From the NCBI GenBank assembly GCA_947629005.1, contig CANRCD010000001.1, positions 285,550 through 349,549 on the forward strand: a stretch of 64,000 bases of DNA. The letters are read 5' to 3'. Of the stretch, positions 1 through 64,000 are shown in pieces. Within the stretch, counting starts at the first letter, position 1. Every line of letters starts with the position of its first letter. Under the pieces are notes generated by a model, which worked only from the letters and a program-made list of their open reading frames with translations, was not told the DNA's origin and made no database searches. The DNA comes from an uncultured Clostridia bacterium (lineage in GTDB: Bacteria > Bacillota > Clostridia > UMGS1883). The translations under genes were made by a program, and so were the position numbers.

Positions 1-1383
1 AAGCTTCCATACCTTAAAGAGTTCGGCATAACCGCCGTATATCTGAACCCTATCTTTAAATCACCGTCGAACCACCGCTACAATACGGGCGATTATGAGA
101 CCGTAGACCCCCTTCTGGGTACTAACGAGGAGTTTGAGGACTTGGCAGAGCTGTTTATGAAAAACGGCATCCGCCTTATTCTGGATGGAGTTTTCAGCCA
201 TACGGGCGATGACAGCCGCTATTTTAACAGATACGGCAGCTACAATAGCGTCGGCGCTTATCAAAGCGAGAACAGCCCCTATTACGACTGGTACAACTTC
301 TCGGACTGGCCCGACAAGTACGAATCCTGGTGGGGTTTTAAGAGCCTTCCCAATGTCCACGAGATGACAAAGAGCTACCTTGATTACATTGTGCGCGGAA
401 AGAACGCCATTGTCAAACGCTGGCTAAAAAAAGGCGCCTCCGGCTGGAGGCTGGACGTGGCCGACGAACTGCCTGACGAGTTTATTAAGGAACTCAGAAA
501 GGCCGTCAAATCCTGCGACAAAAACGCCGTGCTCATCGGCGAGGTTTGGGAGGACGCCAGCCACAAGATAAGCTACGGCAAGCAGAGGGAATATTTCTGG
601 GGCAAAAGTCTTGATTCCGTCATGAACTACGTCAGCCGCGACGCGATTTTAGGTTATGTCATGTCTGGCGACGCTCCGCTGTTTCTTAGACGTCTCAGCT
701 CCCTATACGAAAACTACCCGCACGAGGCGCTATATTCCTGCCTTAATCTCTTATCCACCCACGATGTGCCACGCGCTCTGACTATTCTCAGCGGAGCGCC
801 CTCGGTTGACGCAATGACCCGCGAGCAGCAGGCCTATTACGTTATCCCGCCGGCGGAGCTGGCCGTCGCGGAACTCCGGCTGCGCATGGCCGTGGCCATA
901 CAGATGACGATTCCCGGCGCGCCCTGCGTATACTACGGCGACGAGGCCGGAATGAGCGGCTACACCGACCCCTTTAACCGCGCCTGCTACCCATGGGGCA
1001 ACGAGGATAAGGATATGCTCGCCTTTTTCAAGCGGCTCATCGCCCTGCGCGAAAAATACCAATGCCTTCGTACAGGCGGATTCCTCGGTGTGTTCTCATA
1101 CGAGGACATGGCCATTTATATGCGCTGCATTAGCGGCGGCAGAGATGTTTTCGGCAAAAAGGCCGAAGACGGCCTTATACTTGTGGCCGTGAACCCACTC
1201 GAAAGCGGCTCCGACTCGATCACTCTCGCGATGGACCGCTACGGCGTCACCGGCGCGGCCAACGCGCTGACCGGCGAGCCCATCCCCTGCTCCGACGGTA
1301 TACTGGAGCTTAAAATTAAGCCTATGAGCTTTGTTATCGCCGAGCTAAAGCGGAGCGACAACTCGCCCATTTTACTTGACTGA
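1..1383 (+). CDS. GH13 alpha-amylase family glycosidase, 5' end missing
   Basis: The reading frame is open from base 1, so the N-terminus lies outside the window; 460 codons are visible. The conserved GH13 regions appear in order: DGVFSHTG (region I), GWRLDVADELP with the catalytic Asp (region II), LIGEVWED with the acid/base Glu (region III) and LLSTHDVPRAL with the transition-state Asp (region IV, with STHD where NHD is usual). The YYDWY/FSDWP stretch before region II and the overall layout resemble neopullulanase/cyclomaltodextrinase-type enzymes, which hydrolyse maltodextrins in the cytoplasm; no signal peptide can be judged because the start is absent. The C-terminal beta domain ends normally. 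The stop lies 10 bases before the next start, so the two genes are probably cotranscribed. The exact substrate is inferred only. Confidence 0.9.
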   Translation, partial: KLPYLKEFGITAVYLNPIFKSPSNHRYNTGDYETVDPLLGTNEEFEDLAELFMKNGIRLILDGVFSHTGDDSRYFNRYGSYNSVGAYQSENSPYYDWYNFSDWPDKYESWWGFKSLPNVHEMTKSYLDYIVRGKNAIVKRWLKKGASGWRLDVADELPDEFIKELRKAVKSCDKNAVLIGEVWEDASHKISYGKQREYFWGKSLDSVMNYVSRDAILGYVMSGDAPLFLRRLSSLYENYPHEALYSCLNLLSTHDVPRALTILSGAPSVDAMTREQQAYYVIPPAELAVAELRLRMAVAIQMTIPGAPCVYYGDEAGMSGYTDPFNRACYPWGNEDKDMLAFFKRLIALREKYQCLRTGGFLGVFSYEDMAIYMRCISGGRDVFGKKAEDGLILVAVNPLESGSDSITLAMDRYGVTGAANALTGEPIPCSDGILELKIKPMSFVIAELKRSDNSPILLD

Positions 1384-1393
1384 GGATGTTCGC

Positions 1394-2737
1394 ATGAAAA
1401 ACGACCGCCTTATTCTCGATACGGTTGACATCGGCAGCGACGGCGAGGGCATTATGAAGCGCGCCGACGGCTTCACCTACTTTGTTGCCGGAGCGGTTCC
1501 CGGAGACAAAGCTGAAATTCTTGTACTGAAGGAAAACAAAAGCTTCGGTTACGGCAAACTGCTGCGCATTGTAGAGCCTTCTCCCCGACGCGTGGAGCCC
1601 GCTTGTCCGGTTTTCGGCAAGTGCGGCGGCTGCACTATGCTCTGCTGCAATTATTCACTTCAGCTTGAGCTGAAGGAGCGCAAGGTTCGCGACTGCCTGA
1701 CGCGGCTCGGCTGTATTGAGGCTCCGAACGTCGCCCCCTGCGTGCCAAGCGAGCCCGCCCTCGGCTGCCGTAACAAGGCTCAGTATCCCGTGGCCGAATC
1801 CGGCGGCAGCCTCGCTGCCGGATTTTATGCGCCGCACAGCCACAGAGTCGTCCCTACTCGCGGCTGTCCGTTGCAAAAGAGCGAAATAACGGCCCTTGTA
1901 AACGCCGCTGTTGACGCAGCCGCAAGCCTCGGGATAGAAGCCTACGACGAGAAAGCAGGGCGCGGCTGCCTGCGCCACATTTATGTGCGCTCCGGCGAAA
2001 CCGAAGATATACTCGTGCTTGTGGCCGCCCATGACAGCTCCGCCTTTGACACTCTCGCCAAACGGCTTTCAGCCGATTTTCCGCGGCTCGCCGGCGCAGT
2101 GCTGAACCTTAACCCCAAGACCACAAACCTTATACTTGGCGGCAGCGACAGGCTGCTTTTTGGGAGGAACTATATTGTTGACCAAATCGGCGGAATTAAA
2201 TATAAAATTCACTACCTCAGCTTCTATCAAGTGAACCCTTACGTCACAAAACGGCTGTACGATAAGGCGGCGGAGTATTGCGCCCTCACAGGCAGGGAAA
2301 CGCTTTTCGATTTATACTGCGGCGTGGGGACGATAGGACTGTATCTCGCACGCGGCGCGAAAAAGATCATCGGCGTGGAGACAGTGCCCGAAGCTGTGGA
2401 AAATGCCCGTGAAAATGCGCGGCTGAACGGAATTGTTAACGCAGAGTTTCACACAGGCCGCGCCGAGGACGTGTGTCCGCGCCTTATTGAACGCGGCGAA
2501 CGCGCCGACGTTGTGGTGCTCGATCCTCCGCGAAAGGGCTGCGACGAGAGCCTGCTGAGGGCCGCGGCAGCTATGGCCCCCGAACGGATAGTTTATGTAT
2601 CGTGCAATCCGGCTACGCTGGCCCGCGACGCGAAAATACTCACCGCCGAGGGATACTCTCTCGCCGAGGCAACCCCCTTCGACCAGTTCCCTCAAACCGC
2701 CCACGTGGAGACTGCGGCGCTGTTTTTGAAAATTTAA
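1394..2737 (+). CDS. rlmD: 23S rRNA (uracil-C5)-methyltransferase, RlmD/RumA family
   Basis: 447 residues. An N-terminal TRAM-like segment (about 1-60) is followed by a cysteine cluster (CPVFGKCGGC) that in this family binds a [4Fe-4S] centre. The SAM-binding motif FDLYCGVGTIGLYLA lies near residue 310, VVLDPPRKGCDE near 375 and the catalytic-cysteine motif YVSCNPATLARD near 400. The enzyme methylates uracil C5 in 23S rRNA; Firmicute members often modify two positions (RlmCD), so site specificity is not certain. ATG 1394 is chosen because GAGG lies 8 bases upstream; an in-frame TTG at 1376 would overlap the GH13 gene and lacks a site. It ends at a bidirectional terminator. Confidence 0.92.
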   Translation: MKNDRLILDTVDIGSDGEGIMKRADGFTYFVAGAVPGDKAEILVLKENKSFGYGKLLRIVEPSPRRVEPACPVFGKCGGCTMLCCNYSLQLELKERKVRDCLTRLGCIEAPNVAPCVPSEPALGCRNKAQYPVAESGGSLAAGFYAPHSHRVVPTRGCPLQKSEITALVNAAVDAAASLGIEAYDEKAGRGCLRHIYVRSGETEDILVLVAAHDSSAFDTLAKRLSADFPRLAGAVLNLNPKTTNLILGGSDRLLFGRNYIVDQIGGIKYKIHYLSFYQVNPYVTKRLYDKAAEYCALTGRETLFDLYCGVGTIGLYLARGAKKIIGVETVPEAVENARENARLNGIVNAEFHTGRAEDVCPRLIERGERADVVVLDPPRKGCDESLLRAAAAMAPERIVYVSCNPATLARDAKILTAEGYSLAEATPFDQFPQTAHVETAALFLKI

Positions 2738-2800
2738 AGTCTCATCACGCCGCGCCTCTACCAATAAGCAAAATGTTATTTTAGATTTTAAATAACAAAA

Positions 2801-2841
2801 GGGGCCAAAAGGCGCTTCAACGCCCTTTGGCCCACTTTTTT
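2801..2841. terminator. Bidirectional intrinsic terminator between convergent genes
   Basis: A 13-bp stem with one mismatch (2802-2814 with 2821-2833) encloses loop CTTCAA. It is followed by a T-run on the plus strand and, read on the minus strand, by CCCCTTTT. It serves the rRNA methyltransferase gene and the DUF2318 gene that converge here. Confidence 0.85.
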
Positions 2842-2844
2842 TGT

Positions 2845-3705
2845 TTATCTGGCCGAGGCCTTCCCTATCTCACGCATTTTTGCCTCTATTTCGTCGAATT
2901 TTTTAGATATGGCCTTCGCCCTCGTCTCGGAGACATCGGTTTCGGCAAGCTCGTCGCACAGCCCAAGGAATTCGCGGTAACAGGCCCCGTACACTCCGAT
3001 ATCACTCTGGGAGGCATTCAGCGTGACGTCGTTAAGATACCCCTGATAAAGCTTGGTTATGTCCTCGGTACGGAGCAGAAGCTCATCTACGTCCACTGCG
3101 TCGGCCTGAGCCTCGTCAGCAGCCTTGCCGTCGTCGTCATCATACGACACGGCCACGTCGCTGGCCTCGGTTATCTCCATGTTGCGGTAGTCCGCGCCGG
3201 TGTAGATATTGGCGTAGTTACCCTTGCCTATACGCAGAACATCGAGCATTTCCTTGCAGCGCTCCAGAAAGTCCTTCGGCACAGTTATGGTTTCATCGTC
3301 CTGAGTTATGTATTCGCCAAGAATCGGTATCGGCGTACACTCGTCGCTTATGAGGCCGAGGTCGTCATAGAAGGTCTCGCAGCCGCAATTTCCGCAGACA
3401 AGGCTCTCGCCTGTATCGGTGAAATGAGCGCGGACGCCTTCATTGTAGTAGCAGCTGAGGCAGTCGTCAAAGGCGAGACGATAACTGCCGTCCGAGGCTT
3501 TCACCGCTATTATTTTGGTGGAAAGCGGACGAACGCTCTTAAAGTATGCCCCATCAGTAATTTTTGCCTTGCTTATTTCTACGTCCTTGACCGACGAGCC
3601 GATGGTTTTTTCCATCATAAACGCCGTAAGCGCCACGGCCAGAACACACAGCAGGGCGAGGAATATTTTAAAATAAGGGAATCGCTTTGCCTGTTTTTCA
3701 TCCAT
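2845..3705 (-). CDS. DUF2318 (FtrD-like) membrane-anchored metal/Fe-S domain protein
   Basis: 286 residues. One N-terminal membrane segment (about 10-30) is followed by an extracytoplasmic part. The stretch DGSYRLAFDDCLSCY, then LVCGNCG, then SDECTPIPI matches the DUF2318 pattern CxxC...CxxC...C-x-PIPI known from FtrD-type membrane iron-sulfur proteins of iron/copper uptake systems. After it comes an acidic low-complexity stretch (YDDDDGKAADEAQADAVDVDE) and a helical C-terminus. FtrD normally sits beside an Ftr1 permease and ferredoxin-like partners; none is nearby, so the iron-transport role is inference. ATG 3705 has GAGGTGAT upstream; an in-frame ATG at 3765 lies before the promoter and is unlikely. 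Confidence 0.72.
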   Translation of the reverse strand: MDEKQAKRFPYFKIFLALLCVLAVALTAFMMEKTIGSSVKDVEISKAKITDGAYFKSVRPLSTKIIAVKASDGSYRLAFDDCLSCYYNEGVRAHFTDTGESLVCGNCGCETFYDDLGLISDECTPIPILGEYITQDDETITVPKDFLERCKEMLDVLRIGKGNYANIYTGADYRNMEITEASDVAVSYDDDDGKAADEAQADAVDVDELLLRTEDITKLYQGYLNDVTLNASQSDIGVYGACYREFLGLCDELAETDVSETRAKAISKKFDEIEAKMREIGKASAR

Positions 3706-3723
3706 TAATATCACCTCAATTGT

Positions 3724-3752
3724 ATTATACATCATGGCAAAAAAATAATCAA
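3724..3752 (-). promoter_or_regulatory. Sigma-70 type promoter for the DUF2318 gene
   Basis: On the minus strand TTGATT, 17-bp spacer, TATAAT, ending about 20 bases before the start codon at 3705. Confidence 0.75.
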
Positions 3753-3783
3753 CCGTTTTGTTCAATTTTCTTTATTAAATTTA

Positions 3784-3812
3784 TTGACCTTTGGAAAAAA
3801 TTGTTGTAAAAT
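3784..3812 (+). promoter_or_regulatory. Sigma-70 type promoter for the Ppx/GppA-TrmL gene
   Basis: TTGACC, 17-bp spacer, TAAAAT, placing transcription start near 3819 and leaving a short leader before the start codon. Confidence 0.65.
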
Positions 3813-3841
3813 AAAAATATAAATTTTCGAGAAAACAGGGG

Positions 3842-5239
3842 GTGAGGCTTTTGCAGCCGATAGCGGTCATTGACCTTGGCTCAAATTCGGTTCGTATGTC
3901 CATAAACGCGATATGCGAGGACGGCAAATGGCAGAATCTCGCAAAATACAGGGAAACCGTTCGTCTCGGGCAAGGCATGGAAAACGGTCTGCTCCGACCG
4001 GAAGCAATAGAACGGGTGGTCGCAGCGCTTGAAAAATTTGCCATTGCGGCTGCGGCCGCCGACTGCGGCGAGATAGTGGCCACGGCTACAGAGGCTGTGA
4101 GGATAGCCAAAAACCGCGACGACTTTCTCTCCATGGCGGAGCAGCGTGCGGGCGTGCATTTCCGCGTTTTGAGCGGCGAGGAGGAAGCGAGGTATTCGTT
4201 TTTAGCCGTAAAAGAGTCCCTTCCTATAGACAGCGGCCTCATCTTTGACACAGGCGGCGGCAGCACCGAAATAATGCTGGTGAAAAATCGCCGTCTTTTA
4301 CACAGCGTCAGCACCCCATGCGGCGCCGTCATGTTGACTGAGCGCTTCGCCGGAAGGCCCCAAAGCGAGCTTTACGCCGAGGTTGCCTCCATTGTCGGTG
4401 CGATTCCGTGGCTTAACGAGGCCATGGGGATTCCACTGTACGGAGTGGGCGGCAGCGCGCGCACGCTGGGCTGCCTTTTTAAGGGACGCAAGCTGAAGCT
4501 GCCCGAGATAAACGGCCTTGAAATAAGCGCGGGAGCCGCCTCGGCCATATACCGCCGCGTTGACGAAACGCCCGCGGGCGAAAGGGCCGCCATAAAAGGA
4601 ATGGACGTCTCCCGAGCGGACGTTATCCTCGCGGGGCTTACGCCGCTCAAGGTGATGATGGATATGCTAAAAAGCCCGAAGGTCGTGCTTTGCGCCTTTG
4701 GCGTTAAGGAGGGCGTATTTTTTGAGAAGAAAAACGAGATAATAAAAAAAGAGCCCACGCTCAATGTGGTACTTGTGGAGCCGGAAATACCGCAGAACAC
4801 CGGCAATATCGCCCGCACCTGCGCGGCGGCGGGCGCGGCGTTGCACCTCATTAAGCCGCTGGGCTTTGAGATAAGCGATAAAAATCTCAAGCGGGCGGGG
4901 CTGGATTACTGGAATCTGCTCGACGTGCACTACTATGACAGCCTCGACGATTTTTTTACCCGCACGGACGGCCGTTATTTTTACGCCACCACAAAGGCGG
5001 CCGCCGCATATACCGGCGCGGCCTACCAAAAGGGCGACTACATACTTTTCGGCAAGGAGACGGCGGGCCTCCCCGAGGAACTGCTGCGGGCTCACCCTGA
5101 GCGATGCGTCCGTATTCCGATGGTAAACGGGGCGCGAAGCCTCAATCTCGGCAACTCCGCAGCTGTGATAGTTTACGAGGCCCTGCGCCAGATGGGGTTC
5201 CCAACGCTCAGTGAAACGTCGGACTACTTAAATAAATGA
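3842..5239 (+). CDS. Ppx/GppA phosphatase fused to TrmL-type tRNA 2'-O-methyltransferase
   Basis: 465 residues in one frame. Residues 1 to about 300 are a Ppx/GppA exopolyphosphatase/pppGpp phosphatase domain: AVIDLGSNSVRM, FDTGGGSTEIM, YGVGGSARTLG, GMDVSRADVILAG. A charged linker (FFEKKNEIIKKEPT) leads to a complete SPOUT domain of the TrmL family (about 309-465): PEIPQNTGNIARTC, LFGKETAGLPEELL, NGARSLNLGNSAA, which 2'-O-methylates the wobble base of tRNA. The domains are normally separate proteins. The linker is encoded across a run of seven A's, but the two alternative frames stay open for only part of the TrmL region and show no family motifs, so a genuine fusion is the simpler reading. 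Start is GTG 3842 or TTG 3851; AGGGGG upstream fits the TTG better. Thioredoxin follows 14 bases downstream. Confidence 0.85.
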   Translation: MRLLQPIAVIDLGSNSVRMSINAICEDGKWQNLAKYRETVRLGQGMENGLLRPEAIERVVAALEKFAIAAAAADCGEIVATATEAVRIAKNRDDFLSMAEQRAGVHFRVLSGEEEARYSFLAVKESLPIDSGLIFDTGGGSTEIMLVKNRRLLHSVSTPCGAVMLTERFAGRPQSELYAEVASIVGAIPWLNEAMGIPLYGVGGSARTLGCLFKGRKLKLPEINGLEISAGAASAIYRRVDETPAGERAAIKGMDVSRADVILAGLTPLKVMMDMLKSPKVVLCAFGVKEGVFFEKKNEIIKKEPTLNVVLVEPEIPQNTGNIARTCAAAGAALHLIKPLGFEISDKNLKRAGLDYWNLLDVHYYDSLDDFFTRTDGRYFYATTKAAAAYTGAAYQKGDYILFGKETAGLPEELLRAHPERCVRIPMVNGARSLNLGNSAAVIVYEALRQMGFPTLSETSDYLNK

Positions 5240-5253
5240 AAGGGAGATAAAAA

Positions 5254-5568
5254 ATGATTGAGCTGACAAACGAGAATTTTGAAACCGAGGCCCTCGGCGA
5301 GGGCGTTGTGCTGGCGGATTTCTTCGCAGAATGGTGCGGCCCCTGCCGTATGTTGGCCCCCACCGTGGAGGAGATAGCCGCCGATTACGAGGGCAAAATC
5401 CGCGTTGTAAAGGGCGACGTGGACAAGCTGCCTGAAATTGCCCTTCGTTACGGCATAATGAGCATACCGACGCTGATTTTGTTCAAAAACGGCGAGGTTA
5501 GCGGAAAGCTGATAGGGGTGTGCGAGTATGAGGAAATAGCCGATATGATAGACGCGGCCTTAGAATAA
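5254..5568 (+). CDS. trxA: Thioredoxin
   Basis: 104 residues, the usual thioredoxin length. It has the active-site WCGPC (residues about 28-32) and the cis-proline region MSIPTLILFKNG. It reduces protein disulfides in the cytoplasm with thioredoxin reductase, which is not in the window. AAGGGAG precedes ATG 5254 and the gene follows the Ppx-TrmL gene closely, so they probably share a transcript. Its last 9 bases overlap the end of the convergent gene at 5560. Confidence 0.96.
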   Translation: MIELTNENFETEALGEGVVLADFFAEWCGPCRMLAPTVEEIAADYEGKIRVVKGDVDKLPEIALRYGIMSIPTLILFKNGEVSGKLIGVCEYEEIADMIDAALE

Positions 5569-6276
5569 ACCGAATATCAAAAGCAGCGCCGGTTGGTGCA
5601 GCAGATACACAGCCAGCGAATGGCGGCCCAAGAATTCCAGCGGCGGCACGCAGAAGCGTTCCGCCGTTTTTTCGTTGAAGCCAAGCTCCATCGCCGCCCG
5701 CCGCAAAAATGCGCCGGCGAAAAATAAAAACGCCCACGGCAGCAGCGGAAAATAGTCCGCTGATACAAACTCAGCCGGCGGGAAGCCCAAAAAAATCATC
5801 GCGTTATTATAAAGGAATGCCGGCAAATCAACCCGAAGTGCGCCAAAGCCCAGATATCCACGCCATGCGTTGTAAAACGCGAGGAACAGTGCTATACAGG
5901 CCGCGAGCCCGACCCACGGCGGGCTTTTCTCTACCGCCCTTCTGAGCGGCACGGCCGCCAACATACACGAGCCGAGAAGCGTCAGTACGCCGCATATTAT
6001 CCGAATATTTCCAAACGGCAGCGTCACGGCGGTTATAAGCGCCCCGCAGGCGAAAACCGTCAGCCCGCGGCGCAAAAGCCTTTTACCTATATAACAGCAG
6101 AACCCCGAAAGCAGGATGAACGAGCAGCATACACTGAGCTGCCACGCCGTCCCAATCGGGCCGCTGTACCAGCTTATTTTAGCTCCGCAGAATGAAACCG
6201 CGTCCCACACTGCGTGGTAGGCCGCCATACTCACAAGAGCCAGCCCTCGGACGCTGTCCAATATCCTGTACCTCAT
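5560..6276 (-). CDS. HGSNAT-like (DUF1624) multipass membrane protein
   Basis: 238 residues with about seven hydrophobic segments. The N-terminal RILDSVRGLALVSMAAYHAVWD matches the start of the heparan-alpha-glucosaminide N-acetyltransferase catalytic family (DUF1624), whose members carry a membrane-embedded histidine; here AYH at residue 21 and the C-terminal FLGRHSLAVYLLHQPALLL block are typical of membrane acyltransferases. A role in acetylating a cell-surface sugar is inferred from the family only. Start ATG 6276 is preceded by GGCGGGTGAG. It converges with and overlaps trxA by 9 bases. Confidence 0.78.
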   Translation of the reverse strand: MRYRILDSVRGLALVSMAAYHAVWDAVSFCGAKISWYSGPIGTAWQLSVCCSFILLSGFCCYIGKRLLRRGLTVFACGALITAVTLPFGNIRIICGVLTLLGSCMLAAVPLRRAVEKSPPWVGLAACIALFLAFYNAWRGYLGFGALRVDLPAFLYNNAMIFLGFPPAEFVSADYFPLLPWAFLFFAGAFLRRAAMELGFNEKTAERFCVPPLEFLGRHSLAVYLLHQPALLLIFGLF

Positions 6277-6388
6277 TTCATCTCACCCGCCTTTTATTTT
6301 ATAAAAAATCCGCCTGTTTGTCAATAGTTGGAAACAACTTTTCTCTTAACCCGCTCTACTGCTTATTTTGTGTCTGTAACAAAAAAGT

Positions 6389-6441
6389 AACATAGATATT
6401 GTGGTTTTTATGTTGACATTCATCAAGATATGGTGTATAAT
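6389..6441 (+). promoter_or_regulatory. nrdDG promoter with two NrdR-like boxes
   Basis: A promoter TTGACA (6413-6418), 17-bp spacer, TATAAT (6436-6441) precedes nrdD. Two imperfect 16-bp sites, 6389-6404 (core AGATATTGTG) and 6421-6436 (core AAGATATGGTGT), resemble the NrdR box (ACAC-W-ATATAT-W-GTGT), each matching about 11 of 16 positions. Their starts are exactly 32 bp apart, the three-helical-turn spacing known for paired NrdR boxes, and they flank the -35 and overlap the spacer and -10. ATP/dATP-responsive repression of nrdDG by NrdR is inferred. Confidence 0.6.
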
Positions 6442-6474
6442 AATCTCAGTTTTAAAAAAGGATGGGGAAAACCT

Positions 6475-8658
6475 ATGAAAATTATTAAGAGAAACAAAAC
6501 AGAAGTCGATTTCGATATCAACAAAATTTCCGCTGCCGTGACGAAGGCAAACAACGTCGTCGAGGACGACGTGAAGATGACTCCGCGGCAAATACAGCGT
6601 ATAGCCGAATCGGTTACGCGATCTTGCGAAAAGATGGGCCGCGCCCTCTCCGTTGAGGAGATTCAGGACCTTGTTGAAAAGGAGATTATGGCCCACGGCG
6701 CATACGAGGTTGCGAAACGTTACATAACCTACCGCTACACCCGCAGTCTGGTGCGTAAGTCCAACACCACCGACGACCAGATACTGACGCTTATCGAGTG
6801 CAACAATGAGGAGATTAAGCAGGAGAACTCCAACAAGAACCCCAGCGTGAACAGCGTTCAGCGTGACTATATGGCCGGCGAGGTCAGCAAGGACATCACC
6901 GAGCGCATACTCCTGCCGCAGGATATTGTGGATGCCCATAAGCAGGGCATAATCCACTTCCACGACGCGGACTACTTCGCGCAGCACATGCACAACTGCG
7001 ACCTTGTCAATCTGGAGGATATGCTCCAGAACGGCACCGTCATCTCCGGCACTATGATAGAAAAGCCCCACAGTTTTTCCACGGCCTGCAACATCGCCAC
7101 CCAGATAATAGCACAGGTGGCTTCCAGCCAGTACGGCGGTCAGTCTATCTCGCTGACGCACTTGGCCCCCTTCGTGCAGGTTTCAAGGGACAAAATTTCC
7201 GCCTCTGTTCGCAATGAGCTTTCGGCCCTTGGCCCCCTCCCCTCCGAGGAGAAAATCTCCGCCATAGTGGAGAGCCGCCTCAGAGAAGAAATCGAACGCG
7301 GCGTACAGACGATACAGTATCAGGTGGTCACCCTCATGACGACAAACGGTCAGGCCCCCTTTGTAACTGTATTCATGTATCTGAACGAGGCCAAGGACCC
7401 TCAGCTCAAAAAGGACCTCGCCATGATTATCGAGGAGGTTCTGCGCCAGCGGTATCAGGGCGTCAAGAACGAGGCGGGAGTTTACGTTACGCCCGCATTC
7501 CCCAAGCTGATTTATGTGCTTGAGGAGGACAACATCCATGAGGATTCTCCCTACTTCTACCTCACCCGTCTTGCCGCCAAGTGCACTGCCAAGCGCATGG
7601 TGCCGGACTATATTTCCGAAAAGATGATGCTCAAGCTTAAGGTGGACAAGAACGGCAATGGCAACTGCTATACCTGCATGGGCTGCCGAAGCTTCCTCAC
7701 CCCTTATGTGGACGAGAACGGCAAGCCAAAGTATTACGGCCGCTTTAATCAGGGTGTTGTCACTATAAACCTCGTTGACGTTGCCTGCACCGCCATGCGC
7801 GACGACAAGGGCGAGGCCGGCTTCTGGAATATCCTTGATGAAAGACTTGAGCTTTGCCACAGGGCGCTCCAGTGTCGCCATGAAAGGCTCGAGGGCACGC
7901 TTTCCGACGCGGCCCCCATACTCTGGCAATACGGCGCGCTGGCCCGCCTAAAGAAGGGCGAACCCATAACCAAGCTGCTCCACGGCGGGTATTCCACCCT
8001 TTCGCTGGGCTACGCCGGTCTTTGGGAGTGCGTTTACGCCGTCACCGGCAAAAAGCTCACCGAGCCCGAAGGAGAGGAGTTCGGTCTCAGGGTAATGAAG
8101 GCTCTCAACGAAGCTTGCGCCAAGTGGAAGGCCGCGGAAAACATTGACTATTCACTCTACGGCACCCCACTCGAATCCACCACATACAAGTTTGCTAAGG
8201 CCCTTCAGCGCCGCTTCGGCGTCATAGAGGGCGTTACCGACAAAAACTACATCACCAACAGCTATCACGTTCATGTTACCGAGCCCATAGACGCATTCGA
8301 CAAGCTGGCGCTGGAATCCAAGTTTCAGGCTCTCTCGCCCGGCGGGGCCATCAGCTACGTTGAGGTTCCAAATATGCAGCAGAACGTCGAGGCCGTCGTT
8401 GAGGTGATGAAGTTTATCTACGACAACATCATGTATGCCGAGCTCAACACAAAGTCCGACTACTGTCAAGAATGCGGATACGACGGCGAGATCCGCATAG
8501 CCGAGGAGGACGGCAAGCTGATATGGAAGTGCCCCAACTGCGGCAACACCGACCAGAGCCGCATGAACGTAGCTCGGCGTACCTGCGGCTATATCGGTAC
8601 TCAGTATTGGAATCAGGGCCGTACACAGGAGATTAAGGAGCGCGTGCTGCACCTGTAA
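6475..8658 (+). CDS. nrdD: Anaerobic ribonucleoside-triphosphate reductase, class III
   Basis: 727 residues. An N-terminal ATP-cone (about 1-95, MKIIKRNKTEVDFD) senses ATP/dATP. The large barrel follows, with the cysteine motif GNCYTCMGCR (about residue 400). Near the C-terminus are the zinc site CQECG/CPNCG and the glycyl-radical loop RRTCGYIGTQYW. The enzyme makes deoxyribonucleotides without oxygen after activation by NrdG. ATG 6475 is used because it begins the canonical ATP-cone and follows GGATGGGG; the longer frame from 6430 would overlap the promoter -10. Cotranscribed with nrdG 23 bases downstream and probably controlled by NrdR. Confidence 0.97.
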   Translation: MKIIKRNKTEVDFDINKISAAVTKANNVVEDDVKMTPRQIQRIAESVTRSCEKMGRALSVEEIQDLVEKEIMAHGAYEVAKRYITYRYTRSLVRKSNTTDDQILTLIECNNEEIKQENSNKNPSVNSVQRDYMAGEVSKDITERILLPQDIVDAHKQGIIHFHDADYFAQHMHNCDLVNLEDMLQNGTVISGTMIEKPHSFSTACNIATQIIAQVASSQYGGQSISLTHLAPFVQVSRDKISASVRNELSALGPLPSEEKISAIVESRLREEIERGVQTIQYQVVTLMTTNGQAPFVTVFMYLNEAKDPQLKKDLAMIIEEVLRQRYQGVKNEAGVYVTPAFPKLIYVLEEDNIHEDSPYFYLTRLAAKCTAKRMVPDYISEKMMLKLKVDKNGNGNCYTCMGCRSFLTPYVDENGKPKYYGRFNQGVVTINLVDVACTAMRDDKGEAGFWNILDERLELCHRALQCRHERLEGTLSDAAPILWQYGALARLKKGEPITKLLHGGYSTLSLGYAGLWECVYAVTGKKLTEPEGEEFGLRVMKALNEACAKWKAAENIDYSLYGTPLESTTYKFAKALQRRFGVIEGVTDKNYITNSYHVHVTEPIDAFDKLALESKFQALSPGGAISYVEVPNMQQNVEAVVEVMKFIYDNIMYAELNTKSDYCQECGYDGEIRIAEEDGKLIWKCPNCGNTDQSRMNVARRTCGYIGTQYWNQGRTQEIKERVLHL

Positions 8659-8681
8659 GAGCAGATTAAGGAGTGACCCCC

Positions 8682-9221
8682 GTGTACTACGGCGAAATTA
8701 AAAACTGCGACATTGCCAACGGCGTTGGCGTGCGAGTTACTCTGTTCGTGTCGGGCTGCACAAATCGCTGCAAGGGCTGTTTTCAGCCACAGACGTGGGA
8801 CTTCAATTTCGGCAAGCCCTTTACCGGCGAAACTGAGGACGAGCTTATACGTCTGCTCAGCCCGGGCTATATACGCGGGCTGACCATCCTCGGCGGCGAG
8901 CCCTTTGAACCGGTGAACCAACCGGCGCTTGTACAGTTGCTGCGGCGCGTAAGAGCCGAGCTGCCAAAAAAAGACGTTTGGATTTTTTCCGGCTTCCGAT
9001 ACGACGACGAACTCACCCGCGAGGGAGCCTATCCCTGCCGTACCGAAACGGAGGAGCTGCTTTCTCTTTGCGATATTCTGGTGGACGGCCGCTTTGAGGA
9101 GGATAAAAAGAACATCAGCCTCAAGTTTCGCGGCTCGGAAAACCAGCGCATAATAGACCTTAACGAGACTCGCCGTCAAGGTAAGGTAGTCCTTTGGGAC
9201 GAGCGGGGCTCGGATAATTAA
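8682..9221 (+). CDS. nrdG: Anaerobic ribonucleotide reductase activating protein
   Basis: 179 residues, radical-SAM family. CTNRCKGC (CxxxCxxC) near residue 28 binds the [4Fe-4S] cluster, and ILGGEPFE is the family's glycine-rich SAM motif. It generates the glycyl radical on NrdD. GTG 8682 is preferred because AAGGAG ends 8 bases before it and the protein then begins MYYGEIKNCDIANG as in homologues; GTG 8673 overlaps the ribosome site. Transcription ends at the hairpin at 9242. Confidence 0.96.
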   Translation: MYYGEIKNCDIANGVGVRVTLFVSGCTNRCKGCFQPQTWDFNFGKPFTGETEDELIRLLSPGYIRGLTILGGEPFEPVNQPALVQLLRRVRAELPKKDVWIFSGFRYDDELTREGAYPCRTETEELLSLCDILVDGRFEEDKKNISLKFRGSENQRIIDLNETRRQGKVVLWDERGSDN

Positions 9222-9241
9222 GCCTTCCTTTATTTTAAATA

Positions 9242-9289
9242 AAACACGGCAAAGCAAGGGCCAAATGCTCACGCTTTGCCGTGTTTTTT
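9242..9289 (+). terminator. Intrinsic terminator after nrdDG
   Basis: Stem AAACACGGCAAAGC (9242-9255) pairs with 9273-9287 and is followed by a T-run TTTTTTG. Confidence 0.88.
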
Positions 9290-9351
9290 GCGGAATTTTT
9301 TACGACGCGCGCATATCGCGGCGCCGCAGTCAACAGAAAGTTCTTTTCATG

Positions 9352-9939
9352 TCAGCCTTCCTTCAGTTCGCTGACGGAATAGTCACAGCCGCCCGTCTCC
9401 TCGGCGAGGAGAACTGCCTCATCGGCGCTGCCCGCGCAAACGAACAGGGTAAGGCATTTTTCCAGAATAAAGCCCTCGTCGGAAGCCTCTCTCATCGCCG
9501 CTATCAGGCTGTCGTAATAGCCGTAGGCGTTATAGATGACGATGGGCTTTTCATGGCGGCCGAGCTGTTTAAGGGTCAAAATCTCAAAAAACTCCTCATA
9601 AGTGCCAATGCCGCCCGGAAGAATAATAAAGGCTTCTGCGGATTCCTCCATGAGGCGCTTGCGTTCACGCATGTCCTCGGTGAGCGTTAGCTCGTCACAT
9701 TCGGGATATATGGACTCGATGTCCTCATCCTTGAAAAACCTCGGGATAATGCCGTGAATATGCGCGCCTCCCCTCTTGGCTCCGCGGGCAGCGGCTCCCA
9801 TGAGGCCCCTCGCCCCCGCGCCGAAAACCATGCCGTGCCCGCGGCGGGCCAAAGACTCGCCAAGAGCCTCGGCAGCGGCAGTATATTTTTCGTCAATGCG
9901 CGGCGAAGCCGCGCCGTAAACGCAAATGCTTAGCGCCAT
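9352..9939 (-). CDS. LOG-family nucleoside monophosphate phosphoribohydrolase
   Basis: 195 residues, the normal size. It carries the family signature PGGIGTYEE (about residue 95) with the catalytic Glu, after the nucleotide-binding GAGARGLMGAAARG. LOG proteins release a nucleobase and ribose 5-phosphate from nucleoside monophosphates (cytokinin activation in plants); in bacteria the physiological substrate is usually unknown. ATG 9939 follows GGGAGG; an in-frame start at 9966 lacks a good site. It is a single-gene unit with its own promoter at 9971-9999. Confidence 0.9.
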   Translation of the reverse strand: MALSICVYGAASPRIDEKYTAAAEALGESLARRGHGMVFGAGARGLMGAAARGAKRGGAHIHGIIPRFFKDEDIESIYPECDELTLTEDMRERKRLMEESAEAFIILPGGIGTYEEFFEILTLKQLGRHEKPIVIYNAYGYYDSLIAAMREASDEGFILEKCLTLFVCAGSADEAVLLAEETGGCDYSVSELKEG

Positions 9940-9970
9940 ATTGTGTCCTCCCTGAAATCTTATCATTTAT

Positions 9971-9999
9971 ATTATACCCGTATTTTGCCGTTTTGTCAA
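9971..9999 (-). promoter_or_regulatory. Sigma-70 type promoter for the LOG gene
   Basis: On the minus strand TTGACA, 17-bp spacer, TATAAT, a consensus match. Confidence 0.85.
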
Positions 10000-10001
10000 C
10001 A

Positions 10002-10032
10002 AAAACAAAAGCCGGAGCAAGGTCCGGCTAAA
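10002..10032 (-). terminator. Intrinsic terminator of the CNNM/CorC gene
   Basis: Stem AGCCGGA (10010-10016) with TCCGGCT (10023-10029); read on the minus strand it is followed by TTTTGTTTTTG. Confidence 0.82.
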
Positions 10033-10052
10033 AATGCAAAAACCAGCTTCTT

Positions 10053-11309
10053 CTACTCCTCTTTCTTTTCTTTCGTTCCCACAAACACCTTTACCGAAAG
10101 GACGCGGTTCATGTCGGCGCGGTTTATAACTATGCGCAGGTGCTCGTAATTAAAGCTTTCGCCCTCGGAGGGAATCTTGCCAAGCTGGTGCGCGGCAAAG
10201 CCTCCGACAGTGGTTATGTCGTCCACGGGCTCGCCGTCAAGGTCGAATTTCTCAAAGAAGTCATCTATTCCGGCCGCGCCGTCAACTATGTAAACGGTGT
10301 CGGTGATTTTGCGGAATTCGTAAACCTCATCGTCGTGCTCGTCATATATCTCGCCCACAAGCTCCTCAAGCACGTCCTCCAGCGTCACAACGCCAACGGT
10401 GCCGCCGTATTCGTCCTGAACAATAACCATGTGGCTCTTGCTGTCCTGAAGGAGCTTCAAAAGGCGCGAGACTTTCATCTCGGCAAATACGTACGTGGCC
10501 GGACGGACAAGCTCGTTCCAGCTAACGCCCTCGTTTTGACCGAAAAAGTCCTTCTGATGAAGTACGCCGCAGATGTCGTCGGGGGTATCGTCATATACGG
10601 GCAAACGCGAAAAGCCGGTGTTGTTGAAAACCTCGGCCACCCTTTCGCGGCTCCAGCTTATGTCAACGCCCTCCATATCGACGCGCGGAGTGAGGATGTC
10701 GGTAACGTCAAGGTCATAAAACTTGACGGCGTTTTTGATTAGCTCGCCCTCCTGCTCCTCTATCTCGCCGTCCTCGGTAGCTTCGTCAACCATGGTGAGC
10801 AGCTCCTGCTCGGTTACAGAATCATCCTCTCCGCCTATATGGGATGAAATGAATCTTTGCCATGTATTGAACACGGCGGCCAGCGGCGTAAGAAGGAACG
10901 ACACAAACGACAAAATTGGCGCTGCAAAGCGCACAAAGCCGTCCGGGCGGCGTTTAGCCATGGTTTTGGGAGTTATCTCACCGAAGATGAGCACCAGTAC
11001 CGTCATTACCACGGTAGACACCGTTACGCTCAAATCCTGATTGCTGATAAGGTGGGCGAAAAGCACCGTTGAAAGAGAGGTCGCAAGAATATTGACTATA
11101 TTGTTGCCGATAAGTATTACCGAGAGCAGTTTGTCATAGCCGTCGGCCATGCGCAGGATACGCTTAGCCTTTTTGCTGCCCTCATCGGCCTCGTTCTTCA
11201 TTTTTATCCTGTTAAAAGCGAGGAACGCCGTCTCGGACGAGGAAAAGAATGCCGAGAACAATATCAATACCGCTATTGCTGCAATTTGCAGCAACGTACT
11301 GCCGTCCAT
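10053..11309 (-). CDS. CNNM/CorC (HlyC-like) transmembrane CBS-domain transporter
   Basis: 418 residues. An N-terminal DUF21/CNNM membrane domain (about 1-190, opening LLQIAAIAVLILFSAFFSSSETAF) is followed by two CBS domains (about 205-330, DILTPRVDMEGVD and VSRLLKLLQDSKSHMVIVQDEYGGTVGVVTLED) and a C-terminal CorC/HlyC domain (DDFFEKFDLDG). Such proteins export Mg2+ or related cations, with the CBS pair binding nucleotides; the name hemolysin is historical. ATG 11309 starts the conserved part and AAGGAG lies 12 bases upstream. It has its own promoter and terminator and is divergent from the AraC gene at 11470. Confidence 0.92.
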   Translation of the reverse strand: MDGSTLLQIAAIAVLILFSAFFSSSETAFLAFNRIKMKNEADEGSKKAKRILRMADGYDKLLSVILIGNNIVNILATSLSTVLFAHLISNQDLSVTVSTVVMTVLVLIFGEITPKTMAKRRPDGFVRFAAPILSFVSFLLTPLAAVFNTWQRFISSHIGGEDDSVTEQELLTMVDEATEDGEIEEQEGELIKNAVKFYDLDVTDILTPRVDMEGVDISWSRERVAEVFNNTGFSRLPVYDDTPDDICGVLHQKDFFGQNEGVSWNELVRPATYVFAEMKVSRLLKLLQDSKSHMVIVQDEYGGTVGVVTLEDVLEELVGEIYDEHDDEVYEFRKITDTVYIVDGAAGIDDFFEKFDLDGEPVDDITTVGGFAAHQLGKIPSEGESFNYEHLRIVINRADMNRVLSVKVFVGTKEKKEE

Positions 11310-11358
11310 TAAGGACACCATCTCCTTAAAAATATAACTCCATTGTATATTATTGTGA

Positions 11359-11387
11359 ATTATATCATATTTATCCACGCTTGTCAA
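11359..11387 (-). promoter_or_regulatory. Sigma-70 type promoter for the CNNM/CorC gene
   Basis: On the minus strand TTGACA, 17-bp spacer, TATAAT. It lies back to back with the promoter at 11407-11435. Confidence 0.85.
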
Positions 11388-11406
11388 GACAAAAATACGC
11401 TTTTTC

Positions 11407-11435
11407 TTGACATGAGAGTCAATATATGATAGAAT
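11407..11435 (+). promoter_or_regulatory. Sigma-70 type promoter for the AraC-type regulator
   Basis: TTGACA, 17-bp spacer, TAGAAT, about 35 bases before the start codon at 11470. Confidence 0.78.
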
Positions 11436-11469
11436 AACAGTGTATTTTTGAGTAAAGGAGGGCCGTGCC

Positions 11470-12249
11470 ATGGCAAATGGATTTTCCTGCTCGGGAGCCG
11501 GTTACAACAAGTCGGAGCACGACGGAATATACTTCCGCTGGACAGGCGCGGACTACCTTCTGCTATACTTCTCCTCCCCCGCTCTGGTGGCCGGAGCCGA
11601 AACCGCGCCAAACGCCATGCTTGTCTACGGCCCGAATGAAACGCGCGATTACGGCAGCTGCGGCGGCTTTGTGAACAGCTACTGCACGTTTTCGCTGCCG
11701 GCGGAGTCCTTTGACGGCTTTGGCCTTAAAACCGGCACGGTTTTTTATCCGGACAATTTCAGTACAATAAACAAGCTCTTAAAAAAAATCACAGAAGAAC
11801 GCGCATTTTCCCGCCCGCTAAGCGAAAGCATGATTTACGCGCTGATTTTGCAGCTTCTGGCCGAAACTGCCCGTGGGCAAATCTCCGCCGAGGAGCCCCG
11901 CGCAGGCAAGGAGCAGCAGCGAAAGCGCCGCTTTGAGGAGATACGCGAGGAATACCTTTCGGATCTTGTCAATCCGCCGGAAATAAAGGAGCTGATAAGC
12001 GAGGAGTTTTTCTCTCCCTCACAATTTTACAGGCTTTACAAAAAGTATTTCAGTGTGACGCCCAACGAGGATTTGCTTCGGGCGAGGCTGGACTACGCCA
12101 AGGATTTAATGCTGAAAACCGAGCTCAGCACCGCCGAGATTGCCGCCATGACCGGCTTTAAGACGCCGCTGAACCTTTACCGCTGCTTTGGCAAGCGGTC
12201 AGACTGTACGCTTAAGGAATGGAAGAGGGCGGCGAAAAATAGGGAATAA
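11470..12249 (+). CDS. AraC-family transcriptional regulator
   Basis: 259 residues. The N-terminal half is a divergent cupin-like sensor, and the C-terminal 100 residues form the paired HTH domain (FFSPSQFYRLYKKYFSVTPNEDLLRARLDYAKDL, then STAEIAAMTGFKTPLNLYRCFGKRSDCTLKEWKR). ATG 11470 follows AAAGGAGG with ideal spacing. No sugar gene is adjacent, so the target is unknown; the divergent CNNM gene and the downstream GNAT unit are the only neighbours. No clear terminator was seen immediately after it. Confidence 0.88.
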   Translation: MANGFSCSGAGYNKSEHDGIYFRWTGADYLLLYFSSPALVAGAETAPNAMLVYGPNETRDYGSCGGFVNSYCTFSLPAESFDGFGLKTGTVFYPDNFSTINKLLKKITEERAFSRPLSESMIYALILQLLAETARGQISAEEPRAGKEQQRKRRFEEIREEYLSDLVNPPEIKELISEEFFSPSQFYRLYKKYFSVTPNEDLLRARLDYAKDLMLKTELSTAEIAAMTGFKTPLNLYRCFGKRSDCTLKEWKRAAKNRE

Positions 12250-12380
12250 TTTATACATAGCGGCGATCTGCAAAAGCGCAGAGCTTCCATACGGTGCGCG
12301 CGGATTCCATGGTATTACAGGGCCCCTTACGGCCGCCTAAATTGACAGTTACTATTTTTTCAAAAAATCCCGAAAGCGTA

Positions 12381-12409
12381 TTGACTTTTTTGAATATCCA
12401 TGCTATAAT
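12381..12409 (+). promoter_or_regulatory. Strong sigma-70 promoter (extended -10) of the attenuated GNAT unit
   Basis: TTGACT (12381-12386), 17-bp spacer, TATAAT (12404-12409) preceded by TGC, an extended -10. The expected start near 12416 leaves a leader of about 155 nt before the GNAT start codon. Confidence 0.85.
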
Positions 12410-12433
12410 ATGTGTATCAAGCAAAGAAAGCGA

Positions 12434-12488
12434 GGTGGACAAAATGAGTAACTTAACACTGATAAAGTCAACTGCCATTTTGTCCGCT
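12434..12488 (+). promoter_or_regulatory. Leader hairpin enclosing the leader-peptide ORF
   Basis: GGACAAAATG (12437-12446) is a perfect reverse complement of CATTTTGTCC (12476-12485). Wobble and GC pairs extend the stem to about 12434-12446/12476-12488. The 5' arm contains the ribosome site and ATG of the leader peptide, so translation of the leader must melt the stem. An alternative pairing exists: CTGATAAA (12459-12466), inside the leader ORF, with TTTATCAG (12534-12541), which would break the 3' arm of the terminator at 12521-12557. Confidence 0.7.
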
Positions 12489-12494
12489 GTCTAA
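12444..12494 (+). CDS. 16-residue leader peptide of the GNAT gene
   Basis: The ORF encodes MSNLTLIKSTAILSAV and has a good ribosome site (GAGGTGG, 5 bases before ATG 12444). It begins about 28 nt after the predicted transcription start and ends 27 nt before the terminator stem. Position, size and the surrounding hairpins are those of a ribosome-sensing leader, as with erm, cat and other antibiotic-inducible genes. I do not recognise the peptide itself. The peptide probably acts in cis by positioning the ribosome, not as a product. Confidence 0.7.
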   Translation: MSNLTLIKSTAILSAV

Positions 12495-12520
12495 TATAAC
12501 GTTGCTTCTTAGATCAGCTT

Positions 12521-12557
12521 AAATGCCCTTGATTTTATCAGGGGCATTTATTTTTTG
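12521..12557 (+). terminator. Attenuator (intrinsic terminator) directly before the GNAT gene
   Basis: AAATGCCCTTGAT (12521-12533) pairs with ATCAGGGGCATTT (12537-12549) over 13 pairs with one G-U, a 3-base loop and then ATTTTTT. It ends about 15 bases before the GNAT ATG and after the promoter, so the gene can be expressed only by readthrough or antitermination. Confidence 0.88.
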
Positions 12558-12571
12558 AAAGGGGCAGCAAA

Positions 12572-13483
12572 ATGAAGGAAATCATTACAATTCAAACCAG
12601 CAGATTTTTATCGAACGAACTGGCGGAAAAAATTGTCTATGCGCAATGGAGAGGAACTCAGGTCAATCGTTCAATGCGGTATGTATTTGACGAGCTCGTC
12701 AACCACAATGACTGTTTTGACGCAGTGGCTGTAAACTCAAATAACGATGTGGTTGGAAGGCTTCACTGCGTAAAAAATGAAATCAATCCTAAACTTTGGT
12801 ATTATGGGGATCTGTTTGTCATACCGGCTTACAGGCGGATAGGGATAGCCTCTCAATTGGTTCGGGCGGCAATGAGCCGCTTATCCGAAATGGGCGCAGT
12901 CTCACTTTGCTGTTATGTGGAGCCGGACAATATTCCAAGCCGAAATCTTCAGTTATCACTCGGTTTTTCACAGCAGCCGTTCAGGGCCTTCAACAATTTT
13001 ATAAACGACGGAGAGATAATGTACGAGGCAATGGTTTCGAATATTCTCACAGTTATACCTGCCACAGCAAACGAGGCCTATTTTGTGGGAATATTATTTG
13101 CTCAAAACAAAAGAAAGCTGAACACGGAGGATAATATAAGCTTGAGTGAATGGAAAGAGCTGCTTTCGGCAGATGATACCGACGAAAAGCACTTTCTTGT
13201 ATTAAAGGGTGCCATGCCCGTCGCATATATGAAGCTTAACGGACTTGAGAGCACAAGCGAAGCGTGGATATCCATGCTTTTTGCAGCAAAAGATTTTCAG
13301 CATCAGGGAATCGGTTCTTTCGCCATAAAATATGCGGAAGAATATATAAGGGCAAAAGGGATTGCCGCAATAGCAGTTCAAACCGATAAAGACAATTTGC
13401 CCGCGCAAAACTGCTATTTGAAATGCGGATATTCGGTTTTTGAAAAAGGGGCAAAAATAAAATTTCGCAAAATACTCATTTAA
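12572..13483 (+). CDS. Tandem GNAT-domain acetyltransferase under attenuation control
   Basis: 303 residues with two GNAT folds. The first (about 1-160) has LFVIPAYRRIGIASQLV and NIPSRNLQLSLGF; the second (about 165-303) has MLFAAKDFQHQGIGSFAIKY and NLPAQNCYLKCGY. Both keep an acetyl-CoA pyrophosphate loop of the R/Q-x-x-G-x-G/A type. The substrate is unknown. Expression behind a leader peptide and terminator is typical of genes that respond to ribosome-targeting drugs, so self-resistance or drug acetylation is a reasonable hypothesis, not shown. The gene is visibly richer in A+T than its neighbours, suggesting transfer. ATG 12572 follows AAAGGGG. Confidence 0.85.
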   Translation: MKEIITIQTSRFLSNELAEKIVYAQWRGTQVNRSMRYVFDELVNHNDCFDAVAVNSNNDVVGRLHCVKNEINPKLWYYGDLFVIPAYRRIGIASQLVRAAMSRLSEMGAVSLCCYVEPDNIPSRNLQLSLGFSQQPFRAFNNFINDGEIMYEAMVSNILTVIPATANEAYFVGILFAQNKRKLNTEDNISLSEWKELLSADDTDEKHFLVLKGAMPVAYMKLNGLESTSEAWISMLFAAKDFQHQGIGSFAIKYAEEYIRAKGIAAIAVQTDKDNLPAQNCYLKCGYSVFEKGAKIKFRKILI

Positions 13484-13532
13484 GTATTTACATAAAGCCC
13501 ATGCTCATTCGGAGCAGGACTCAACTCCCATG

Positions 13533-13570
13533 CATTAAAAAAAAGCGTATCATTTAACGATGATACGCTC
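13533..13570 (-). terminator. Intrinsic terminator between convergent GNAT genes
   Basis: AGCGTATCAT (13544-13553) pairs with ATGATACGCT (13560-13569). On the minus strand a run of eight T's follows, so it mainly ends the gene at 13584; on the plus strand the following T-rich stretch is weaker. Confidence 0.82.
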
Positions 13571-13583
13571 TTCCATATTTCGT

Positions 13584-14051
13584 CTACAAAATCTTTTCCA
13601 TGCCTATCTTCTGCGGGGTAAGGCCGCATTTTTCATAAAAACGCAGAGCGCTCTTATTTTCGTACCACACGTTCAGCGTGACGTTATAACAGCCTATCTC
13701 CTTGGCGTAGCCCAGCACGTGCTCGTAAAGGGAGCGGCCTATATGCTTGCCGCGAGCGGTCTCGTCCACGCAGAGATCGTCGATGTAAAGGGTCTTTATG
13801 TCGGTCAGCACATTATCGCCGATATGCTGCTGAAGCACGCAGAAGGCATAGCCCAAGACAACTCCGTCCGCCTCGGCAACAAACACGGGGCGGCTCTCGT
13901 CGGCCAAAATGCCGGCCAGCTCTGCGTCGTTATATTTGCGGCAGCCGGGCTTAAACAGGTCGGGCCGGCCCTTGTGGTGAACCATAAGCACCTGATCCAG
14001 CAAATCCGCGAGGCGCGGTATGTCCTTAATTTCCGCTCGTCTTATTACCAT
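13584..14051 (-). CDS. GNAT-family N-acetyltransferase
   Basis: 155 residues, a single complete GNAT fold: IRRAEIKDIPRLADLL at the N-terminus, LYIDDLCVDETARGKHIGRSLYEHV as the acetyl-CoA motif, and NVWYENKSALRFYEKCGLTPQKIGMEK at the end. The substrate is unknown; the C-terminal pattern is common in protein- or polyamine-type acetyltransferases. ATG 14051 follows AAGGAG. The hairpin at 14069-14092 separates it from serA upstream, so it may be read by partial readthrough or from an unseen promoter. Confidence 0.88.
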   Translation of the reverse strand: MVIRRAEIKDIPRLADLLDQVLMVHHKGRPDLFKPGCRKYNDAELAGILADESRPVFVAEADGVVLGYAFCVLQQHIGDNVLTDIKTLYIDDLCVDETARGKHIGRSLYEHVLGYAKEIGCYNVTLNVWYENKSALRFYEKCGLTPQKIGMEKIL

Positions 14052-14062
14052 TTTTTCTCCTT

Positions 14063-14092
14063 GTAAAAGCGGCCCTCCTTGCGGAGGGCCGC
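14063..14092 (-). terminator. Hairpin terminator after serCA
   Basis: GCGGCCCTCC (14069-14078) pairs perfectly with GGAGGGCCGC (14083-14092) around TTGC. On the minus strand only four T's follow, so termination may be partial. Confidence 0.7.
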
Positions 14093-14102
14093 ATACCGTA
14101 TC

Positions 14103-15269
14103 TTATTTTATTACCCTAACTTTGATAACGCCGTCAAGTCCGGCAATGCCGGCGGCGAGAGCGTCAGCGTCGCCGCAGACGTCCATGATGGTGTAGGCGT
14201 AGTCGCCCTTGCTCTTGTTGACCATGTTCTCGATATTAATGCCCTTTTCGGCAAAGGCATTGCTGAAACGGGAGAGCATATTGGGAACATTCTTATGCAA
14301 AATGGTTATCCTGTCAAACTCGGTTCTGGGAAGCTCACAGTTGGGGTAGTTCACGGAATTGATGATGTTGCCGTTTTCCATGTACTCAATGAGCTCCTGC
14401 GCGGCCATAACGGCGCAGTTGTCCTCGCTCTCGGCGCTCGAAGCGCCCAGATGAGGAATGGCGATGACATTCTCCATTTCCAGAACCTCGGCGTCGGGGA
14501 AATCGGTCACGTAGACGGATACAAGCCCTACCTCAAGAGCGGCCTTAAGGGCGGCGTTATCGACCAACCCGCCGCGCGAGAAGTTGAGGAGCTTCGCGCC
14601 CTTCTTGACGGAGCTCTTAAACACCTCAGCGTTCATCATGCCCTTTGTATCGGGCAGCAGTGGCAGGTGCAGGGTGATGTAATCCGCGCCGGAAAGCGCA
14701 TCCTTGAGCTCCTTGGCGATGGTAATGTGGCTGTCGAGACTGAGAGCCGACTTCACGGAAATGAAGGGGTCGTATCCTACAACCTTCATGCCGAGCGAGT
14801 GAGCGGCGTTGGCCACAAGCACGCCTATCGCGCCGAGGCCCACCACCGCGAGGGTCTTACCCTTTATCTCGCAGCCGGCGAAATTACTTTTGCCTTTTTC
14901 AACGAGCTTGCCCACGGCGTCGCCCTCGCCCTTAAGGGTTTGAGCCCAGTTCACGCCGTCAACGATTTTTCTCGAGGCGAGGAGCAGGCCGGCAACGGTC
15001 AGTTCCTTAACTGCATTGGCGTTGGCGCCGGGAGTATTGAATACAACAATACCCTTTTCGCTGCACTTATCAAGCGGAATGTTGTTCACTCCGGCGCCCG
15101 CGCGGGCTACAGCCGTGAGAGACGCGGGCAGTTCCATCTCGTGCATGGAAAAGCTGCGCAGGATTATGCAGTCGGGATCGGCGCAGGAATCGCTTATCTC
15201 ATACTTGTTTTTATCAAAATTATCAAGGCCGCAAGCGGCAATCTTGTTCAATGTCAGCAGCTTATACAT
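14103..15269 (-). CDS. serA: D-3-phosphoglycerate dehydrogenase
   Basis: 388 residues. The NAD-binding core contains VGLGAIGVLVANAAHSLGMKVVGYDP, ARAGAGVNNIPLDKC and the catalytic-histidine region VIAIPHLGASSAESEDNCA. A C-terminal ACT domain (about 320-388, ILHKNVPNMLSRFSNAFAEKGINIENM) is the likely site of serine feedback. It oxidises 3-phosphoglycerate in the first step of serine synthesis. The short form with one ACT domain is common in Firmicutes. ATG 15269 follows GTGAGGT, 10 bases after serC ends, so serC and serA form an operon. Confidence 0.96.
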   Translation of the reverse strand: MYKLLTLNKIAACGLDNFDKNKYEISDSCADPDCIILRSFSMHEMELPASLTAVARAGAGVNNIPLDKCSEKGIVVFNTPGANANAVKELTVAGLLLASRKIVDGVNWAQTLKGEGDAVGKLVEKGKSNFAGCEIKGKTLAVVGLGAIGVLVANAAHSLGMKVVGYDPFISVKSALSLDSHITIAKELKDALSGADYITLHLPLLPDTKGMMNAEVFKSSVKKGAKLLNFSRGGLVDNAALKAALEVGLVSVYVTDFPDAEVLEMENVIAIPHLGASSAESEDNCAVMAAQELIEYMENGNIINSVNYPNCELPRTEFDRITILHKNVPNMLSRFSNAFAEKGINIENMVNKSKGDYAYTIMDVCGDADALAAGIAGLDGVIKVRVIK

Positions 15270-15279
15270 CTAACTTACC

Positions 15280-16362
15280 TCACTTATTTTCGGCTTCAAA
15301 CTTCTTCATGAACTCTACCAGAGCCACAACGCCCTCCTTGGGCATTGCATTGTAAATGCTGGCGCGCATACCGCCGACCGTGCGGTGGCCCTTGATGTTG
15401 ACGAAGCCCGCGGCTTTTGCCTCCTTGACGAATTTGGCGTCAAGCTCCTCGTTGCCGGTAACGAAGGGAACATTCATAAGCGAGCGATCCTTGGGAACGA
15501 CGGTGCCCTTAAACAGCTCGGAGCTGTCAAGGTAGTCGTAAAGTATCTTGGCCTTTTCGACGTTTATCTTCTCCATGGCCTCAATGCCGCCCATCTCCTT
15601 GAGCCACTCGAGCACCAGCTTGCATATATATATGCACCAGCAGGGAGGAGTATTGTAAAGAGAGCCGTTGTCGGCTTGAATTTGGTAGTTGAGCATGGTG
15701 GGAGTGATATCCATCTGCCTGCCAAGAAGGTCGTCGCGAATAATGACAATAGTTACGCCCGCGGGAGCCACGTTCTTCTGAGCGCCGGCATAGAGCAGGC
15801 CAAATTTCTTAACGTCAATCTTCTGAGAAAGGATGCAGGAGGAAATATCGGCCACAAGCGGCACGCTGCCGGTATCGGGCAGTTCGGTATATCTTGTGCC
15901 GTAAATTGTGTTGTTGTATGTAATATGGAAGAAATCGGCCTCCGGATCGAAGGTAGAGGGGTCAAGCTCGGGAATGTAGGTAAAGGTCTTATCTGCGCTG
16001 GAAGCAACGCGATTCACCTTGCCGTATTTCTCAAACTCACTCGCGGCCTTCTTAGACCACTGTCCCGTAATAACGCAGTCGCACTTGCCGCTGCCGGTCA
16101 TAAGGTTCATGGGTATCATAGCGAACTGAGTGGACGCGCCGCCCTGAAGGAAGAGAACCTTGTAGTTGTCGGGTATCTCCATAAGCTCGCGAAGAAGGGC
16201 CTCGGCCTCTTTAATGATAACGTCATACTCCTTGCTTCTGTGGCTCATCTCCATAACGCTCTGACCGCTGCCGCCCTGATCAAGAAGCTCAGCCTGCGCT
16301 TTTTCAAGCACGGGAAGCGGGAGCATACTGGGGCCCGCCGAAAAATTGTAAACTCTGGACAT
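15280..16362 (-). CDS. serC: Phosphoserine aminotransferase
   Basis: 360 residues, the usual length. It opens [25 protein letters not shown] and shows the PLP-lysine region [21 protein letters not shown]. It transaminates 3-phosphohydroxypyruvate to phosphoserine, the step after SerA, in the cytoplasm. ATG 16362 follows AAAGGGG and the consensus promoter at 16395-16423. Confidence 0.97.
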
Positions 16363-16394
16363 AACGTTTCCCCTTTTCTTTTATAGTCTTATAT

Positions 16395-16423
16395 ATTATA
16401 CCGCTTAAAGCCTGATTTGTCAA
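16395..16423 (-). promoter_or_regulatory. Sigma-70 consensus promoter for serCA
   Basis: On the minus strand TTGACA, 17-bp spacer, TATAAT, about 30 bases before the serC start. Confidence 0.88.
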
Positions 16424-16444
16424 CTGTTTTCTTCATTTTATCAA

Positions 16445-16807
16445 TTATTTGACGGTTTTCGTTAAAGCGAAAACAATTTCGCGCACGCCCGCCGCCGCTA
16501 CAAAGCCGCCGAACACTCGCCGCAGCAGCTCCGCCGGCAGCCGCACGGCCATGTACGCCCCCAAAAGCGAAAATAAAATTCCCGAAGCGGCAAGTCCCAG
16601 AGCCGGACGGAAGGCCACGTTTTTGTTTTTGATATGGATAATGAGCGCCGCCGCGGCCGTGGGCAGGAAGTAGCATAGATTCACGGTCTGCGCGGCGTGC
16701 TGCCCCACTCCCTCAAGAATGGTAAGGGCGGGTATCAATATCATCCCTCCCCCCACTCCCATACCGCTCAAAATGCCCGCAAAAAAACCAATGAGAATTA
16801 TCATCAT
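16445..16807 (-). CDS. Half-size TauE/SafE permease, subunit 2
   Basis: 120 residues and four hydrophobic helices, about half the length of a standard TauE/SafE sulfite/organosulfonate exporter. The opening ILIGFFAGILSGMGVGGGMILIPAL is the family's glycine-rich first repeat, and it ends like the repeat's fourth helix (RRVFGGFVAAAGVREIVF). It lies directly downstream of a second half-size protein in the same direction, so the two probably pair as a heterodimer. ATG 16807 or 16804 fits GGTGAG; the GTG at 16828 is less likely. The substrate is unknown. Confidence 0.8.
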   Translation of the reverse strand: MMIILIGFFAGILSGMGVGGGMILIPALTILEGVGQHAAQTVNLCYFLPTAAAALIIHIKNKNVAFRPALGLAASGILFSLLGAYMAVRLPAELLRRVFGGFVAAAGVREIVFALTKTVK

Positions 16808-16870
16808 AAATCTCACCCACCTCCCCACTCATCATTCATAATTCTTCATTCATCACTCATTGTTCTGCAT

Positions 16871-17212
16871 TCACCTAAATATCATTCTCACTCCGGCTGC
16901 TATCATAACGCCGCCGAAACCCATTTTTATATACTTTTTCGGCAGACGAGCAAGCAGCTTCGCTCCGACGGCGGCTCCGGCCACGCCGCCCAAAGCCGAA
17001 CGCCAGACAAGGCCCCAGTCGATAAAGCCGCCGAGTCCGTAAACCACCAGCGACGCCGCCGAAAACGGCAGAATAACCGCTATAGCCGTAGCGTGAGCCT
17101 TTTTTGTTTCCACGCCCAGCGCCTTTTCCAGCACCAGCACGGCTACAATGCCCCCGCCAGAGGCCAGAAATCCGTTTATTAAACCCGTCAGTGCGCCGAA
17201 TAGAAATGTCAT
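16871..17212 (-). CDS. Half-size TauE/SafE permease, subunit 1
   Basis: 113 residues with four hydrophobic helices: FLFGALTGLINGFLASGGGIVAVLVLE at the N-terminus and KMGFGGVMIAAGVRMIF at the C-terminus. It is a second half-length TauE/SafE protein, 63 bases upstream of its partner. Standard exporters carry both repeats in one chain of about 250 residues. Here each half has its own ribosome site (GGAGG before ATG 17212) and there is no sign of a broken longer gene. The substrate is unknown. Confidence 0.8.
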   Translation of the reverse strand: MTFLFGALTGLINGFLASGGGIVAVLVLEKALGVETKKAHATAIAVILPFSAASLVVYGLGGFIDWGLVWRSALGGVAGAAVGAKLLARLPKKYIKMGFGGVMIAAGVRMIFR

Positions 17213-17224
17213 AGCCGCCTCCGC

Positions 17225-17258
17225 ACAAAAAAGCTTCCTCTTATGAGGAAGCTTTTCC
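17225..17258 (-). terminator. Intrinsic terminator after the Na/Pi cotransporter gene
   Basis: AAAAGCTTCCTC pairs with GAGGAAGCTTTT around TTAT (about 17229-17256), with T's following on the minus strand. Confidence 0.85.
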
Positions 17259-17271
17259 AAAATTGCGCGTT

Positions 17272-19062
17272 TTATTCCGCCGCAAGGGTGAAACGGCTGC
17301 GGTACTCGTTCACAAGGGTATCGTAAAGTTCGCCATTCTCCTGACGCAAACGCTTTATGTACTTATGGGCGTCGATGTCGGTTTCAATATTACCGAGCTG
17401 CTCAATGGAAATGCCGACATTGCTGCAATGGTCTGAAATACGCTCAAGATTGTTCACAATGTCGAGGAAAGCAATACCGCTGCGAACACTGCAATTATTC
17501 TCCACAAGGCGCTCCACATGACGGTCCTTAAGGGTGTCGCGCAGCTCGTCCACCACGGCTTCGCATGGCTGGATACGCATGGCGCGGCCAGCGTCGGCAT
17601 ACCTCAGACCGTCCACTGCGAGAACAAGCGATTCGCGCACAGCGTCGCCCATGACCTTAAGCTCGCCGAGGCCACCGGCGGAAATGGCGCTGCCGGCCTG
17701 AATCATATCGCGCACGCAGTAGCAGATATTAAGCACGTGGTCGCCCACTCTCTCAAGGTCGGTCACCACGTGGAGTATGGTGGTGGCGGTGTGCTTTTCG
17801 GTGGGAGTCAAATGCTGAGCCACTATCTTAGTTACGTACTGGGAGATACGGCTCTCCATTTTGTCGATGTCGTTCTCGATTTCTTTGACCTGATCTATGA
17901 GTTCCGTCTCGTTATGCCGAACAACCCTGATTGCCATATCGTAGCCCCTCAGCGCAGTTTCGGCCATGGTTACGATACCGCTCATGGCCTGACGTATAGC
18001 GATGGCAGGCGCGAGCATGAAGCGTTCGTCCAGTATGGACTGGCTCTTTTTTTTGCCGGTCTGCTTTTCTTCATCGGGGATTATCAGGCACGAAACCTTA
18101 ATGAACAGTTCGCAGAAAGGCAGCAGCACAACGGTGCTGAGTATGTTGAAGCAGGTGTGTATGTTCGCCACGCCGTTGGTGGTAAGCACATTCTCCCAAA
18201 AACCGAAGTGTAGGAACACGTCCAGCCCATACATTACGGCTGAGCAGAGCACCACGCCGGTGATTTTGAAAATGAGGTTCAGTATCGAGGCGCGGCGGGC
18301 CTCCTTGTTCGCGCCCATGCCCGACATTATGGTTATAACGCAGGCGCCGATATTTGCGCCCATTATCATGGGAAGGGCGTTGCTCCACGTTACAAGGCCA
18401 GTGGCCGTGAAGGCCTGCAAAAGGCCGACCGAGGCGGAGCTTGACTGGAGCAGGGCCGTGATGACAGCTCCCGCGAGTATGCCAAGGAAGGGATTGCTGA
18501 TACCGGTGAATATCGTGCGCATAATGGGCAGGTCCTTCATGGCGGAAATGGAGTCGGTCATGATACCCATACCTACGAAAATCGCGCCCAGACCGAAGAT
18601 AATTTCGCCGATATACACGCGGTTCTTATGCTTTTTGCCGACAAACATTATCAGAATTATGCCGGCTACCATGAGGAAATTCGCCAAGGTGGACGGCTTG
18701 AGCAGGCGTATGTACCACATATCGCCGCTTATGCCCGAAAGCGACAGTATCTGCGCGGTTATGGTGGTACCTATGTTCGCGCCCATTATGACGCCCGCTG
18801 CTTGGCGCAGCGTCATCATGCCGGCGTTTACAAAGCCCACAACCATTACCGTCGTGGCTCCGCTGGACTGTATCAGCGCGGTGACGGCGGCGCCCACCAG
18901 CACGCCCTTAATGAGGTTGCTGGTGAGGTTTTCGATAAGTCTTTGCATACTGTCGCCGGCGGCTTTTTCCAGACCTCCGCCCATTACGTTCATGCCGTAT
19001 AGGAACAGCGCGGCGCCGCCGCACATGGTGATCAGGCCGAAGATAATGTCTGTCAGCGTCAT
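17272..19062 (-). CDS. Na+/phosphate cotransporter with C-terminal PhoU domain
   Basis: 596 residues. The membrane part (about 1-330) contains two Na/Pi cotransporter repeats marked by ALIQSSGATTVMVVGFVNAG and ALLQSSSASVGLLQAF, the QSS motifs of this family. Residues about 350-590 form a helical PhoU-like domain (LERVGDHVLNICY, LERISDHCSNVGI). It probably imports phosphate coupled to sodium, with PhoU sensing or gating. ATG 19062 follows GGAGG and is preferred to the start at 19092. A hairpin separates it from glnN. Confidence 0.94.
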   Translation of the reverse strand: MTLTDIIFGLITMCGGAALFLYGMNVMGGGLEKAAGDSMQRLIENLTSNLIKGVLVGAAVTALIQSSGATTVMVVGFVNAGMMTLRQAAGVIMGANIGTTITAQILSLSGISGDMWYIRLLKPSTLANFLMVAGIILIMFVGKKHKNRVYIGEIIFGLGAIFVGMGIMTDSISAMKDLPIMRTIFTGISNPFLGILAGAVITALLQSSSASVGLLQAFTATGLVTWSNALPMIMGANIGACVITIMSGMGANKEARRASILNLIFKITGVVLCSAVMYGLDVFLHFGFWENVLTTNGVANIHTCFNILSTVVLLPFCELFIKVSCLIIPDEEKQTGKKKSQSILDERFMLAPAIAIRQAMSGIVTMAETALRGYDMAIRVVRHNETELIDQVKEIENDIDKMESRISQYVTKIVAQHLTPTEKHTATTILHVVTDLERVGDHVLNICYCVRDMIQAGSAISAGGLGELKVMGDAVRESLVLAVDGLRYADAGRAMRIQPCEAVVDELRDTLKDRHVERLVENNCSVRSGIAFLDIVNNLERISDHCSNVGISIEQLGNIETDIDAHKYIKRLRQENGELYDTLVNEYRSRFTLAAE

Positions 19063-19088
19063 AGCTTTTCCTCCGTTGGAAATTTTCC

Positions 19089-19128
19089 GCATAAAAGCCC
19101 AAAGTATGAAATGCTTTGGGCTTATGCG
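19089..19128 (-). terminator. Hairpin terminator after glnN
   Basis: AAGCCCAAAG (19095-19104) pairs with CTTTGGGCTT (19114-19123), and the flanking CGCATAA/TTATGCG extends the stem. The T-tract on the minus strand is short. Confidence 0.7.
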
Positions 19129-19143
19129 TTTAACGCGGTGTCA

Positions 19144-21243
19144 TTATTGATAGAACAATATATCGGAATAAGTCTCCATGGGCCAGAACTCCTTGGCGAC
19201 AATGAGCTCAAGCGCGTCTGCGGCAGAGCGCACGGCGTCCATGGCGGAGATTACGTCATTTTTATATGCCTTGGCCTTAGCATCGAGGCCTTCCACGGCG
19301 GCGCAGGACTTAATGGCCGCGTCAAGGGCTTCGGTGGCCTTATAGAGTTCCTCGTAAAGAGGCGAAACCTTGGCGAGCTGCTCCTTCTCGACAAAGGCGC
19401 TGACGCCGGTATCATCCTTGAGCGTCTTAGCCTCGGCAAGGTGCGCCACATAGTCGCCCACGGCGGGAATAATCTCCTGACGGGCCATATCGAGCATGGT
19501 AAGCGCCTCGTAGTTGGTGGTCTTGACAAACTTTTCGACCTTTACCTCGTAGCGGCTCATGAGCTCTACCTCGCTGTACACCTTGTGCTCGCCGAACATC
19601 TTCTTGGCCTTGTCGGTGATATAGGCGGGGTAAGCGTCGATTGACTGGGGAAGATTCGGCAGACCGCGGCGCGCGGCTTCGGCAACCCATTCCTCACTAT
19701 AACCGTCGCCGTTAAAGATGATTCTCCTGTTGGCTGTGAGCATCTCCTTAATAACGGCCCGAGCCTCAGCCTCAACGTCGGAGGCGGCCTCAAGACGGTC
19801 GGCTATACGCTTGAGGCTGTCGGCCACAATAGTATTTATAACGGTGTTGGGGCCGGCAATGGAGGCGGATGAACCAACCATGCGGAATTCGAACTTATTG
19901 CCGGTGAAGGCAAATGGAGATGTACGGTTGCGGTCGGTGGTGTCGCGGTCGATATTGGTAATGGCAGCCACGTCGAAGGCCATTTCCTCCTTGCCTTTGA
20001 CGGCGGCCTCCTTGCCCTCGATGGCGGCGTCCACAACATCGGCCAGCTCATCGCCCAGATATACGGAAATTATGCTCGGAGGAGCCTCGTTGCCGCCCAA
20101 ACGGTGGTCGTTGCCCACGTTGGCGGCGCTGGCGCGCAGAATGTCGCCGTGGAGGTTTACGGCCTCGATAACGGCGGAAAGGAAAAGCATGAAGCGCGTG
20201 TTATGCTGCGGGTCCTTGCCGGGACGGAGCAGATTGTCGCCGCCGTCGGTGGAAAGCGCCCAGTTATTGTGCTTGCCGCTGCCGTTAATACCGGCGAAGG
20301 GCTTCTCGTGGAGCAGGCACACAAGGCCATGATGACGGGCGACGCGCTTAAGCGTCTCCATAACAAGCTGGTTATGGTCGGTAGCTATGTTCGACTCGCT
20401 GTAAATGCAGGCGAGCTCGTGCTGGCAGGGAGCAACCTCGTTATGTTCTGTCTTGGCGAAAACGCCAAGCTTATAGAGCTCCGTGTTGACCTCGTGCATG
20501 AAGGCGGAAACGCGGTCGCGTATAATGCCGAAATAGTGATCCTCCATTTCCTGTCCCTTGGGGGGCTTAGCGCCGAACAGCGTCCTGCCGGTGATGATAA
20601 GGTCCTTTCTTCCGGCGTAGGACTTTTCGTCAATAAGGAAGTATTCCTGCTCCGCTCCGACGGTGGAGATAACCTTCTGCGTTTCCTCGTCGCCAAGGGC
20701 GCGGAGCACGCGGACGGCCTGCTTGCTGAGAGCTTCGGAGCTGCGGATGAGGGGAGTTTTTTTGTCCAGAGCCTCGCCCGTATAGGAGCAGAAGGCCGTG
20801 GGTATGCAGAGAACAGTGGTGCCCTGATCCACCTTCAGGAAGGCGGGAGATGAGCAGTCCCACGCGGTGTAGCCTCTGGCCTCGAAGGTGGCGCGAATGC
20901 CGCCGGAGGGGAAGCTGGAAGCGTCTGGCTCGCCCTTAATGAGAGAAGCGCCGGTAAAGCTCATGATGGCGCGGCAATTGCCGTCAGGCTCGATAAAGCC
21001 GTCGTGCTTTTCGGCCGTGACGCCGGTGAGGGGCTGGAACCAGTGGGTGTAGTGAGTTGCGCCGTGCTCCATCGCCCAGTTTTTCATGCACTCGGCGATG
21101 ACATCCGCTACCTCCTCGGGAAGGGGAGCGCCTGACCTTACGGCCTTGTTGAACTCCTTGTAGACCTTCTCGGGAAGCCGGTTGCGCATAACGGAGTCGT
21201 TAAACACATTGCATCCGAAAATAGAAGTGATGTTTTCTGCCAT
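19144..21243 (-). CDS. glnN: Glutamine synthetase type III
   Basis: 699 residues, the length typical of the large dodecameric GSIII class and far longer than GSI or GSII. It shows THWFQPLTGVTAEKHDGF near the N-terminus, the ATP/metal region VGAEQEYFLID, NEVAPCQHELACIYSESN and the glutamate-loop stretch SGKHNNWALSTDGGDNLL. It assimilates ammonia into glutamine. GSIII is common in gut Bacteroidetes and Clostridia. ATG 21243 follows AGGAGG; the promoter is at 21310-21338. Confidence 0.97.
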   Translation of the reverse strand: MAENITSIFGCNVFNDSVMRNRLPEKVYKEFNKAVRSGAPLPEEVADVIAECMKNWAMEHGATHYTHWFQPLTGVTAEKHDGFIEPDGNCRAIMSFTGASLIKGEPDASSFPSGGIRATFEARGYTAWDCSSPAFLKVDQGTTVLCIPTAFCSYTGEALDKKTPLIRSSEALSKQAVRVLRALGDEETQKVISTVGAEQEYFLIDEKSYAGRKDLIITGRTLFGAKPPKGQEMEDHYFGIIRDRVSAFMHEVNTELYKLGVFAKTEHNEVAPCQHELACIYSESNIATDHNQLVMETLKRVARHHGLVCLLHEKPFAGINGSGKHNNWALSTDGGDNLLRPGKDPQHNTRFMLFLSAVIEAVNLHGDILRASAANVGNDHRLGGNEAPPSIISVYLGDELADVVDAAIEGKEAAVKGKEEMAFDVAAITNIDRDTTDRNRTSPFAFTGNKFEFRMVGSSASIAGPNTVINTIVADSLKRIADRLEAASDVEAEARAVIKEMLTANRRIIFNGDGYSEEWVAEAARRGLPNLPQSIDAYPAYITDKAKKMFGEHKVYSEVELMSRYEVKVEKFVKTTNYEALTMLDMARQEIIPAVGDYVAHLAEAKTLKDDTGVSAFVEKEQLAKVSPLYEELYKATEALDAAIKSCAAVEGLDAKAKAYKNDVISAMDAVRSAADALELIVAKEFWPMETYSDILFYQ

Positions 21244-21309
21244 TGTATTATCCTCCTATATGCGGGACTGGCCCGCTTTAGCGTATACGCCCTTGTATAC
21301 ACCATTTTC

Positions 21310-21338
21310 ATTATAATCTATGTTCGCCCTTTTATCAA
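21310..21338 (-). promoter_or_regulatory. Sigma-70 type promoter for glnN
   Basis: On the minus strand TTGATA, 17-bp spacer, TATAAT. The leader of about 60 nt holds no obvious hairpin. The remaining intergenic sequence up to 21516 is AT-rich and shows no clear plus-strand promoter. Confidence 0.78.
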
Positions 21339-21516
21339 TGTTAAACTTATACAAAAACTTATGTTATTTTGCTTTTTTTGTTGTTATTTTTCCGCCGATT
21401 GTTTTGGGTGATGGACAAGAGCTGACTTTTGTGATAAAATAATTTAAACATTTCTGCGCGAACATTGAACTTTTTTCGGTTTTCTCCGTCTAAATTAAAA
21501 GGAAAGGACGATTGCA

Positions 21517-22905
21517 ATGAAAAAGCTGCTCATATCCCTCGCGGCAACGATGCTCCTTGCCGCTCCTGCGCTGGCTCTGGAGGCGGCTGTGCCTGATTTT
21601 GACGTATATATCGGCACGGACAAGCTCTCCTTCAAAAACGCCGACTATCCCCTGCTCACCTACAAGGACGTGACGTACTTTCCCATGACCTACGATTACA
21701 TACGCTGGCTGGGGCTCACAAGCTCGTGGATAGACGGCGAGTTTTCGATAGCCTATTACAACTGCTCGCAGTATTACGCACCGGTGGGCAGCGCGGTTTG
21801 GCAGGTAAATCCCAAAACCGTCACCGGCGAGCTCGCGGCCTACGACATCTACGTCAACGGCAAGAAAATCGACAACTCCGCCGAGGAGTACCCGCTGTTC
21901 AACTACGGCGGTATAACCTATTTCCCGCTGACATGGCGCTTTGCGACCGAGGAATTTGGGCTTGACATCTCATGGAACGGGAGCCTTCATATCGACAAAA
22001 ATTACAACGAAACGACCTTCGCCCTCTACAACGTCGAAAACGGCCGCGCCTATTTCGAGTTTTACCCCATAGTAGAGGACGGCGTGCAGACCTTTTCGCG
22101 CGAGAACCGCGTTTCGGCCTATTTTGACGGCACGGCGAAAAGCTTCGCCCTCGGCGAGACCGGCTTTTCCGACGAGGTGTGGAAAAGCGCGGAGGGCCTC
22201 GCTCTCGACGGGAAAACGCTGACTTATAAAGGCGCCGCCGTCGCCGACCTTTCGGACTACGGAGCCGAGGGCGCGGAGCTTATGTGCTTCGGGCGCGAGC
22301 AGACCGTCGGCGATACGACGATAGTCTGGGCGCAGGTCGAAGAGAAAAATCAAGGCATGATGGCTCCGGGCGTCGCCCGTTATCGTTCGCGCCGCAACGT
22401 GGCCTTCGCCGTCCGCGGCGGGGAAATAATCCTCCTTTCCGACAGCGGCGGCGACCTGAGGCAGAGCTTTTCCATCGAGCGCGCGGAGGAAATCGGCGGG
22501 CAGATATACCTTTCCCTCAAGCGCGGGGTCGATACTCTCGGAGAAAGCTACAATCTGCTTTCGCTCTCGCCCGAGGGCAAGGTGACTATCTACGCCGACG
22601 CCGACCATGCCAATACCGAGCTTTTGGGCCAGATCAACGGCAAGCCCGTTGTGCGCTGCACATGGCAGAGCTCGGGGAGCCGAGGCCTCGTTTCGGCCGT
22701 GAACGACGGGTTTTTCGTCATCGAGCCCGACGGCCGCCGCACACGGCTTTACCGCTTTGTGGATGCCGGCCCCTGCTTTACGCTTAACGACAGGCTGTAT
22801 ATTTCCGTCGAGCGCACCGGCCGTCTGCTCGACGCCGCCTCCGGCGAAGAGTACGATTACGCCGCGTGGATGAACGAGCAGGCAAGGCTGATGAATAGGC
22901 CGTAA
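21517..22905 (+). CDS. Secreted protein with two stalk/copper-amine-oxidase-N-like repeats
   Basis: 462 residues. A signal peptide (about 1-20, cut near APALA-LE) leads to two related segments: YPLLTYKDVTYFPMTYDYIRWLGL (split here by position 47-70) and YPLFNYGGITYFPLTWRF, each followed by W-x-G/D. These look like degenerate copies of the copper amine oxidase N-terminal (stalk) fold found in many Firmicute surface proteins. The rest is a beta-rich region with repeated turns (LDGKTLTYKG, YRSRRNVAFAVRGGEIILLSD, INGKPVVRC) that could be a propeller. No catalytic motif is recognised. AAGGAAAGGA precedes ATG 21517. Confidence 0.65.
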   Translation: MKKLLISLAATMLLAAPALALEAAVPDFDVYIGTDKLSFKNADYPLLTYKDVTYFPMTYDYIRWLGLTSSWIDGEFSIAYYNCSQYYAPVGSAVWQVNPKTVTGELAAYDIYVNGKKIDNSAEEYPLFNYGGITYFPLTWRFATEEFGLDISWNGSLHIDKNYNETTFALYNVENGRAYFEFYPIVEDGVQTFSRENRVSAYFDGTAKSFALGETGFSDEVWKSAEGLALDGKTLTYKGAAVADLSDYGAEGAELMCFGREQTVGDTTIVWAQVEEKNQGMMAPGVARYRSRRNVAFAVRGGEIILLSDSGGDLRQSFSIERAEEIGGQIYLSLKRGVDTLGESYNLLSLSPEGKVTIYADADHANTELLGQINGKPVVRCTWQSSGSRGLVSAVNDGFFVIEPDGRRTRLYRFVDAGPCFTLNDRLYISVERTGRLLDAASGEEYDYAAWMNEQARLMNRP

Positions 22906-22956
22906 AACGACGATGTAAAGAATGACCGCACGGGCAAAGCTTAATTAACGCCAAGA

Positions 22957-22985
22957 AAAAGGGCCGCACGAGCGGCCCTTTTTTA
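22957..22985. terminator. Bidirectional intrinsic terminator
   Basis: AAGGGCCGC (22959-22967) pairs with GCGGCCCTT (22972-22980), with T-runs in both directions, between convergent genes ending at 22905 and 22992. Confidence 0.88.
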
Positions 22986-22991
22986 CTATTA

Positions 22992-25900
22992 CTATTCGGC
23001 TTCCTCGATATATACTCGTCTCGCGTCGTTGTTCCAGTTTACCTCACAGCCAAAGGCCTCGGCCACAGCGCGGGCGGGAACCATAGTAGAGCCGTTGATT
23101 ATCTCAGCGGGAACGTCGAGGGTCTTAGCCTCGCCGTTCACATAGAGCTGATCGGAGCCTATGGCAAGGCTTATCGTAACGTCGCCGCGGGCAGCCGTAA
23201 CGGTGCGGGTGTCGTTGTTCCAGTCAACGGTTGCACCCATAGTCTCGAAGATGGCGCGCAGCGGAACGAGCGTTCTGCCGTTCTCGATAACGGGCTTCTG
23301 GCCGTAAGGCTCGAAGTCGATATTCTTCCTATCGTATCCGACGAAAATCTCATCGGTGGGAGTATACTGCACGTCAACGTGGCTGACGGGCTTACCGTAA
23401 ATGGCAACCTCCTGCGGCTTGCCGCCCCAGAGCGCGGACTGGTTCTTGTTCTGGATATTCTTTACGTCCAGAACGGTTACCTTGACGTACCTGTATGGAG
23501 TTGTATCGGTAACCCAGCCCACATGGAAGCCGCCGTCGTCGTCGTCATCATTGGTAACGTCGGCTATCTGCGTCCAGTTATTCTGGTCATTGCTGCCGTA
23601 GGCCTTGTAGTACGAGGCGCAGACGGAGCCCATGTAGATGTCGTTGGTGAGGTTGACCTCGGTGATGACGGTGGGCTCCTCAAGGTCAACGATGATATCA
23701 AAGGGCAGACTGTCTACCTCGGCCACGGGTGAAGCCTGAAGCTGAAGATTATCTGTCAGCTCGGGAGCCGGACGCCCGTTGATAGTGGCCTTCTTGCCGA
23801 GGGACACATACTCGCCGGACTGCACGGCAATGGCGCCCCAGTAGGGGTCGTACTCCATGCGGTAGCACCAGAAGCCTGTGGCGGTGCCTTCGTTGATGGC
23901 AAGGTGGAAGAAGCGCTGATAATTGGTCTTGCGCCATCCGCCTGTCTGGCCCCAGTTATAGCCGTGCCCGCGCTGCACAACTCTGCCCGAATCGCTGCCG
24001 TAGCCCCACACTCCGTTGCCCTGTGTGCCGAAGGTGGAGGTATTGGCGACCTCACGCAGAGGCGTCCAGTGGCCGTCAAGGGTATGGGCGCTGGAGTAGC
24101 GCGCCTGACTCGGGAACCAGCCGTTGGTGGTGGAGGTGTAAACATAGTAGGTGTCGCCTTCGTGGAACACGGACGGAGACTCCTGATGCTGACCCTTAAG
24201 GATAACATTCATAACCTTATCGGGGAGCACCCAGTTATCCTGAAGCTTGAGGATGAGGGTATCCTGATTGCCGTTTGTGGCGCTGAAGGTATAGAGGTCG
24301 TCGCCGTCAAGGAAGCGCACCATATCCCTCGAATCATAGCCGAAGGGACGGCCCACGTACCAGCCGGAAAGCTGGTTTTTACCGGGGTTGTCAATCAGCT
24401 CGGACTGTTCCCACTGGTCGGCGTAAGGTATAATGCGGCCGGTAGCGGCGGTCACGTAGTAGGGCTTAACGTTCTCGGAGCCGTCGCCGGGGCGGAAGGT
24501 GGCGAAGAACAGCTTGGCACAACCAAATCCGTCTCCCTCGGCGTGAGCCGAGAACGAGAAGGTCTCGCCGTCGGGCATGAACTGCGTCTGCTTGCCTTCA
24601 AGGCGCATATCAACGATAAGGGGATAAACGAACTGCCACTCGTCGGGCCAGTTAAAACCGTCGTCGCTCACCTTATAGCGAATGGAGGCGACGGAGCAGG
24701 CTTTATCAAAAATCGCGGTGTCGAAGCCAAGGGCCGCGAACTCCTCTTTTTTAACGCTGTCGAAGGACGTGGAGTAATATTTGCCGTTGATGAGGCGGCC
24801 GCTGGGCTGCGGCTCGCTGACATGATCGGGATTGGGCTTCCAGCCGCCGTTTACGTTATCGTCATAGCCGGTGGAGCCGGTGGTTGCAAAGGTGAGCACC
24901 GTATTGGTAACGCCTTCGGCAAGGACGTTGTTCCCGCCGTCAAGGGCCTTTACGGTATAGGTAATATTCTTGTTTACCGGAAGGTCATACTCGTCAACGC
25001 AGTCGCCGGTGGTGGAGCCAATCAGTACGCCCTCGCGATAAACCTCGTACTTGGACGCTTCGGGGTAAAGCGCCCATGCAACCTTTACGTTATTGACGGT
25101 GTTCTCGCCCTCAATGCGGTATTCGGCGGCGGTAGGCGACCAAGGCTGAGTATAGGCCCATACCTCGGCCGTCTGGCTGACAGAGCCGTCGGGGAGGACG
25201 GCGCAGGCCTTGACATGAACAGTGCCCTTGCCGTAGAAGGGGCCGGTATACTTGGTGGAGCTCGCCGAGGGCTCGCTGCCGTCAAGGGTGTAGTATATGG
25301 CGTCGTCGCCGGCCGGATGGCTGATGGATATAGCCTCGTAGGTATCGACGGGATTATCCTCCGAGCCGCCGTTTACGCTGAGCGTGGGGGCAAACTTATC
25401 GGTAAGGGCGCGGAGCTCGTCGCTGTAGCGGCGGGCCTGCTCCTGAGGGATAAGGCCGTTTATAAAGCGAAGATCGCGGTAGCAGGAATCGACGTTCACC
25501 GTGTTGGAGCTGGTAGCGCGGTTAAGGCGGAGCACATCGCTGCCGATATCGTCAGGGCCAATGCCGTTCGAGGGCACGCTGGCGGCCTGCTCGCCGTCAA
25601 CGTAAACGGTAAGGCTGCCGCCGGCCGAGCCGTCAAGCGCTATGGCGTAGCTGTGCCACTCGTCCTCGGCCGGACGGGGGAATACGGCCCTGACGGCGTC
25701 CTGCCCGTTCTGCACAAGCACAACGGAGGAAGTATTCTCCTCCCCGAAATAGCGCAGGGTTATCGCGCTATCGGAATAATCCGACTTGCCAAAAAGGAAA
25801 ATCGTGCGAACGGAGGCTTCCTCAGAGGAGGAGGGCGTTCTGGACTGTTTTTTGTCCACCTTCGCGTTAAAAGCGAAGGAAATCTGGTCGCCGGTGACCT

Positions 25901-26171
25901 TGGCGCCCTTGTAGTCCGACACCATGTGGCCGGTATTATCGGGGTTTCCGGCGCTGCTGTCGCGGTAAAGCATAAGATAGTCGTGGCCGACAACGGCATG
26001 GCCGTCGCCGGGAGGGGTCAACGCGGCTCCGCCGAGGGCATTGTTAAATTCAGCGCTGCCATACAGCGGAAAGTAGGCGATCACGTTTGCGTCCTCGGCC
26101 GCGAATGCGACGCCGCCAAGCGCGGATATCATCATAGCCGCGGTCAGAAGGATTGAAAGAAGCTTTTTCAT
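22992..26171 (-). CDS. Secreted multidomain GH43-like protein with LamG, CHB_HEX, Fn3, CBM32 and stalk domains
   Basis: 1059 residues. A signal peptide (about 1-24) is followed by a LamG/concanavalin domain (about 30-245, WHSYAIALDGS), a chitobiase C-terminal-like Ig domain (YYTLDGSEPSASS), an Fn3-like domain (about 345-430), a five-bladed-propeller region (about 450-790), a discoidin/CBM32 domain (about 800-920) and a copper-amine-oxidase-N stalk domain with two repeats (NGRTLVPLRAIFETMGA, GSTMVPARAVAEAFGC). In the propeller, QESPSVFHEGDTYYVYTSTTNGW recalls GH43 subfamily exo-beta-galactanases, so an arabinogalactan-type substrate is possible. The catalytic residues were not assigned. ATG 26171 follows GAGGTGG. 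The stalk domain may hold it at the cell surface. Confidence 0.78.
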   Translation of the reverse strand: MKKLLSILLTAAMMISALGGVAFAAEDANVIAYFPLYGSAEFNNALGGAALTPPGDGHAVVGHDYLMLYRDSSAGNPDNTGHMVSDYKGAKVTGDQISFAFNAKVDKKQSRTPSSSEEASVRTIFLFGKSDYSDSAITLRYFGEENTSSVVLVQNGQDAVRAVFPRPAEDEWHSYAIALDGSAGGSLTVYVDGEQAASVPSNGIGPDDIGSDVLRLNRATSSNTVNVDSCYRDLRFINGLIPQEQARRYSDELRALTDKFAPTLSVNGGSEDNPVDTYEAISISHPAGDDAIYYTLDGSEPSASSTKYTGPFYGKGTVHVKACAVLPDGSVSQTAEVWAYTQPWSPTAAEYRIEGENTVNNVKVAWALYPEASKYEVYREGVLIGSTTGDCVDEYDLPVNKNITYTVKALDGGNNVLAEGVTNTVLTFATTGSTGYDDNVNGGWKPNPDHVSEPQPSGRLINGKYYSTSFDSVKKEEFAALGFDTAIFDKACSVASIRYKVSDDGFNWPDEWQFVYPLIVDMRLEGKQTQFMPDGETFSFSAHAEGDGFGCAKLFFATFRPGDGSENVKPYYVTAATGRIIPYADQWEQSELIDNPGKNQLSGWYVGRPFGYDSRDMVRFLDGDDLYTFSATNGNQDTLILKLQDNWVLPDKVMNVILKGQHQESPSVFHEGDTYYVYTSTTNGWFPSQARYSSAHTLDGHWTPLREVANTSTFGTQGNGVWGYGSDSGRVVQRGHGYNWGQTGGWRKTNYQRFFHLAINEGTATGFWCYRMEYDPYWGAIAVQSGEYVSLGKKATINGRPAPELTDNLQLQASPVAEVDSLPFDIIVDLEEPTVITEVNLTNDIYMGSVCASYYKAYGSNDQNNWTQIADVTNDDDDDGGFHVGWVTDTTPYRYVKVTVLDVKNIQNKNQSALWGGKPQEVAIYGKPVSHVDVQYTPTDEIFVGYDRKNIDFEPYGQKPVIENGRTLVPLRAIFETMGATVDWNNDTRTVTAARGDVTISLAIGSDQLYVNGEAKTLDVPAEIINGSTMVPARAVAEAFGCEVNWNNDARRVYIEEAE

Positions 26172-26234
26172 TTTTCCACCTCGTAGTACATATTTTTGGG
26201 AAATCGTCCCGTCGGACGTACTCCACTTATGGTA

Positions 26235-26264
26235 ATTATAACACATCTCCTATATAGATTTCAA
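26235..26264 (-). promoter_or_regulatory. Sigma-70 type promoter for the GH43-like gene
   Basis: On the minus strand TTGAAA, 18-bp spacer, TATAAT. The 315-base divergent gap 26172-26486 otherwise holds only the second promoter at 26418 and an unremarkable AT-rich stretch. Confidence 0.7.
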
Positions 26265-26417
26265 CATTTTTTATTGAATTTGCCGAAATTTTTTTCTATT
26301 AGGCGGCGGCTGTTGAGCATTCGGGCTGTTTTTTAGACTTTATTATATTGCGCTGCCGGTCAGCGTCCGTCTCCTACAGCTACGTTTCCCCCCTCAATAA
26401 AATATTTTTATTCATAC

Positions 26418-26446
26418 TTGAATTGACGTATAAACCATGATAGAAT
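26418..26446 (+). promoter_or_regulatory. Sigma-70 type promoter for the TMEM175-like gene
   Basis: TTGAAT, 17-bp spacer, TAGAAT. A closer TTGACG at 26423 would leave only 12 bp and is rejected. Confidence 0.6.
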
Positions 26447-26486
26447 AAATATACAACAAGACATATAAAAAAACGGAGGGGAAAAT

Positions 26487-27059
26487 ATGGGAAAGGAACG
26501 CCTTATGGCCTTCACGGACGCTGTGCTAGCCATTGTTATGACGATTCTCGCGCTTGAGTTAGAACGGCCGGCCGCCGCCACGCTGGAAGCCCTGTGGGAA
26601 ATAAAGGAAAGTTTTTTTGCATACGCGCTGTCGTTTTTCTGGCTGGGAACAATGTGGGTGAATATCCACGAGGAGTGGCACGGCGTAAGTCACGTTTCAC
26701 GCTCGGTAGTGTGGTGGAACATGGCGCTGCTGTTCTTTTCGTCGCTGGTGCCCTTTGCGATAAGCTTTGTGAACGTGGACTACCACAGCGGCGTAGCTCA
26801 GGGGTTTTACGGTATTATTGTGCTGCTGGTGTCCTTCGCGAACGGCGGGCTCGGCATGGCGCTTGAAAAAATCCACGACTCCGACGCCGACGTGCAGCAG
26901 AGCATTGCCGAAAGCCGGCGCAGGCTGTACTTCGACATAATTGTCAAGGTTCTGGGGTTTATTGCCGCAACGCTGTTTTACCCGCCCGCCATGATGGCGG
27001 CCGTACTTATCACCATGGTAATGTGGCTGATACCCTCGGGCAAATGGGTTGAAGAATAA
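26487..27059 (+). CDS. TMEM175-like (DUF1211) potassium-channel family protein
   Basis: 190 residues with about five to six membrane helices. It starts with ERLMAFTDAVLAIVMTILALEL, the R-x3-F-S/T-D motif that marks the pore helix of bacterial TMEM175 K+ channels (here FTD in place of FSD). Bacterial members carry one repeat of six helices and form tetramers. It is a single-gene unit with AAACGGAGGGG before ATG 26487 and a hairpin after the stop. Confidence 0.85.
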   Translation: MGKERLMAFTDAVLAIVMTILALELERPAAATLEALWEIKESFFAYALSFFWLGTMWVNIHEEWHGVSHVSRSVVWWNMALLFFSSLVPFAISFVNVDYHSGVAQGFYGIIVLLVSFANGGLGMALEKIHDSDADVQQSIAESRRRLYFDIIVKVLGFIAATLFYPPAMMAAVLITMVMWLIPSGKWVEE

Positions 27060-27130
27060 AATCTTATATTTGTGCGTACATAAAAAAGCGGAGTCCAATG
27101 GGCTCCCTACAGACCGTTCGTTTTGAGGTG

Positions 27131-27167
27131 CAAACCATGGGCGCAAAATGCGCGCCCATGGTTTTTT
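27131..27167. terminator. Intrinsic terminator between convergent genes
   Basis: AACCATGGGCGC (27133-27144) pairs perfectly with GCGCCCATGGTT (27152-27163), followed by TTTT on the plus strand; on the minus strand only TTT follows. Confidence 0.83.
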
Positions 27168-27176
27168 GTGCAAAAT

Positions 27177-28518
27177 TCATTTTTCAAGAACCGCTCCGTT
27201 TGTACGGATGACTTCACGGTAAAAATCCGCCGAATCCTTTGGAATACGCTTTTGCGTTCCGAAGTCCACATAGACAAGTCCAAACCGCTGGCCGTATCCG
27301 TCGGCCCACTCAAAATTGTCGAGCAGCGACCACTGGAAGTAGCCTCCCACATCTATCCCCTCGCTTGCGGCCCGCATAAGGCCGCACAGATGAGAACGCA
27401 GGTACTCGGTGCGCTGCGGGTCGTGGCAGCGGCCGTCGGGAGTGAGCGCGTCGCAGTTCGACATACCGTTTTCGGTAATATAAATCGGCAGTCCATAACG
27501 CTCATTAAAAAATCTTGCGCCCCAGTAGAGGCAGTCGGGCGTGACGGGCCATCCCATCAGAGTGCGGGCGTGACCCGCGCCATGTTCGGCGATGACGGGC
27601 TCGCCGTTCTCGCTTTTTATCTCGTCGGCCTGATAGATATTTACGCCGCAGAAATCGGGCTTTTCGGCAATTACTTCAGCCTCTGCCGCGCTCGGCTCGC
27701 CTAGGGCAATGGCAAGGGTTTCGGGGTAAATGCCAAGGTACATCGGATCCATCCACATACGGTTGTCCCAAAGGCCGCAGCCGCGGAACATCCATTCGCG
27801 GGCGGCGTTTATGTCGGCCTCGGTCTCGGTTTTTGGCATGGCCGCCCCTACGCACGAAGCAAAGCCCAGCCTCGCTCCGGAGACCTCGGCCCTAAGCGCC
27901 CTTATGGCCATGCCGTTCGATAGCAGCACGTTGTTGACGCAGCGGTAGATATCCGGCTCGCCAAGCCTCAACCCGGGGGCATGAACGCCGCTGCCGTGGC
28001 CCAGACCGATAAAGCACTGGGGCTCGTTAAAAGGAATGTAGTTCCTTACAGAGTCCCCGAAAAGTCGGCCCACCGCCGCGGCGTACTCCCCGAACCACTC
28101 TGACGAATCGGGATTAAGCCAGCCGCCGCGCAGGTACAGCTCGTGGGGATAATCCCAGTGAAACAAAGTGACGTACGGCTCTATACCGTTTTCGAGCAGC
28201 CCGTTCACAAGGGCCTTATAATAGTCCGCGCCCTTTTGGTTGAGCCTTCCGCGTCCCTCGGGGAAAAGGCGGCTCCATGACAGGGAAAAACGGTATGCTC
28301 CAAACGCCAATGTCCTTCATCAGGGCAATATACTCCCGCCAGCGATGATAGCTGTCGCAGGCTGTGTCGCCGGTGTCGCCCTCAAACGTGGCGCCCCTTT
28401 GGTGCGAGAACACGTCCCACACCGATAGGCCTCGCCCGTCCTCAAATGCGGCGCCCTCCACCTGATAGGCAGCGGTGGCGACGCCCCAGACAAAATCCTT
28501 TTTGAACATTTTACTCAC
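27177..28518 (-). pseudogene. GH1 beta-glucosidase interrupted by a one-base frameshift
   Basis: Two overlapping frames encode one GH1 protein. The first (start 28509 or 28518, usable to about 28303) begins [18 protein letters not shown] and runs to ALMKDIGV. The second (to 27177) resumes with [17 protein letters not shown] and contains the acid/base NEP (IPFNEPQ), the nucleophile ITENG and the C-terminal FQWSLLDNFEWADGYGQRFGL. Removing one base from the AAA run at 28302-28304 restores a continuous protein of about 445 residues. All other family motifs are intact, so it is a very recent mutation, a phase-variable tract, or a sequencing/assembly error. An active product would hydrolyse beta-glucosides in the cytoplasm. 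Confidence 0.85.
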
Positions 28519-28541
28519 CCCTGTTATTGTTTTTCTTAGCT

Positions 28542-28570
28542 AAAATATAATAAACATTTTTAAAAGTCAA
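28542..28570 (-). promoter_or_regulatory. Sigma-70 type promoter for the GH1 gene
   Basis: On the minus strand TTGACT, 17-bp spacer, TATTTT, about 25 bases before the start. Confidence 0.62.
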
Positions 28571-28576
28571 TGTCGA

Positions 28577-28610
28577 ATATAAAAGCGGAGCACGGCCCCG
28601 CTTTTATATT
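28577..28610 (-). terminator. Hairpin terminator after hisS
   Basis: AATATAAAAGCGG (28577-28589) pairs with CCGCTTTTATATT (28598-28610), just after the hisS stop on the minus strand; the T-rich arm acts as the tail. Confidence 0.75.
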
Positions 28611-28614
28611 CAAT

Positions 28615-29844
28615 TTATGACCTATCCCCAAGAGGCTTGGGTTCGGTTTCTTCCCAGCCGACAACATAAAACGCCGCAAAGCCCTGCTCTTCGAGACGGT
28701 TAAGCAGCTTTCCGAGCTTCTTTGGCCTCTCTATCAGGGTAACGTCGCAGTCCGCGCGGCGCTCCTCAGCGTAGGCGTTGGCGCGGACAAAGTCCTTCTC
28801 TTCGTAAATAACGGCCAGCCGCGGCCTTCCGGCAGCTGCCCCGAGGCCCTTTTCGGTGAGAATGGCGGCTATTCGCTCAAATCCTATGGAAAAGCCCACC
28901 GCGGGAACGTCCTCTCCGATAAATTTGCCGATGAGCCTGTCGTAACGGCCCCCGCCGGCTATGGCCCCGCGGAAGTCGGAGCTGACGACCTCGAAAACCG
29001 TAGCGGTGTAGTAGCCCTGCCCGCGTACGAGGCTCAAATCAAATTCAATATCCACGCCGCCGGCTTCGGCTATGGAGTCCATTATGAACTCAAGGTCGCT
29101 CACGGCCTCGCAGTCTACCCGCGCCTTAACGGCTTCGAGCCCCGCGCCCTCCGTCAGCAAAGCGCCAAGTCCGCGCACAGCAGCCTCGGGGCAGCCCTTT
29201 TCCAGCATTTCGGAGGCCACGCCTCCGGCGCCAATCTTATCGAGCTTATCAAGAGCTACGCACACTCCGTCAAGGCTGTCCTCCGCAAAGCCAAGGCCTA
29301 TGAGCAGCGCGCGCAGCAGACGGCGGTCATTTATCTTAACAGTAAAATTATCAAGCCCCACGGCACGCAGTGCCTTCGCGGTGGTCAAAATGAGCTCCAG
29401 CTCGGCCGTGCGGCTTTCATCGCCTATTATGTCGATGTCGCACTGGACAAACTCGCGCAGACGGCCCTTTTGCGGACGCTCGGCGCGGTACACTCTGTCG
29501 GTTTGAATGACCTTAAACGGGCTCATCAGCGAAGCGCGGTTGTTGGCGTAATAGCGCGTCAGCGGCAGCGTCAGGTCGTACCTGAGACCCATATCGCACA
29601 GCTCTCCGCCCTCGGCGAGGGCCTTTTCCAGCTTTTCGCCGCGCTTCATGATCTTGAAGATGAGGGCAAGATTTTCGCCCCCGTCGCTTTTGTCAAGGTT
29701 TTCTATGTCCTCGATTATGGGAGTATATATGCGTTCGAAGCCTGCCGCGCGGTAAGTTTCGAGAATTTTTTCCTGTAAAAAATCGCGGACGCGCGCCTGA
29801 TTGGGCAGGTAATCGCTGGCGCCCTTTACGGGTGTGATTTTCAT
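28615..29844 (-). CDS. hisS: Histidyl-tRNA synthetase
   Basis: 409 residues, class II synthetase. Motif 2 is DRVYRAERPQKGRLREFVQCDIDIIG (positions about 110-135), the histidine/ATP loop is LVRGQGYYTATVFE, and motif 3 is AVGFSIGFERI. The ATP-contacting Arg in LVRG is kept, which separates it from the catalytically dead HisZ paralogue. AIAGGGRYD follows the family pattern. The C-terminal anticodon-binding domain is rather short. ATG 29844 overlaps the patatin gene's stop as ATGA, and it is the last gene of the dnaX-recR operon. Confidence 0.9.
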   Translation of the reverse strand: MKITPVKGASDYLPNQARVRDFLQEKILETYRAAGFERIYTPIIEDIENLDKSDGGENLALIFKIMKRGEKLEKALAEGGELCDMGLRYDLTLPLTRYYANNRASLMSPFKVIQTDRVYRAERPQKGRLREFVQCDIDIIGDESRTAELELILTTAKALRAVGLDNFTVKINDRRLLRALLIGLGFAEDSLDGVCVALDKLDKIGAGGVASEMLEKGCPEAAVRGLGALLTEGAGLEAVKARVDCEAVSDLEFIMDSIAEAGGVDIEFDLSLVRGQGYYTATVFEVVSSDFRGAIAGGGRYDRLIGKFIGEDVPAVGFSIGFERIAAILTEKGLGAAAGRPRLAVIYEEKDFVRANAYAEERRADCDVTLIERPKKLGKLLNRLEEQGFAAFYVVGWEETEPKPLGDRS

Positions 29845-30731
29845 AGCAAAATTCCTTCCTTTGCGGTTTCGGCGGCGAGATATCTCCTGAGCTCTGCGCC
29901 CCTCTCCTTCGCGGTTTCATAGCCAATGCGGTAGAGCTCGTCAAGCTTGGCCCTGTCGCGCTCGAGGCGATCCACATGGAGACTGCCCTTAGGCGGGCGC
30001 AGAACAAAAATCTCGCCGGAGGATTCCTTTTCATCTATGTAATCAAGGGTTTCGTTATACATGATGTGGCGGTTTTTCACCGACTCGCTCAGCCTTGGGT
30101 GCAGCGGGTGCATAATTCTCGTCATACGGTAGGCCATGCTCGGCTCCTTTACGTAGCCCGCCTCACGCGTCAGCACTGCGACGATTTTTTGGCAGCCGTC
30201 TGCGGCAGCCTTTTTTACGGGAATCGAGTCGGTCATACCCCCGTCGAGGTATTCCCCTCCTCCGGCCTTAACAATGCGGCTGAGGCCCGGCAGCGAGGCC
30301 GAGGCCCTGACGTAATCGACCTCGGTCTTAAGGTCACGGATACGTCTGTACGCTGCCTCGCCGGTTTTGCAGTCGGTCATAACGACTTCAAAATCACCCT
30401 TGTACGCACGGAACGCATCGTAGTCGAAAAGGTCAAGCCTGTCGGGAATGGTGTGGTATATAAATTCGGGCGAGAACAGGTTGCCGCTGAAAATCAGTTT
30501 CCTATAGCTCATATATCGCGGGTCGTTTATGTAGTCGGCCACAATGCGGTAGGCTCTTCCGCGCTGCTGCGAAATGTAGCTGCAAGCGTGGCAGGCGCCT
30601 ATCGAAACGCCGTATATATGGTCAAACATCAGCACCTCATCCAGAAAAAAGTCCGTAACTCCGGCCGAGAAGGCCCCCCTCATACCGCCGCCCTCAAGCA
30701 CGAGAGCGCCGGAAGTAAGAGTGTCTATCAC
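29841..30731 (-). CDS. Patatin-like phospholipase
   Basis: 296 residues. It shows the patatin features in order: the oxyanion loop LEGGGMRGAFSAGV (about residue 12), the nucleophile elbow GVSIGA (serine about 43) and the catalytic-Asp motif YLDGGMTD (about 165). It resembles the RssA/YjjU group of cytoplasmic lipid acyl hydrolases; the substrate is not known. The start is GTG 30731 behind AAAGGTGAT. It shares an ATGA overlap with hisS and follows recR by 18 bases, so it belongs to the same transcript. Confidence 0.9.
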   Translation of the reverse strand: MIDTLTSGALVLEGGGMRGAFSAGVTDFFLDEVLMFDHIYGVSIGACHACSYISQQRGRAYRIVADYINDPRYMSYRKLIFSGNLFSPEFIYHTIPDRLDLFDYDAFRAYKGDFEVVMTDCKTGEAAYRRIRDLKTEVDYVRASASLPGLSRIVKAGGGEYLDGGMTDSIPVKKAAADGCQKIVAVLTREAGYVKEPSMAYRMTRIMHPLHPRLSESVKNRHIMYNETLDYIDEKESSGEIFVLRPPKGSLHVDRLERDRAKLDELYRIGYETAKERGAELRRYLAAETAKEGILL

Positions 30732-30749
30732 TTTATATCACCTTTGCTT

Positions 30750-31349
30750 TTAAATCTCTCTGCGGCCCTCCATGGCCCTTGCCAGCGTCATTTCGTCGGC
30801 AAACTCGATGTCGCCGCCGACGGGTATGCCGTGGGCTATTCGCGTCACTTTTATGCCCATGGGACGTATCAGCCGTGCTATGTACATAGCCGTGGCCTCG
30901 CCCTCGACCGTGGGGTTCGTGGCCATAATAACCTCCTCCACCTCCGGAGTGAGGCGGCTCATAAGCTCCCTTATTTTTATGTCCTCCGCGCTGACGCCGT
31001 CCATTGGCGAGATGGCGCCGTGCAGCACATGATAAAGTCCCTTGTACTCGCGGGTCTTTTCCATTGCCGCGAGGTCCTTCGGACTCTCCACCACGCATAT
31101 ACAGCTTCGGTCGCGCTTCGCGTCGGAGCAAAGGGGGCAGGGCGAAGAGTCGGTCAGGTTCTGGCAGGTTTCGCACAGCCTCACCGTGGCCTTTGCGTTC
31201 AGGACGGCGTCGGCAAAGCGGCGAGCCTTTTCATCCGGCACGCCCATTATGTAGAAAGCCAGCCGCACGGCGCTTTTATGGCCTATGCCGGGCAGCTTTT
31301 CAAATTCTTCGATAAGCGCCGTCAGCGACGGCGGATACAATGAGGACAT
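30750..31349 (-). CDS. recR: Recombination mediator RecR
   Basis: 199 residues, the standard length. It has a helix-hairpin-helix region ([19 protein letters not shown]), a C4 zinc finger ([16 protein letters not shown]), a Toprim domain ([34 protein letters not shown]) and the C-terminal [16 protein letters not shown]. It loads RecA at gaps together with RecFO. AGGAGG precedes ATG 31349. The dnaX-ybaB-recR order is widespread in bacteria. Confidence 0.97.
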
Positions 31350-31371
31350 GGCTGCCTCCTATCAGTAAAAT

Positions 31372-31722
31372 TTAAAACAAGCCGGGTATGTTCATGCCGC
31401 CGGTAATGCCGGAAAGCGAGCTGGCGGCGGCCTCGTCGGCCTTGCGCAGAGCCTCGTTCACCGCTGTGACGAGCAGGTCTTGGAGCATTTCCACGTCGTC
31501 GGGATCCACCGCGTCGGGACTGATAGCGATGGAGAGAACCTCTTTTTTGCCGTTCACCTTCACGCTGACGGCTCCGCCGCCAACGCTGGCTTCAAGCTCC
31601 TTCTGCTCAAGAGCCTCCTGAGCCTTCTCCATTTCCTCCTGCATTTTTTTCGCTTGGCGCAGCATATTGTTCATATTGCCGCCCATGCCTCCCATTCCTC
31701 TGGGGAAACCGCCTTTTGCCAT
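31372..31722 (-). CDS. ybaB: YbaB/EbfC nucleoid-associated protein
   Basis: 116 residues. A glycine/methionine-rich N-terminus ([17 protein letters not shown]) precedes the helix [21 protein letters not shown] and the beta motif [14 protein letters not shown], as in other Firmicute YbaB proteins. It is a small DNA-binding dimer. ATG 31722 is preferred to the in-frame TTG 31731 because AAAGGA lies 9 bases upstream. It sits between dnaX and recR. Confidence 0.95.
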
Positions 31723-31738
31723 TTTTATCAATCCTTTC

Positions 31739-33337
31739 TCATTCTTTTATCTCGGTTATCGGAAGTCCAAGAATGTCGTCCAGCGGATCGACCTGCTTGG
31801 GCCGCGGTCTCTTGGCGAAGTCAGCGTCGCACTTGACTGTGACGGCACAATCTATGCCGCAGTGCCGCTTGATGAGCCCCGCGAGATAGTCCGTATCGGG
31901 CGAAACCATGTCTCGAAACTCGGCGAAGCCGCTGTCGGCGAAGGTCAGGGCGAGCTTGCCGTCAAAATCTCTGAGAGTGCAGGTCTGAAGCGCCGTAAAC
32001 AGCATAACCCGATTGTCGGCAAATATATTTTCCATTATCTCCGGCCACTTGACCTTTACGGCGTCCACAAATTCCAGCTGCGAAGCCAGCGTCTCGCGCT
32101 CGGGCTCCTCGGGCGGAGCGGCCTCCTCGGGGACGGGCGGAGCGGCCTCGGCCGGAGCGGACGATGGCGCCTTTGGCGCGGCAGGCACGGCCACGCCGCC
32201 GGCAATTTTTCGCTCCAGCTCGCCCACGCGGGCGAGGAGCGCGTCATAAGAGCCGTCGCTGCCGCCAATGCAAAGCTTGATTACGGCGGCCTCGAATATC
32301 ACCGAAGGCAGCGAGCTCTGCCTTGCCGACCACAGAGCCTCGGACAGAGTCTTTATTGAATATATAAGCTTTTCCGCGCTTATTCCCTCGGCGATATTGC
32401 GGAGCTCGGCGCTTTCTTCGGGAGAGAAATCGCTTCTCGGGCTGCGGACGGACTTTGACACGAGCATATCCCTCAGAGCCTGAATAGCAGTCTCGATAAA
32501 GGCCGGAAAGGAGCGTCCGCGGTCGGCCACAGCGTCAAGGCAGGCCACGGCGGAGGCAGTGTCGCCCGCTGCTATGGCTCGGCACAGCGCCACGGCGGCC
32601 TCGTCGGACGAACGGCCAAGAAAGTCGGCCACAAAGTCCGCCGTCACCTCGCGGCCCGCCGCGGCGCAGGGGTCGAGATACGAGAGCGCGTCGCGCAGCG
32701 ACCCGTCGGCGGCGCGGGCTATCATTCGCAGCGCCCGTTCCTCGGCGGCTATGTCCTCGGCCGAGCATATATGGCTCAGCCTTTGATATATGTCCTCGGC
32801 GGTAATGCGCTTAAAGTCGAACCGCTGGCAGCGGGAGCTTATCGTGTCCATAACCTGATGGGCCTCGGTAGTCGCCAACACAAACTTGACGTGCTCTGGC
32901 GGCTCCTCAAGGAGCTTTAAAAGCGCGTTAAAGGCATTGTCGCTGAGAGCGTGAACCTCGTCGATGATATAGACTTTGTATTTGGTGACTGCCGCGCTGT
33001 AGGCGGCCTCCTCGCGGAGGGAGCGTATATTGTCCACGCCGCTGTTGCTGGCGGCGTCGATCTCGGTTATGTCCATTATGCTGCCGTCAAGTATCCCCTT
33101 ACAGGTGGGACATTCGTTGCAGGGGTTGCCGTCCTTCGGGTCTTCGCAGTTTATGGCTCGGCTGAAAATCCTTGCGGTGGAGGTTTTACCCGTCCCGCGC
33201 GAGCCGCAGAACAAAAAGGCGTGACCCACCGCGCCGTTTTTAACCTCGTTTTTAATTGTGTCGGTGACGTGCCTCTGCCCAACCACGTCGTCAAATGTGA
33301 GGGGCCGCCACTTTCGGTACAGAGCCTGATAAGCCAT
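31739..33337 (-). CDS. dnaX: DNA polymerase III subunit gamma/tau
   Basis: 532 residues. It starts [21 protein letters not shown], the canonical DnaX N-terminus, then Walker [15 protein letters not shown], a zinc site ([16 protein letters not shown]), the Walker B box IIDEVHAL, sensor SSRCQRFDF and a C-terminal tau-like region after an Ala/Pro/Glu-rich linker (about 380-420). It is the clamp-loader ATPase of the replisome. No shift-prone A-run was noted in the sequence, so a separate gamma form is not predicted. ATG 33337 lies just downstream of the SRP RNA 3' end. Confidence 0.97.
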
Positions 33338-33368
33338 ATCTATCACCGGCGCTTTTGCATAATAAAAA

Positions 33369-33638
33369 TGTCGTACACCCCGAAATCGACAACAAACCAT
33401 GCACGGTATGGCCGCAGTTAGCTCGGACCAGGCGCCCTCGCGGCACATACGGGTTACCGCTTATTGCTGCTCGGTTCCCCGCCTGACAAGGTTCACGGGC
33501 CCGCATTGCGCGAGACCCGGCCGTCAACGCCACTTACAGCCGCCTGCTGCACAGAATTATTGCCTCAATCAGGGAGTTAGCCCCCGCTATAGCGGATTGC
33601 GGATACAGGGCGCCGCTGCCTCCCCGGTTAGTACGACA
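33369..33638 (-). ncRNA. ffs: Signal recognition particle RNA, large Gram-positive type
   Basis: On the minus strand the RNA has both SRP domains. The S-domain apical stem reads GTCAGG-CGG-GGAA-CCG-AGCAGC, i.e. a GGAA tetraloop with the Ffh-binding symmetric loop. The 5' Alu-like part has CCGGGGAGGCAGCGG and ATCCGCTATAGCGG. The extreme ends TGTCGTAC and GTACGACA are complementary and close the molecule, and T's follow the 3' end, so the length is about 270 nt. It scaffolds Ffh for cotranslational membrane targeting. Its place directly before dnaX matches many Firmicutes. Exact ends are estimated. Confidence 0.93.
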
Positions 33639-33643
33639 CAAGT

Positions 33644-33672
33644 ATTATACTATAAATTTATCAAACTTGCAA
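33644..33672 (-). promoter_or_regulatory. Promoter of the SRP RNA
   Basis: On the minus strand TTGCAA, 17-bp spacer, TATAAT, ending 6 bases before the deduced RNA start. Confidence 0.8.
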
Positions 33673-33701
33673 GGGGTTTTTGAAAATTTTTTTCGACAGT
33701 T

Positions 33702-34241
33702 TTAGTAAAACCTGTAGCTTTTTACGTAGGCGCTCACGTCCTCGCCCATGGATATGTAATAGCGCAGGAGCTCGGCGGCGGCGTGGGCGTCGCTCATGGC
33801 GTTATGGTGGTCGAGCGCTATGCCGAGGGCGGCGCACATGGTGTTGAGCTTGTGGTTCGGGAGATAAGGCAGCGCCCTCCGCCCTATACGGCAGGTACAG
33901 GCGTAGGGCGCTTCGCCGCGCCAGTCTATGCCGTATGCGCGCAGGCACTTCGCCAGCACGCACATATCGAAGGGCGCGTTGTGCGCCACCAGCACCCCGC
34001 CTGAAAAATACGGCTCCAAAGCGGGCCACAGCTCGCCGAAGGTCGGCTTGCCGCGCACCGCCTCGGGCGTTATCCCCGTAAGGGCCATATTAAAGCCGTC
34101 GAACCACTGCTCGGGGTTAATCAGCCATGCCCGCTCGGCCGTTATCTCGCCGTTCTCCACAACCGTAATGCCGAGGGCGCTCATCCTGTCATTCAGACGG
34201 TTAGGGGTCTCCACGTCAAAAACCGTATATCGTTCAGTCAT
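33702..34241 (-). CDS. DEDDh 3'-5' exonuclease (DnaQ/epsilon-like)
   Basis: 179 residues, a stand-alone DnaQ-like domain. Exo I is TVFDVETPN, Exo II is LVAHNAPFDMCVLAK and Exo III is HHNAMSDAHAAAELL with the catalytic His and Asp. Such proteins trim DNA or RNA 3' ends; a proofreading role with a polymerase cannot be told from sequence. ATG 34241 is preferred over ATG 34247, which lies only 2 bases after GGAGA. It is monocistronic with its own promoter. Confidence 0.93.
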   Translation of the reverse strand: MTERYTVFDVETPNRLNDRMSALGITVVENGEITAERAWLINPEQWFDGFNMALTGITPEAVRGKPTFGELWPALEPYFSGGVLVAHNAPFDMCVLAKCLRAYGIDWRGEAPYACTCRIGRRALPYLPNHKLNTMCAALGIALDHHNAMSDAHAAAELLRYYISMGEDVSAYVKSYRFY

Positions 34242-34261
34242 TTTCATTCTCCTTCGACTAC

Positions 34262-34290
34262 ATTATACATTTTCGGCGAAGATATGTCAA
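34262..34290 (-). promoter_or_regulatory. Sigma-70 consensus promoter for the exonuclease gene
   Basis: On the minus strand TTGACA, 17-bp spacer, TATAAT. Confidence 0.85.
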
Positions 34291-34545
34291 GAGCAAACAA
34301 AAAAGCGGCTGTAAAAAACTCGCTTCGTAATTTGGCCTTACGGGGACGGTCGGCATCGGAGCAGTCTTCACAGCGGCATAAAACAGGCAATCGCCGAGGA
34401 TGATTTTTATTCATAGTTCAGGGGCATAAAACACAAAACATCCGCTCGTACGAGCGGATGTTCCACATTAACCGAAACAAGCTGTATCGAGCTTGTGACA
34501 CGCCGGTCTGCGCGTATTTTTTCGGCCCCTTTTCGCCGTCATTTT
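34291..34545. other. Intergenic stretch between exonuclease promoter and hslO
   Basis: Apart from the palindromic terminator at 34437-34462 I see no ORF with a ribosome site and no recognisable RNA. Confidence 0.5.
34428..34462 (-). terminator. Perfect-palindrome terminator of the flavoprotein-murD-M42-hslO operon
   Basis: A 26-bp perfect palindrome (34437-34462, half-site AACATCCGCTCGT) lies 83 bases after the hslO stop and is followed on the minus strand by TTTTGTGTTTT. Confidence 0.75.
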
Positions 34546-35433
34546 TCATTTATTCTCCGCCACGGCGAGCAGCTTCTCCAACTCGGCCCGATCAAATTCG
34601 TAGGCAGTGTTGCAGAAGTGGCAGCGGAGTTCCGCACGTCCGTCCTCGTCGATGAGTCGGCGCAGCTCGTCCGCGCCTATGCTGATAAGGGCGCGGGCCA
34701 TACGCTCCCTGCCGCAGCCGCAGAGATACTTGGTTTCCATGTCGTCAAAATAGTCTATCTCATAGCCCGAGAGCAGCCTTTCCACAATGGATTTCGGCGT
34801 CGCGCCTTCGCTCAGCATTGTAGTGACGGCGGGTATCTCGGAAATGGCTTTTTCCACGCGCTCTATGTCGGCCTCCTCCGCTCCCGGAAGAAGCTGGATA
34901 ACAAAGCCGCCGGCGGCTTTGACGCTGTAGTCCCTGTCCACCAGCACGCCGAGCGCAACCGCCGTGGGGAGCTGCTCGCTCGAGGCGAAATAGCTCGTCA
35001 GATCCTCGGCAATTTCGCCGCTCACAAGCGGCACCTGCCCGATGTAGGGCTCCTTCATGTTAAGGTCCTTCACCACAACGAGCCTGCCGTCCCTGCCGAC
35101 AGCCCCGCCGACGTCCAACTTACCGTCAGGCCGCAGGGGCAGGTCCACAAGGGGGTTGTCCACGTAACCCTTGACGTTGCTCCTGCCGTCGGATACTGCT
35201 ACGACGCGGCCTATGGGGCCGCCGCCGTCTATCTGGAGGGTGACGCTGTCGTCGTAGCCCTTGAGCATCCTACCGAGGATAGACGCGCCCGTCAGAGCGC
35301 GGCCCAGCGCCGCGCAGGCCACAGGGCTCATATTGTGAAGCCGCCGCGCCTCGTCCACAAGGGCGGTGGTATCGGCAGCGATAACGCGGATACTCCCCTC
35401 GTGAGTTATGGCGGAGGCTATATAGTCCTTCAT
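34546..35433 (-). CDS. hslO: Hsp33 redox-regulated chaperone
   Basis: 295 residues. The N-terminal chaperone domain starts MKDYIASAITHEGSIRVIAADTT, and the C-terminal redox switch has CGCG (CxC) and CHFC (CxxC), four zinc-binding cysteines that form disulfides under oxidative stress. Length matches the family. ATG 35433 follows AAAGGGTGAT; the in-frame GTG at 35442 lies inside that site. It is the last gene of the operon beginning at 40475, 12 bases after the third peptidase gene. Confidence 0.96.
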   Translation of the reverse strand: MKDYIASAITHEGSIRVIAADTTALVDEARRLHNMSPVACAALGRALTGASILGRMLKGYDDSVTLQIDGGGPIGRVVAVSDGRSNVKGYVDNPLVDLPLRPDGKLDVGGAVGRDGRLVVVKDLNMKEPYIGQVPLVSGEIAEDLTSYFASSEQLPTAVALGVLVDRDYSVKAAGGFVIQLLPGAEEADIERVEKAISEIPAVTTMLSEGATPKSIVERLLSGYEIDYFDDMETKYLCGCGRERMARALISIGADELRRLIDEDGRAELRCHFCNTAYEFDRAELEKLLAVAENK

Positions 35434-35445
35434 TCGTATCACCCT

Positions 35446-36426
35446 TTACAAAGCGGTTTCTATCATTTTTGCCACAAGCGCCGCCGTATTTTCGATGTCG
35501 TCAATATCGGCTACCTCCTGCGGCGAATGGATATAGCGAGTGGGAATTGATATCGCGGCGGCGGGTACGCCCGTCCGGCTGAGGTTTATGGCTCCGGCGT
35601 CGGTGCCGCCGTAGGCCGCCGCCTCAAGCTGATACGGTATGCCGGCACTCCGCGCGGCGCCGAGCATAAAGTCGCGGGCCGACGGATTTGCGATAAACGA
35701 TGCGTCCTTAAGCTTGAGGCCAGGCCCCTTGCCCAGCGAAAGTGAGGCAAAGGAGCTTTCGGGGGTATCTCCCGTCATGGAAACGTCAATGGCAAAGCCC
35801 ATGTCCGGCTCCACGGCATAGGCCGCCGTTTTAGCCCCGCGAAGGCCCAACTCCTCCTGAACCGTGAACACGGTGAAAAGCTCATTTGGGCAGTCCTTAG
35901 CGGTCTTGAGCCCCTCAATCAGCGCATAGCAGCCGACGCGGTCATCAAGAGCCTTGCCGGTGACGCGCCCTCCCATAACGGAGAACTCGCCTTTATATAC
36001 GGCCATATCGCCTATCCGCACCTTGCTTTCGGCCTCGGCCCTGTCCCTCGCGCCAATATCGATATACATTTTAGCAAGCCCTGCCGAGGCGGGCTTTTCC
36101 TCGTTTTCGTAAGAAATTACGCCAACGGCGCCGTTCTCAAACTCCACGGCGCGGTTAAGGCAGTTGAAGGCGGAAACGCCGCCCACATTTATGAACCGCA
36201 GAAAACCGCTGTCCTCAATGTGCGTCACCATAAAGCCTATCTCATCTATATGGGCAGCAAGCATAAGCCGCTTGCCCTTCCCTGCCCTTCGGCATATTAG
36301 GCTGCCCATGGCATCGGTATAGACGTCGGTGACGTAGGGCTCCACCTCGGCTTTTATAAGCTCTCTGATTTTATCTTCCCTGCCGGAGGGCGAAAAGCAG
36401 CGGGAAAGTTTGTTAAGAAGCTCCAT
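35446..36426 (-). CDS. M42-family metallo-aminopeptidase, third of three
   Basis: 326 residues. The di-metal ligands of family M42 are visible: AAHIDEIGFMV, ALDDRVGCYALIEGL, VQEELGLRGAKTAAY with the general-base Glu, AIDVSMTGD and the C-terminal IHSPQEVADIDDI. M42 enzymes (glutamyl aminopeptidase, tetrahedral TET type; some are annotated endoglucanase) trim peptides in the cytoplasm as dodecamers. ATG 36426 overlaps the upstream stop as TAATG and has AAAGGAGA upstream, so translation is coupled. Confidence 0.92.
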   Translation of the reverse strand: MELLNKLSRCFSPSGREDKIRELIKAEVEPYVTDVYTDAMGSLICRRAGKGKRLMLAAHIDEIGFMVTHIEDSGFLRFINVGGVSAFNCLNRAVEFENGAVGVISYENEEKPASAGLAKMYIDIGARDRAEAESKVRIGDMAVYKGEFSVMGGRVTGKALDDRVGCYALIEGLKTAKDCPNELFTVFTVQEELGLRGAKTAAYAVEPDMGFAIDVSMTGDTPESSFASLSLGKGPGLKLKDASFIANPSARDFMLGAARSAGIPYQLEAAAYGGTDAGAINLSRTGVPAAAISIPTRYIHSPQEVADIDDIENTAALVAKMIETAL

Positions 36427-37445
36427 TAAAATTCTCTCCTTTCAATCTCGCGAAGCACGGCTTCGGCAAGGCGGCCGAGGCTTTCAAGGTCCCGCTTGCT
36501 CATCACGCTGACAGGCGAATGGATATAGCGGCAGGGCACGGCCAGCACGGCCGTTTTTACGCCCGCGCCGCTGCGCTGTATGCTGCCGGCGTCGGTGCCT
36601 CCCGCGCCGGTGCGCTTTATCTGGAGGGGTATGCCCTCGCGTTCCGCGACCTCCTTTATCATCTCAAAATACCGCCTGTCGCTGACGGCTGCGCTGTCCA
36701 TAGCCGTCATAACCGCGCCGCCGCCGAGCTTAGTCACGGTCTGGTGCGGCTTTGCGCCGTGAACGTCGTTGCAGGTGGTACCCTCAAGTACGAGGGCGAG
36801 GTCGGGCTCTATACGGCGGGCAGCAATTATCGCCCCGCGAAGGCCAACCTCCTCCTGAACGGTGAAGGCGAAATACATATCGTTTTTGTAAGTTTTCTTC
36901 ATAAGCTCAAGCATGACGGCGCAGCCCGCGCGGTCGTCGAGGGCCCTGCTCTTGACAAGGCCGTCTCCGAACTCGGTGTATTCCCCCGCAAAGACGCCGT
37001 AATCTCCAAGGGAGAGCAGCTTTTCGGCCTCGGCTTTGTCCTTGGCGCCGATGTCGATATACAGCTCCTTCATCGAGGCCGGCTTTTTGCGTTCCTCCCT
37101 GCTTTGAAGATGGACTGCCTTTGAACCAATTATGCCAGGCACCTTTTTTTCGCCCAGCAAAACCTTTTTGCTCACAAGCACGGTCGTCATTATTCCGCCG
37201 ACGGTTTTGAACCTCACAAAGCCGTCGTCGGTGAAGCCGCTGACGATAAAGCCCACCTCGTCAATATGGGCGGCCACCATAACCTTTTTGCCCTCTCCCC
37301 TTTTATGGGCTATAACGCCGCCCATGGTATCGACGGTTATTTCGGCCTCGGGGACCTCGGCGCGTATTTTTTCTATTATGAATCTGCGCGCCTCGTCCTC
37401 ACAGCCGGAGGGGGCGCAGAGGGAACAAAGCTCCTTTAATAGCAA
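36426..37445 (-). CDS. M42-family metallo-aminopeptidase, second of three
   Basis: 339 residues with AAHIDEVGFIVSGF, ALDDRAGCAVMLELM, VQEEVGLRGAIIAAR, VLEGTTCND and YIHSPVSVM. It is paralogous to its two neighbours but clearly diverged, so the copies are not recent. Start is TTG 37445, which falls inside the last codons of the upstream gene (10-base overlap), with GGCGGTGA 8 bases before; no better start is present before the conserved LLKELCSLCAPSGCEDEAR. Confidence 0.9.
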   Translation of the reverse strand: MLLKELCSLCAPSGCEDEARRFIIEKIRAEVPEAEITVDTMGGVIAHKRGEGKKVMVAAHIDEVGFIVSGFTDDGFVRFKTVGGIMTTVLVSKKVLLGEKKVPGIIGSKAVHLQSREERKKPASMKELYIDIGAKDKAEAEKLLSLGDYGVFAGEYTEFGDGLVKSRALDDRAGCAVMLELMKKTYKNDMYFAFTVQEEVGLRGAIIAARRIEPDLALVLEGTTCNDVHGAKPHQTVTKLGGGAVMTAMDSAAVSDRRYFEMIKEVAEREGIPLQIKRTGAGGTDAGSIQRSGAGVKTAVLAVPCRYIHSPVSVMSKRDLESLGRLAEAVLREIERREF

Positions 37446-38473
37446 AGCTGTTCACCGCCTTTAAAGCCAAGTATATAGGCCGCGATGAGACGGGCGGCCG
37501 TTTCCATGTCGTTTGCGTCGCCGACCTCGTAGTCGGCGTGCATATACCGAAGCGGAACCGAAAGCAGCGCCGTGGGAACGCCGGTACCCGCCACCTGCAC
37601 CTCCCAAGCGTCGGTGCCGGTGTCGCCTCCATCCACGTCTATCTGCACATCGAGGCCGCTTTCCTTCGCGGCGTCAAGTATGCCTCTTGTAAGCTTCGGA
37701 TGAAGGTTCGGCCCCACGCTCACGACGACGCCCTTCCCCAGCGGGAAGGCATTGTCGCCGACGCCCGGGCTGGTTCCGTGGCACACGTCGATAACTATTG
37801 CCGCGTCGGCCTCTATACCGGCGGCAGCTGTTCTCGCCCCGCGCAGGCCAAGCTCCTCCTGCACGGCGGCGACGGCCACTATGTCACATCCGAGCTTTAG
37901 GCGGCTCGCGAGTTCAAGCGCGCGCACAACCACGGCGAGGCCGCCGCGGTCGTCGATGCAGCGGGCAGCCACCGCGCTGCCCGAAAGCTCGGTAAAGCCG
38001 GTGTTTATGGTGATTATATCCCCCACGCGGACCAAACGCTCGCTCTTTTCCTTATCAAAGCCGATATCCACGGCCATATCGCTGATTTCGGGGCCCTTTG
38101 CCGGCCCCTTGACGAGGTGCGGCGGCGTCGCGCCGATAACGCCGAAAAGCGGGCCGCCCTCAGCGTGGACTGTCACCTCCGTGCCGGGGAGGGTTTTCGG
38201 GTCGAAGCCTCCGATGGTCAAAAAGCGCAGGCTTCCTTCGTCAGTTATCCCGCTGACCATAAGGCCGAGCTCGTCCTGATGAGCCTCAATCATCATCACG
38301 GGAGCGTTCTCCCGCCCGCAGCGGAGCGTGCCTATGACGCTGCCCAGCGCGTCGGTGCGCACCTCGCCGCAGTATTCGGCGAAAAGCGCGGAAATCGCCG
38401 CGCGAATTTCCTCTTCGTGCCCGCTTACGCCCAATGGGGCGTCGAGTCTTTGAAGTATTTCTTTTATTTCCAT
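37436..38473 (-). CDS. M42-family metallo-aminopeptidase, first of three
   Basis: 345 residues with EAHQDELGLMVSGI (His-Gln-Asp where the other two have His-Ile-Asp), CIDDRGGLAVVVRAL, VQEELGLRGARTAAA, VIDVCHGTSPG and the C-terminal GTDAWEVQVAGTGVPTALLSVPLRYMH. In place of the usual G-T-D-A-G it reads GTDAWE, a variation in the substrate loop. ATG 38473 follows GAGG. It follows murD by 7 bases in one operon. Confidence 0.9.
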   Translation of the reverse strand: MEIKEILQRLDAPLGVSGHEEEIRAAISALFAEYCGEVRTDALGSVIGTLRCGRENAPVMMIEAHQDELGLMVSGITDEGSLRFLTIGGFDPKTLPGTEVTVHAEGGPLFGVIGATPPHLVKGPAKGPEISDMAVDIGFDKEKSERLVRVGDIITINTGFTELSGSAVAARCIDDRGGLAVVVRALELASRLKLGCDIVAVAAVQEELGLRGARTAAAGIEADAAIVIDVCHGTSPGVGDNAFPLGKGVVVSVGPNLHPKLTRGILDAAKESGLDVQIDVDGGDTGTDAWEVQVAGTGVPTALLSVPLRYMHADYEVGDANDMETAARLIAAYILGFKGGEQLCY

Positions 38474-38480
38474 AATATCC

Positions 38481-39848
38481 TCACAGTTTGTTGACTAAAT
38501 CCTTGAACAAATTGCCACGCTCTTCGAAGTTTCGGAACATATCGAAGCTTGTGCTGGCGTTGCTCATCAGCACAACGTCGCCCTCTCGGGCAAAGTCCGC
38601 CGCGAGACGCACCGCCTCCTCATAGCTTTCGCAGATTTTAACGGGAATATCCCCGCCGACGCCGGTCTTTTCGGCGTAATTTTCAAGCGCGTCCTTAATA
38701 AGGCCCGCCGTTTTGCCCACCAAGAACAGAGCCTTAGTCTTTTCGGCGAGTGACGGACCAAGGTCGTCGTATGGGATACCCTTATCCTTGCCGCCCGCGA
38801 TGAGAATGACCTTATCAAAGACCTTCAGAGTGTTGATGGTGCGGTTGGGGCTGCTGTCAATGGAGCTGTTGTAGTAGCTTACGCCATCCTTAACGCGCAC
38901 AAGCTCTATCCTGTGCGGCACGCCGCCGAACTCCCGCGCCACCTTGCGTATGGCCTCCGCGGACGCCATGTCGCCCACAGCGGCGATAGCCGCCATGTAG
39001 TTCTGCACATTGTGCTCGCCCGGAATTTTGATATCGGAGGTTTTCATAATCTCACGGCCGAAGGCATAAATCGCGCCGCCGCTTGAGTACACGTCGCAGT
39101 CCTCGCCGTAGCCGAAGGTGCGCACTCGCCCGAGAACGCCCTCGCGGCAGGCTATGCTTTCGGCGTTGGCGGCGTTGAGCACGGTTATGTCATCCGGTCC
39201 TTGGTGCAGGTAGATGTTGCGCTTTGCGTCCTTGTATTCCTCATAGTCCTTATGCCAGTCCAGATGATTGGGCGACATATTTGTAATAACGGCGATATGG
39301 GGGCTTTTTTTCATCGTGTGCAGCTGGAAGCTGCTCAGCTCCAGTACGACCGCGTCCTCCGGCTTTATGCTCTCAATCTCGGGAAGAAGGGGTTTGCCGA
39401 TATTGCCGCCAAGATGGCAGGTGTAGCCGCCCTCGGTAAGTATGTTGTATATCAGAGTTGTTGTAGTGGTCTTTCCATCGCTGCCGGTCACGGCCACAAT
39501 GGGCGCGGGGCAGAGCTCAAAAAACACCTCCATCTCGGTGGTGACAGGTATGCCGCGCCGCTGAGCGGCGAGCAGGGCCGGACTGTCAAAGCGTATACCG
39601 GGGGTTTTGAAGATGAGGTCGCCCCCGAGATCGTCCATATACCCCTCCCCCGTAACAAGGCGGACGCCAAGCGAGCGCAGCTCGCCGGCGGCCGCGCCGA
39701 GAGCCTCCTCGCTGCGCTTATCGGCGGCGGTTACTCCCGCTCCCAGCCGTACAAGCATTCTTATCAGCGGAAGGTGGCTTATGCCCACGCCCAGCACGGT
39801 TACGCTTTTGCCGTGCATATATTTTTTAAATTCTTCAAGCTTATCCAT
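38481..39848 (-). CDS. murD: UDP-N-acetylmuramoyl-L-alanine:D-glutamate ligase
   Basis: 455 residues. The N-terminal UDP-binding fold (VTVLGVGISHLPLIRMLVRLGAGVTAADKR) is followed by the ATP loop VAVTGSDGKTTTTTLIYNIL, NMSPNHLDWH, and the C-terminal domain with NSSIDSSPNRTINTLK and GGKDKGIPYDDL. It adds D-glutamate to the peptidoglycan precursor in the cytoplasm. The P-loop reads GSDGKTT where most Mur ligases have GTNGKTT. It lies outside a dcw cluster, between a flavoprotein and three peptidases. Confidence 0.95.
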   Translation of the reverse strand: MDKLEEFKKYMHGKSVTVLGVGISHLPLIRMLVRLGAGVTAADKRSEEALGAAAGELRSLGVRLVTGEGYMDDLGGDLIFKTPGIRFDSPALLAAQRRGIPVTTEMEVFFELCPAPIVAVTGSDGKTTTTTLIYNILTEGGYTCHLGGNIGKPLLPEIESIKPEDAVVLELSSFQLHTMKKSPHIAVITNMSPNHLDWHKDYEEYKDAKRNIYLHQGPDDITVLNAANAESIACREGVLGRVRTFGYGEDCDVYSSGGAIYAFGREIMKTSDIKIPGEHNVQNYMAAIAAVGDMASAEAIRKVAREFGGVPHRIELVRVKDGVSYYNSSIDSSPNRTINTLKVFDKVILIAGGKDKGIPYDDLGPSLAEKTKALFLVGKTAGLIKDALENYAEKTGVGGDIPVKICESYEEAVRLAADFAREGDVVLMSNASTSFDMFRNFEERGNLFKDLVNKL

Positions 39849-39857
39849 GGTTTCACC

Positions 39858-40475
39858 CTATCTTATGAAATTCGTCCTTATCTTCTCCTCCGGAGCGGGA
39901 GCGTCGATTCCGGCGGCGCGGCCCGCCTCTATGCAGCGAAGCAGCCACACGGTGTTCCGTCCAAGGGTACGCATTATCTGAAGACCCTCCTCGTCCCGCA
40001 TTACTTCATCCGGGGTGTTGCCGTGAACCATATTCCAGTAGCCCGAGCTGACAATGGGCATATTGTTAATGGTAAAATACTTGTTAAGCTGGTCGAGCGC
40101 GGCGGTGGTGCCGGCCCTGCGCGCGCTGACAACGGCGGCGCCGGGCTTGAAGCGCAGCTTCCCTCCAGCGGCGTAAAACAGCCTATCCATAAACGATGTG
40201 GCCGCTCCGCTCGCCGCGGCGTAGTGCACAGGCGAACCGATTATAAGCGCATCGGCCCCGTCAAGCATCGCTATGGCCTCGTTCACGCAGTCGTCTGTAA
40301 CGCAGCGGCCGGTCCTCGCGCAAAAGCCGCAGCCAAGACAGCCCTTTGTCGCGCCGCCTGCCTGAAATATCTCGGCATCCGCGCCGCTCTCCTTAACGGC
40401 CTCGGCCACCACGGAAAGAGCCGTATAGGTGCAGCCGTTTTTATGGGGGCTCGCATTGATTAAAAGTACCTTCAT
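39858..40475 (-). CDS. Flavodoxin-family (NADPH-dependent FMN reductase-like) protein
   Basis: 205 residues. The FMN phosphate loop is INASPHKNGCTYTALS; GCLGCGFCARTGRCVTDD resembles the cysteine motif of iron-sulfur flavoproteins, and IIGSPVHYAAASGAATSFMDRLF is the second flavin loop. It probably carries out electron transfer to an unknown acceptor. The start is ATG 40475 and it opens the operon that includes murD, M42 x3 and hslO. Confidence 0.9.
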   Translation of the reverse strand: MKVLLINASPHKNGCTYTALSVVAEAVKESGADAEIFQAGGATKGCLGCGFCARTGRCVTDDCVNEAIAMLDGADALIIGSPVHYAAASGAATSFMDRLFYAAGGKLRFKPGAAVVSARRAGTTAALDQLNKYFTINNMPIVSSGYWNMVHGNTPDEVMRDEEGLQIMRTLGRNTVWLLRCIEAGRAAGIDAPAPEEKIRTNFIR

Positions 40476-40536
40476 TTTTTATTCCGCCTTTCCTGAGATT
40501 TCGGGATATCTATGTAAATTTATTCCTATCCATATT

Positions 40537-40565
40537 ATTGTAGCACAAAATTCTACGCGCGTCAA
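40537..40565 (-). promoter_or_regulatory. Promoter of the flavoprotein-murD-M42-hslO operon
   Basis: On the minus strand TTGACG, 17-bp spacer, TACAAT. Confidence 0.72.
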
Positions 40566-40601
40566 TTAAAAAATCGTCCGTTTTATTTTCTGAAATTGTG
40601 G

Positions 40602-40630
40602 TTGACAAGCAAGACTTGTTAAGATATAAT
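40602..40630 (+). promoter_or_regulatory. Sigma-70 consensus promoter for the GH43-GH51 gene
   Basis: TTGACA, 17-bp spacer, TATAAT, about 40 bases before the start codon and divergent from the operon promoter at 40537. Confidence 0.88.
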
Positions 40631-40669
40631 AGAATATGTATATTATATATAAAAAAGGAGGAAAATAAT

Positions 40670-43600
40670 ATGCAAAAATTCAAGCGTGCGCTTGCGCTTT
40701 TGACAGCGATTGTCATGGCGTTGGCGCTCACTCCGGCGGTCTCCTTTGCCGCGCCTGTAAGCGGGCCGCTTCAGGCCGCGCTGGACGCGCTGGAGATTCC
40801 CAATGCGGATGATATCCGCGGCAGCGTCTCGCTCCCCAAGACGGGCGAAAACGGAGCGGAGATTAGCTGGGCTTCCTCTAACGAGGCTGTCATAAGCACA
40901 AAAGAGATAGAAAACGAGGGCTACTTCCCCACTCCCGCGGGCGTGGTAACGCGCGGCGAGAGCGACGAAAAGGTCTCTCTTACGGCCACGGTTTCACTTG
41001 ACGGCGAAACCGCGCGGAAAACCTTTGACCTCACCGTCAAAGCCGCTCCCGAAAAGGAGGCCTCGCTGGCCGAAGTGGGAAGCAGCGACGAGGGCGCATA
41101 CCTGTTCTTCTATTTCACCAACAACGGTAAGAATGAGCAGCAGATATTCCTCGCATCGAGCAAAAACGGCCTTTCATGGCACACGCTCAACAACGGTCAG
41201 CCCATACTGACTTCCTCGAAGGGCGACATGGCCGTGCGCGACCCATACATAATCCGCAGCCACGAGGGCGATAAGTTTTACCTCATCGCCACCGACCTTG
41301 ACGCCAGCGGTAACCAATGGACGGACTATCAGCTTAACGGCAGCAAGGACATAGTTGTGTGGGAGACTGAAAACCTCACCGACTGGAGCGAGCAGCGCAA
41401 CGTCCGTGTGGCTGTTGACTACATGGGCTGCACATGGGCTCCCGAGGCCACATACGACCCCGTTACGGACGAATATGTGGTTTACTGGTCGTCAAAAATA
41501 CAGGACGCAAACAGCCCCAGAAATCAGATACAGACCGTCTTTTACGCCACTACGCGCGACTTTGTTACCTTCTCGGAACCCAAGCCCTTCATCGAGGGCA
41601 CCTTCGGCATGACCGGCGTTGTTCCCGAAGGCAAAAGCGCCGACGACCCCATTCCCGTTATCGACACCACGATAATTCAAGGCGACGACGGTAAATTCTA
41701 CCGCGCCACCAAGCACGAGGGCGAGAGCAAGGTATTCCTTGAGGTCTCCGACCACCTTATGAACGGTTACGGTTTGGTTGAAGGCTCGAACGTCTACACA
41801 AACGAGGAATTCCACGGCGTTGAAGGCCCCGAGCTTTACCGCCTTGAGGACGGGCGTTACTGCCTGCTGCTGGACAGGTTCGGCAAAGGCGGCTATATGC
41901 CGATTGTCACAAACGACCTTTCCTCCGGCGTATTTGAGAAAATATCCGGCTTTTACTCCTTCCCCACGGCCCGCCACGGCAGCGTGCTGCGCATAAGCGA
42001 CGAGGAGTACGACAGAGTTATGGCCGAATACGGCGATATCGCCCCCGAGATCGCCCCCGACGAGGCCGGCTCAGAGCCGTTCATAAGCTACGATTTTGAA
42101 AGTAGCGTGCTTGAGAACAACACCGTCGAGGACGCCTCCGGCGAAAACGACGCCACGCTTTTCGGAAATGCCAAAATCGTTACCGACAAGCAGAAGGGCA
42201 GCGTTCTCTCGCTTGACGGAACAAGCGGAACATACATGGAACTGCCAAAGGGTTCGCTGGACGGCAGAAACGAGCTGACCGTCTCGATGGACGTGCGCAA
42301 CAACACCGAAGGCAACTTCTTCACCTTCGCCCTCGGGCAAAACGACAACACCTACCTTTTCACCAAGCTGACGAACGACAGCGCCAAGGCCGCGCTGACA
42401 GTCAACGGCTATCTGGCTGAGGAGTACGCCGAAAAGTGGGAAGGCAGCTATAAGGATCTTTGGACAAACATCACCGTAACGGTCTCCAAGGCCGACAGAG
42501 CCATCGTGCTTTACATAAACGGCAAAGAGCTTGCCCGCTGGGATAACCTTGTCAACTACATTTCCGACCTCGGCTCCGACACCCTCTCCTACATCGGCAA
42601 GTCCTTCTTCGGCACCGACAACTACGCCAACATGAGGGTGGACAACGTCGAAATTTACAACCGTACTCTTTCGGCGGACGAAATATCCGAAAAATACACC
42701 CCCTCGCCGGAGGACCGCCAACGCTACAGCGTTAATATCAACGCCGCCGAAAAGGGCGCGGGCATCACCGCGGGCACGGTCGGTCTGTTCTTCGAGGACA
42801 TCAACTACGCCGGCGACGGCGGCCTTTACAGCGAGGCGGTAAACAACCGCTCCTTCGAGGCCTACGACGCCCGCGACAAGGTGGATAACCCCACCCCCAT
42901 TCCCGACTACGGCTGGACGACTGTCGGCTCCGCCACGGCTGACTATTCGAGCAATGGCGAACCGCTCAACGCCAATAACAAAACCTACCTCACCCTTACG
43001 GCCACGGCGGCGGGCGACGGTATTGAAAACAACTGCTACGCCGGCGACGGCAAGGATAACCGCCCGCTCGGCAAGGGCCTTAACGCCGCTTTGAACGCAC
43101 GCTACACCGCAAGCCTTTACGCGCGCGGCAATTACGGCGGGGCGATTAAGATGCAGGTAGTAAACGCGGATGGCTCGCTTCTCGGCGAAACCGAGTTTAC
43201 CGGCGTCAGCGGCGATAAATTTACAAAAATGAGCGGGGTTATAACCATCGGCGCGAGCAGCGATGACGCCCGCGTACGCGTCGTTCTCGACGAGTCCGGC
43301 ACAATAGATATTGATATGATATCCCTCATGCCGCAGGAGACCTTTAACGGGCGCGACAACGGCCTCCGCGCCGACCTTGTGGAGCGGCTCGCCGAGATCC
43401 ATCCCGGCTTTCTGCGCTTCCCGGGCGGCTGCATAATCGAGGGCTATAACCTAAATAACCGCTACCAGTGGAAGCACACCGTAGGCCCCGTTGAGCAGCG
43501 CACCCAGAATTGGAGCCGCTGGCAGACCCACAACGAAACTCACGAGGGCAACGGTATGTTCGGCTATTGCCAGACCTACGGACTCGGCTTCTATGAGTAC

Positions 43601-46333
43601 CTTCTGCTCTGCGAGGACATCGGCGCGGCCGCCGTGCCGGTGGTAAACGTCGGCTTGGCCTGCCAGTACCAGAGCGGCAAAAACGACCAGCCCATCGTCG
43701 AGGGCTACAACGTATCAAGCAAAGAAGATCTTTACAGCGTCTACATTCAGGATGCTCTTGACCTTATTCAGTTTGCGAACGACGAACCCGACGAAAATTG
43801 GGCGAGCTACGACTATTCCGCCGTGGACAGCACGAACCCCGCGACCTTCGGCAACAACTGGGCCAACCTCCGCGCCCTGATGGGACACCCCGCGAGCTTT
43901 AACCTCGGCTATATCGGCATCGGAAACGAGCAGTGGGACACCTCCGATTACTCGGATGACAAGGTGGACGAAAGCGGCTGGGCCAATAACGGCAACAATT
44001 TCTTCCGCCGCTACGAGGCTTTTGAGCAGGCTATACACAGGATTGACGAAAGCATAAAGCTCATCTCCACCTCCGGCCCCGACTCCGACGGTGACGCTTT
44101 TGACAAGGCTTGGTACTGGCTCAAGGGCCACAGCGCCAACGATGCCAAAAAGAGCTTCACTTACGCCGTTGACGAGCACTACTACCGCCTACCTGACTGG
44201 TTCTACAATAATGTAAATCGCTACGACGCCTACGACCGCGACCGCTACGCCGTGTTTGCCGGCGAGTACGCCTCCCGCTGGTGGGCAACGCCCGTGCGCG
44301 GCAATACTTGGGAGGCCGCCCTTTCCGAGGCAGCCTATATGACCGGCCTTGAAAGAAATTCTGACGTTGTTAAGATGGCGTCCTACGCTCCGCTGTTTGC
44401 AAGGGAAGGCGCGCACCAGTGGTCGCCCGACATGATATGGTTCAACAACGCCGAGAGCTACGGCTCGCCCGACTACTATATCCAGCAGCTTTTCAGCCGC
44501 AACAGCGGCAGCCGCAACCTCAAGACCAAAGTCGTTGACAAATTTGACGAGCGCGAATATAGCGGTACCGTCGGCGTAGGGACATGGCTCGCCTCCTCCA
44601 CCTATAAGGATTTCAGTCTGACCGACGGGGAGGGAAGCCCCATAGACATTAAATGGCACAAGAACGACCCCGCTCCCGAAAAGTATAGCTATACCGTCGC
44701 CGATTATTCAAGCCAAGAGAACGACACAAATAAGGCCACAAACGTCAACGACGGCAATTTAGAAACTCGCTGGGCCGCTCAAGGCACCGACCAGTGGCTG
44801 CTGCTTGACCTCGGGGAGGCAAAGACTGTCGGCAAGATAAGGGTTGCGGCGTCCCTCTCCGAAGGAAGAGAATATTACTATGCTCTCCAGCTTTCCGAGG
44901 AAAAGGACGGTGAATATACCACCGTCTTTGACGGTACAAACGGAATGAACAACGCGAATTTCGCTGACCGTCTGGCTGGCAATACCAAGGCACGCTATAT
45001 AAAGCTGCTGGCCAAGGGCAATTCCTATCATGATTGGAACAGTATTTCAGAAATCGAAATCTACGGAGAGTGCCGCCAGAGCGAGGATATGCTCGAAAGC
45101 GTTGGCGAATGGACCGTGAACGACGACGGCACCGTAACGCAGGCCAACAAGGACCTCAGCGGCAACATCTATATGTTCGCCGACGTTGAAGTTCCCGACG
45201 GCGACTTCACCTATAGCCTCACCGCTACGAAAAATGACGGCGCCGAGGGCTTCCTCATTCCCGTAATCGTGAAGAACAAGAACAACCTCATCCACCTCAA
45301 CGTGGGCGGCTGGGGCAACACCAAGACCTCCTTTGAGGTGCGCACAAACGGGGAAAACAGCGGCGCAGTGGGTCTTACCTCCCCCACCGTGCTTGAAACA
45401 GGCAAGGAATACAGAATTGAGATAAAATTCCACGAGGGTATGCTCAGCGCCTATCTTGACGATGCGCTTGTGGCGCAGTATGTTGTCAAGACCGACCTCG
45501 GCCCCGTTTACGCCAATGCCGTGGAGGATGACGGCAGCGGCGATCTCATTGTCAAGCTGGTGAACAGCTCGGCCAACGAGCTTGAGGTTCCCCTCAATAT
45601 CAGCGGAGCCGACGGCCTCAACGGCAAGGCCACGCAGTACCTGATGACCGGCGGCTTGCTCGACAAAAACAGCTTTGACAGTCCGGAAAATCTCGTCCCC
45701 GAAAGGAGCGAGATAAGCGTTAATGCCGGCGGCGCTTATACCCTGCCCGCATACAGCGTAGCTGTGCTGAGGCTCCACACCGGCGGCACGGCGGCCGTGA
45801 GTGAGATTGAACCCACAAGTCTCAGCGTCTACGTCGATACGCCGCTCACCCTGCCCGACAGCGTTAACGTGACTCTTGCGGACGGAACGGAAGAGGAAAG
45901 AAGCGTTAAATGGCGCATACCCGGCAATGGCGCCTTTGCAAACCCCGGCGCCTTCAAGGTTTACGGCACGGTAGAGGGCACCGAGCTTGACGCTGTTGCC
46001 ATCGTAACGGTACTCGCTCCCGTGACCGAGGATAAGGTCATAACCGTAAACGGCGATATTCTGTCCGGCGAATCCTCCACTGTGGTATTCGCTCCCGCCT
46101 TGCTTGACGGCTTTGTTTTCGGCAAGACCTATACCGGCGTTATAGCGGTTTATAACGGCGACAAGCTTGAAAAAGTAATCACCGTCTCCTCCGCTTTGCC
46201 TCGCTTCGAGCAGAGATTCTCTCTGACCGAGGCCGAGGGCAGAACCGTTAAGCTCATGCTCTGGACGCAGGACGAGATTGCTCCCGTGACCGAGAGCTTA
46301 ACCGTTTCCGCCGAACAGGCTGATACGGAATAA
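40670..46333 (+). CDS. Secreted bifunctional GH43 + GH51 arabinofuranosidase-like enzyme
   Basis: 1887 residues. A signal peptide (about 1-27, cut after VSFA) is followed by an atrophied Ig-like domain (30-125), a GH43 propeller (about 140-455: VRDPYIIR with the base Asp, PVIDTTII, HGVEGPELYRL with the acid Glu), a LamG domain (470-677) and a GH51 barrel (about 690-1300: GTVGLFFEDINYAGDGGLYSE, LRFPGGC, acid/base GIGNEQWD near 1085, nucleophile FAGEYASRWW near 1196). The GH51 C-terminal part is interrupted by a CBM32 (about 1340-1465) inside a LamG-like insert (to about 1615); the sandwich resumes at LIVKLVNSSANE, then a Big_4-like Ig domain. Both catalytic families remove arabinofuranose, pointing to arabinan, pectin or arabinoxylan. 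ATG 40670 follows AGGAGG. Confidence 0.9.
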   Translation: MQKFKRALALLTAIVMALALTPAVSFAAPVSGPLQAALDALEIPNADDIRGSVSLPKTGENGAEISWASSNEAVISTKEIENEGYFPTPAGVVTRGESDEKVSLTATVSLDGETARKTFDLTVKAAPEKEASLAEVGSSDEGAYLFFYFTNNGKNEQQIFLASSKNGLSWHTLNNGQPILTSSKGDMAVRDPYIIRSHEGDKFYLIATDLDASGNQWTDYQLNGSKDIVVWETENLTDWSEQRNVRVAVDYMGCTWAPEATYDPVTDEYVVYWSSKIQDANSPRNQIQTVFYATTRDFVTFSEPKPFIEGTFGMTGVVPEGKSADDPIPVIDTTIIQGDDGKFYRATKHEGESKVFLEVSDHLMNGYGLVEGSNVYTNEEFHGVEGPELYRLEDGRYCLLLDRFGKGGYMPIVTNDLSSGVFEKISGFYSFPTARHGSVLRISDEEYDRVMAEYGDIAPEIAPDEAGSEPFISYDFESSVLENNTVEDASGENDATLFGNAKIVTDKQKGSVLSLDGTSGTYMELPKGSLDGRNELTVSMDVRNNTEGNFFTFALGQNDNTYLFTKLTNDSAKAALTVNGYLAEEYAEKWEGSYKDLWTNITVTVSKADRAIVLYINGKELARWDNLVNYISDLGSDTLSYIGKSFFGTDNYANMRVDNVEIYNRTLSADEISEKYTPSPEDRQRYSVNINAAEKGAGITAGTVGLFFEDINYAGDGGLYSEAVNNRSFEAYDARDKVDNPTPIPDYGWTTVGSATADYSSNGEPLNANNKTYLTLTATAAGDGIENNCYAGDGKDNRPLGKGLNAALNARYTASLYARGNYGGAIKMQVVNADGSLLGETEFTGVSGDKFTKMSGVITIGASSDDARVRVVLDESGTIDIDMISLMPQETFNGRDNGLRADLVERLAEIHPGFLRFPGGCIIEGYNLNNRYQWKHTVGPVEQRTQNWSRWQTHNETHEGNGMFGYCQTYGLGFYEYLLLCEDIGAAAVPVVNVGLACQYQSGKNDQPIVEGYNVSSKEDLYSVYIQDALDLIQFANDEPDENWASYDYSAVDSTNPATFGNNWANLRALMGHPASFNLGYIGIGNEQWDTSDYSDDKVDESGWANNGNNFFRRYEAFEQAIHRIDESIKLISTSGPDSDGDAFDKAWYWLKGHSANDAKKSFTYAVDEHYYRLPDWFYNNVNRYDAYDRDRYAVFAGEYASRWWATPVRGNTWEAALSEAAYMTGLERNSDVVKMASYAPLFAREGAHQWSPDMIWFNNAESYGSPDYYIQQLFSRNSGSRNLKTKVVDKFDEREYSGTVGVGTWLASSTYKDFSLTDGEGSPIDIKWHKNDPAPEKYSYTVADYSSQENDTNKATNVNDGNLETRWAAQGTDQWLLLDLGEAKTVGKIRVAASLSEGREYYYALQLSEEKDGEYTTVFDGTNGMNNANFADRLAGNTKARYIKLLAKGNSYHDWNSISEIEIYGECRQSEDMLESVGEWTVNDDGTVTQANKDLSGNIYMFADVEVPDGDFTYSLTATKNDGAEGFLIPVIVKNKNNLIHLNVGGWGNTKTSFEVRTNGENSGAVGLTSPTVLETGKEYRIEIKFHEGMLSAYLDDALVAQYVVKTDLGPVYANAVEDDGSGDLIVKLVNSSANELEVPLNISGADGLNGKATQYLMTGGLLDKNSFDSPENLVPERSEISVNAGGAYTLPAYSVAVLRLHTGGTAAVSEIEPTSLSVYVDTPLTLPDSVNVTLADGTEEERSVKWRIPGNGAFANPGAFKVYGTVEGTELDAVAIVTVLAPVTEDKVITVNGDILSGESSTVVFAPALLDGFVFGKTYTGVIAVYNGDKLEKVITVSSALPRFEQRFSLTEAEGRTVKLMLWTQDEIAPVTESLTVSAEQADTE

Positions 46334-46430
46334 TCCCGTAAATAAGCAAAAATACCGCGCTTTGAGACGGTACGATATAAGACAGTATAGTCAACAGTTT
46401 TATAAGTTCTGTCAATAAGCTGCAAGAAAA

Positions 46431-46470
46431 AAGGCATATCGCGATAAAAATTGCGATATGCCTTTTTCTT
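46431..46470 (+). terminator. Intrinsic terminator after the GH43-GH51 gene
   Basis: AAGGCATATCGC (46431-46442) pairs with GCGATATGCCTT (46453-46464) and is followed by TTTCTT. Confidence 0.85.
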
Positions 46471-46876
46471 ATTGTTACGCCATAGACCGCCTCAATTCCG
46501 GTAAAATATAAGGCTGCAAAACGCTGAAAGCGATTTGACGGCAATCAGCCTTTCTATAAATGCGGAATGAATGTTACATACATATCAGCCTGAAAAGGAG
46601 CGGGCATCCTCCATGCGATGTTAAAATTATACAAAATACAACTAAAATTTTGTTTATTATTTCCGGAGGATGGGGCAGTGTATTTCGTTGACAAAACTGC
46701 TTAAAAATGATAGAATAATATTGTTATTAATATCTAATCGGACCGGTAGAAGGTTCTTGATAAAGTCTACTGATGTCAAAGGGGATTTTGAACTATGGCT
46801 TTGTCGGGAACGCCGTTCATAGCAGCGTTAAAACATTTTTTAATATATTTTAATTTTTCAGATAAGAGGTGCGCTT
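46471..46876 (+). other. Long upstream region of the LRR surface-protein gene
   Basis: No gene is convincing here. It contains an inverted repeat, CATCCTCC (46605-46612) with GGAGGATG (46665-46672), upstream of the promoter at 46688, then a leader of about 155 nt. A 78-codon frame from ATG 46795, preceded by AAAGGGG, overlaps the LRR start in another frame; it has no recognisable motif and is probably spurious, though its first 20-odd codons could act as a translated leader. No known riboswitch was recognised. Confidence 0.4.
46688..46716 (+). promoter_or_regulatory. Sigma-70 type promoter for the LRR surface-protein gene
   Basis: TTGACA, 17-bp spacer, TAGAAT, leaving a long untranslated leader (about 155 nt) before ATG 46877. 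Confidence 0.75.
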
Positions 46877-49800
46877 ATGAAAAAGCTCATATCCCTGATC
46901 CTTGTTGTGACAATGATGTTTGCGGCAGTGCCCGCGGCGCTGGCCGAGAGCATTGGCGAGGCGGTCTCCACCGTCGGCACGGCCGTGCTGAACGCAGTGG
47001 ACGATGCGGGAGCGGCCCTGCTGTCCTATGAGGGTCAACCTTTGTCCGAGGGCAAGCTTGGCCTGCTGTATTATACGGTTTACGTGGATCACGTAACAAT
47101 AACCGGATGCGACGTATCCGCCACGGAAGCGGATATACCGGCCGAAATTGAGGGGAAGCCGGTCACGGCTATTGGCTTCAGAGCCTTTTTCGGCTGCTCA
47201 AGCTTGACGGACGTGACCATACCGGAGAGTGTGACCACCATTGGCGACTATGCCTTTTACGGGTGCTCAAGCCTTGTAAGCGTTTCAATTCCGGACGGCG
47301 TAACCGAAATTAGCCAAGAGGCCTTTTACGGCTGTTCAAGCCTTGCAAGCGTTACGATTCCGGACGGCGTGACCACCATTGGCAGCAGCGCATTTAAATA
47401 CTGCTCAAGCCTTGAAAGCGTTTCAATTCCGAACAGCGTGACAAAAATTGATGTAGAAGCCTTTTACGGCTGCCCATGTCTGCTTACAGCCGGTCCTGTA
47501 GGCGGCGGGTATAACATTGAATTTGGTTGGAGAAAAAATATACCCTCTAACGCTTTTTCCGGCTGCTCAAACCTGACGGATGTAACCATACCGCAGAGTG
47601 TGACCACCATTGGCGACTGGGCCTTTGAACACTGCTCAAGCCTTTCAAGCGTTTCAATTCCGGATGGCGTGACCACCATTCGCGACTACACATTTTACCA
47701 TTGCTCAAGCCTTGAAAGCGTTAATATTCCAAACGGCGTGACCAAAATTGGTGCCTATACATTTTCCGGATGCTCAAGCCTTGTAAGCGTTTCAATTCCG
47801 AACGGCGTGACCGAAATTGGCCGCGGCGCATTTTCCGGATGCTCAAGCCTTGTAAGCGTTTCAATTCCGAACGGCGTGACCGCCATTGGCGATGACACAT
47901 TTAACGGCTGCTCAAGCCTTGCAAGCGTTTCAATTCCGAATGGAGTGACCACCATTGGAGACTATGCCTTTTCCAGTTGCTCAAGCCTTGCAAGCGTTTC
48001 AATTCCGAATGGAGTGACCACCATTGGCAACTATGCCTTTGTAGGCTGTTCAAGCCTTGCAAGCGTTTCAATTCCGAATGGAGTGACCACCATTGGCAAC
48101 TATGCCTTTGTAGGCTGTTCAAGCCTTGCAAGCGTTTCAATTCCGGAGAGCGTAACCGAAATTGGCGACAGCGCATTTTGGGGCTGCTCAGGCCTTGCAA
48201 GCCTTACGATTCCGAACGGCGTGACCACCATTGGCAGCAGCGCATTTGGAGGCTGCTCAGGCCTAATTACAGCCGGTCCTGTAGGCGGTGGATATAACAT
48301 CGAATTTGGTTGGAGAGAAAATATACCCTCTAACGCTTTTTCCAGCTGCTCAAACCTGACGGATGTAACCATACCGCAGAGTGTGACCACCATTGGCGAC
48401 TGGGCCTTTTCCGGCTGCTCAAGCCTTGCAAGCCTTACGATTCCGAACGGCGTGACCGAAATTGGCGACTACACATTTTCCGGCTGCTCAAGCTTGACGG
48501 ACGTGACCATACCGGAGAGTGTGACCACCATTGGCGACTATGCCTTTCACGGTTGCTCAAGCCTTGCAAGCGTTTCTATTACGAATGGCGTGACCAAAAT
48601 TGGCGACTGGGCCTTTTACGGGTGCTCAAGCCTTGCAAGCGTTTCTATTCCGAATGGCGTGACCGAAATTGGTGCCTATACATTTTCCGGCTGCTCAAGC
48701 CTTGAAAGCGTTTTAATTCCGGACGGCGTGATCACCATTGGCTACGAAACATTTTCTAGCTGCTCAAGCCTTGAAAGCATTTCAATTCCGGACAGCGTGA
48801 CCACCATTGGCAACTATGCCTTTTCCTACTGCTCAAGCCTTGAAAGTGTTTCAATTCCGGACAGCGTAACCAACATTGGCAACAGAACCTTTGTAGGCTG
48901 CTACAATCTGACCCTGTACATATTCCCCGGCTCTTATGCCGAAACCTACGCTATTGAAAATAATCTGCCTTATGAGTTTGTTGGTAGCGAAAACTGTAAG
49001 CTGACCTTAAACGTGACAGACGAGAAGGGCTCGTACATAACAGGGGGCTATACCGTGAACTGGTACGACGGCGACGGTGCGCCGCTCGGCACAGGCAATA
49101 CCCTGACGGCAACCGACAAGTCAAAAAAATACGAGTATGAGATAATTCTGGATGAAACACTGGGCGTGAGATACCTTCAGCCGCCAAGAGCCTCTGTGGG
49201 GGACATATTCGGAGACAAGACCATTACTGTCGCTCTTGAAAAAATTCCGACGGCAAAGCTCAGCGGCAAAATAACAGATGAAAGCGGCGCCCCCATATCC
49301 GGCGCGGCGGTGGCGGTCATGCAGACAGCCAACGGCAAATACGCCGTTTCAGCCGAAACTATCAGCGAAAACGATGGCTCCTTTGCAGTCGAGACTCTTT
49401 GCCTGACGGCGAAAATAACCGTCTCCGCCGATGGCTTCTATACCCTAACCGAAGCCGTGACCGTACCCTCCGGAGGTCTTGATATGGGCAATTTGGCGCT
49501 GACCGCCCTTCCCGACTCCAAGATCCGCCTCAGCCTTACCCTTCGCGGCAGCGCGGCGGCGGGGGCGACCGGCAGTCTTACGGCCTTGAGCGGCTTTTCC
49601 GGTCTGAACTTCACTCTCTCCGGCCCCAATGGGAAGAATGTACCCTTCACGGCTCAATATCCCGACCTTGTTATCGACAGCGATCTTGTTAAGGAGGGCG
49701 AAAAGCTGAGGCTCAGGGTCGAATCGGCAAATACCGCCCCAGCCGAGACGGAAGTGATCCTCGGCACCGGCGGCTCCGGCAGCTGCGCGCTGGAGCTCAC

Positions 49801-52800
49801 GGAAAACGGCCGGCTTTCGCTTACGCCCACAGGGACCGGCGCGGCCGTGGTAATGATATTTGACGACGCGGGGGTTCTCGCAGCCAACGGCCTCGCATCC
49901 GCCGGCTACAGGAGTGACCCTCTTCCCGACGGCGGTTACAGCGTCATCGTGATCAAGGACACCGGTCTGCTTCGGAGTGCGGCCAGCCTCGAGGCATTTG
50001 AAAGCTATGGTCTTGTCAGAGGGACCGACTACGTTCTGCGGCGGGCGGATATTTCTGCCGGCGTTGTTACTGAGCTGGGAAAAATTGCTGTCCCTGACTT
50101 TGACGAGAGCGTGCTTTACTATACCGTACCGAATGCCACCTACTGTGCCGCCAGCTCATCTTCCTCAGTGGCGGGCAAGCTCATTTTAATCACTGCCAAG
50201 TATGAGATAGACGGCAAATATTATTCCTCCGGCGAAAGACTGACCTTCGGAATACCCGAGGGAATGGCTTTTATAAACGGAAGCCTGATCATGAACGGAG
50301 GCTTTGCCGACTATTCCGTAAACGGCGGCGAACTAACGGTGATGACCGGCGCCCCCTCCGGCATTGTGAAATTCTATGTTTCCGCTGAAAAGGCCGGAGA
50401 TTATGCCGTAGACGCACGGCTCTCCTTCAGCCTTGAGGGCCGCACGGTAAACCAGCCCTTGGGCGCCGCGCGGGTTTCCGTGGCCAATATGAATCTGAAC
50501 GCTCCTCATAGGACCTCACGCGAGACTGTTACTGTCAGCGGCTCCGCCATGCCAAGAAGCGAAGTGACCGTGTATGTGAATGACGAGGCTGTGGGCACGG
50601 CCACCGCCAACGGAAACGGCAACTGGTGGACGGAGGTGGAGCTACTGGATCATTATCTGCTGCAATACTACCAGATCAGGGCCGAGTCCACCAACCGCTA
50701 CGGCATTACTGCTCAGTCCGACACCGTCGGAGTGTGGTATGACGCGGCGTATGTTCAGGTGTCAAAGATCACCATGTACAACACTGCGACTACAGAGTTT
50801 GAGACCGTGTTTGATTTCATTAATCCATCCACTGTATCACCCTATTACAATATGTGGCCGGGCAAGTATGTGGACTTCACATTTAAGATAGAGTTCCTCG
50901 GGGATGTGGACGATGTGGTTCTTTACGTCTACACCACGGGCGGCAATACTTACACCTACGACGCTCAGTATGACCCGGAAAGCGGCCTCTGGCTCGTCGC
51001 GGCCAAATTCTACAATTTCGATGACGCACCGGTAAACGTGGGTGTGGATTATACCGTCAAAGAGTCCGACCGGAAGCTTTCCCGTGAGGAGATTGATGAT
51101 ATTCAGGCAGAATTAAACGCTGTTGACGCTGAGCTTAAGGCTGATTATGAAAGCTTAGGATTACTGCTGACCGAGATGGAAAAGTTGACTATAGATGATT
51201 CTGATGACAGTAATACTGTATCCGAAAAAATGAGCGCATTTTTAAGTAAAATAGATGAGTATGAGACAGTTATGTTTGACGTAGATAGCGACGTGCCGGA
51301 TGATACTCTGTCTGACCTTCCTGATTTAAAAAATATGACGGAAACGGAAGTAGCAAATTACATGGCCTCTCTTGAGGCCAAAATGGAGCAGACATTTGCC
51401 GCGATGGATCAACACATGAACGAATATGAAGCAATGAGTCCGGATTTAAATGTTGACTGCACCACAAAAAGCTGTGAAGGTGTTACTGAAAAAGAACTGA
51501 TTGATAATGGGTTCGACTCCATAAAAGATGACGCCGGAAATACGTTCTATTACAAGGTTGACGGCAATGAGTGTCATTTGGTCGACTTTTCAAGTGATAC
51601 TTATGCGATACTAAAAACTGACAGTGAGGAATTGCAGGAAATGATGTTGCTGGCTTCGGAAGCCAGCGAGCTTGGTCAGGCAGTGTTGATGGCGAACGAT
51701 GAGGAGTTTGAAAGCTTGCTTGATAAAATCTTTTCTCTTGGGGAAAATGTATTGGATCTGATCAATAAGTTCAATGACATGGTAGATGGATTTTTGAACC
51801 TTGACGAGTATATGAAAAATACCGCTATTAAGGATATGCGGGAAATCAAGAGCGAAATAACAACTTATGAAAAAATTTACAATACCTTTAACGGTAATTC
51901 CGAGGCGGACAGAGCACTCCGAAATGCCGCAGAAAACGGCTTCAGAAACGGCCAAAATAAAATGAGCGCCAGATATCAAAAGTTAAAGGCGTGGAGAGCA
52001 CCGTCAAACCAATGGAAGGTAGGAAAAGGCTTCCGAAAGCTCGGCGTAGGAAAAATTCTCGGTAAGATTTTTTCTTTTGGCGGTTTGATTATGGATTTGG
52101 TCGATTATTGCCCAACACTTTACTCTTTATATCATATGCTTCCGGGAGAATGCGAATGCAATGCGGAAATGCGGGATATTATAAAGAGAAATTTGAATGT
52201 TATTGCTTCGTCGATTATAGTGTATTTAACATCGGGAATAGTTTTATTTACAGTAAGTTGTTTCAATATTATAATTAATCCCGTATTATGTTTTACATCT
52301 ATAGCGGTACAAATAGCGGCCTCGTTTATATTTTCATACGAAACGGAGAAAAATGTAAACAAAGAGAAAGAAAATGTTTTGAAAATGAAAGCATTGTGCG
52401 CGAATTGTAATTGCGAAAATGAAAATTGCCCGGGACAGTACGATCCTGATGACGACCCGTTCTCCAATCCGTTTCCCCGTGAAAAATACCCCGGCCCCTA
52501 TCCCACTCCTATATGCGATCCCTCCGGCTATGTGTGCGAGGCGGTTCCCTCGAACCGTGTCGAAGGGGTAACAGCCACGGCCTTTGTGATGGTTGACGAG
52601 CTGGATGACTTCGATATGCCCACCGGAAGCCAAAAGCCTCAAGAGTGGGACGCCGCCGACTATAACCAGATCAATCCATTAATCACCAATGCTAACGGCG
52701 AGTACGCTTGGGACGTTCCCGAAGGCAGCTGGGCGGTAAAGTATGAAAAGGAAGGCTATGAGACCGCATGGTCAGATTGGCTGCCCGTACCCCCGCCACA

Positions 52801-53947
52801 GACGGAAGTAAATATCGCTCTTGTGTCCACCGAGGCCCCCGCTGTCGAGTCCGTCAACGCTTTTGAAGACAAGGTGAGGATCGTATTCACCCAGTACATG
52901 GACATCCCTACCGTCAACAGCGAAACCGTAAATGTCAACATTGACGGAAAGGCGGTCACCGGTACAATAACGCCTCTTGACGCAGAGGCATCCTTTGACG
53001 ACCCGGATATAGAGTATGCAAGAACCTTTATGTTTACACCCGAAAACGAAATTTCCGGCACAGCCCTTGTTACCGTCAAGGGAGCCGTCAATTATACCGG
53101 CAGGGTGATGGATTACAACTATGCCATGCCTTCCACCGTTGTCGTTGAGCCCAAGGATATAGAAGCTCCTGAGACTATAGATGTGACATACGGATCCGGT
53201 ACGCTGGCCGAGATACAGCTCATGCCCGGCGCCGCCGGTGCGGGACATACAGTCAGGGCCGTTTCATCCTCGCCAAGTGTGATTTCCGTAGTAAACGAAA
53301 CTGCCGTCACAGATGAAAACGGTCGGGCCAACATTATGCTCGCCGGTAACCTTCCCGGCGGCGGAGAGATAACCGTCACCGTTGAGGGTACCGATATCAG
53401 CGCCGTGATTAAGGCCAACGTGGGCGGAGTAATAGTCCCTGTTCGGCCCAAGGCCGCCAAGGTCACCGCCAGCGTTCCCAGCGGCACAGCGCTGAAAAAG
53501 GGTGAAAAAATTGAACTTTTCACCGAAACAGCCGGCGCCGATATATATTACACTCTCGACAGCACCGATCCATGCGCGCCGGACAATCCCTCGAGGCAGA
53601 AGTACACCGGCCCCATTGAGATACAAGGCGATACTTTCATAATTGCTTATGCGGTAAAGGACGGGTGGGATGACAGCTCCACGGCGGGCTTTACATACAC
53701 TGCGATAAACGACAGAATACTGTTGAACATCGACGGCTATACTGACACGGATATAACCTTGATCGCGGCGGTATATACCGCAGAAAACAATATGATCGAC
53801 TGTAAGTCCTTTAGTCCTTCGGGCACGGGTCACGACGAGGTGATTTTCGAGCTCGGAGACGAGGAAGTTGCCTCTATAAAGGTATTTGAGTGGTCAAATC
53901 TTAATGATATGACGCCGCTGGACAAAGCCACTGTGCAATACCTGTGA
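46877..53947 (+). CDS. Giant secreted BspA-type leucine-rich-repeat surface protein
   Basis: 2356 residues. A signal peptide (about 1-23) is followed by about 25 BspA/TpLRR (LRR_5) repeats of 23 residues (about 70-700, consensus IGxxAFxGCSSLxSVSIPxGVTx), two of them enlarged to 31. Then come a carboxypeptidase-regulatory-like domain (about 790-880, KLSGKITDESGAPISGAAV), beta-rich segments, a helical AT-rich module (about 1400-1855) with two adjoining membrane segments (about 1777-1822) and the cysteine cluster CANCNCENENC, a second regulatory-like domain (PSGYVCEAVPSNRVEGV, DVPEGSWAVKYEKEGYET), Ig-like domains and a chitobiase-like Ig (YYTLDSTDPCAPDNP). BspA-type proteins bind host or microbial surfaces. 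No LPXTG motif or S-layer domain is seen, so the membrane segments may be the anchor. AAGAGGTG precedes ATG 46877. Confidence 0.88.
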   Translation: MKKLISLILVVTMMFAAVPAALAESIGEAVSTVGTAVLNAVDDAGAALLSYEGQPLSEGKLGLLYYTVYVDHVTITGCDVSATEADIPAEIEGKPVTAIGFRAFFGCSSLTDVTIPESVTTIGDYAFYGCSSLVSVSIPDGVTEISQEAFYGCSSLASVTIPDGVTTIGSSAFKYCSSLESVSIPNSVTKIDVEAFYGCPCLLTAGPVGGGYNIEFGWRKNIPSNAFSGCSNLTDVTIPQSVTTIGDWAFEHCSSLSSVSIPDGVTTIRDYTFYHCSSLESVNIPNGVTKIGAYTFSGCSSLVSVSIPNGVTEIGRGAFSGCSSLVSVSIPNGVTAIGDDTFNGCSSLASVSIPNGVTTIGDYAFSSCSSLASVSIPNGVTTIGNYAFVGCSSLASVSIPNGVTTIGNYAFVGCSSLASVSIPESVTEIGDSAFWGCSGLASLTIPNGVTTIGSSAFGGCSGLITAGPVGGGYNIEFGWRENIPSNAFSSCSNLTDVTIPQSVTTIGDWAFSGCSSLASLTIPNGVTEIGDYTFSGCSSLTDVTIPESVTTIGDYAFHGCSSLASVSITNGVTKIGDWAFYGCSSLASVSIPNGVTEIGAYTFSGCSSLESVLIPDGVITIGYETFSSCSSLESISIPDSVTTIGNYAFSYCSSLESVSIPDSVTNIGNRTFVGCYNLTLYIFPGSYAETYAIENNLPYEFVGSENCKLTLNVTDEKGSYITGGYTVNWYDGDGAPLGTGNTLTATDKSKKYEYEIILDETLGVRYLQPPRASVGDIFGDKTITVALEKIPTAKLSGKITDESGAPISGAAVAVMQTANGKYAVSAETISENDGSFAVETLCLTAKITVSADGFYTLTEAVTVPSGGLDMGNLALTALPDSKIRLSLTLRGSAAAGATGSLTALSGFSGLNFTLSGPNGKNVPFTAQYPDLVIDSDLVKEGEKLRLRVESANTAPAETEVILGTGGSGSCALELTENGRLSLTPTGTGAAVVMIFDDAGVLAANGLASAGYRSDPLPDGGYSVIVIKDTGLLRSAASLEAFESYGLVRGTDYVLRRADISAGVVTELGKIAVPDFDESVLYYTVPNATYCAASSSSSVAGKLILITAKYEIDGKYYSSGERLTFGIPEGMAFINGSLIMNGGFADYSVNGGELTVMTGAPSGIVKFYVSAEKAGDYAVDARLSFSLEGRTVNQPLGAARVSVANMNLNAPHRTSRETVTVSGSAMPRSEVTVYVNDEAVGTATANGNGNWWTEVELLDHYLLQYYQIRAESTNRYGITAQSDTVGVWYDAAYVQVSKITMYNTATTEFETVFDFINPSTVSPYYNMWPGKYVDFTFKIEFLGDVDDVVLYVYTTGGNTYTYDAQYDPESGLWLVAAKFYNFDDAPVNVGVDYTVKESDRKLSREEIDDIQAELNAVDAELKADYESLGLLLTEMEKLTIDDSDDSNTVSEKMSAFLSKIDEYETVMFDVDSDVPDDTLSDLPDLKNMTETEVANYMASLEAKMEQTFAAMDQHMNEYEAMSPDLNVDCTTKSCEGVTEKELIDNGFDSIKDDAGNTFYYKVDGNECHLVDFSSDTYAILKTDSEELQEMMLLASEASELGQAVLMANDEEFESLLDKIFSLGENVLDLINKFNDMVDGFLNLDEYMKNTAIKDMREIKSEITTYEKIYNTFNGNSEADRALRNAAENGFRNGQNKMSARYQKLKAWRAPSNQWKVGKGFRKLGVGKILGKIFSFGGLIMDLVDYCPTLYSLYHMLPGECECNAEMRDIIKRNLNVIASSIIVYLTSGIVLFTVSCFNIIINPVLCFTSIAVQIAASFIFSYETEKNVNKEKENVLKMKALCANCNCENENCPGQYDPDDDPFSNPFPREKYPGPYPTPICDPSGYVCEAVPSNRVEGVTATAFVMVDELDDFDMPTGSQKPQEWDAADYNQINPLITNANGEYAWDVPEGSWAVKYEKEGYETAWSDWLPVPPPQTEVNIALVSTEAPAVESVNAFEDKVRIVFTQYMDIPTVNSETVNVNIDGKAVTGTITPLDAEASFDDPDIEYARTFMFTPENEISGTALVTVKGAVNYTGRVMDYNYAMPSTVVVEPKDIEAPETIDVTYGSGTLAEIQLMPGAAGAGHTVRAVSSSPSVISVVNETAVTDENGRANIMLAGNLPGGGEITVTVEGTDISAVIKANVGGVIVPVRPKAAKVTASVPSGTALKKGEKIELFTETAGADIYYTLDSTDPCAPDNPSRQKYTGPIEIQGDTFIIAYAVKDGWDDSSTAGFTYTAINDRILLNIDGYTDTDITLIAAVYTAENNMIDCKSFSPSGTGHDEVIFELGDEEVASIKVFEWSNLNDMTPLDKATVQYL
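47484..47626 (+). repeat. Segmental duplication, copy A
   Basis: About 143 bp that recur at 48267-48409 (783 bp away) with about five differences by eye. Both copies encode the enlarged 31-residue repeat (AGPVGGGYNIEFGW) and the following unit. Confidence 0.85.
48267..48409 (+). repeat. Segmental duplication, copy B
   Basis: The partner of 47484-47626. A second pair, 47191-47257 and 48481-48547 (67 bp, identical by eye), shows that other repeat blocks were also exchanged. Confidence 0.85.
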
Positions 53948-54010
53948 TTTAACTAAATCGGGCAGCAGTATTTCCCAAACCGACCAATGTCATTAAGCTA
54001 AATATCCATG

Positions 54011-54050
54011 AAAAAAAGGTGCATCTTCTAACAAAAAGATGCACCTTTTT
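54011..54050 (+). terminator. Intrinsic terminator after the LRR gene
   Basis: AAAAAGGTGCATCTT (54013-54027) pairs with AAGATGCACCTTTTT (54036-54050). Confidence 0.88.
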
Positions 54051-54088
54051 GAAAAATAAAAGGAACTTTTGCGGTATTTCAGCTAAAT

Positions 54089-54113
54089 AAAAAGCGCCTA
54101 TTGGGCGCTTTTT
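54089..54113 (-). terminator. Terminator overlapping the AraC gene's stop codon
   Basis: AAAAAGCGCC (54089-54098) pairs with GGCGCTTTTT (54104-54113). The stop codon TAG (54100-54098) of the AraC gene lies at the loop edge, and T's follow on the minus strand. Confidence 0.85.
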
Positions 54114-54907
54114 CTGTATTCGCTGGGCGACATTCCGGCATAACGCACAAAGGCCTTTGTGAACTCCATCGGATTGTTATAGCCCACAATATAGGCTATC
54201 TCGCCCACACTGTACCTCGTGCGGCGGAGCAGCTCCATTGCCATATCCATGTGCTGGCGAACGATATACTTTTTCGGCGGCATACCCACATATTTTGTGA
54301 AAATCTCGGTGAAGTAATTGCGCGAAATATTCAGTTCCCTGCAAACGTCCTCCACGGTAACCTTGCGGCCTATGTTCGCCTGAATAAAATACACTGCCTG
54401 CTGAGCGTAACGCTCCACATGGCTCATCTCATGCTCGCTTTCCGAGCTGAGCGCGTCTATAAACCGCCAAAATTCCGACATAAGGCCCGCGGCGGAAATT
54501 TGGCCGCCGTCAACAATAGCTTTAAGCGCCTCTCCGATTTTCCCGCTTTCGTCGCTTATAACGGGATTTTCCACCGAAATGCCCGCCTCCGGCAACAACC
54601 ACCGCATACCCGCTCCGTAAAACTCAATCCAGCGGTATTCAAAGGGGTCGTCCTCGTCGGCAAAATAGTTGGCTATCTGGCCTGGAAAAATGATAAAAAG
54701 CTGGTTTTTCTCAACAGGTATCTTTTTTCCGTCCGCATACAGCGTCCCCCTGCCGCTATACACATAGTGCATAAGATAATTCTGCCATATATTCGGCTTT
54801 TCGCCAAAGCCGGAAGCGCAGCGGCGATATCCGTACTGAACCACATTGAAATCAAGATTGCGTCTGGAATAATTAATAAAATTACAATGCTCCACTACGC
54901 CCGTCAT
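54098..54907 (-). CDS. AraC-family regulator of the GH28/lyase operon
   Basis: 269 residues. A cupin sensor domain (about 30-160: GRGTLYADGKKIPVEKNQLFIIFPGQIANYF) precedes the AraC DNA-binding domain (about 175-269: VTVEDVCRELNISRNYFTEIFTKYVGMPPKKYI, then YSVGEIAYIVGYNNPMEFTKAFVRYAGMSPSEYRKSA). It is the last gene of the lyase-GH28 operon, 7 bases after GH28, so it probably senses a product of that pathway. ATG 54907 lies immediately after GGAG, so GTG 54895 is a possible alternative start. It ends in its own terminator. Confidence 0.92.
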   Translation of the reverse strand: MTGVVEHCNFINYSRRNLDFNVVQYGYRRCASGFGEKPNIWQNYLMHYVYSGRGTLYADGKKIPVEKNQLFIIFPGQIANYFADEDDPFEYRWIEFYGAGMRWLLPEAGISVENPVISDESGKIGEALKAIVDGGQISAAGLMSEFWRFIDALSSESEHEMSHVERYAQQAVYFIQANIGRKVTVEDVCRELNISRNYFTEIFTKYVGMPPKKYIVRQHMDMAMELLRRTRYSVGEIAYIVGYNNPMEFTKAFVRYAGMSPSEYRKSAQ

Positions 54908-54914
54908 CTCCTGT

Positions 54915-56285
54915 TCAGTTTATTGCTATATTTTCGGCAAAGTCACCGATCATTATGCGCGCCTCCTCAAGGCTTGAGGCTCTCTTGCCGTCTATGATGA
55001 CATTGCTGAAGGTCACGCCCGTTACCGGACTGTCGCCGCTGTAGCCGCTTACGACGGAGGGCTCGCCCGCGCAGCACGCGCTGATGTTCTCAAAGATTAC
55101 GTTTTCAACTTTTTTGCCGGAAAGCTTATTATAGTAATCATTTTTCACCGTGCGGACGTCAAACAGCCTTCCTCTTTCAATGTACTCCACTGTTATATTA
55201 CTGTACCTCACATTCCTCACGGCTACGCCGTCGCCGGCATTTATGGCCATAACGCCCATATAGTACTCTTGAGGTTCGTGATGGTTAAGCACGGTTATGT
55301 TCTCAAAAGATACATTTTCAATAACATCGCCGGCCATGCCATGCCCGCCCATATTCATGGGGTGTGCCACATCCGCCCAAAGCACGCTGTTGCGAACGGT
55401 AATATTTTTAGTACCGCCCAAATGCTTCCAGCGGGAGGCGTAGACGGCAATACAGTCATCGCTGTTGCGCATAAACAGATTTTCGCACAAAACATTTTTA
55501 CAGGCCATCATATCAATGCCGTCTGACCAACCCTCGCAGGAAAAACACTTTACTCCATCTATATGTATATTTTCGCTGGAGGCCAGATAAACGCTGTAAT
55601 GCGGAGGGTTGACGATGGTTATCCCCTCCACGGTCACATCATTGCAGCCGGTTATTTTAACGCCGCGAAAGGCGCTGTACCGCGCAAAGCTATGCAAATC
55701 AATCACGCCGCCGCCGCATATTCTCACTCCGGAAACACCGTCACAGACAATGCTGCCCACAAGCACGGCCCCTGCCGCAAGAAACACCGTTGAACCGTCC
55801 GCTGCGGGGAGCAGCGTCTCCTCTATATAGTGGAGCCCCGGCATGAAAACAATCGTTTCTCCCGCCGCGGGAGCGGCGTCCTCGACGCGGTGCACCGCCG
55901 GCCAAAGACGACGGCCCTCAGGCATTTCGGCGGGCTTTTCCGCAAACAAATGCAGGTTATTGAATCTGTTCCCGTCAATCTCCACGCTCAGCCGAACCGG
56001 CCTGTCAAGCCGAAGCACAAGCTCGCTGCCATCTATGGCGTACTCTATGTTTTCGGCCATGGGCCTTATGTTCACAAAGTTAATCGGGATTTTTTTGCGG
56101 CTTATCCTCACCTCACACGGGCCGTTATACTCGAAGCGGCATACGGCGGCAGTATGCCTGTCGTGCATATCCACCCGCACGTTATGGACAAACTGTCGCT
56201 CGCCGTTCACTGTCACAGTATAGTCCCTGTTTTCAAAATCAATGTCGTCCCATGGCCGCAAAGGCTCAAGGTTCTTAATATCCAT
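54915..56285 (-). CDS. GH28-like (polygalacturonase-type) beta-helix hydrolase
   Basis: 456 residues, no signal peptide. The N-terminal beta domain (1-130) is followed by a right-handed beta-helix with many short repeats (VTVEGITIVNPPHYSVYL, IHIDGVKCFSCEGW). GH28-type acid pairs are visible: WSDGIDMMACKNV, RNSDDCIAVYA and MGGHGMAG, although the classical N-T-D and R-I-K are only partly kept, so the substrate could be a galacturonide or another glycan. It is intracellular by prediction and lies 17 bases after the lyase gene, so it may act on imported oligosaccharides. ATG 56285 follows AAAGGAG. Confidence 0.85.
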   Translation of the reverse strand: MDIKNLEPLRPWDDIDFENRDYTVTVNGERQFVHNVRVDMHDRHTAAVCRFEYNGPCEVRISRKKIPINFVNIRPMAENIEYAIDGSELVLRLDRPVRLSVEIDGNRFNNLHLFAEKPAEMPEGRRLWPAVHRVEDAAPAAGETIVFMPGLHYIEETLLPAADGSTVFLAAGAVLVGSIVCDGVSGVRICGGGVIDLHSFARYSAFRGVKITGCNDVTVEGITIVNPPHYSVYLASSENIHIDGVKCFSCEGWSDGIDMMACKNVLCENLFMRNSDDCIAVYASRWKHLGGTKNITVRNSVLWADVAHPMNMGGHGMAGDVIENVSFENITVLNHHEPQEYYMGVMAINAGDGVAVRNVRYSNITVEYIERGRLFDVRTVKNDYYNKLSGKKVENVIFENISACCAGEPSVVSGYSGDSPVTGVTFSNVIIDGKRASSLEEARIMIGDFAENIAIN

Positions 56286-56302
56286 ACTTATCTCCTTTAA
56301 CG

Positions 56303-58327
56303 TCACAAACGGATTTCGGCTGTTTTTGAGGCGTCGTTCCAAACGACATCCGCATTCAGGGCCTCGGCCACAAATCTAAGCGGCACAAGGGCACGCCCGT
56401 CAACGATTTTCGCGGGCACGTCAAGCGGATAAGGCACGCCGTCAATCCTTGCGGCGGACTCGCCCACGCAGAGCACCACCTCTGTACTGTCCTTACGGCC
56501 TATAACAGTGCTTGTACCGGCGTTCCAAACCACTTCGGCGCCGAGGGCCTCAAATATGGCCCTCATCGGTACGAGCACACGGCCGTTCTCCATGATTGGA
56601 GCTACGTCGGAAGCAAGATACACGCCGTTTATGGTCACATAAACCTTAGAGTCGTCCGTCACGGGCTGTACGGCGGCAATATCCGCCCCACCGGCGGGTT
56701 CCAGTTTCCACTGCTGATTCTGTCCGAGCGTATACACCCACTGTATAAGGCCGGCGCCGTCATCTCTGCTGCCGTTCTGCACGTCTATAGCCTTGCTGCA
56801 ATGCACGGCAGTAATCCTGAACCATTCGCCATCGGCGGGGAGGAAGGCAAAAAGCTGGCTGTTACGAGCCTGATACGGCTCCTGAACGATTTTCGCGCCG
56901 CTGTCCCAAGATTCGTTTTCCACCGTAAGCGCAAGACCGGTCTTGAGATTGGTAACGGTGTACTGACCGCCGCCCACATGGGATATGGCCCACTTCTGGC
57001 CGTCGTCATCGGACGGCGAAAGCTGAATCACGCCGTTCTCATCCTCTCCGCCCGCGCTTATGGCCTTGCCGGACATACGCGAAACAATGCGGTATACCCC
57101 GTCGGCCACGTTCGTCTCGGGCGGCTTGGCGGCGACAATGCCGCCGGCGGGACGGGTATACAGCAGCGTGCCGAAGCCCGGCTGATCAAAGGTGGTAGCG
57201 TGGCCGCCGGCGCCGCCCTCGGGGCGGCTAAGCGCGGCGCGTTTTTCTATGTTGGGCACACTGTAGCCCATTCGATTATGGTAGTGATTGTATATCATTT
57301 CCCATATAGGGCGCATCTCTCCCCTGCCGCCCTCGGCCACAACCGTCTGCTTCATCAGGTTGCCCTTCTGGCCGGTGTGCCACTCGTAAACAGCAAACGG
57401 CACATCCTCTCCGTTATTATAGCGGGCCACATACTCCGCCGCGTACATAAAGCGGTTGTTGGCCCATCCGTAAAGGTCCAGCCCCTGATTCCAAGCCATT
57501 TCGCAGGCACAGGCCATAAGGCCCACGCCTAAATTGGAATGGCCTTGGTCGCGTCCGGACTCCTGCCACTGAGCCAGCGAGCCCGGAAAAACCGCCGGCA
57601 CGGCGTTATAAATAGCTCCGTTCCCCGCACCGTACATGAAGTAATTCACGCCTTTTTCATAAATCTCGCGGTCATCGCAGAATATGCCGATGGCTATCGT
57701 CGCGGCAAGATTGCACAAATCCCAGTTCGCCCAGTAGTTTTGAATGTGGGCGTCGTTATGGTCGCGGCCAAACTCGTTGCTGAAAAGGAAACGCTCGCAC
57801 AGCGGTTTATAAAACACGTTCATAAGCATATCCTGCATGGCCTTAAGGTCAAAGCCGGAATAGTCGCGCATAAGCTCGGACGCATTGGCAAGCTGATATC
57901 CGAACAAGCCGGAAGCCAGATAACGGTCGGCGCTGCCTGTCACGGTTTTAAGAGTAGAGCTCCATGCGTTAAGTATATTTTTCGCGGTTTCTCCGCAGGC
58001 GGCGTCGCCGGATATCTTCCAGCGCAGAGCGCACTGATAGGCGCGGGCCACGTCGTTATAAAGCAAAGACACGTTGTCGCCGTCGGCGCCGCGAATAACG
58101 GTTTCCACAGCTCTGGGAGACCAGTCGGGGCTCGAAAACGGGCTTTCGAGCAGTTTTTCCCAACCCGAGTAAATAGGCTGCTGACCTGAGCTTATCGCGG
58201 CCTTAATGCGTGCGAAATCAGCCTCGGTGTGGAGCAGCCCGGGATGAGTGAACTCCGCCGCGGAGGCGCCTATCCCAAAAATAAATATCGCGGCAAGAGC
58301 CGCGACAAATGAAAGCCTGATTTTCAT
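56303..58327 (-). CDS. Secreted alginate-lyase-family (PL38-like) enzyme with ricin lectin and stalk domains
   Basis: 674 residues. A signal peptide (about 1-23) leads to an alpha/alpha-toroid lyase domain (about 25-380) with HPGLLHTEADFARIKAAI, DHNDAHIQNYWANWDLCN and ESGRDQGHSNLGV, typical of the alginate_lyase/PL38 superfamily, whose known members cleave glucuronan or alginate. A ricin-B/CBM13 domain (about 395-530, GQKWAISHVGGGQYTVTN, NQQWKLEP) and a copper-amine-oxidase-N stalk pair (about 560-674, ENGRVLVPMRAIFEALGA, DGRALVPLRFVAEALNA) follow. ATG 58327 follows GGGAGG. A weak promoter (TTGCCC, 18 bp, TATTAT) lies at 58361-58390. The uronate substrate is inferred from the family. Confidence 0.83.
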   Translation of the reverse strand: MKIRLSFVAALAAIFIFGIGASAAEFTHPGLLHTEADFARIKAAISSGQQPIYSGWEKLLESPFSSPDWSPRAVETVIRGADGDNVSLLYNDVARAYQCALRWKISGDAACGETAKNILNAWSSTLKTVTGSADRYLASGLFGYQLANASELMRDYSGFDLKAMQDMLMNVFYKPLCERFLFSNEFGRDHNDAHIQNYWANWDLCNLAATIAIGIFCDDREIYEKGVNYFMYGAGNGAIYNAVPAVFPGSLAQWQESGRDQGHSNLGVGLMACACEMAWNQGLDLYGWANNRFMYAAEYVARYNNGEDVPFAVYEWHTGQKGNLMKQTVVAEGGRGEMRPIWEMIYNHYHNRMGYSVPNIEKRAALSRPEGGAGGHATTFDQPGFGTLLYTRPAGGIVAAKPPETNVADGVYRIVSRMSGKAISAGGEDENGVIQLSPSDDDGQKWAISHVGGGQYTVTNLKTGLALTVENESWDSGAKIVQEPYQARNSQLFAFLPADGEWFRITAVHCSKAIDVQNGSRDDGAGLIQWVYTLGQNQQWKLEPAGGADIAAVQPVTDDSKVYVTINGVYLASDVAPIMENGRVLVPMRAIFEALGAEVVWNAGTSTVIGRKDSTEVVLCVGESAARIDGVPYPLDVPAKIVDGRALVPLRFVAEALNADVVWNDASKTAEIRL

Positions 58328-58430
58328 CTTTATTCCTCCCACTTGCCGTTTTACACATTTATAATAACATAAAAACAGACAGAGGGGCAATGCCATTTTG
58401 TACGGTGAAATTGTCAAAACACAACAGCCG

Positions 58431-59198
58431 TCAGATAAACAGGCGAAGATATTCTTCCGGCGTTATGCCGAAACGCCTTGTAAAGCCCGAAACAAACTCC
58501 TTTTCCGAAGCGAAGCCGAGATATCGGGCAACTTCGCCAAAATTTCGACGGAAGCAGACAAAGGGCTTACTGCGCTCGTAGCGGAAATAAACATTGTATT
58601 CGTCCACGTCCATGTTAAAAACGCGGATAAAAAGGGCGTTAATTTCGGGCGGAGCGCCTATTTTTTCTCCGGCCTTGTAATTTTCAAAAATGTACTTTTC
58701 GTATACGCGAGCCATGGCGAGAAGGGAACCCTTCTCATTGCCGTTTTTTCCTGAGATTTCCTGTCCAAGCATTATCAAAACACGGTAAAGGCAAAGAGAG
58801 GTATTTTTGTTTTCCGAGGCGGCGGGGTCGAAGCAAAGGCGGTAGAGCTCACGGAACAGGCGCAGAAGCTCGTCGGAGCAATTGTCAAGCAGGTGGAGCA
58901 TACCGCTGTCAAAATAGTTTTGCAGGTGCGGAGCCATGGCGGTATCGCAGGCAATTTTTTTAAAAGCAAGGCCCTCTTCTGTGCGTATGCCGCAGCTCAG
59001 GCCCGGCTCGGCGCAAAAGAGAGCGCCCTCGCCAAATGGCGTTTCCACGCCGTTTTCCGGCACAAGAAAGCCGCTGCCTCCCTCGCAGAGAAAAAGCTGC
59101 GTAAAGGGGAAGTTATAGATTACAGCGCAGCGTTCCACAATTTCCTCCGCGGCGTCCACGGTACGTACTAAAAGATTATTGTTCGTCAATCTGGGCAT
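58431..59198 (-). CDS. AraC-family transcriptional regulator
   Basis: 255 residues. A cupin-like sensor (about 25-100: LFLCEGGSGFLVPENGVETPFGEGALF) precedes a C-terminal HTH half with NFGEVARYLGFASEKEFVSGFTRRFGITPEEYLRLFI; the first HTH subdomain is degenerate (EINALFIRVFNMDVDEYNVYFRYER). ATG 59198 is 3 bases after the end of the gene at 59202 and has GGGAGGGGTG upstream within it, so the two regulators are translationally coupled. The lyase operon lies downstream. Confidence 0.85.
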   Translation of the reverse strand: MPRLTNNNLLVRTVDAAEEIVERCAVIYNFPFTQLFLCEGGSGFLVPENGVETPFGEGALFCAEPGLSCGIRTEEGLAFKKIACDTAMAPHLQNYFDSGMLHLLDNCSDELLRLFRELYRLCFDPAASENKNTSLCLYRVLIMLGQEISGKNGNEKGSLLAMARVYEKYIFENYKAGEKIGAPPEINALFIRVFNMDVDEYNVYFRYERSKPFVCFRRNFGEVARYLGFASEKEFVSGFTRRFGITPEEYLRLFI

Positions 59199-59201
59199 CG
59201 T

Positions 59202-60047
59202 CTACACCCCTCCCCGTGTATCAAAATAGGTGTTCGCCGCACGGTACTCGCGGGGCGTAAGACCGGTGTAACGCTTGAAGGTCTTGCCGAAGTAAGACTT
59301 GTCATTAAAGCCGCAGCGTTCTCCTACCTCGCGGGCGGTAAGCGAAAGGTCGGAACAAAGAAGCTTCTGCGCGTTTTCTATACGGGTGCGCATAAGGAAG
59401 GCAATCGGCGAAACACCGTAAACCGAACGAAACAGCTTTTCGAGGTAGGTTGCGTTATAGCCTGAGCCGGCGGCAAGCATATCAAGGGAGATATCCTCGT
59501 AGAAACGCTCGCGAATATAGGCCACCACAGGTTCGAGCTTGCGGCGGGCAGGATCCGTCCCCGGTACGCGGGCGCTCTCGCCGAGCGTCATCAAAAGCTC
59601 GTACATCAGGTAAGAAAGCTCGGAATTGGCAAGACGTCCGCCAATTTTGTTCAACTCCACGATATTTTCAAACATGGCGTTCACTTCGTCGTAAACACCG
59701 GCCGAACGTGTAGCAATAACTCCGCTCTGTGAAAAGCCGAGACAGTCCATCAGCCGACCAAGAGCCTCTCCGCCGCACATTATGTATTTGCAGGCCCAGC
59801 CGTCAGTCATTGGATAATACTCCACCGGCGTATCCTCGGTGAAATAAAACACGTCGCCCGAGCGTACTCGGTGCTTATTGTTGTTATGGTCGATAAATAT
59901 GCCGCTGCCGGCGGTGAACAGCGAAAACTGGCTGCAAACGGCGAAGCCGCCGGGGTATTTTTCTGGCTTCTGGTGTTCAAGGCGGTTTGAGCCTAAAACA
60001 AAAACAGGCAGCAGCTTAAGCTCATTGTCGATAAGCGGTGTGAACAC
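59202..60047 (-). CDS. AraC-family transcriptional regulator
   Basis: 281 residues. The sensor domain has GSGIFIDHNNNKHRVRSGDVFYFTEDTPVEYYPM, and the two HTH motifs are intact (ISLDMLAAGSGYNATYLEKLFRSVYGVSPIAFL; LTAREVGERCGFNDKSYFGKTFKRYTGLTPREYR). Start is GTG 60047 behind GGAGG. It opens the two-regulator unit from the promoter at 60125-60153 and may regulate the lyase operon, itself, or the LamG genes. Confidence 0.9.
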   Translation of the reverse strand: MFTPLIDNELKLLPVFVLGSNRLEHQKPEKYPGGFAVCSQFSLFTAGSGIFIDHNNNKHRVRSGDVFYFTEDTPVEYYPMTDGWACKYIMCGGEALGRLMDCLGFSQSGVIATRSAGVYDEVNAMFENIVELNKIGGRLANSELSYLMYELLMTLGESARVPGTDPARRKLEPVVAYIRERFYEDISLDMLAAGSGYNATYLEKLFRSVYGVSPIAFLMRTRIENAQKLLCSDLSLTAREVGERCGFNDKSYFGKTFKRYTGLTPREYRAANTYFDTRGGV

Positions 60048-60124
60048 GGCGATTCCTCCATAGTGAATTTTTTTGCCCGTCGCTATAAGCCGTGGGAGCG
60101 CATTATTCGCCCTATCCCTTATTT

Positions 60125-60153
60125 ATTATACCCCCGCGCAGGAGCAGTGTCAA
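60125..60153 (-). promoter_or_regulatory. Sigma-70 consensus promoter for the two AraC regulators
   Basis: On the minus strand TTGACA, 17-bp spacer, TATAAT. Confidence 0.83.
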
Positions 60154-60332
60154 GAGGCTTATGCCGGAATAATTACACGCATAATAATCCGCCCCGCGCC
60201 CGAATTGGGCGCAGGGCGGCTCCGGCCAAAGCCGGAGAAAGGGGGATTAATTGGCTCGCGGCAAGGCAGAGGCGCGGCGCGATTCGCCGCAGCGTGCCCG
60301 GGAGGTAAACCGCGAATCAAGGTAAACTCGAA
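60154..60332. other. GC-rich intergenic stretch with small hairpins
   Basis: Contains GCGCCCGAATTGGGCGC, CTCCGGCCAAAGCCGGAG and GCGGCGCGATTCGCCGC-like inverted repeats (about 60195-60292) without a T-tail. It follows the small gene at 60333 on the minus strand and could be a weak terminator or processing region. No RNA family was recognised. Confidence 0.4.

Positions 60333-64000: not shown

What the first reader, a model, noticed from the sequence alone, without database searches (positions are those of the whole stretch)
12381..13483. Leader-peptide attenuator in front of an AT-rich tandem GNAT acetyltransferase
Seen: a consensus promoter; a 16-codon ORF with a good ribosome site; a hairpin (12434-12446 with 12476-12488) that buries that ORF's ribosome site and ATG; a 13-bp intrinsic terminator (12521-12557) immediately before the GNAT gene; and an alternative pairing, CTGATAAA (12459-12466) with TTTATCAG (12534-12541), that would break the terminator. 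Established: this layout is ribosome-mediated attenuation of inducible antibiotic-resistance genes. Inference: ribosome stalling on the leader, for example by a ribosome-targeting drug, switches the RNA to readthrough, and the two-domain acetyltransferase may modify that drug or its target. I do not recognise the leader or the GNAT subfamily.
Basis: partly seen in the sequence, partly recalled or inferred. Interest (0 to 1): 0.78.

Follow-up and report, generated by a model that had tools for sequence, protein, structure and literature searches.

The report
Ribosome-sensing switch upstream of acetyltransferase genes
A short RNA segment in front of an acetyltransferase gene looks like a switch that turns the gene on when ribosomes get stuck at the start of a tiny decoy gene, and the same switch, in rewritten but still matching form, sits in front of many different acetyltransferase genes in gut bacteria, which suggests an unrecognised inducible defence against ribosome-blocking compounds.

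Summary
Leader and gene form a ~1.2-kb AT-rich unit absent from seven congeneric genomes. A covariance model found about 50 relatives, nearly all in uncultured gut Clostridia, and almost always directly before GNAT acyltransferases: tandem, single, two unrelated GNAT groups, a NAT_N/GNAT_C enzyme, and GNAT-GNAT-kinase-fold fusions. Native antiterminator pairs beat swapped ones (-14.5 vs -8.6 kcal/mol; 33 of 36 members beyond shuffles), although sequences are rewritten between subgroups. The peptide is not conserved, so erm-type peptide sensing is unlikely. The antiterminator strand starts at +16 or +17 in most members, the edge of a ribosome on the start codon, and folding with a ribosome placed at each codon opens it at codons 1-2, never at 6-12. 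The logic matches B. subtilis vmlR. Best reading: start-codon arrest, probably by a ribosome-targeting compound, induces a GNAT that may inactivate it. Inducer, substrate and switching are untested.

The parts
12381..12409 (+). sigma-70-type promoter TTGACT-17 bp-TATAAT (extended -10, TGC)
   Evidence: -35/-10 like sites at the same distance upstream of most relatives
12432..12438 (+). Shine-Dalgarno of the leader ORF (GAGGTGG)
   Evidence: conserved in relatives
12444..12494 (+). 16-codon leader ORF MSNLTLIKSTAILSAV*
   Evidence: an open frame of 15-34 codons is kept in all 47 loci tabulated, with 3-nt loop indels (L055, L105, L107) and a compensated +1/-1 shift (L103)
12434..12488 (+). hairpin A, 12434-12446 with 12476-12488: hides leader SD and AUG (putative anti-antiterminator)
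   Evidence: in 47 of 47 loci; rewritten with compensation in L113 (GTGAATGATAT/ATATCATTCAC) and L107
12459..12471 (+). antiterminator strand CTGATAAAGTCAA, +16 to +28 of the leader ORF, in the loop of hairpin A
   Evidence: pairs 13 bp with 12529-12541; swap/shuffle test; position +16
12520..12556 (+). intrinsic terminator: stem 12520-12533/12537-12550, T6 tract 12551-12556; apex 12529-12541 is the target of the antiterminator strand
   Evidence: four stem pairs with two-sided changes in nine orthologues
12501..12568 (+). helix P3: 12501-12510 and 12514-12517 with 12555-12568, encloses the terminator and hides the GNAT SD (AAAGGGG 12558-12564)
   Evidence: native pairing in relatives of unlike sequence, mean z -2.7, 30 of 36 with p<=0.05
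12572..13483 (+). tandem GNAT acetyltransferase, 303 aa; acetyl-CoA P-loop motif in both halves (RRIGIA and QHQGIG)
   Evidence: Pfam PF00583 3e-28, two stretches; orthologues 57-74% identical

Best explanation
A ribosome-operated transcription attenuator with a second, translational lock, controlling a GNAT acetyltransferase. OFF: hairpin A closes over the leader's SD/AUG and holds the antiterminator strand in its loop; the terminator forms, and readthrough RNA has its GNAT SD hidden by P3. ON: a ribosome arrested on or next to the leader start codon keeps hairpin A open and ends just before +16, so the antiterminator strand pairs with the emerging terminator apex, RNAP reads through and P3 is disfavoured. 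The element reads arrest at the start of translation, not the leader peptide. The usual inducer is most likely a ribosome-targeting compound, and the GNATs most likely inactivate such compounds by N-acetylation. Shown by sequence: the four pairings, their covariation, the +16 geometry, the association with GNATs, horizontal acquisition of the window copy. Inferred: the switching, the inducer, the substrate.
For: Conserved leader in all eight GNAT orthologues. Model hits: 18/196 and 27/395 genomes of one family, 25/394 of its order, 8/371 of the class, some of each false. Of 47 downstream proteins 41 match PF00583 and 2 match GNAT_C/NAT_N; only one is an unrelated protein. Antiterminator: native vs swapped -14.5 vs -8.6 kcal/mol; 33 of 36 p<=0.0045 by shuffle. 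P3: 30 of 36. Strand start at +16 or +17 in most of 36 members, including ones of unrelated sequence. Ribosome-position fold: antiterminator forms with P-site at codon 1 in 26 of 27 members, at codons 6-12 in none, without ribosome not formed in 19 of 27. Precedents: vmlR (uORF in the anti-antiterminator, terminator, SD-hiding hairpin, toeprint at +16; PMC9226507) and toiL (start-codon arrest by tetracycline and retapamulin, footprint edge +16 to +18; PMC12121999).
Against: No expression data. In the window the complete terminator is more stable than the antiterminator, so readthrough must be kinetic. In 8 of 27 members the antiterminator is predicted even without a ribosome, and a pseudoknot of hairpin A with the antiterminator is not excluded by the nested folding used. 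In many members a ribosome at the stop codon would also free the strand. L098 and L112 lack the terminator. On the nine close orthologues alone antiterminator covariation is weak. No GNAT reaches a curated resistance-family cut-off.
Confidence: 0.72

Rival explanations
1. erm/cat-type attenuator: a specific nascent leader peptide plus a specific drug stalls the ribosome at an internal codon.
For: In the close group the residues LIKS.A(V/I)LSA recur.
Against: These residues are encoded by the two paired RNA segments; where the RNA is rewritten or frame-shifted (L113, L103, the L060/L094-L100 group) the peptide is lost and the pairing kept. Arrest at codons 6-12 would mask the antiterminator.
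Confidence: 0.1
2. Inverse logic: the ribosome-free RNA forms a pseudoknot (hairpin A plus antiterminator) that is ON; normal translation of the leader masks the antiterminator and switches OFF, so the element senses loss of leader translation.
For: The loop of hairpin A (12 + 13 + 4 nt) is long enough for the pseudoknot; eight of 27 members prefer the antiterminator without a ribosome.
Against: 19 of 27 do not; the strand start at +16 or +17 has no reason in this model; hairpin A would have no role as an off-state.
Confidence: 0.17
3. A small-molecule riboswitch or protein-binding leader, the ORF being incidental.
For: Structured and conserved leader.
Against: No Rfam match. Every helix is rewritten somewhere in the family and what stays is SD, AUG, an open frame and complementarity; no conserved unpaired ligand-binding core was seen.
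Confidence: 0.04
4. Attenuator as described, but the GNATs are not resistance enzymes; they acetylate a cell component (polyamine, protein, tRNA) in a general translation-stress response.
For: No GNAT passes a resistance-family cut-off; weak matches include RimI and spermidine acetyltransferases.
Against: At least five unrelated GNAT clusters, mosaic GNAT-GNAT and GNAT-GNAT-kinase-fold fusions and patchy, horizontally acquired occurrence fit xenobiotic detoxification better.
Confidence: 0.3

Closest known systems
Bacillus subtilis vmlR leader (PMC9226507)
   Same: uORF inside an anti-antiterminator hairpin, antiterminator, intrinsic terminator and a separate helix hiding the gene's SD; 30S toeprint at +16 of the uORF
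   Different: vmlR encodes an ABCF factor and its uORF is the tripeptide MIN; here a 15-34 codon ORF, a GNAT gene, an antiterminator aimed at the terminator apex, the terminator nested inside the SD-hiding helix; sequence relation not tested
E. coli toiL-topAI (PMC12121999)
   Same: uORF that reports start-codon arrest by several drug classes
   Different: controls SD access and Rho-dependent termination, no intrinsic terminator; toxin-antitoxin operon
erm/cat leader-peptide attenuators (from general knowledge)
   Same: leader ORF and alternative hairpins
   Different: peptide-specific internal stalling is not supported here
PamZ tandem GNAT, paenilamicin self-resistance (PMC9054821)
   Same: two GNAT domains in one chain; inactivates a ribosome inhibitor by N-acetylation
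   Different: PamZ has the acetyl-CoA P-loop only in its C-terminal domain; the window protein has the motif in both; homology beyond the GNAT fold not tested
Tandem GNATs of known structure (2wpw, 5kf1, 7wx5/6wqb)
   Same: best fold matches
   Different: 13-16% identity, TM about 0.3-0.4 over the whole chain, with a moderate-confidence model (pLDDT 72.6, pTM 0.57)

Membership tests
vmlR-type ribosome-mediated attenuator | uORF whose SD/AUG lies in an anti-antiterminator hairpin | tested here: met
   47 of 47 loci
vmlR-type ribosome-mediated attenuator | antiterminator mutually exclusive with the terminator | tested here: met
   (sequence and folding only)
vmlR-type ribosome-mediated attenuator | second helix hiding the SD of the controlled gene | tested here: met
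vmlR-type ribosome-mediated attenuator | antibiotic-dependent readthrough | not testable with these tools
   needs reporter or RNA-seq
vmlR-type ribosome-mediated attenuator | controls an ABCF protein | tested here: not met
   controls GNAT acyltransferases
erm-type peptide-sensing attenuator | conserved nascent peptide with an internal stall site | tested here: not met
   peptide varies freely where RNA is rewritten
Any Rfam RNA family | match at gathering score | tested here: not met
   only an SRP RNA elsewhere in the window
GNAT acetyltransferase superfamily | GNAT domain with acetyl-CoA P-loop motif Q/R-x-x-G-x-A/G | tested here: met
   motif read in the sequence
AAC, Sat or other curated resistance GNAT | score above the family's curated cut-off | tested here: not met
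Type II GNAT toxin | partner antitoxin gene | tested here: not met
   the GNAT has its own promoter and leader; neighbours are an AraC-type regulator and an opposite-strand GNAT

The most novel reading that the evidence does not exclude
A previously undescribed attenuator family, carried between gut Clostridia with its gene, that reports arrest of ribosomes at start codons and is dedicated to mosaic acetyltransferases (and acetyltransferase-kinase fusions) acting on ribosome-targeting compounds not yet identified in the gut.
Probability: 0.5. Interest if true: 0.85.

Novelty: new variant of a known kind. Interest (0 to 1): 0.72.

Why it matters
If right, the leader marks genes whose product is needed when ribosomes jam at start codons. 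It would flag a set of uncharacterised GNATs, a superfamily whose members are too many and too alike to annotate by homology, as likely inducible resistance enzymes in uncultured gut bacteria, and would point to ribosome inhibitors made or met there. It also gives a natural antiterminator whose position measures the footprint of an initiating ribosome.

Tried and rejected
Searches for the GNAT or the leader in plasmids, phages, viral contigs and E. coli genomes gave nothing of weight; viral contigs sharing GGAGGTGGACAAAATGA scored only 23-32 bits and were not taken as members. An exact-pattern scan of 291 class genomes found only the window itself, which is why a covariance model was needed. 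Model hits rejected as false because they lack hairpin A and uORF: L063, L099, L101, L114, L115/L145, L117, L119, L120, L146, L147, L148; L118 left undecided. An extension of the antiterminator by pairing of the hairpin A 3' arm with a downstream CGGAT motif was seen in folds but is weak as a class (mean z -1.2, 7 of 36) and is not claimed. Automatic terminator detection failed for several loci and was set by hand. Literature searches found no description of this motif in the open library.

Full report
What is there. Promoter 12381-12409; a 16-codon ORF 12444-12494; hairpin A 12434-12446/12476-12488 over that ORF's SD and AUG; terminator 12520-12550 with T6 to 12556; GNAT gene 12572-13483. The alternative pairing is 13 bp, 12459-12471 with 12529-12541, longer than the 8 bp reported. 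The leader folds far better than its shuffles (z -5.5) and belongs to no Rfam family. A further helix, 12501-12517 with 12555-12568, encloses the terminator and hides the GNAT ribosome-binding site.

Origin. The stretch 12350-13550 is about 40% GC in a chromosome of about 53%. Seven congeneric genomes align to parts on both sides but none to the stretch between about 12240 and 13578, and none has an orthologue at comparable identity. The closest protein found is 73% identical, in another Clostridia MAG. The most likely reading is that promoter, leader and gene were acquired together by horizontal transfer.

Relatives. Eight GNAT orthologues all carry the leader where the contig allows. A covariance model of hairpin A plus terminator (R1, then R2) found it in 18 of 196 and 27 of 395 genomes of one family of Clostridia, 25 of 394 of its order, 8 of 371 of the window's class, 2 of 22 and 1 of 193 in two other families. 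By inspection about eleven hits are false, leaving about 50 loci. The genes behind it: 41 of 47 proteins match PF00583, two match NAT_N/GNAT_C; of the other four, one is an ABC-class ATPase (L106) and the rest I take to be truncated GNAT genes. They fall into at least five unrelated clusters. Some are fused in different combinations: L107 joins an L056-type domain to the N-terminal half of the tandem type; L149 and L150 are GNAT-GNAT-protein-kinase-fold chains. One leader (L116) has no co-oriented gene, two precede decayed GNAT starts (L051, L053) and L054 ends with its contig.

Tests of the pairings. Hairpin A: found in 47 of 47 loci, and where its sequence is replaced both arms change (L113, L107). 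Antiterminator: among 36 non-redundant members the native duplex is better than 2000 shuffles at p<=0.0045 in 33; between sequence classes the native mean is -14.5 and the swapped mean -8.6 kcal/mol. L106, L111 and L121 fail. In the nine close orthologues alone the covariation is modest (56 of 500 shuffles reach it), so the case rests on the wider set. P3: 30 of 36 at p<=0.05, mean z -2.7, with unlike sequences in unlike members. Terminator: four stem pairs with two-sided changes.

Peptide or RNA. LIKS and AVLSA are encoded by the antiterminator strand and the 3' arm of hairpin A. In L103 the strand is shifted by one base within a frame that is restored afterwards; in the L061-L062/L094-L100 group the 3' arm is read in another frame; in L113 the arm is rewritten. 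Each time the pairing stays and the peptide goes. Several loop-length changes come in threes (L055, L105, L107), so the frame seems to matter. The ORF is therefore most likely translated, and its product most likely irrelevant.

Where the ribosome must be. The antiterminator strand begins at +16 or +17 of the leader ORF in most of 36 members, and between +14 and +26 in all. A 30S toeprint on the vmlR uORF lies at +16 (PMC9226507), and ribosomes arrested on start codons by tetracycline leave an edge at +16 to +18 in E. coli (PMC12121999). Folding with a 30-nt footprint at each codon gives the antiterminator for P-site codon 1 in 26 of 27 members, for codons 6-12 in none, and again near the stop in many. 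In leaders that run on past hairpin A (L061, L096, L100, L107) arrest at the stop codon no longer frees it, so start arrest is the common denominator. Without a ribosome it is absent in 19 of 27. In the window the finished terminator is the more stable structure, so the antiterminator has to win by forming first; in L034, L060, L100 and L104 it stays favoured to the end of the stem. Pseudoknots were not modelled.

What the enzyme may do. Both halves of the window protein carry the acetyl-CoA loop motif (read from sequence). Fold matches are tandem GNATs of diverse function. Weak sequence matches include AAC(6') and streptothricin acetyltransferases, all far below curated cut-offs. A tandem GNAT that disables a ribosome inhibitor is known, PamZ (PMC9054821). 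Many unrelated GNATs behind one ribosome-arrest switch fit detoxification of ribosome-targeting compounds. That is inference.

Verdict. Observation confirmed; interpretation right in architecture, unsupported in its erm-like reading, unproven for drug resistance. The mechanism is of a known kind (vmlR-like). The RNA family, its attachment to GNATs, the start-codon ruler and the nested SD lock appear undescribed in the papers I could search.

Noticed in passing
L149:1578-3470 (-) and L150:449-2329 (+): Leader-linked GNAT-GNAT-protein-kinase-fold fusion proteins of about 630 aa (PF00069 below its cut-off), recalling bifunctional AAC-APH enzymes; a decayed relative in L053.
   Followed up: partly
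L059/L097, between leader and GNAT: The terminator is displaced by an inserted inverted-repeat element (GGGCTGTT...AACAGCCC), MITE-like.
   Followed up: no
L098 and L112: Leader ORF kept but terminator lost; in L112 the leader ORF overlaps the GNAT start, which suggests translational coupling.
   Followed up: no
L106:1501-1657 region, minus strand: Same leader in front of a predicted ABC-class P-loop ATPase (PF09818), the only clearly non-GNAT protein behind it.
   Followed up: partly
L118, hit region upstream of an ABC exporter: A uORF with a similar SD-burying hairpin (GGCGGACAGTATG...TTTGTCCGC) before an ABC transporter gene; undecided whether related.
   Followed up: no
L113 and L034, upstream of the leader: What looks like a tRNA gene 3' end lies close upstream of the leader, a possible integration site.
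   Followed up: no
window 13584-14051, minus strand: A second, single-domain GNAT on the opposite strand, facing the tandem GNAT, with a hairpin terminator at about 13545-13570 between them.
   Followed up: no
window 33371-33636, minus strand: Bacterial large SRP RNA (Rfam RF01854, 203 bits).
   Followed up: no
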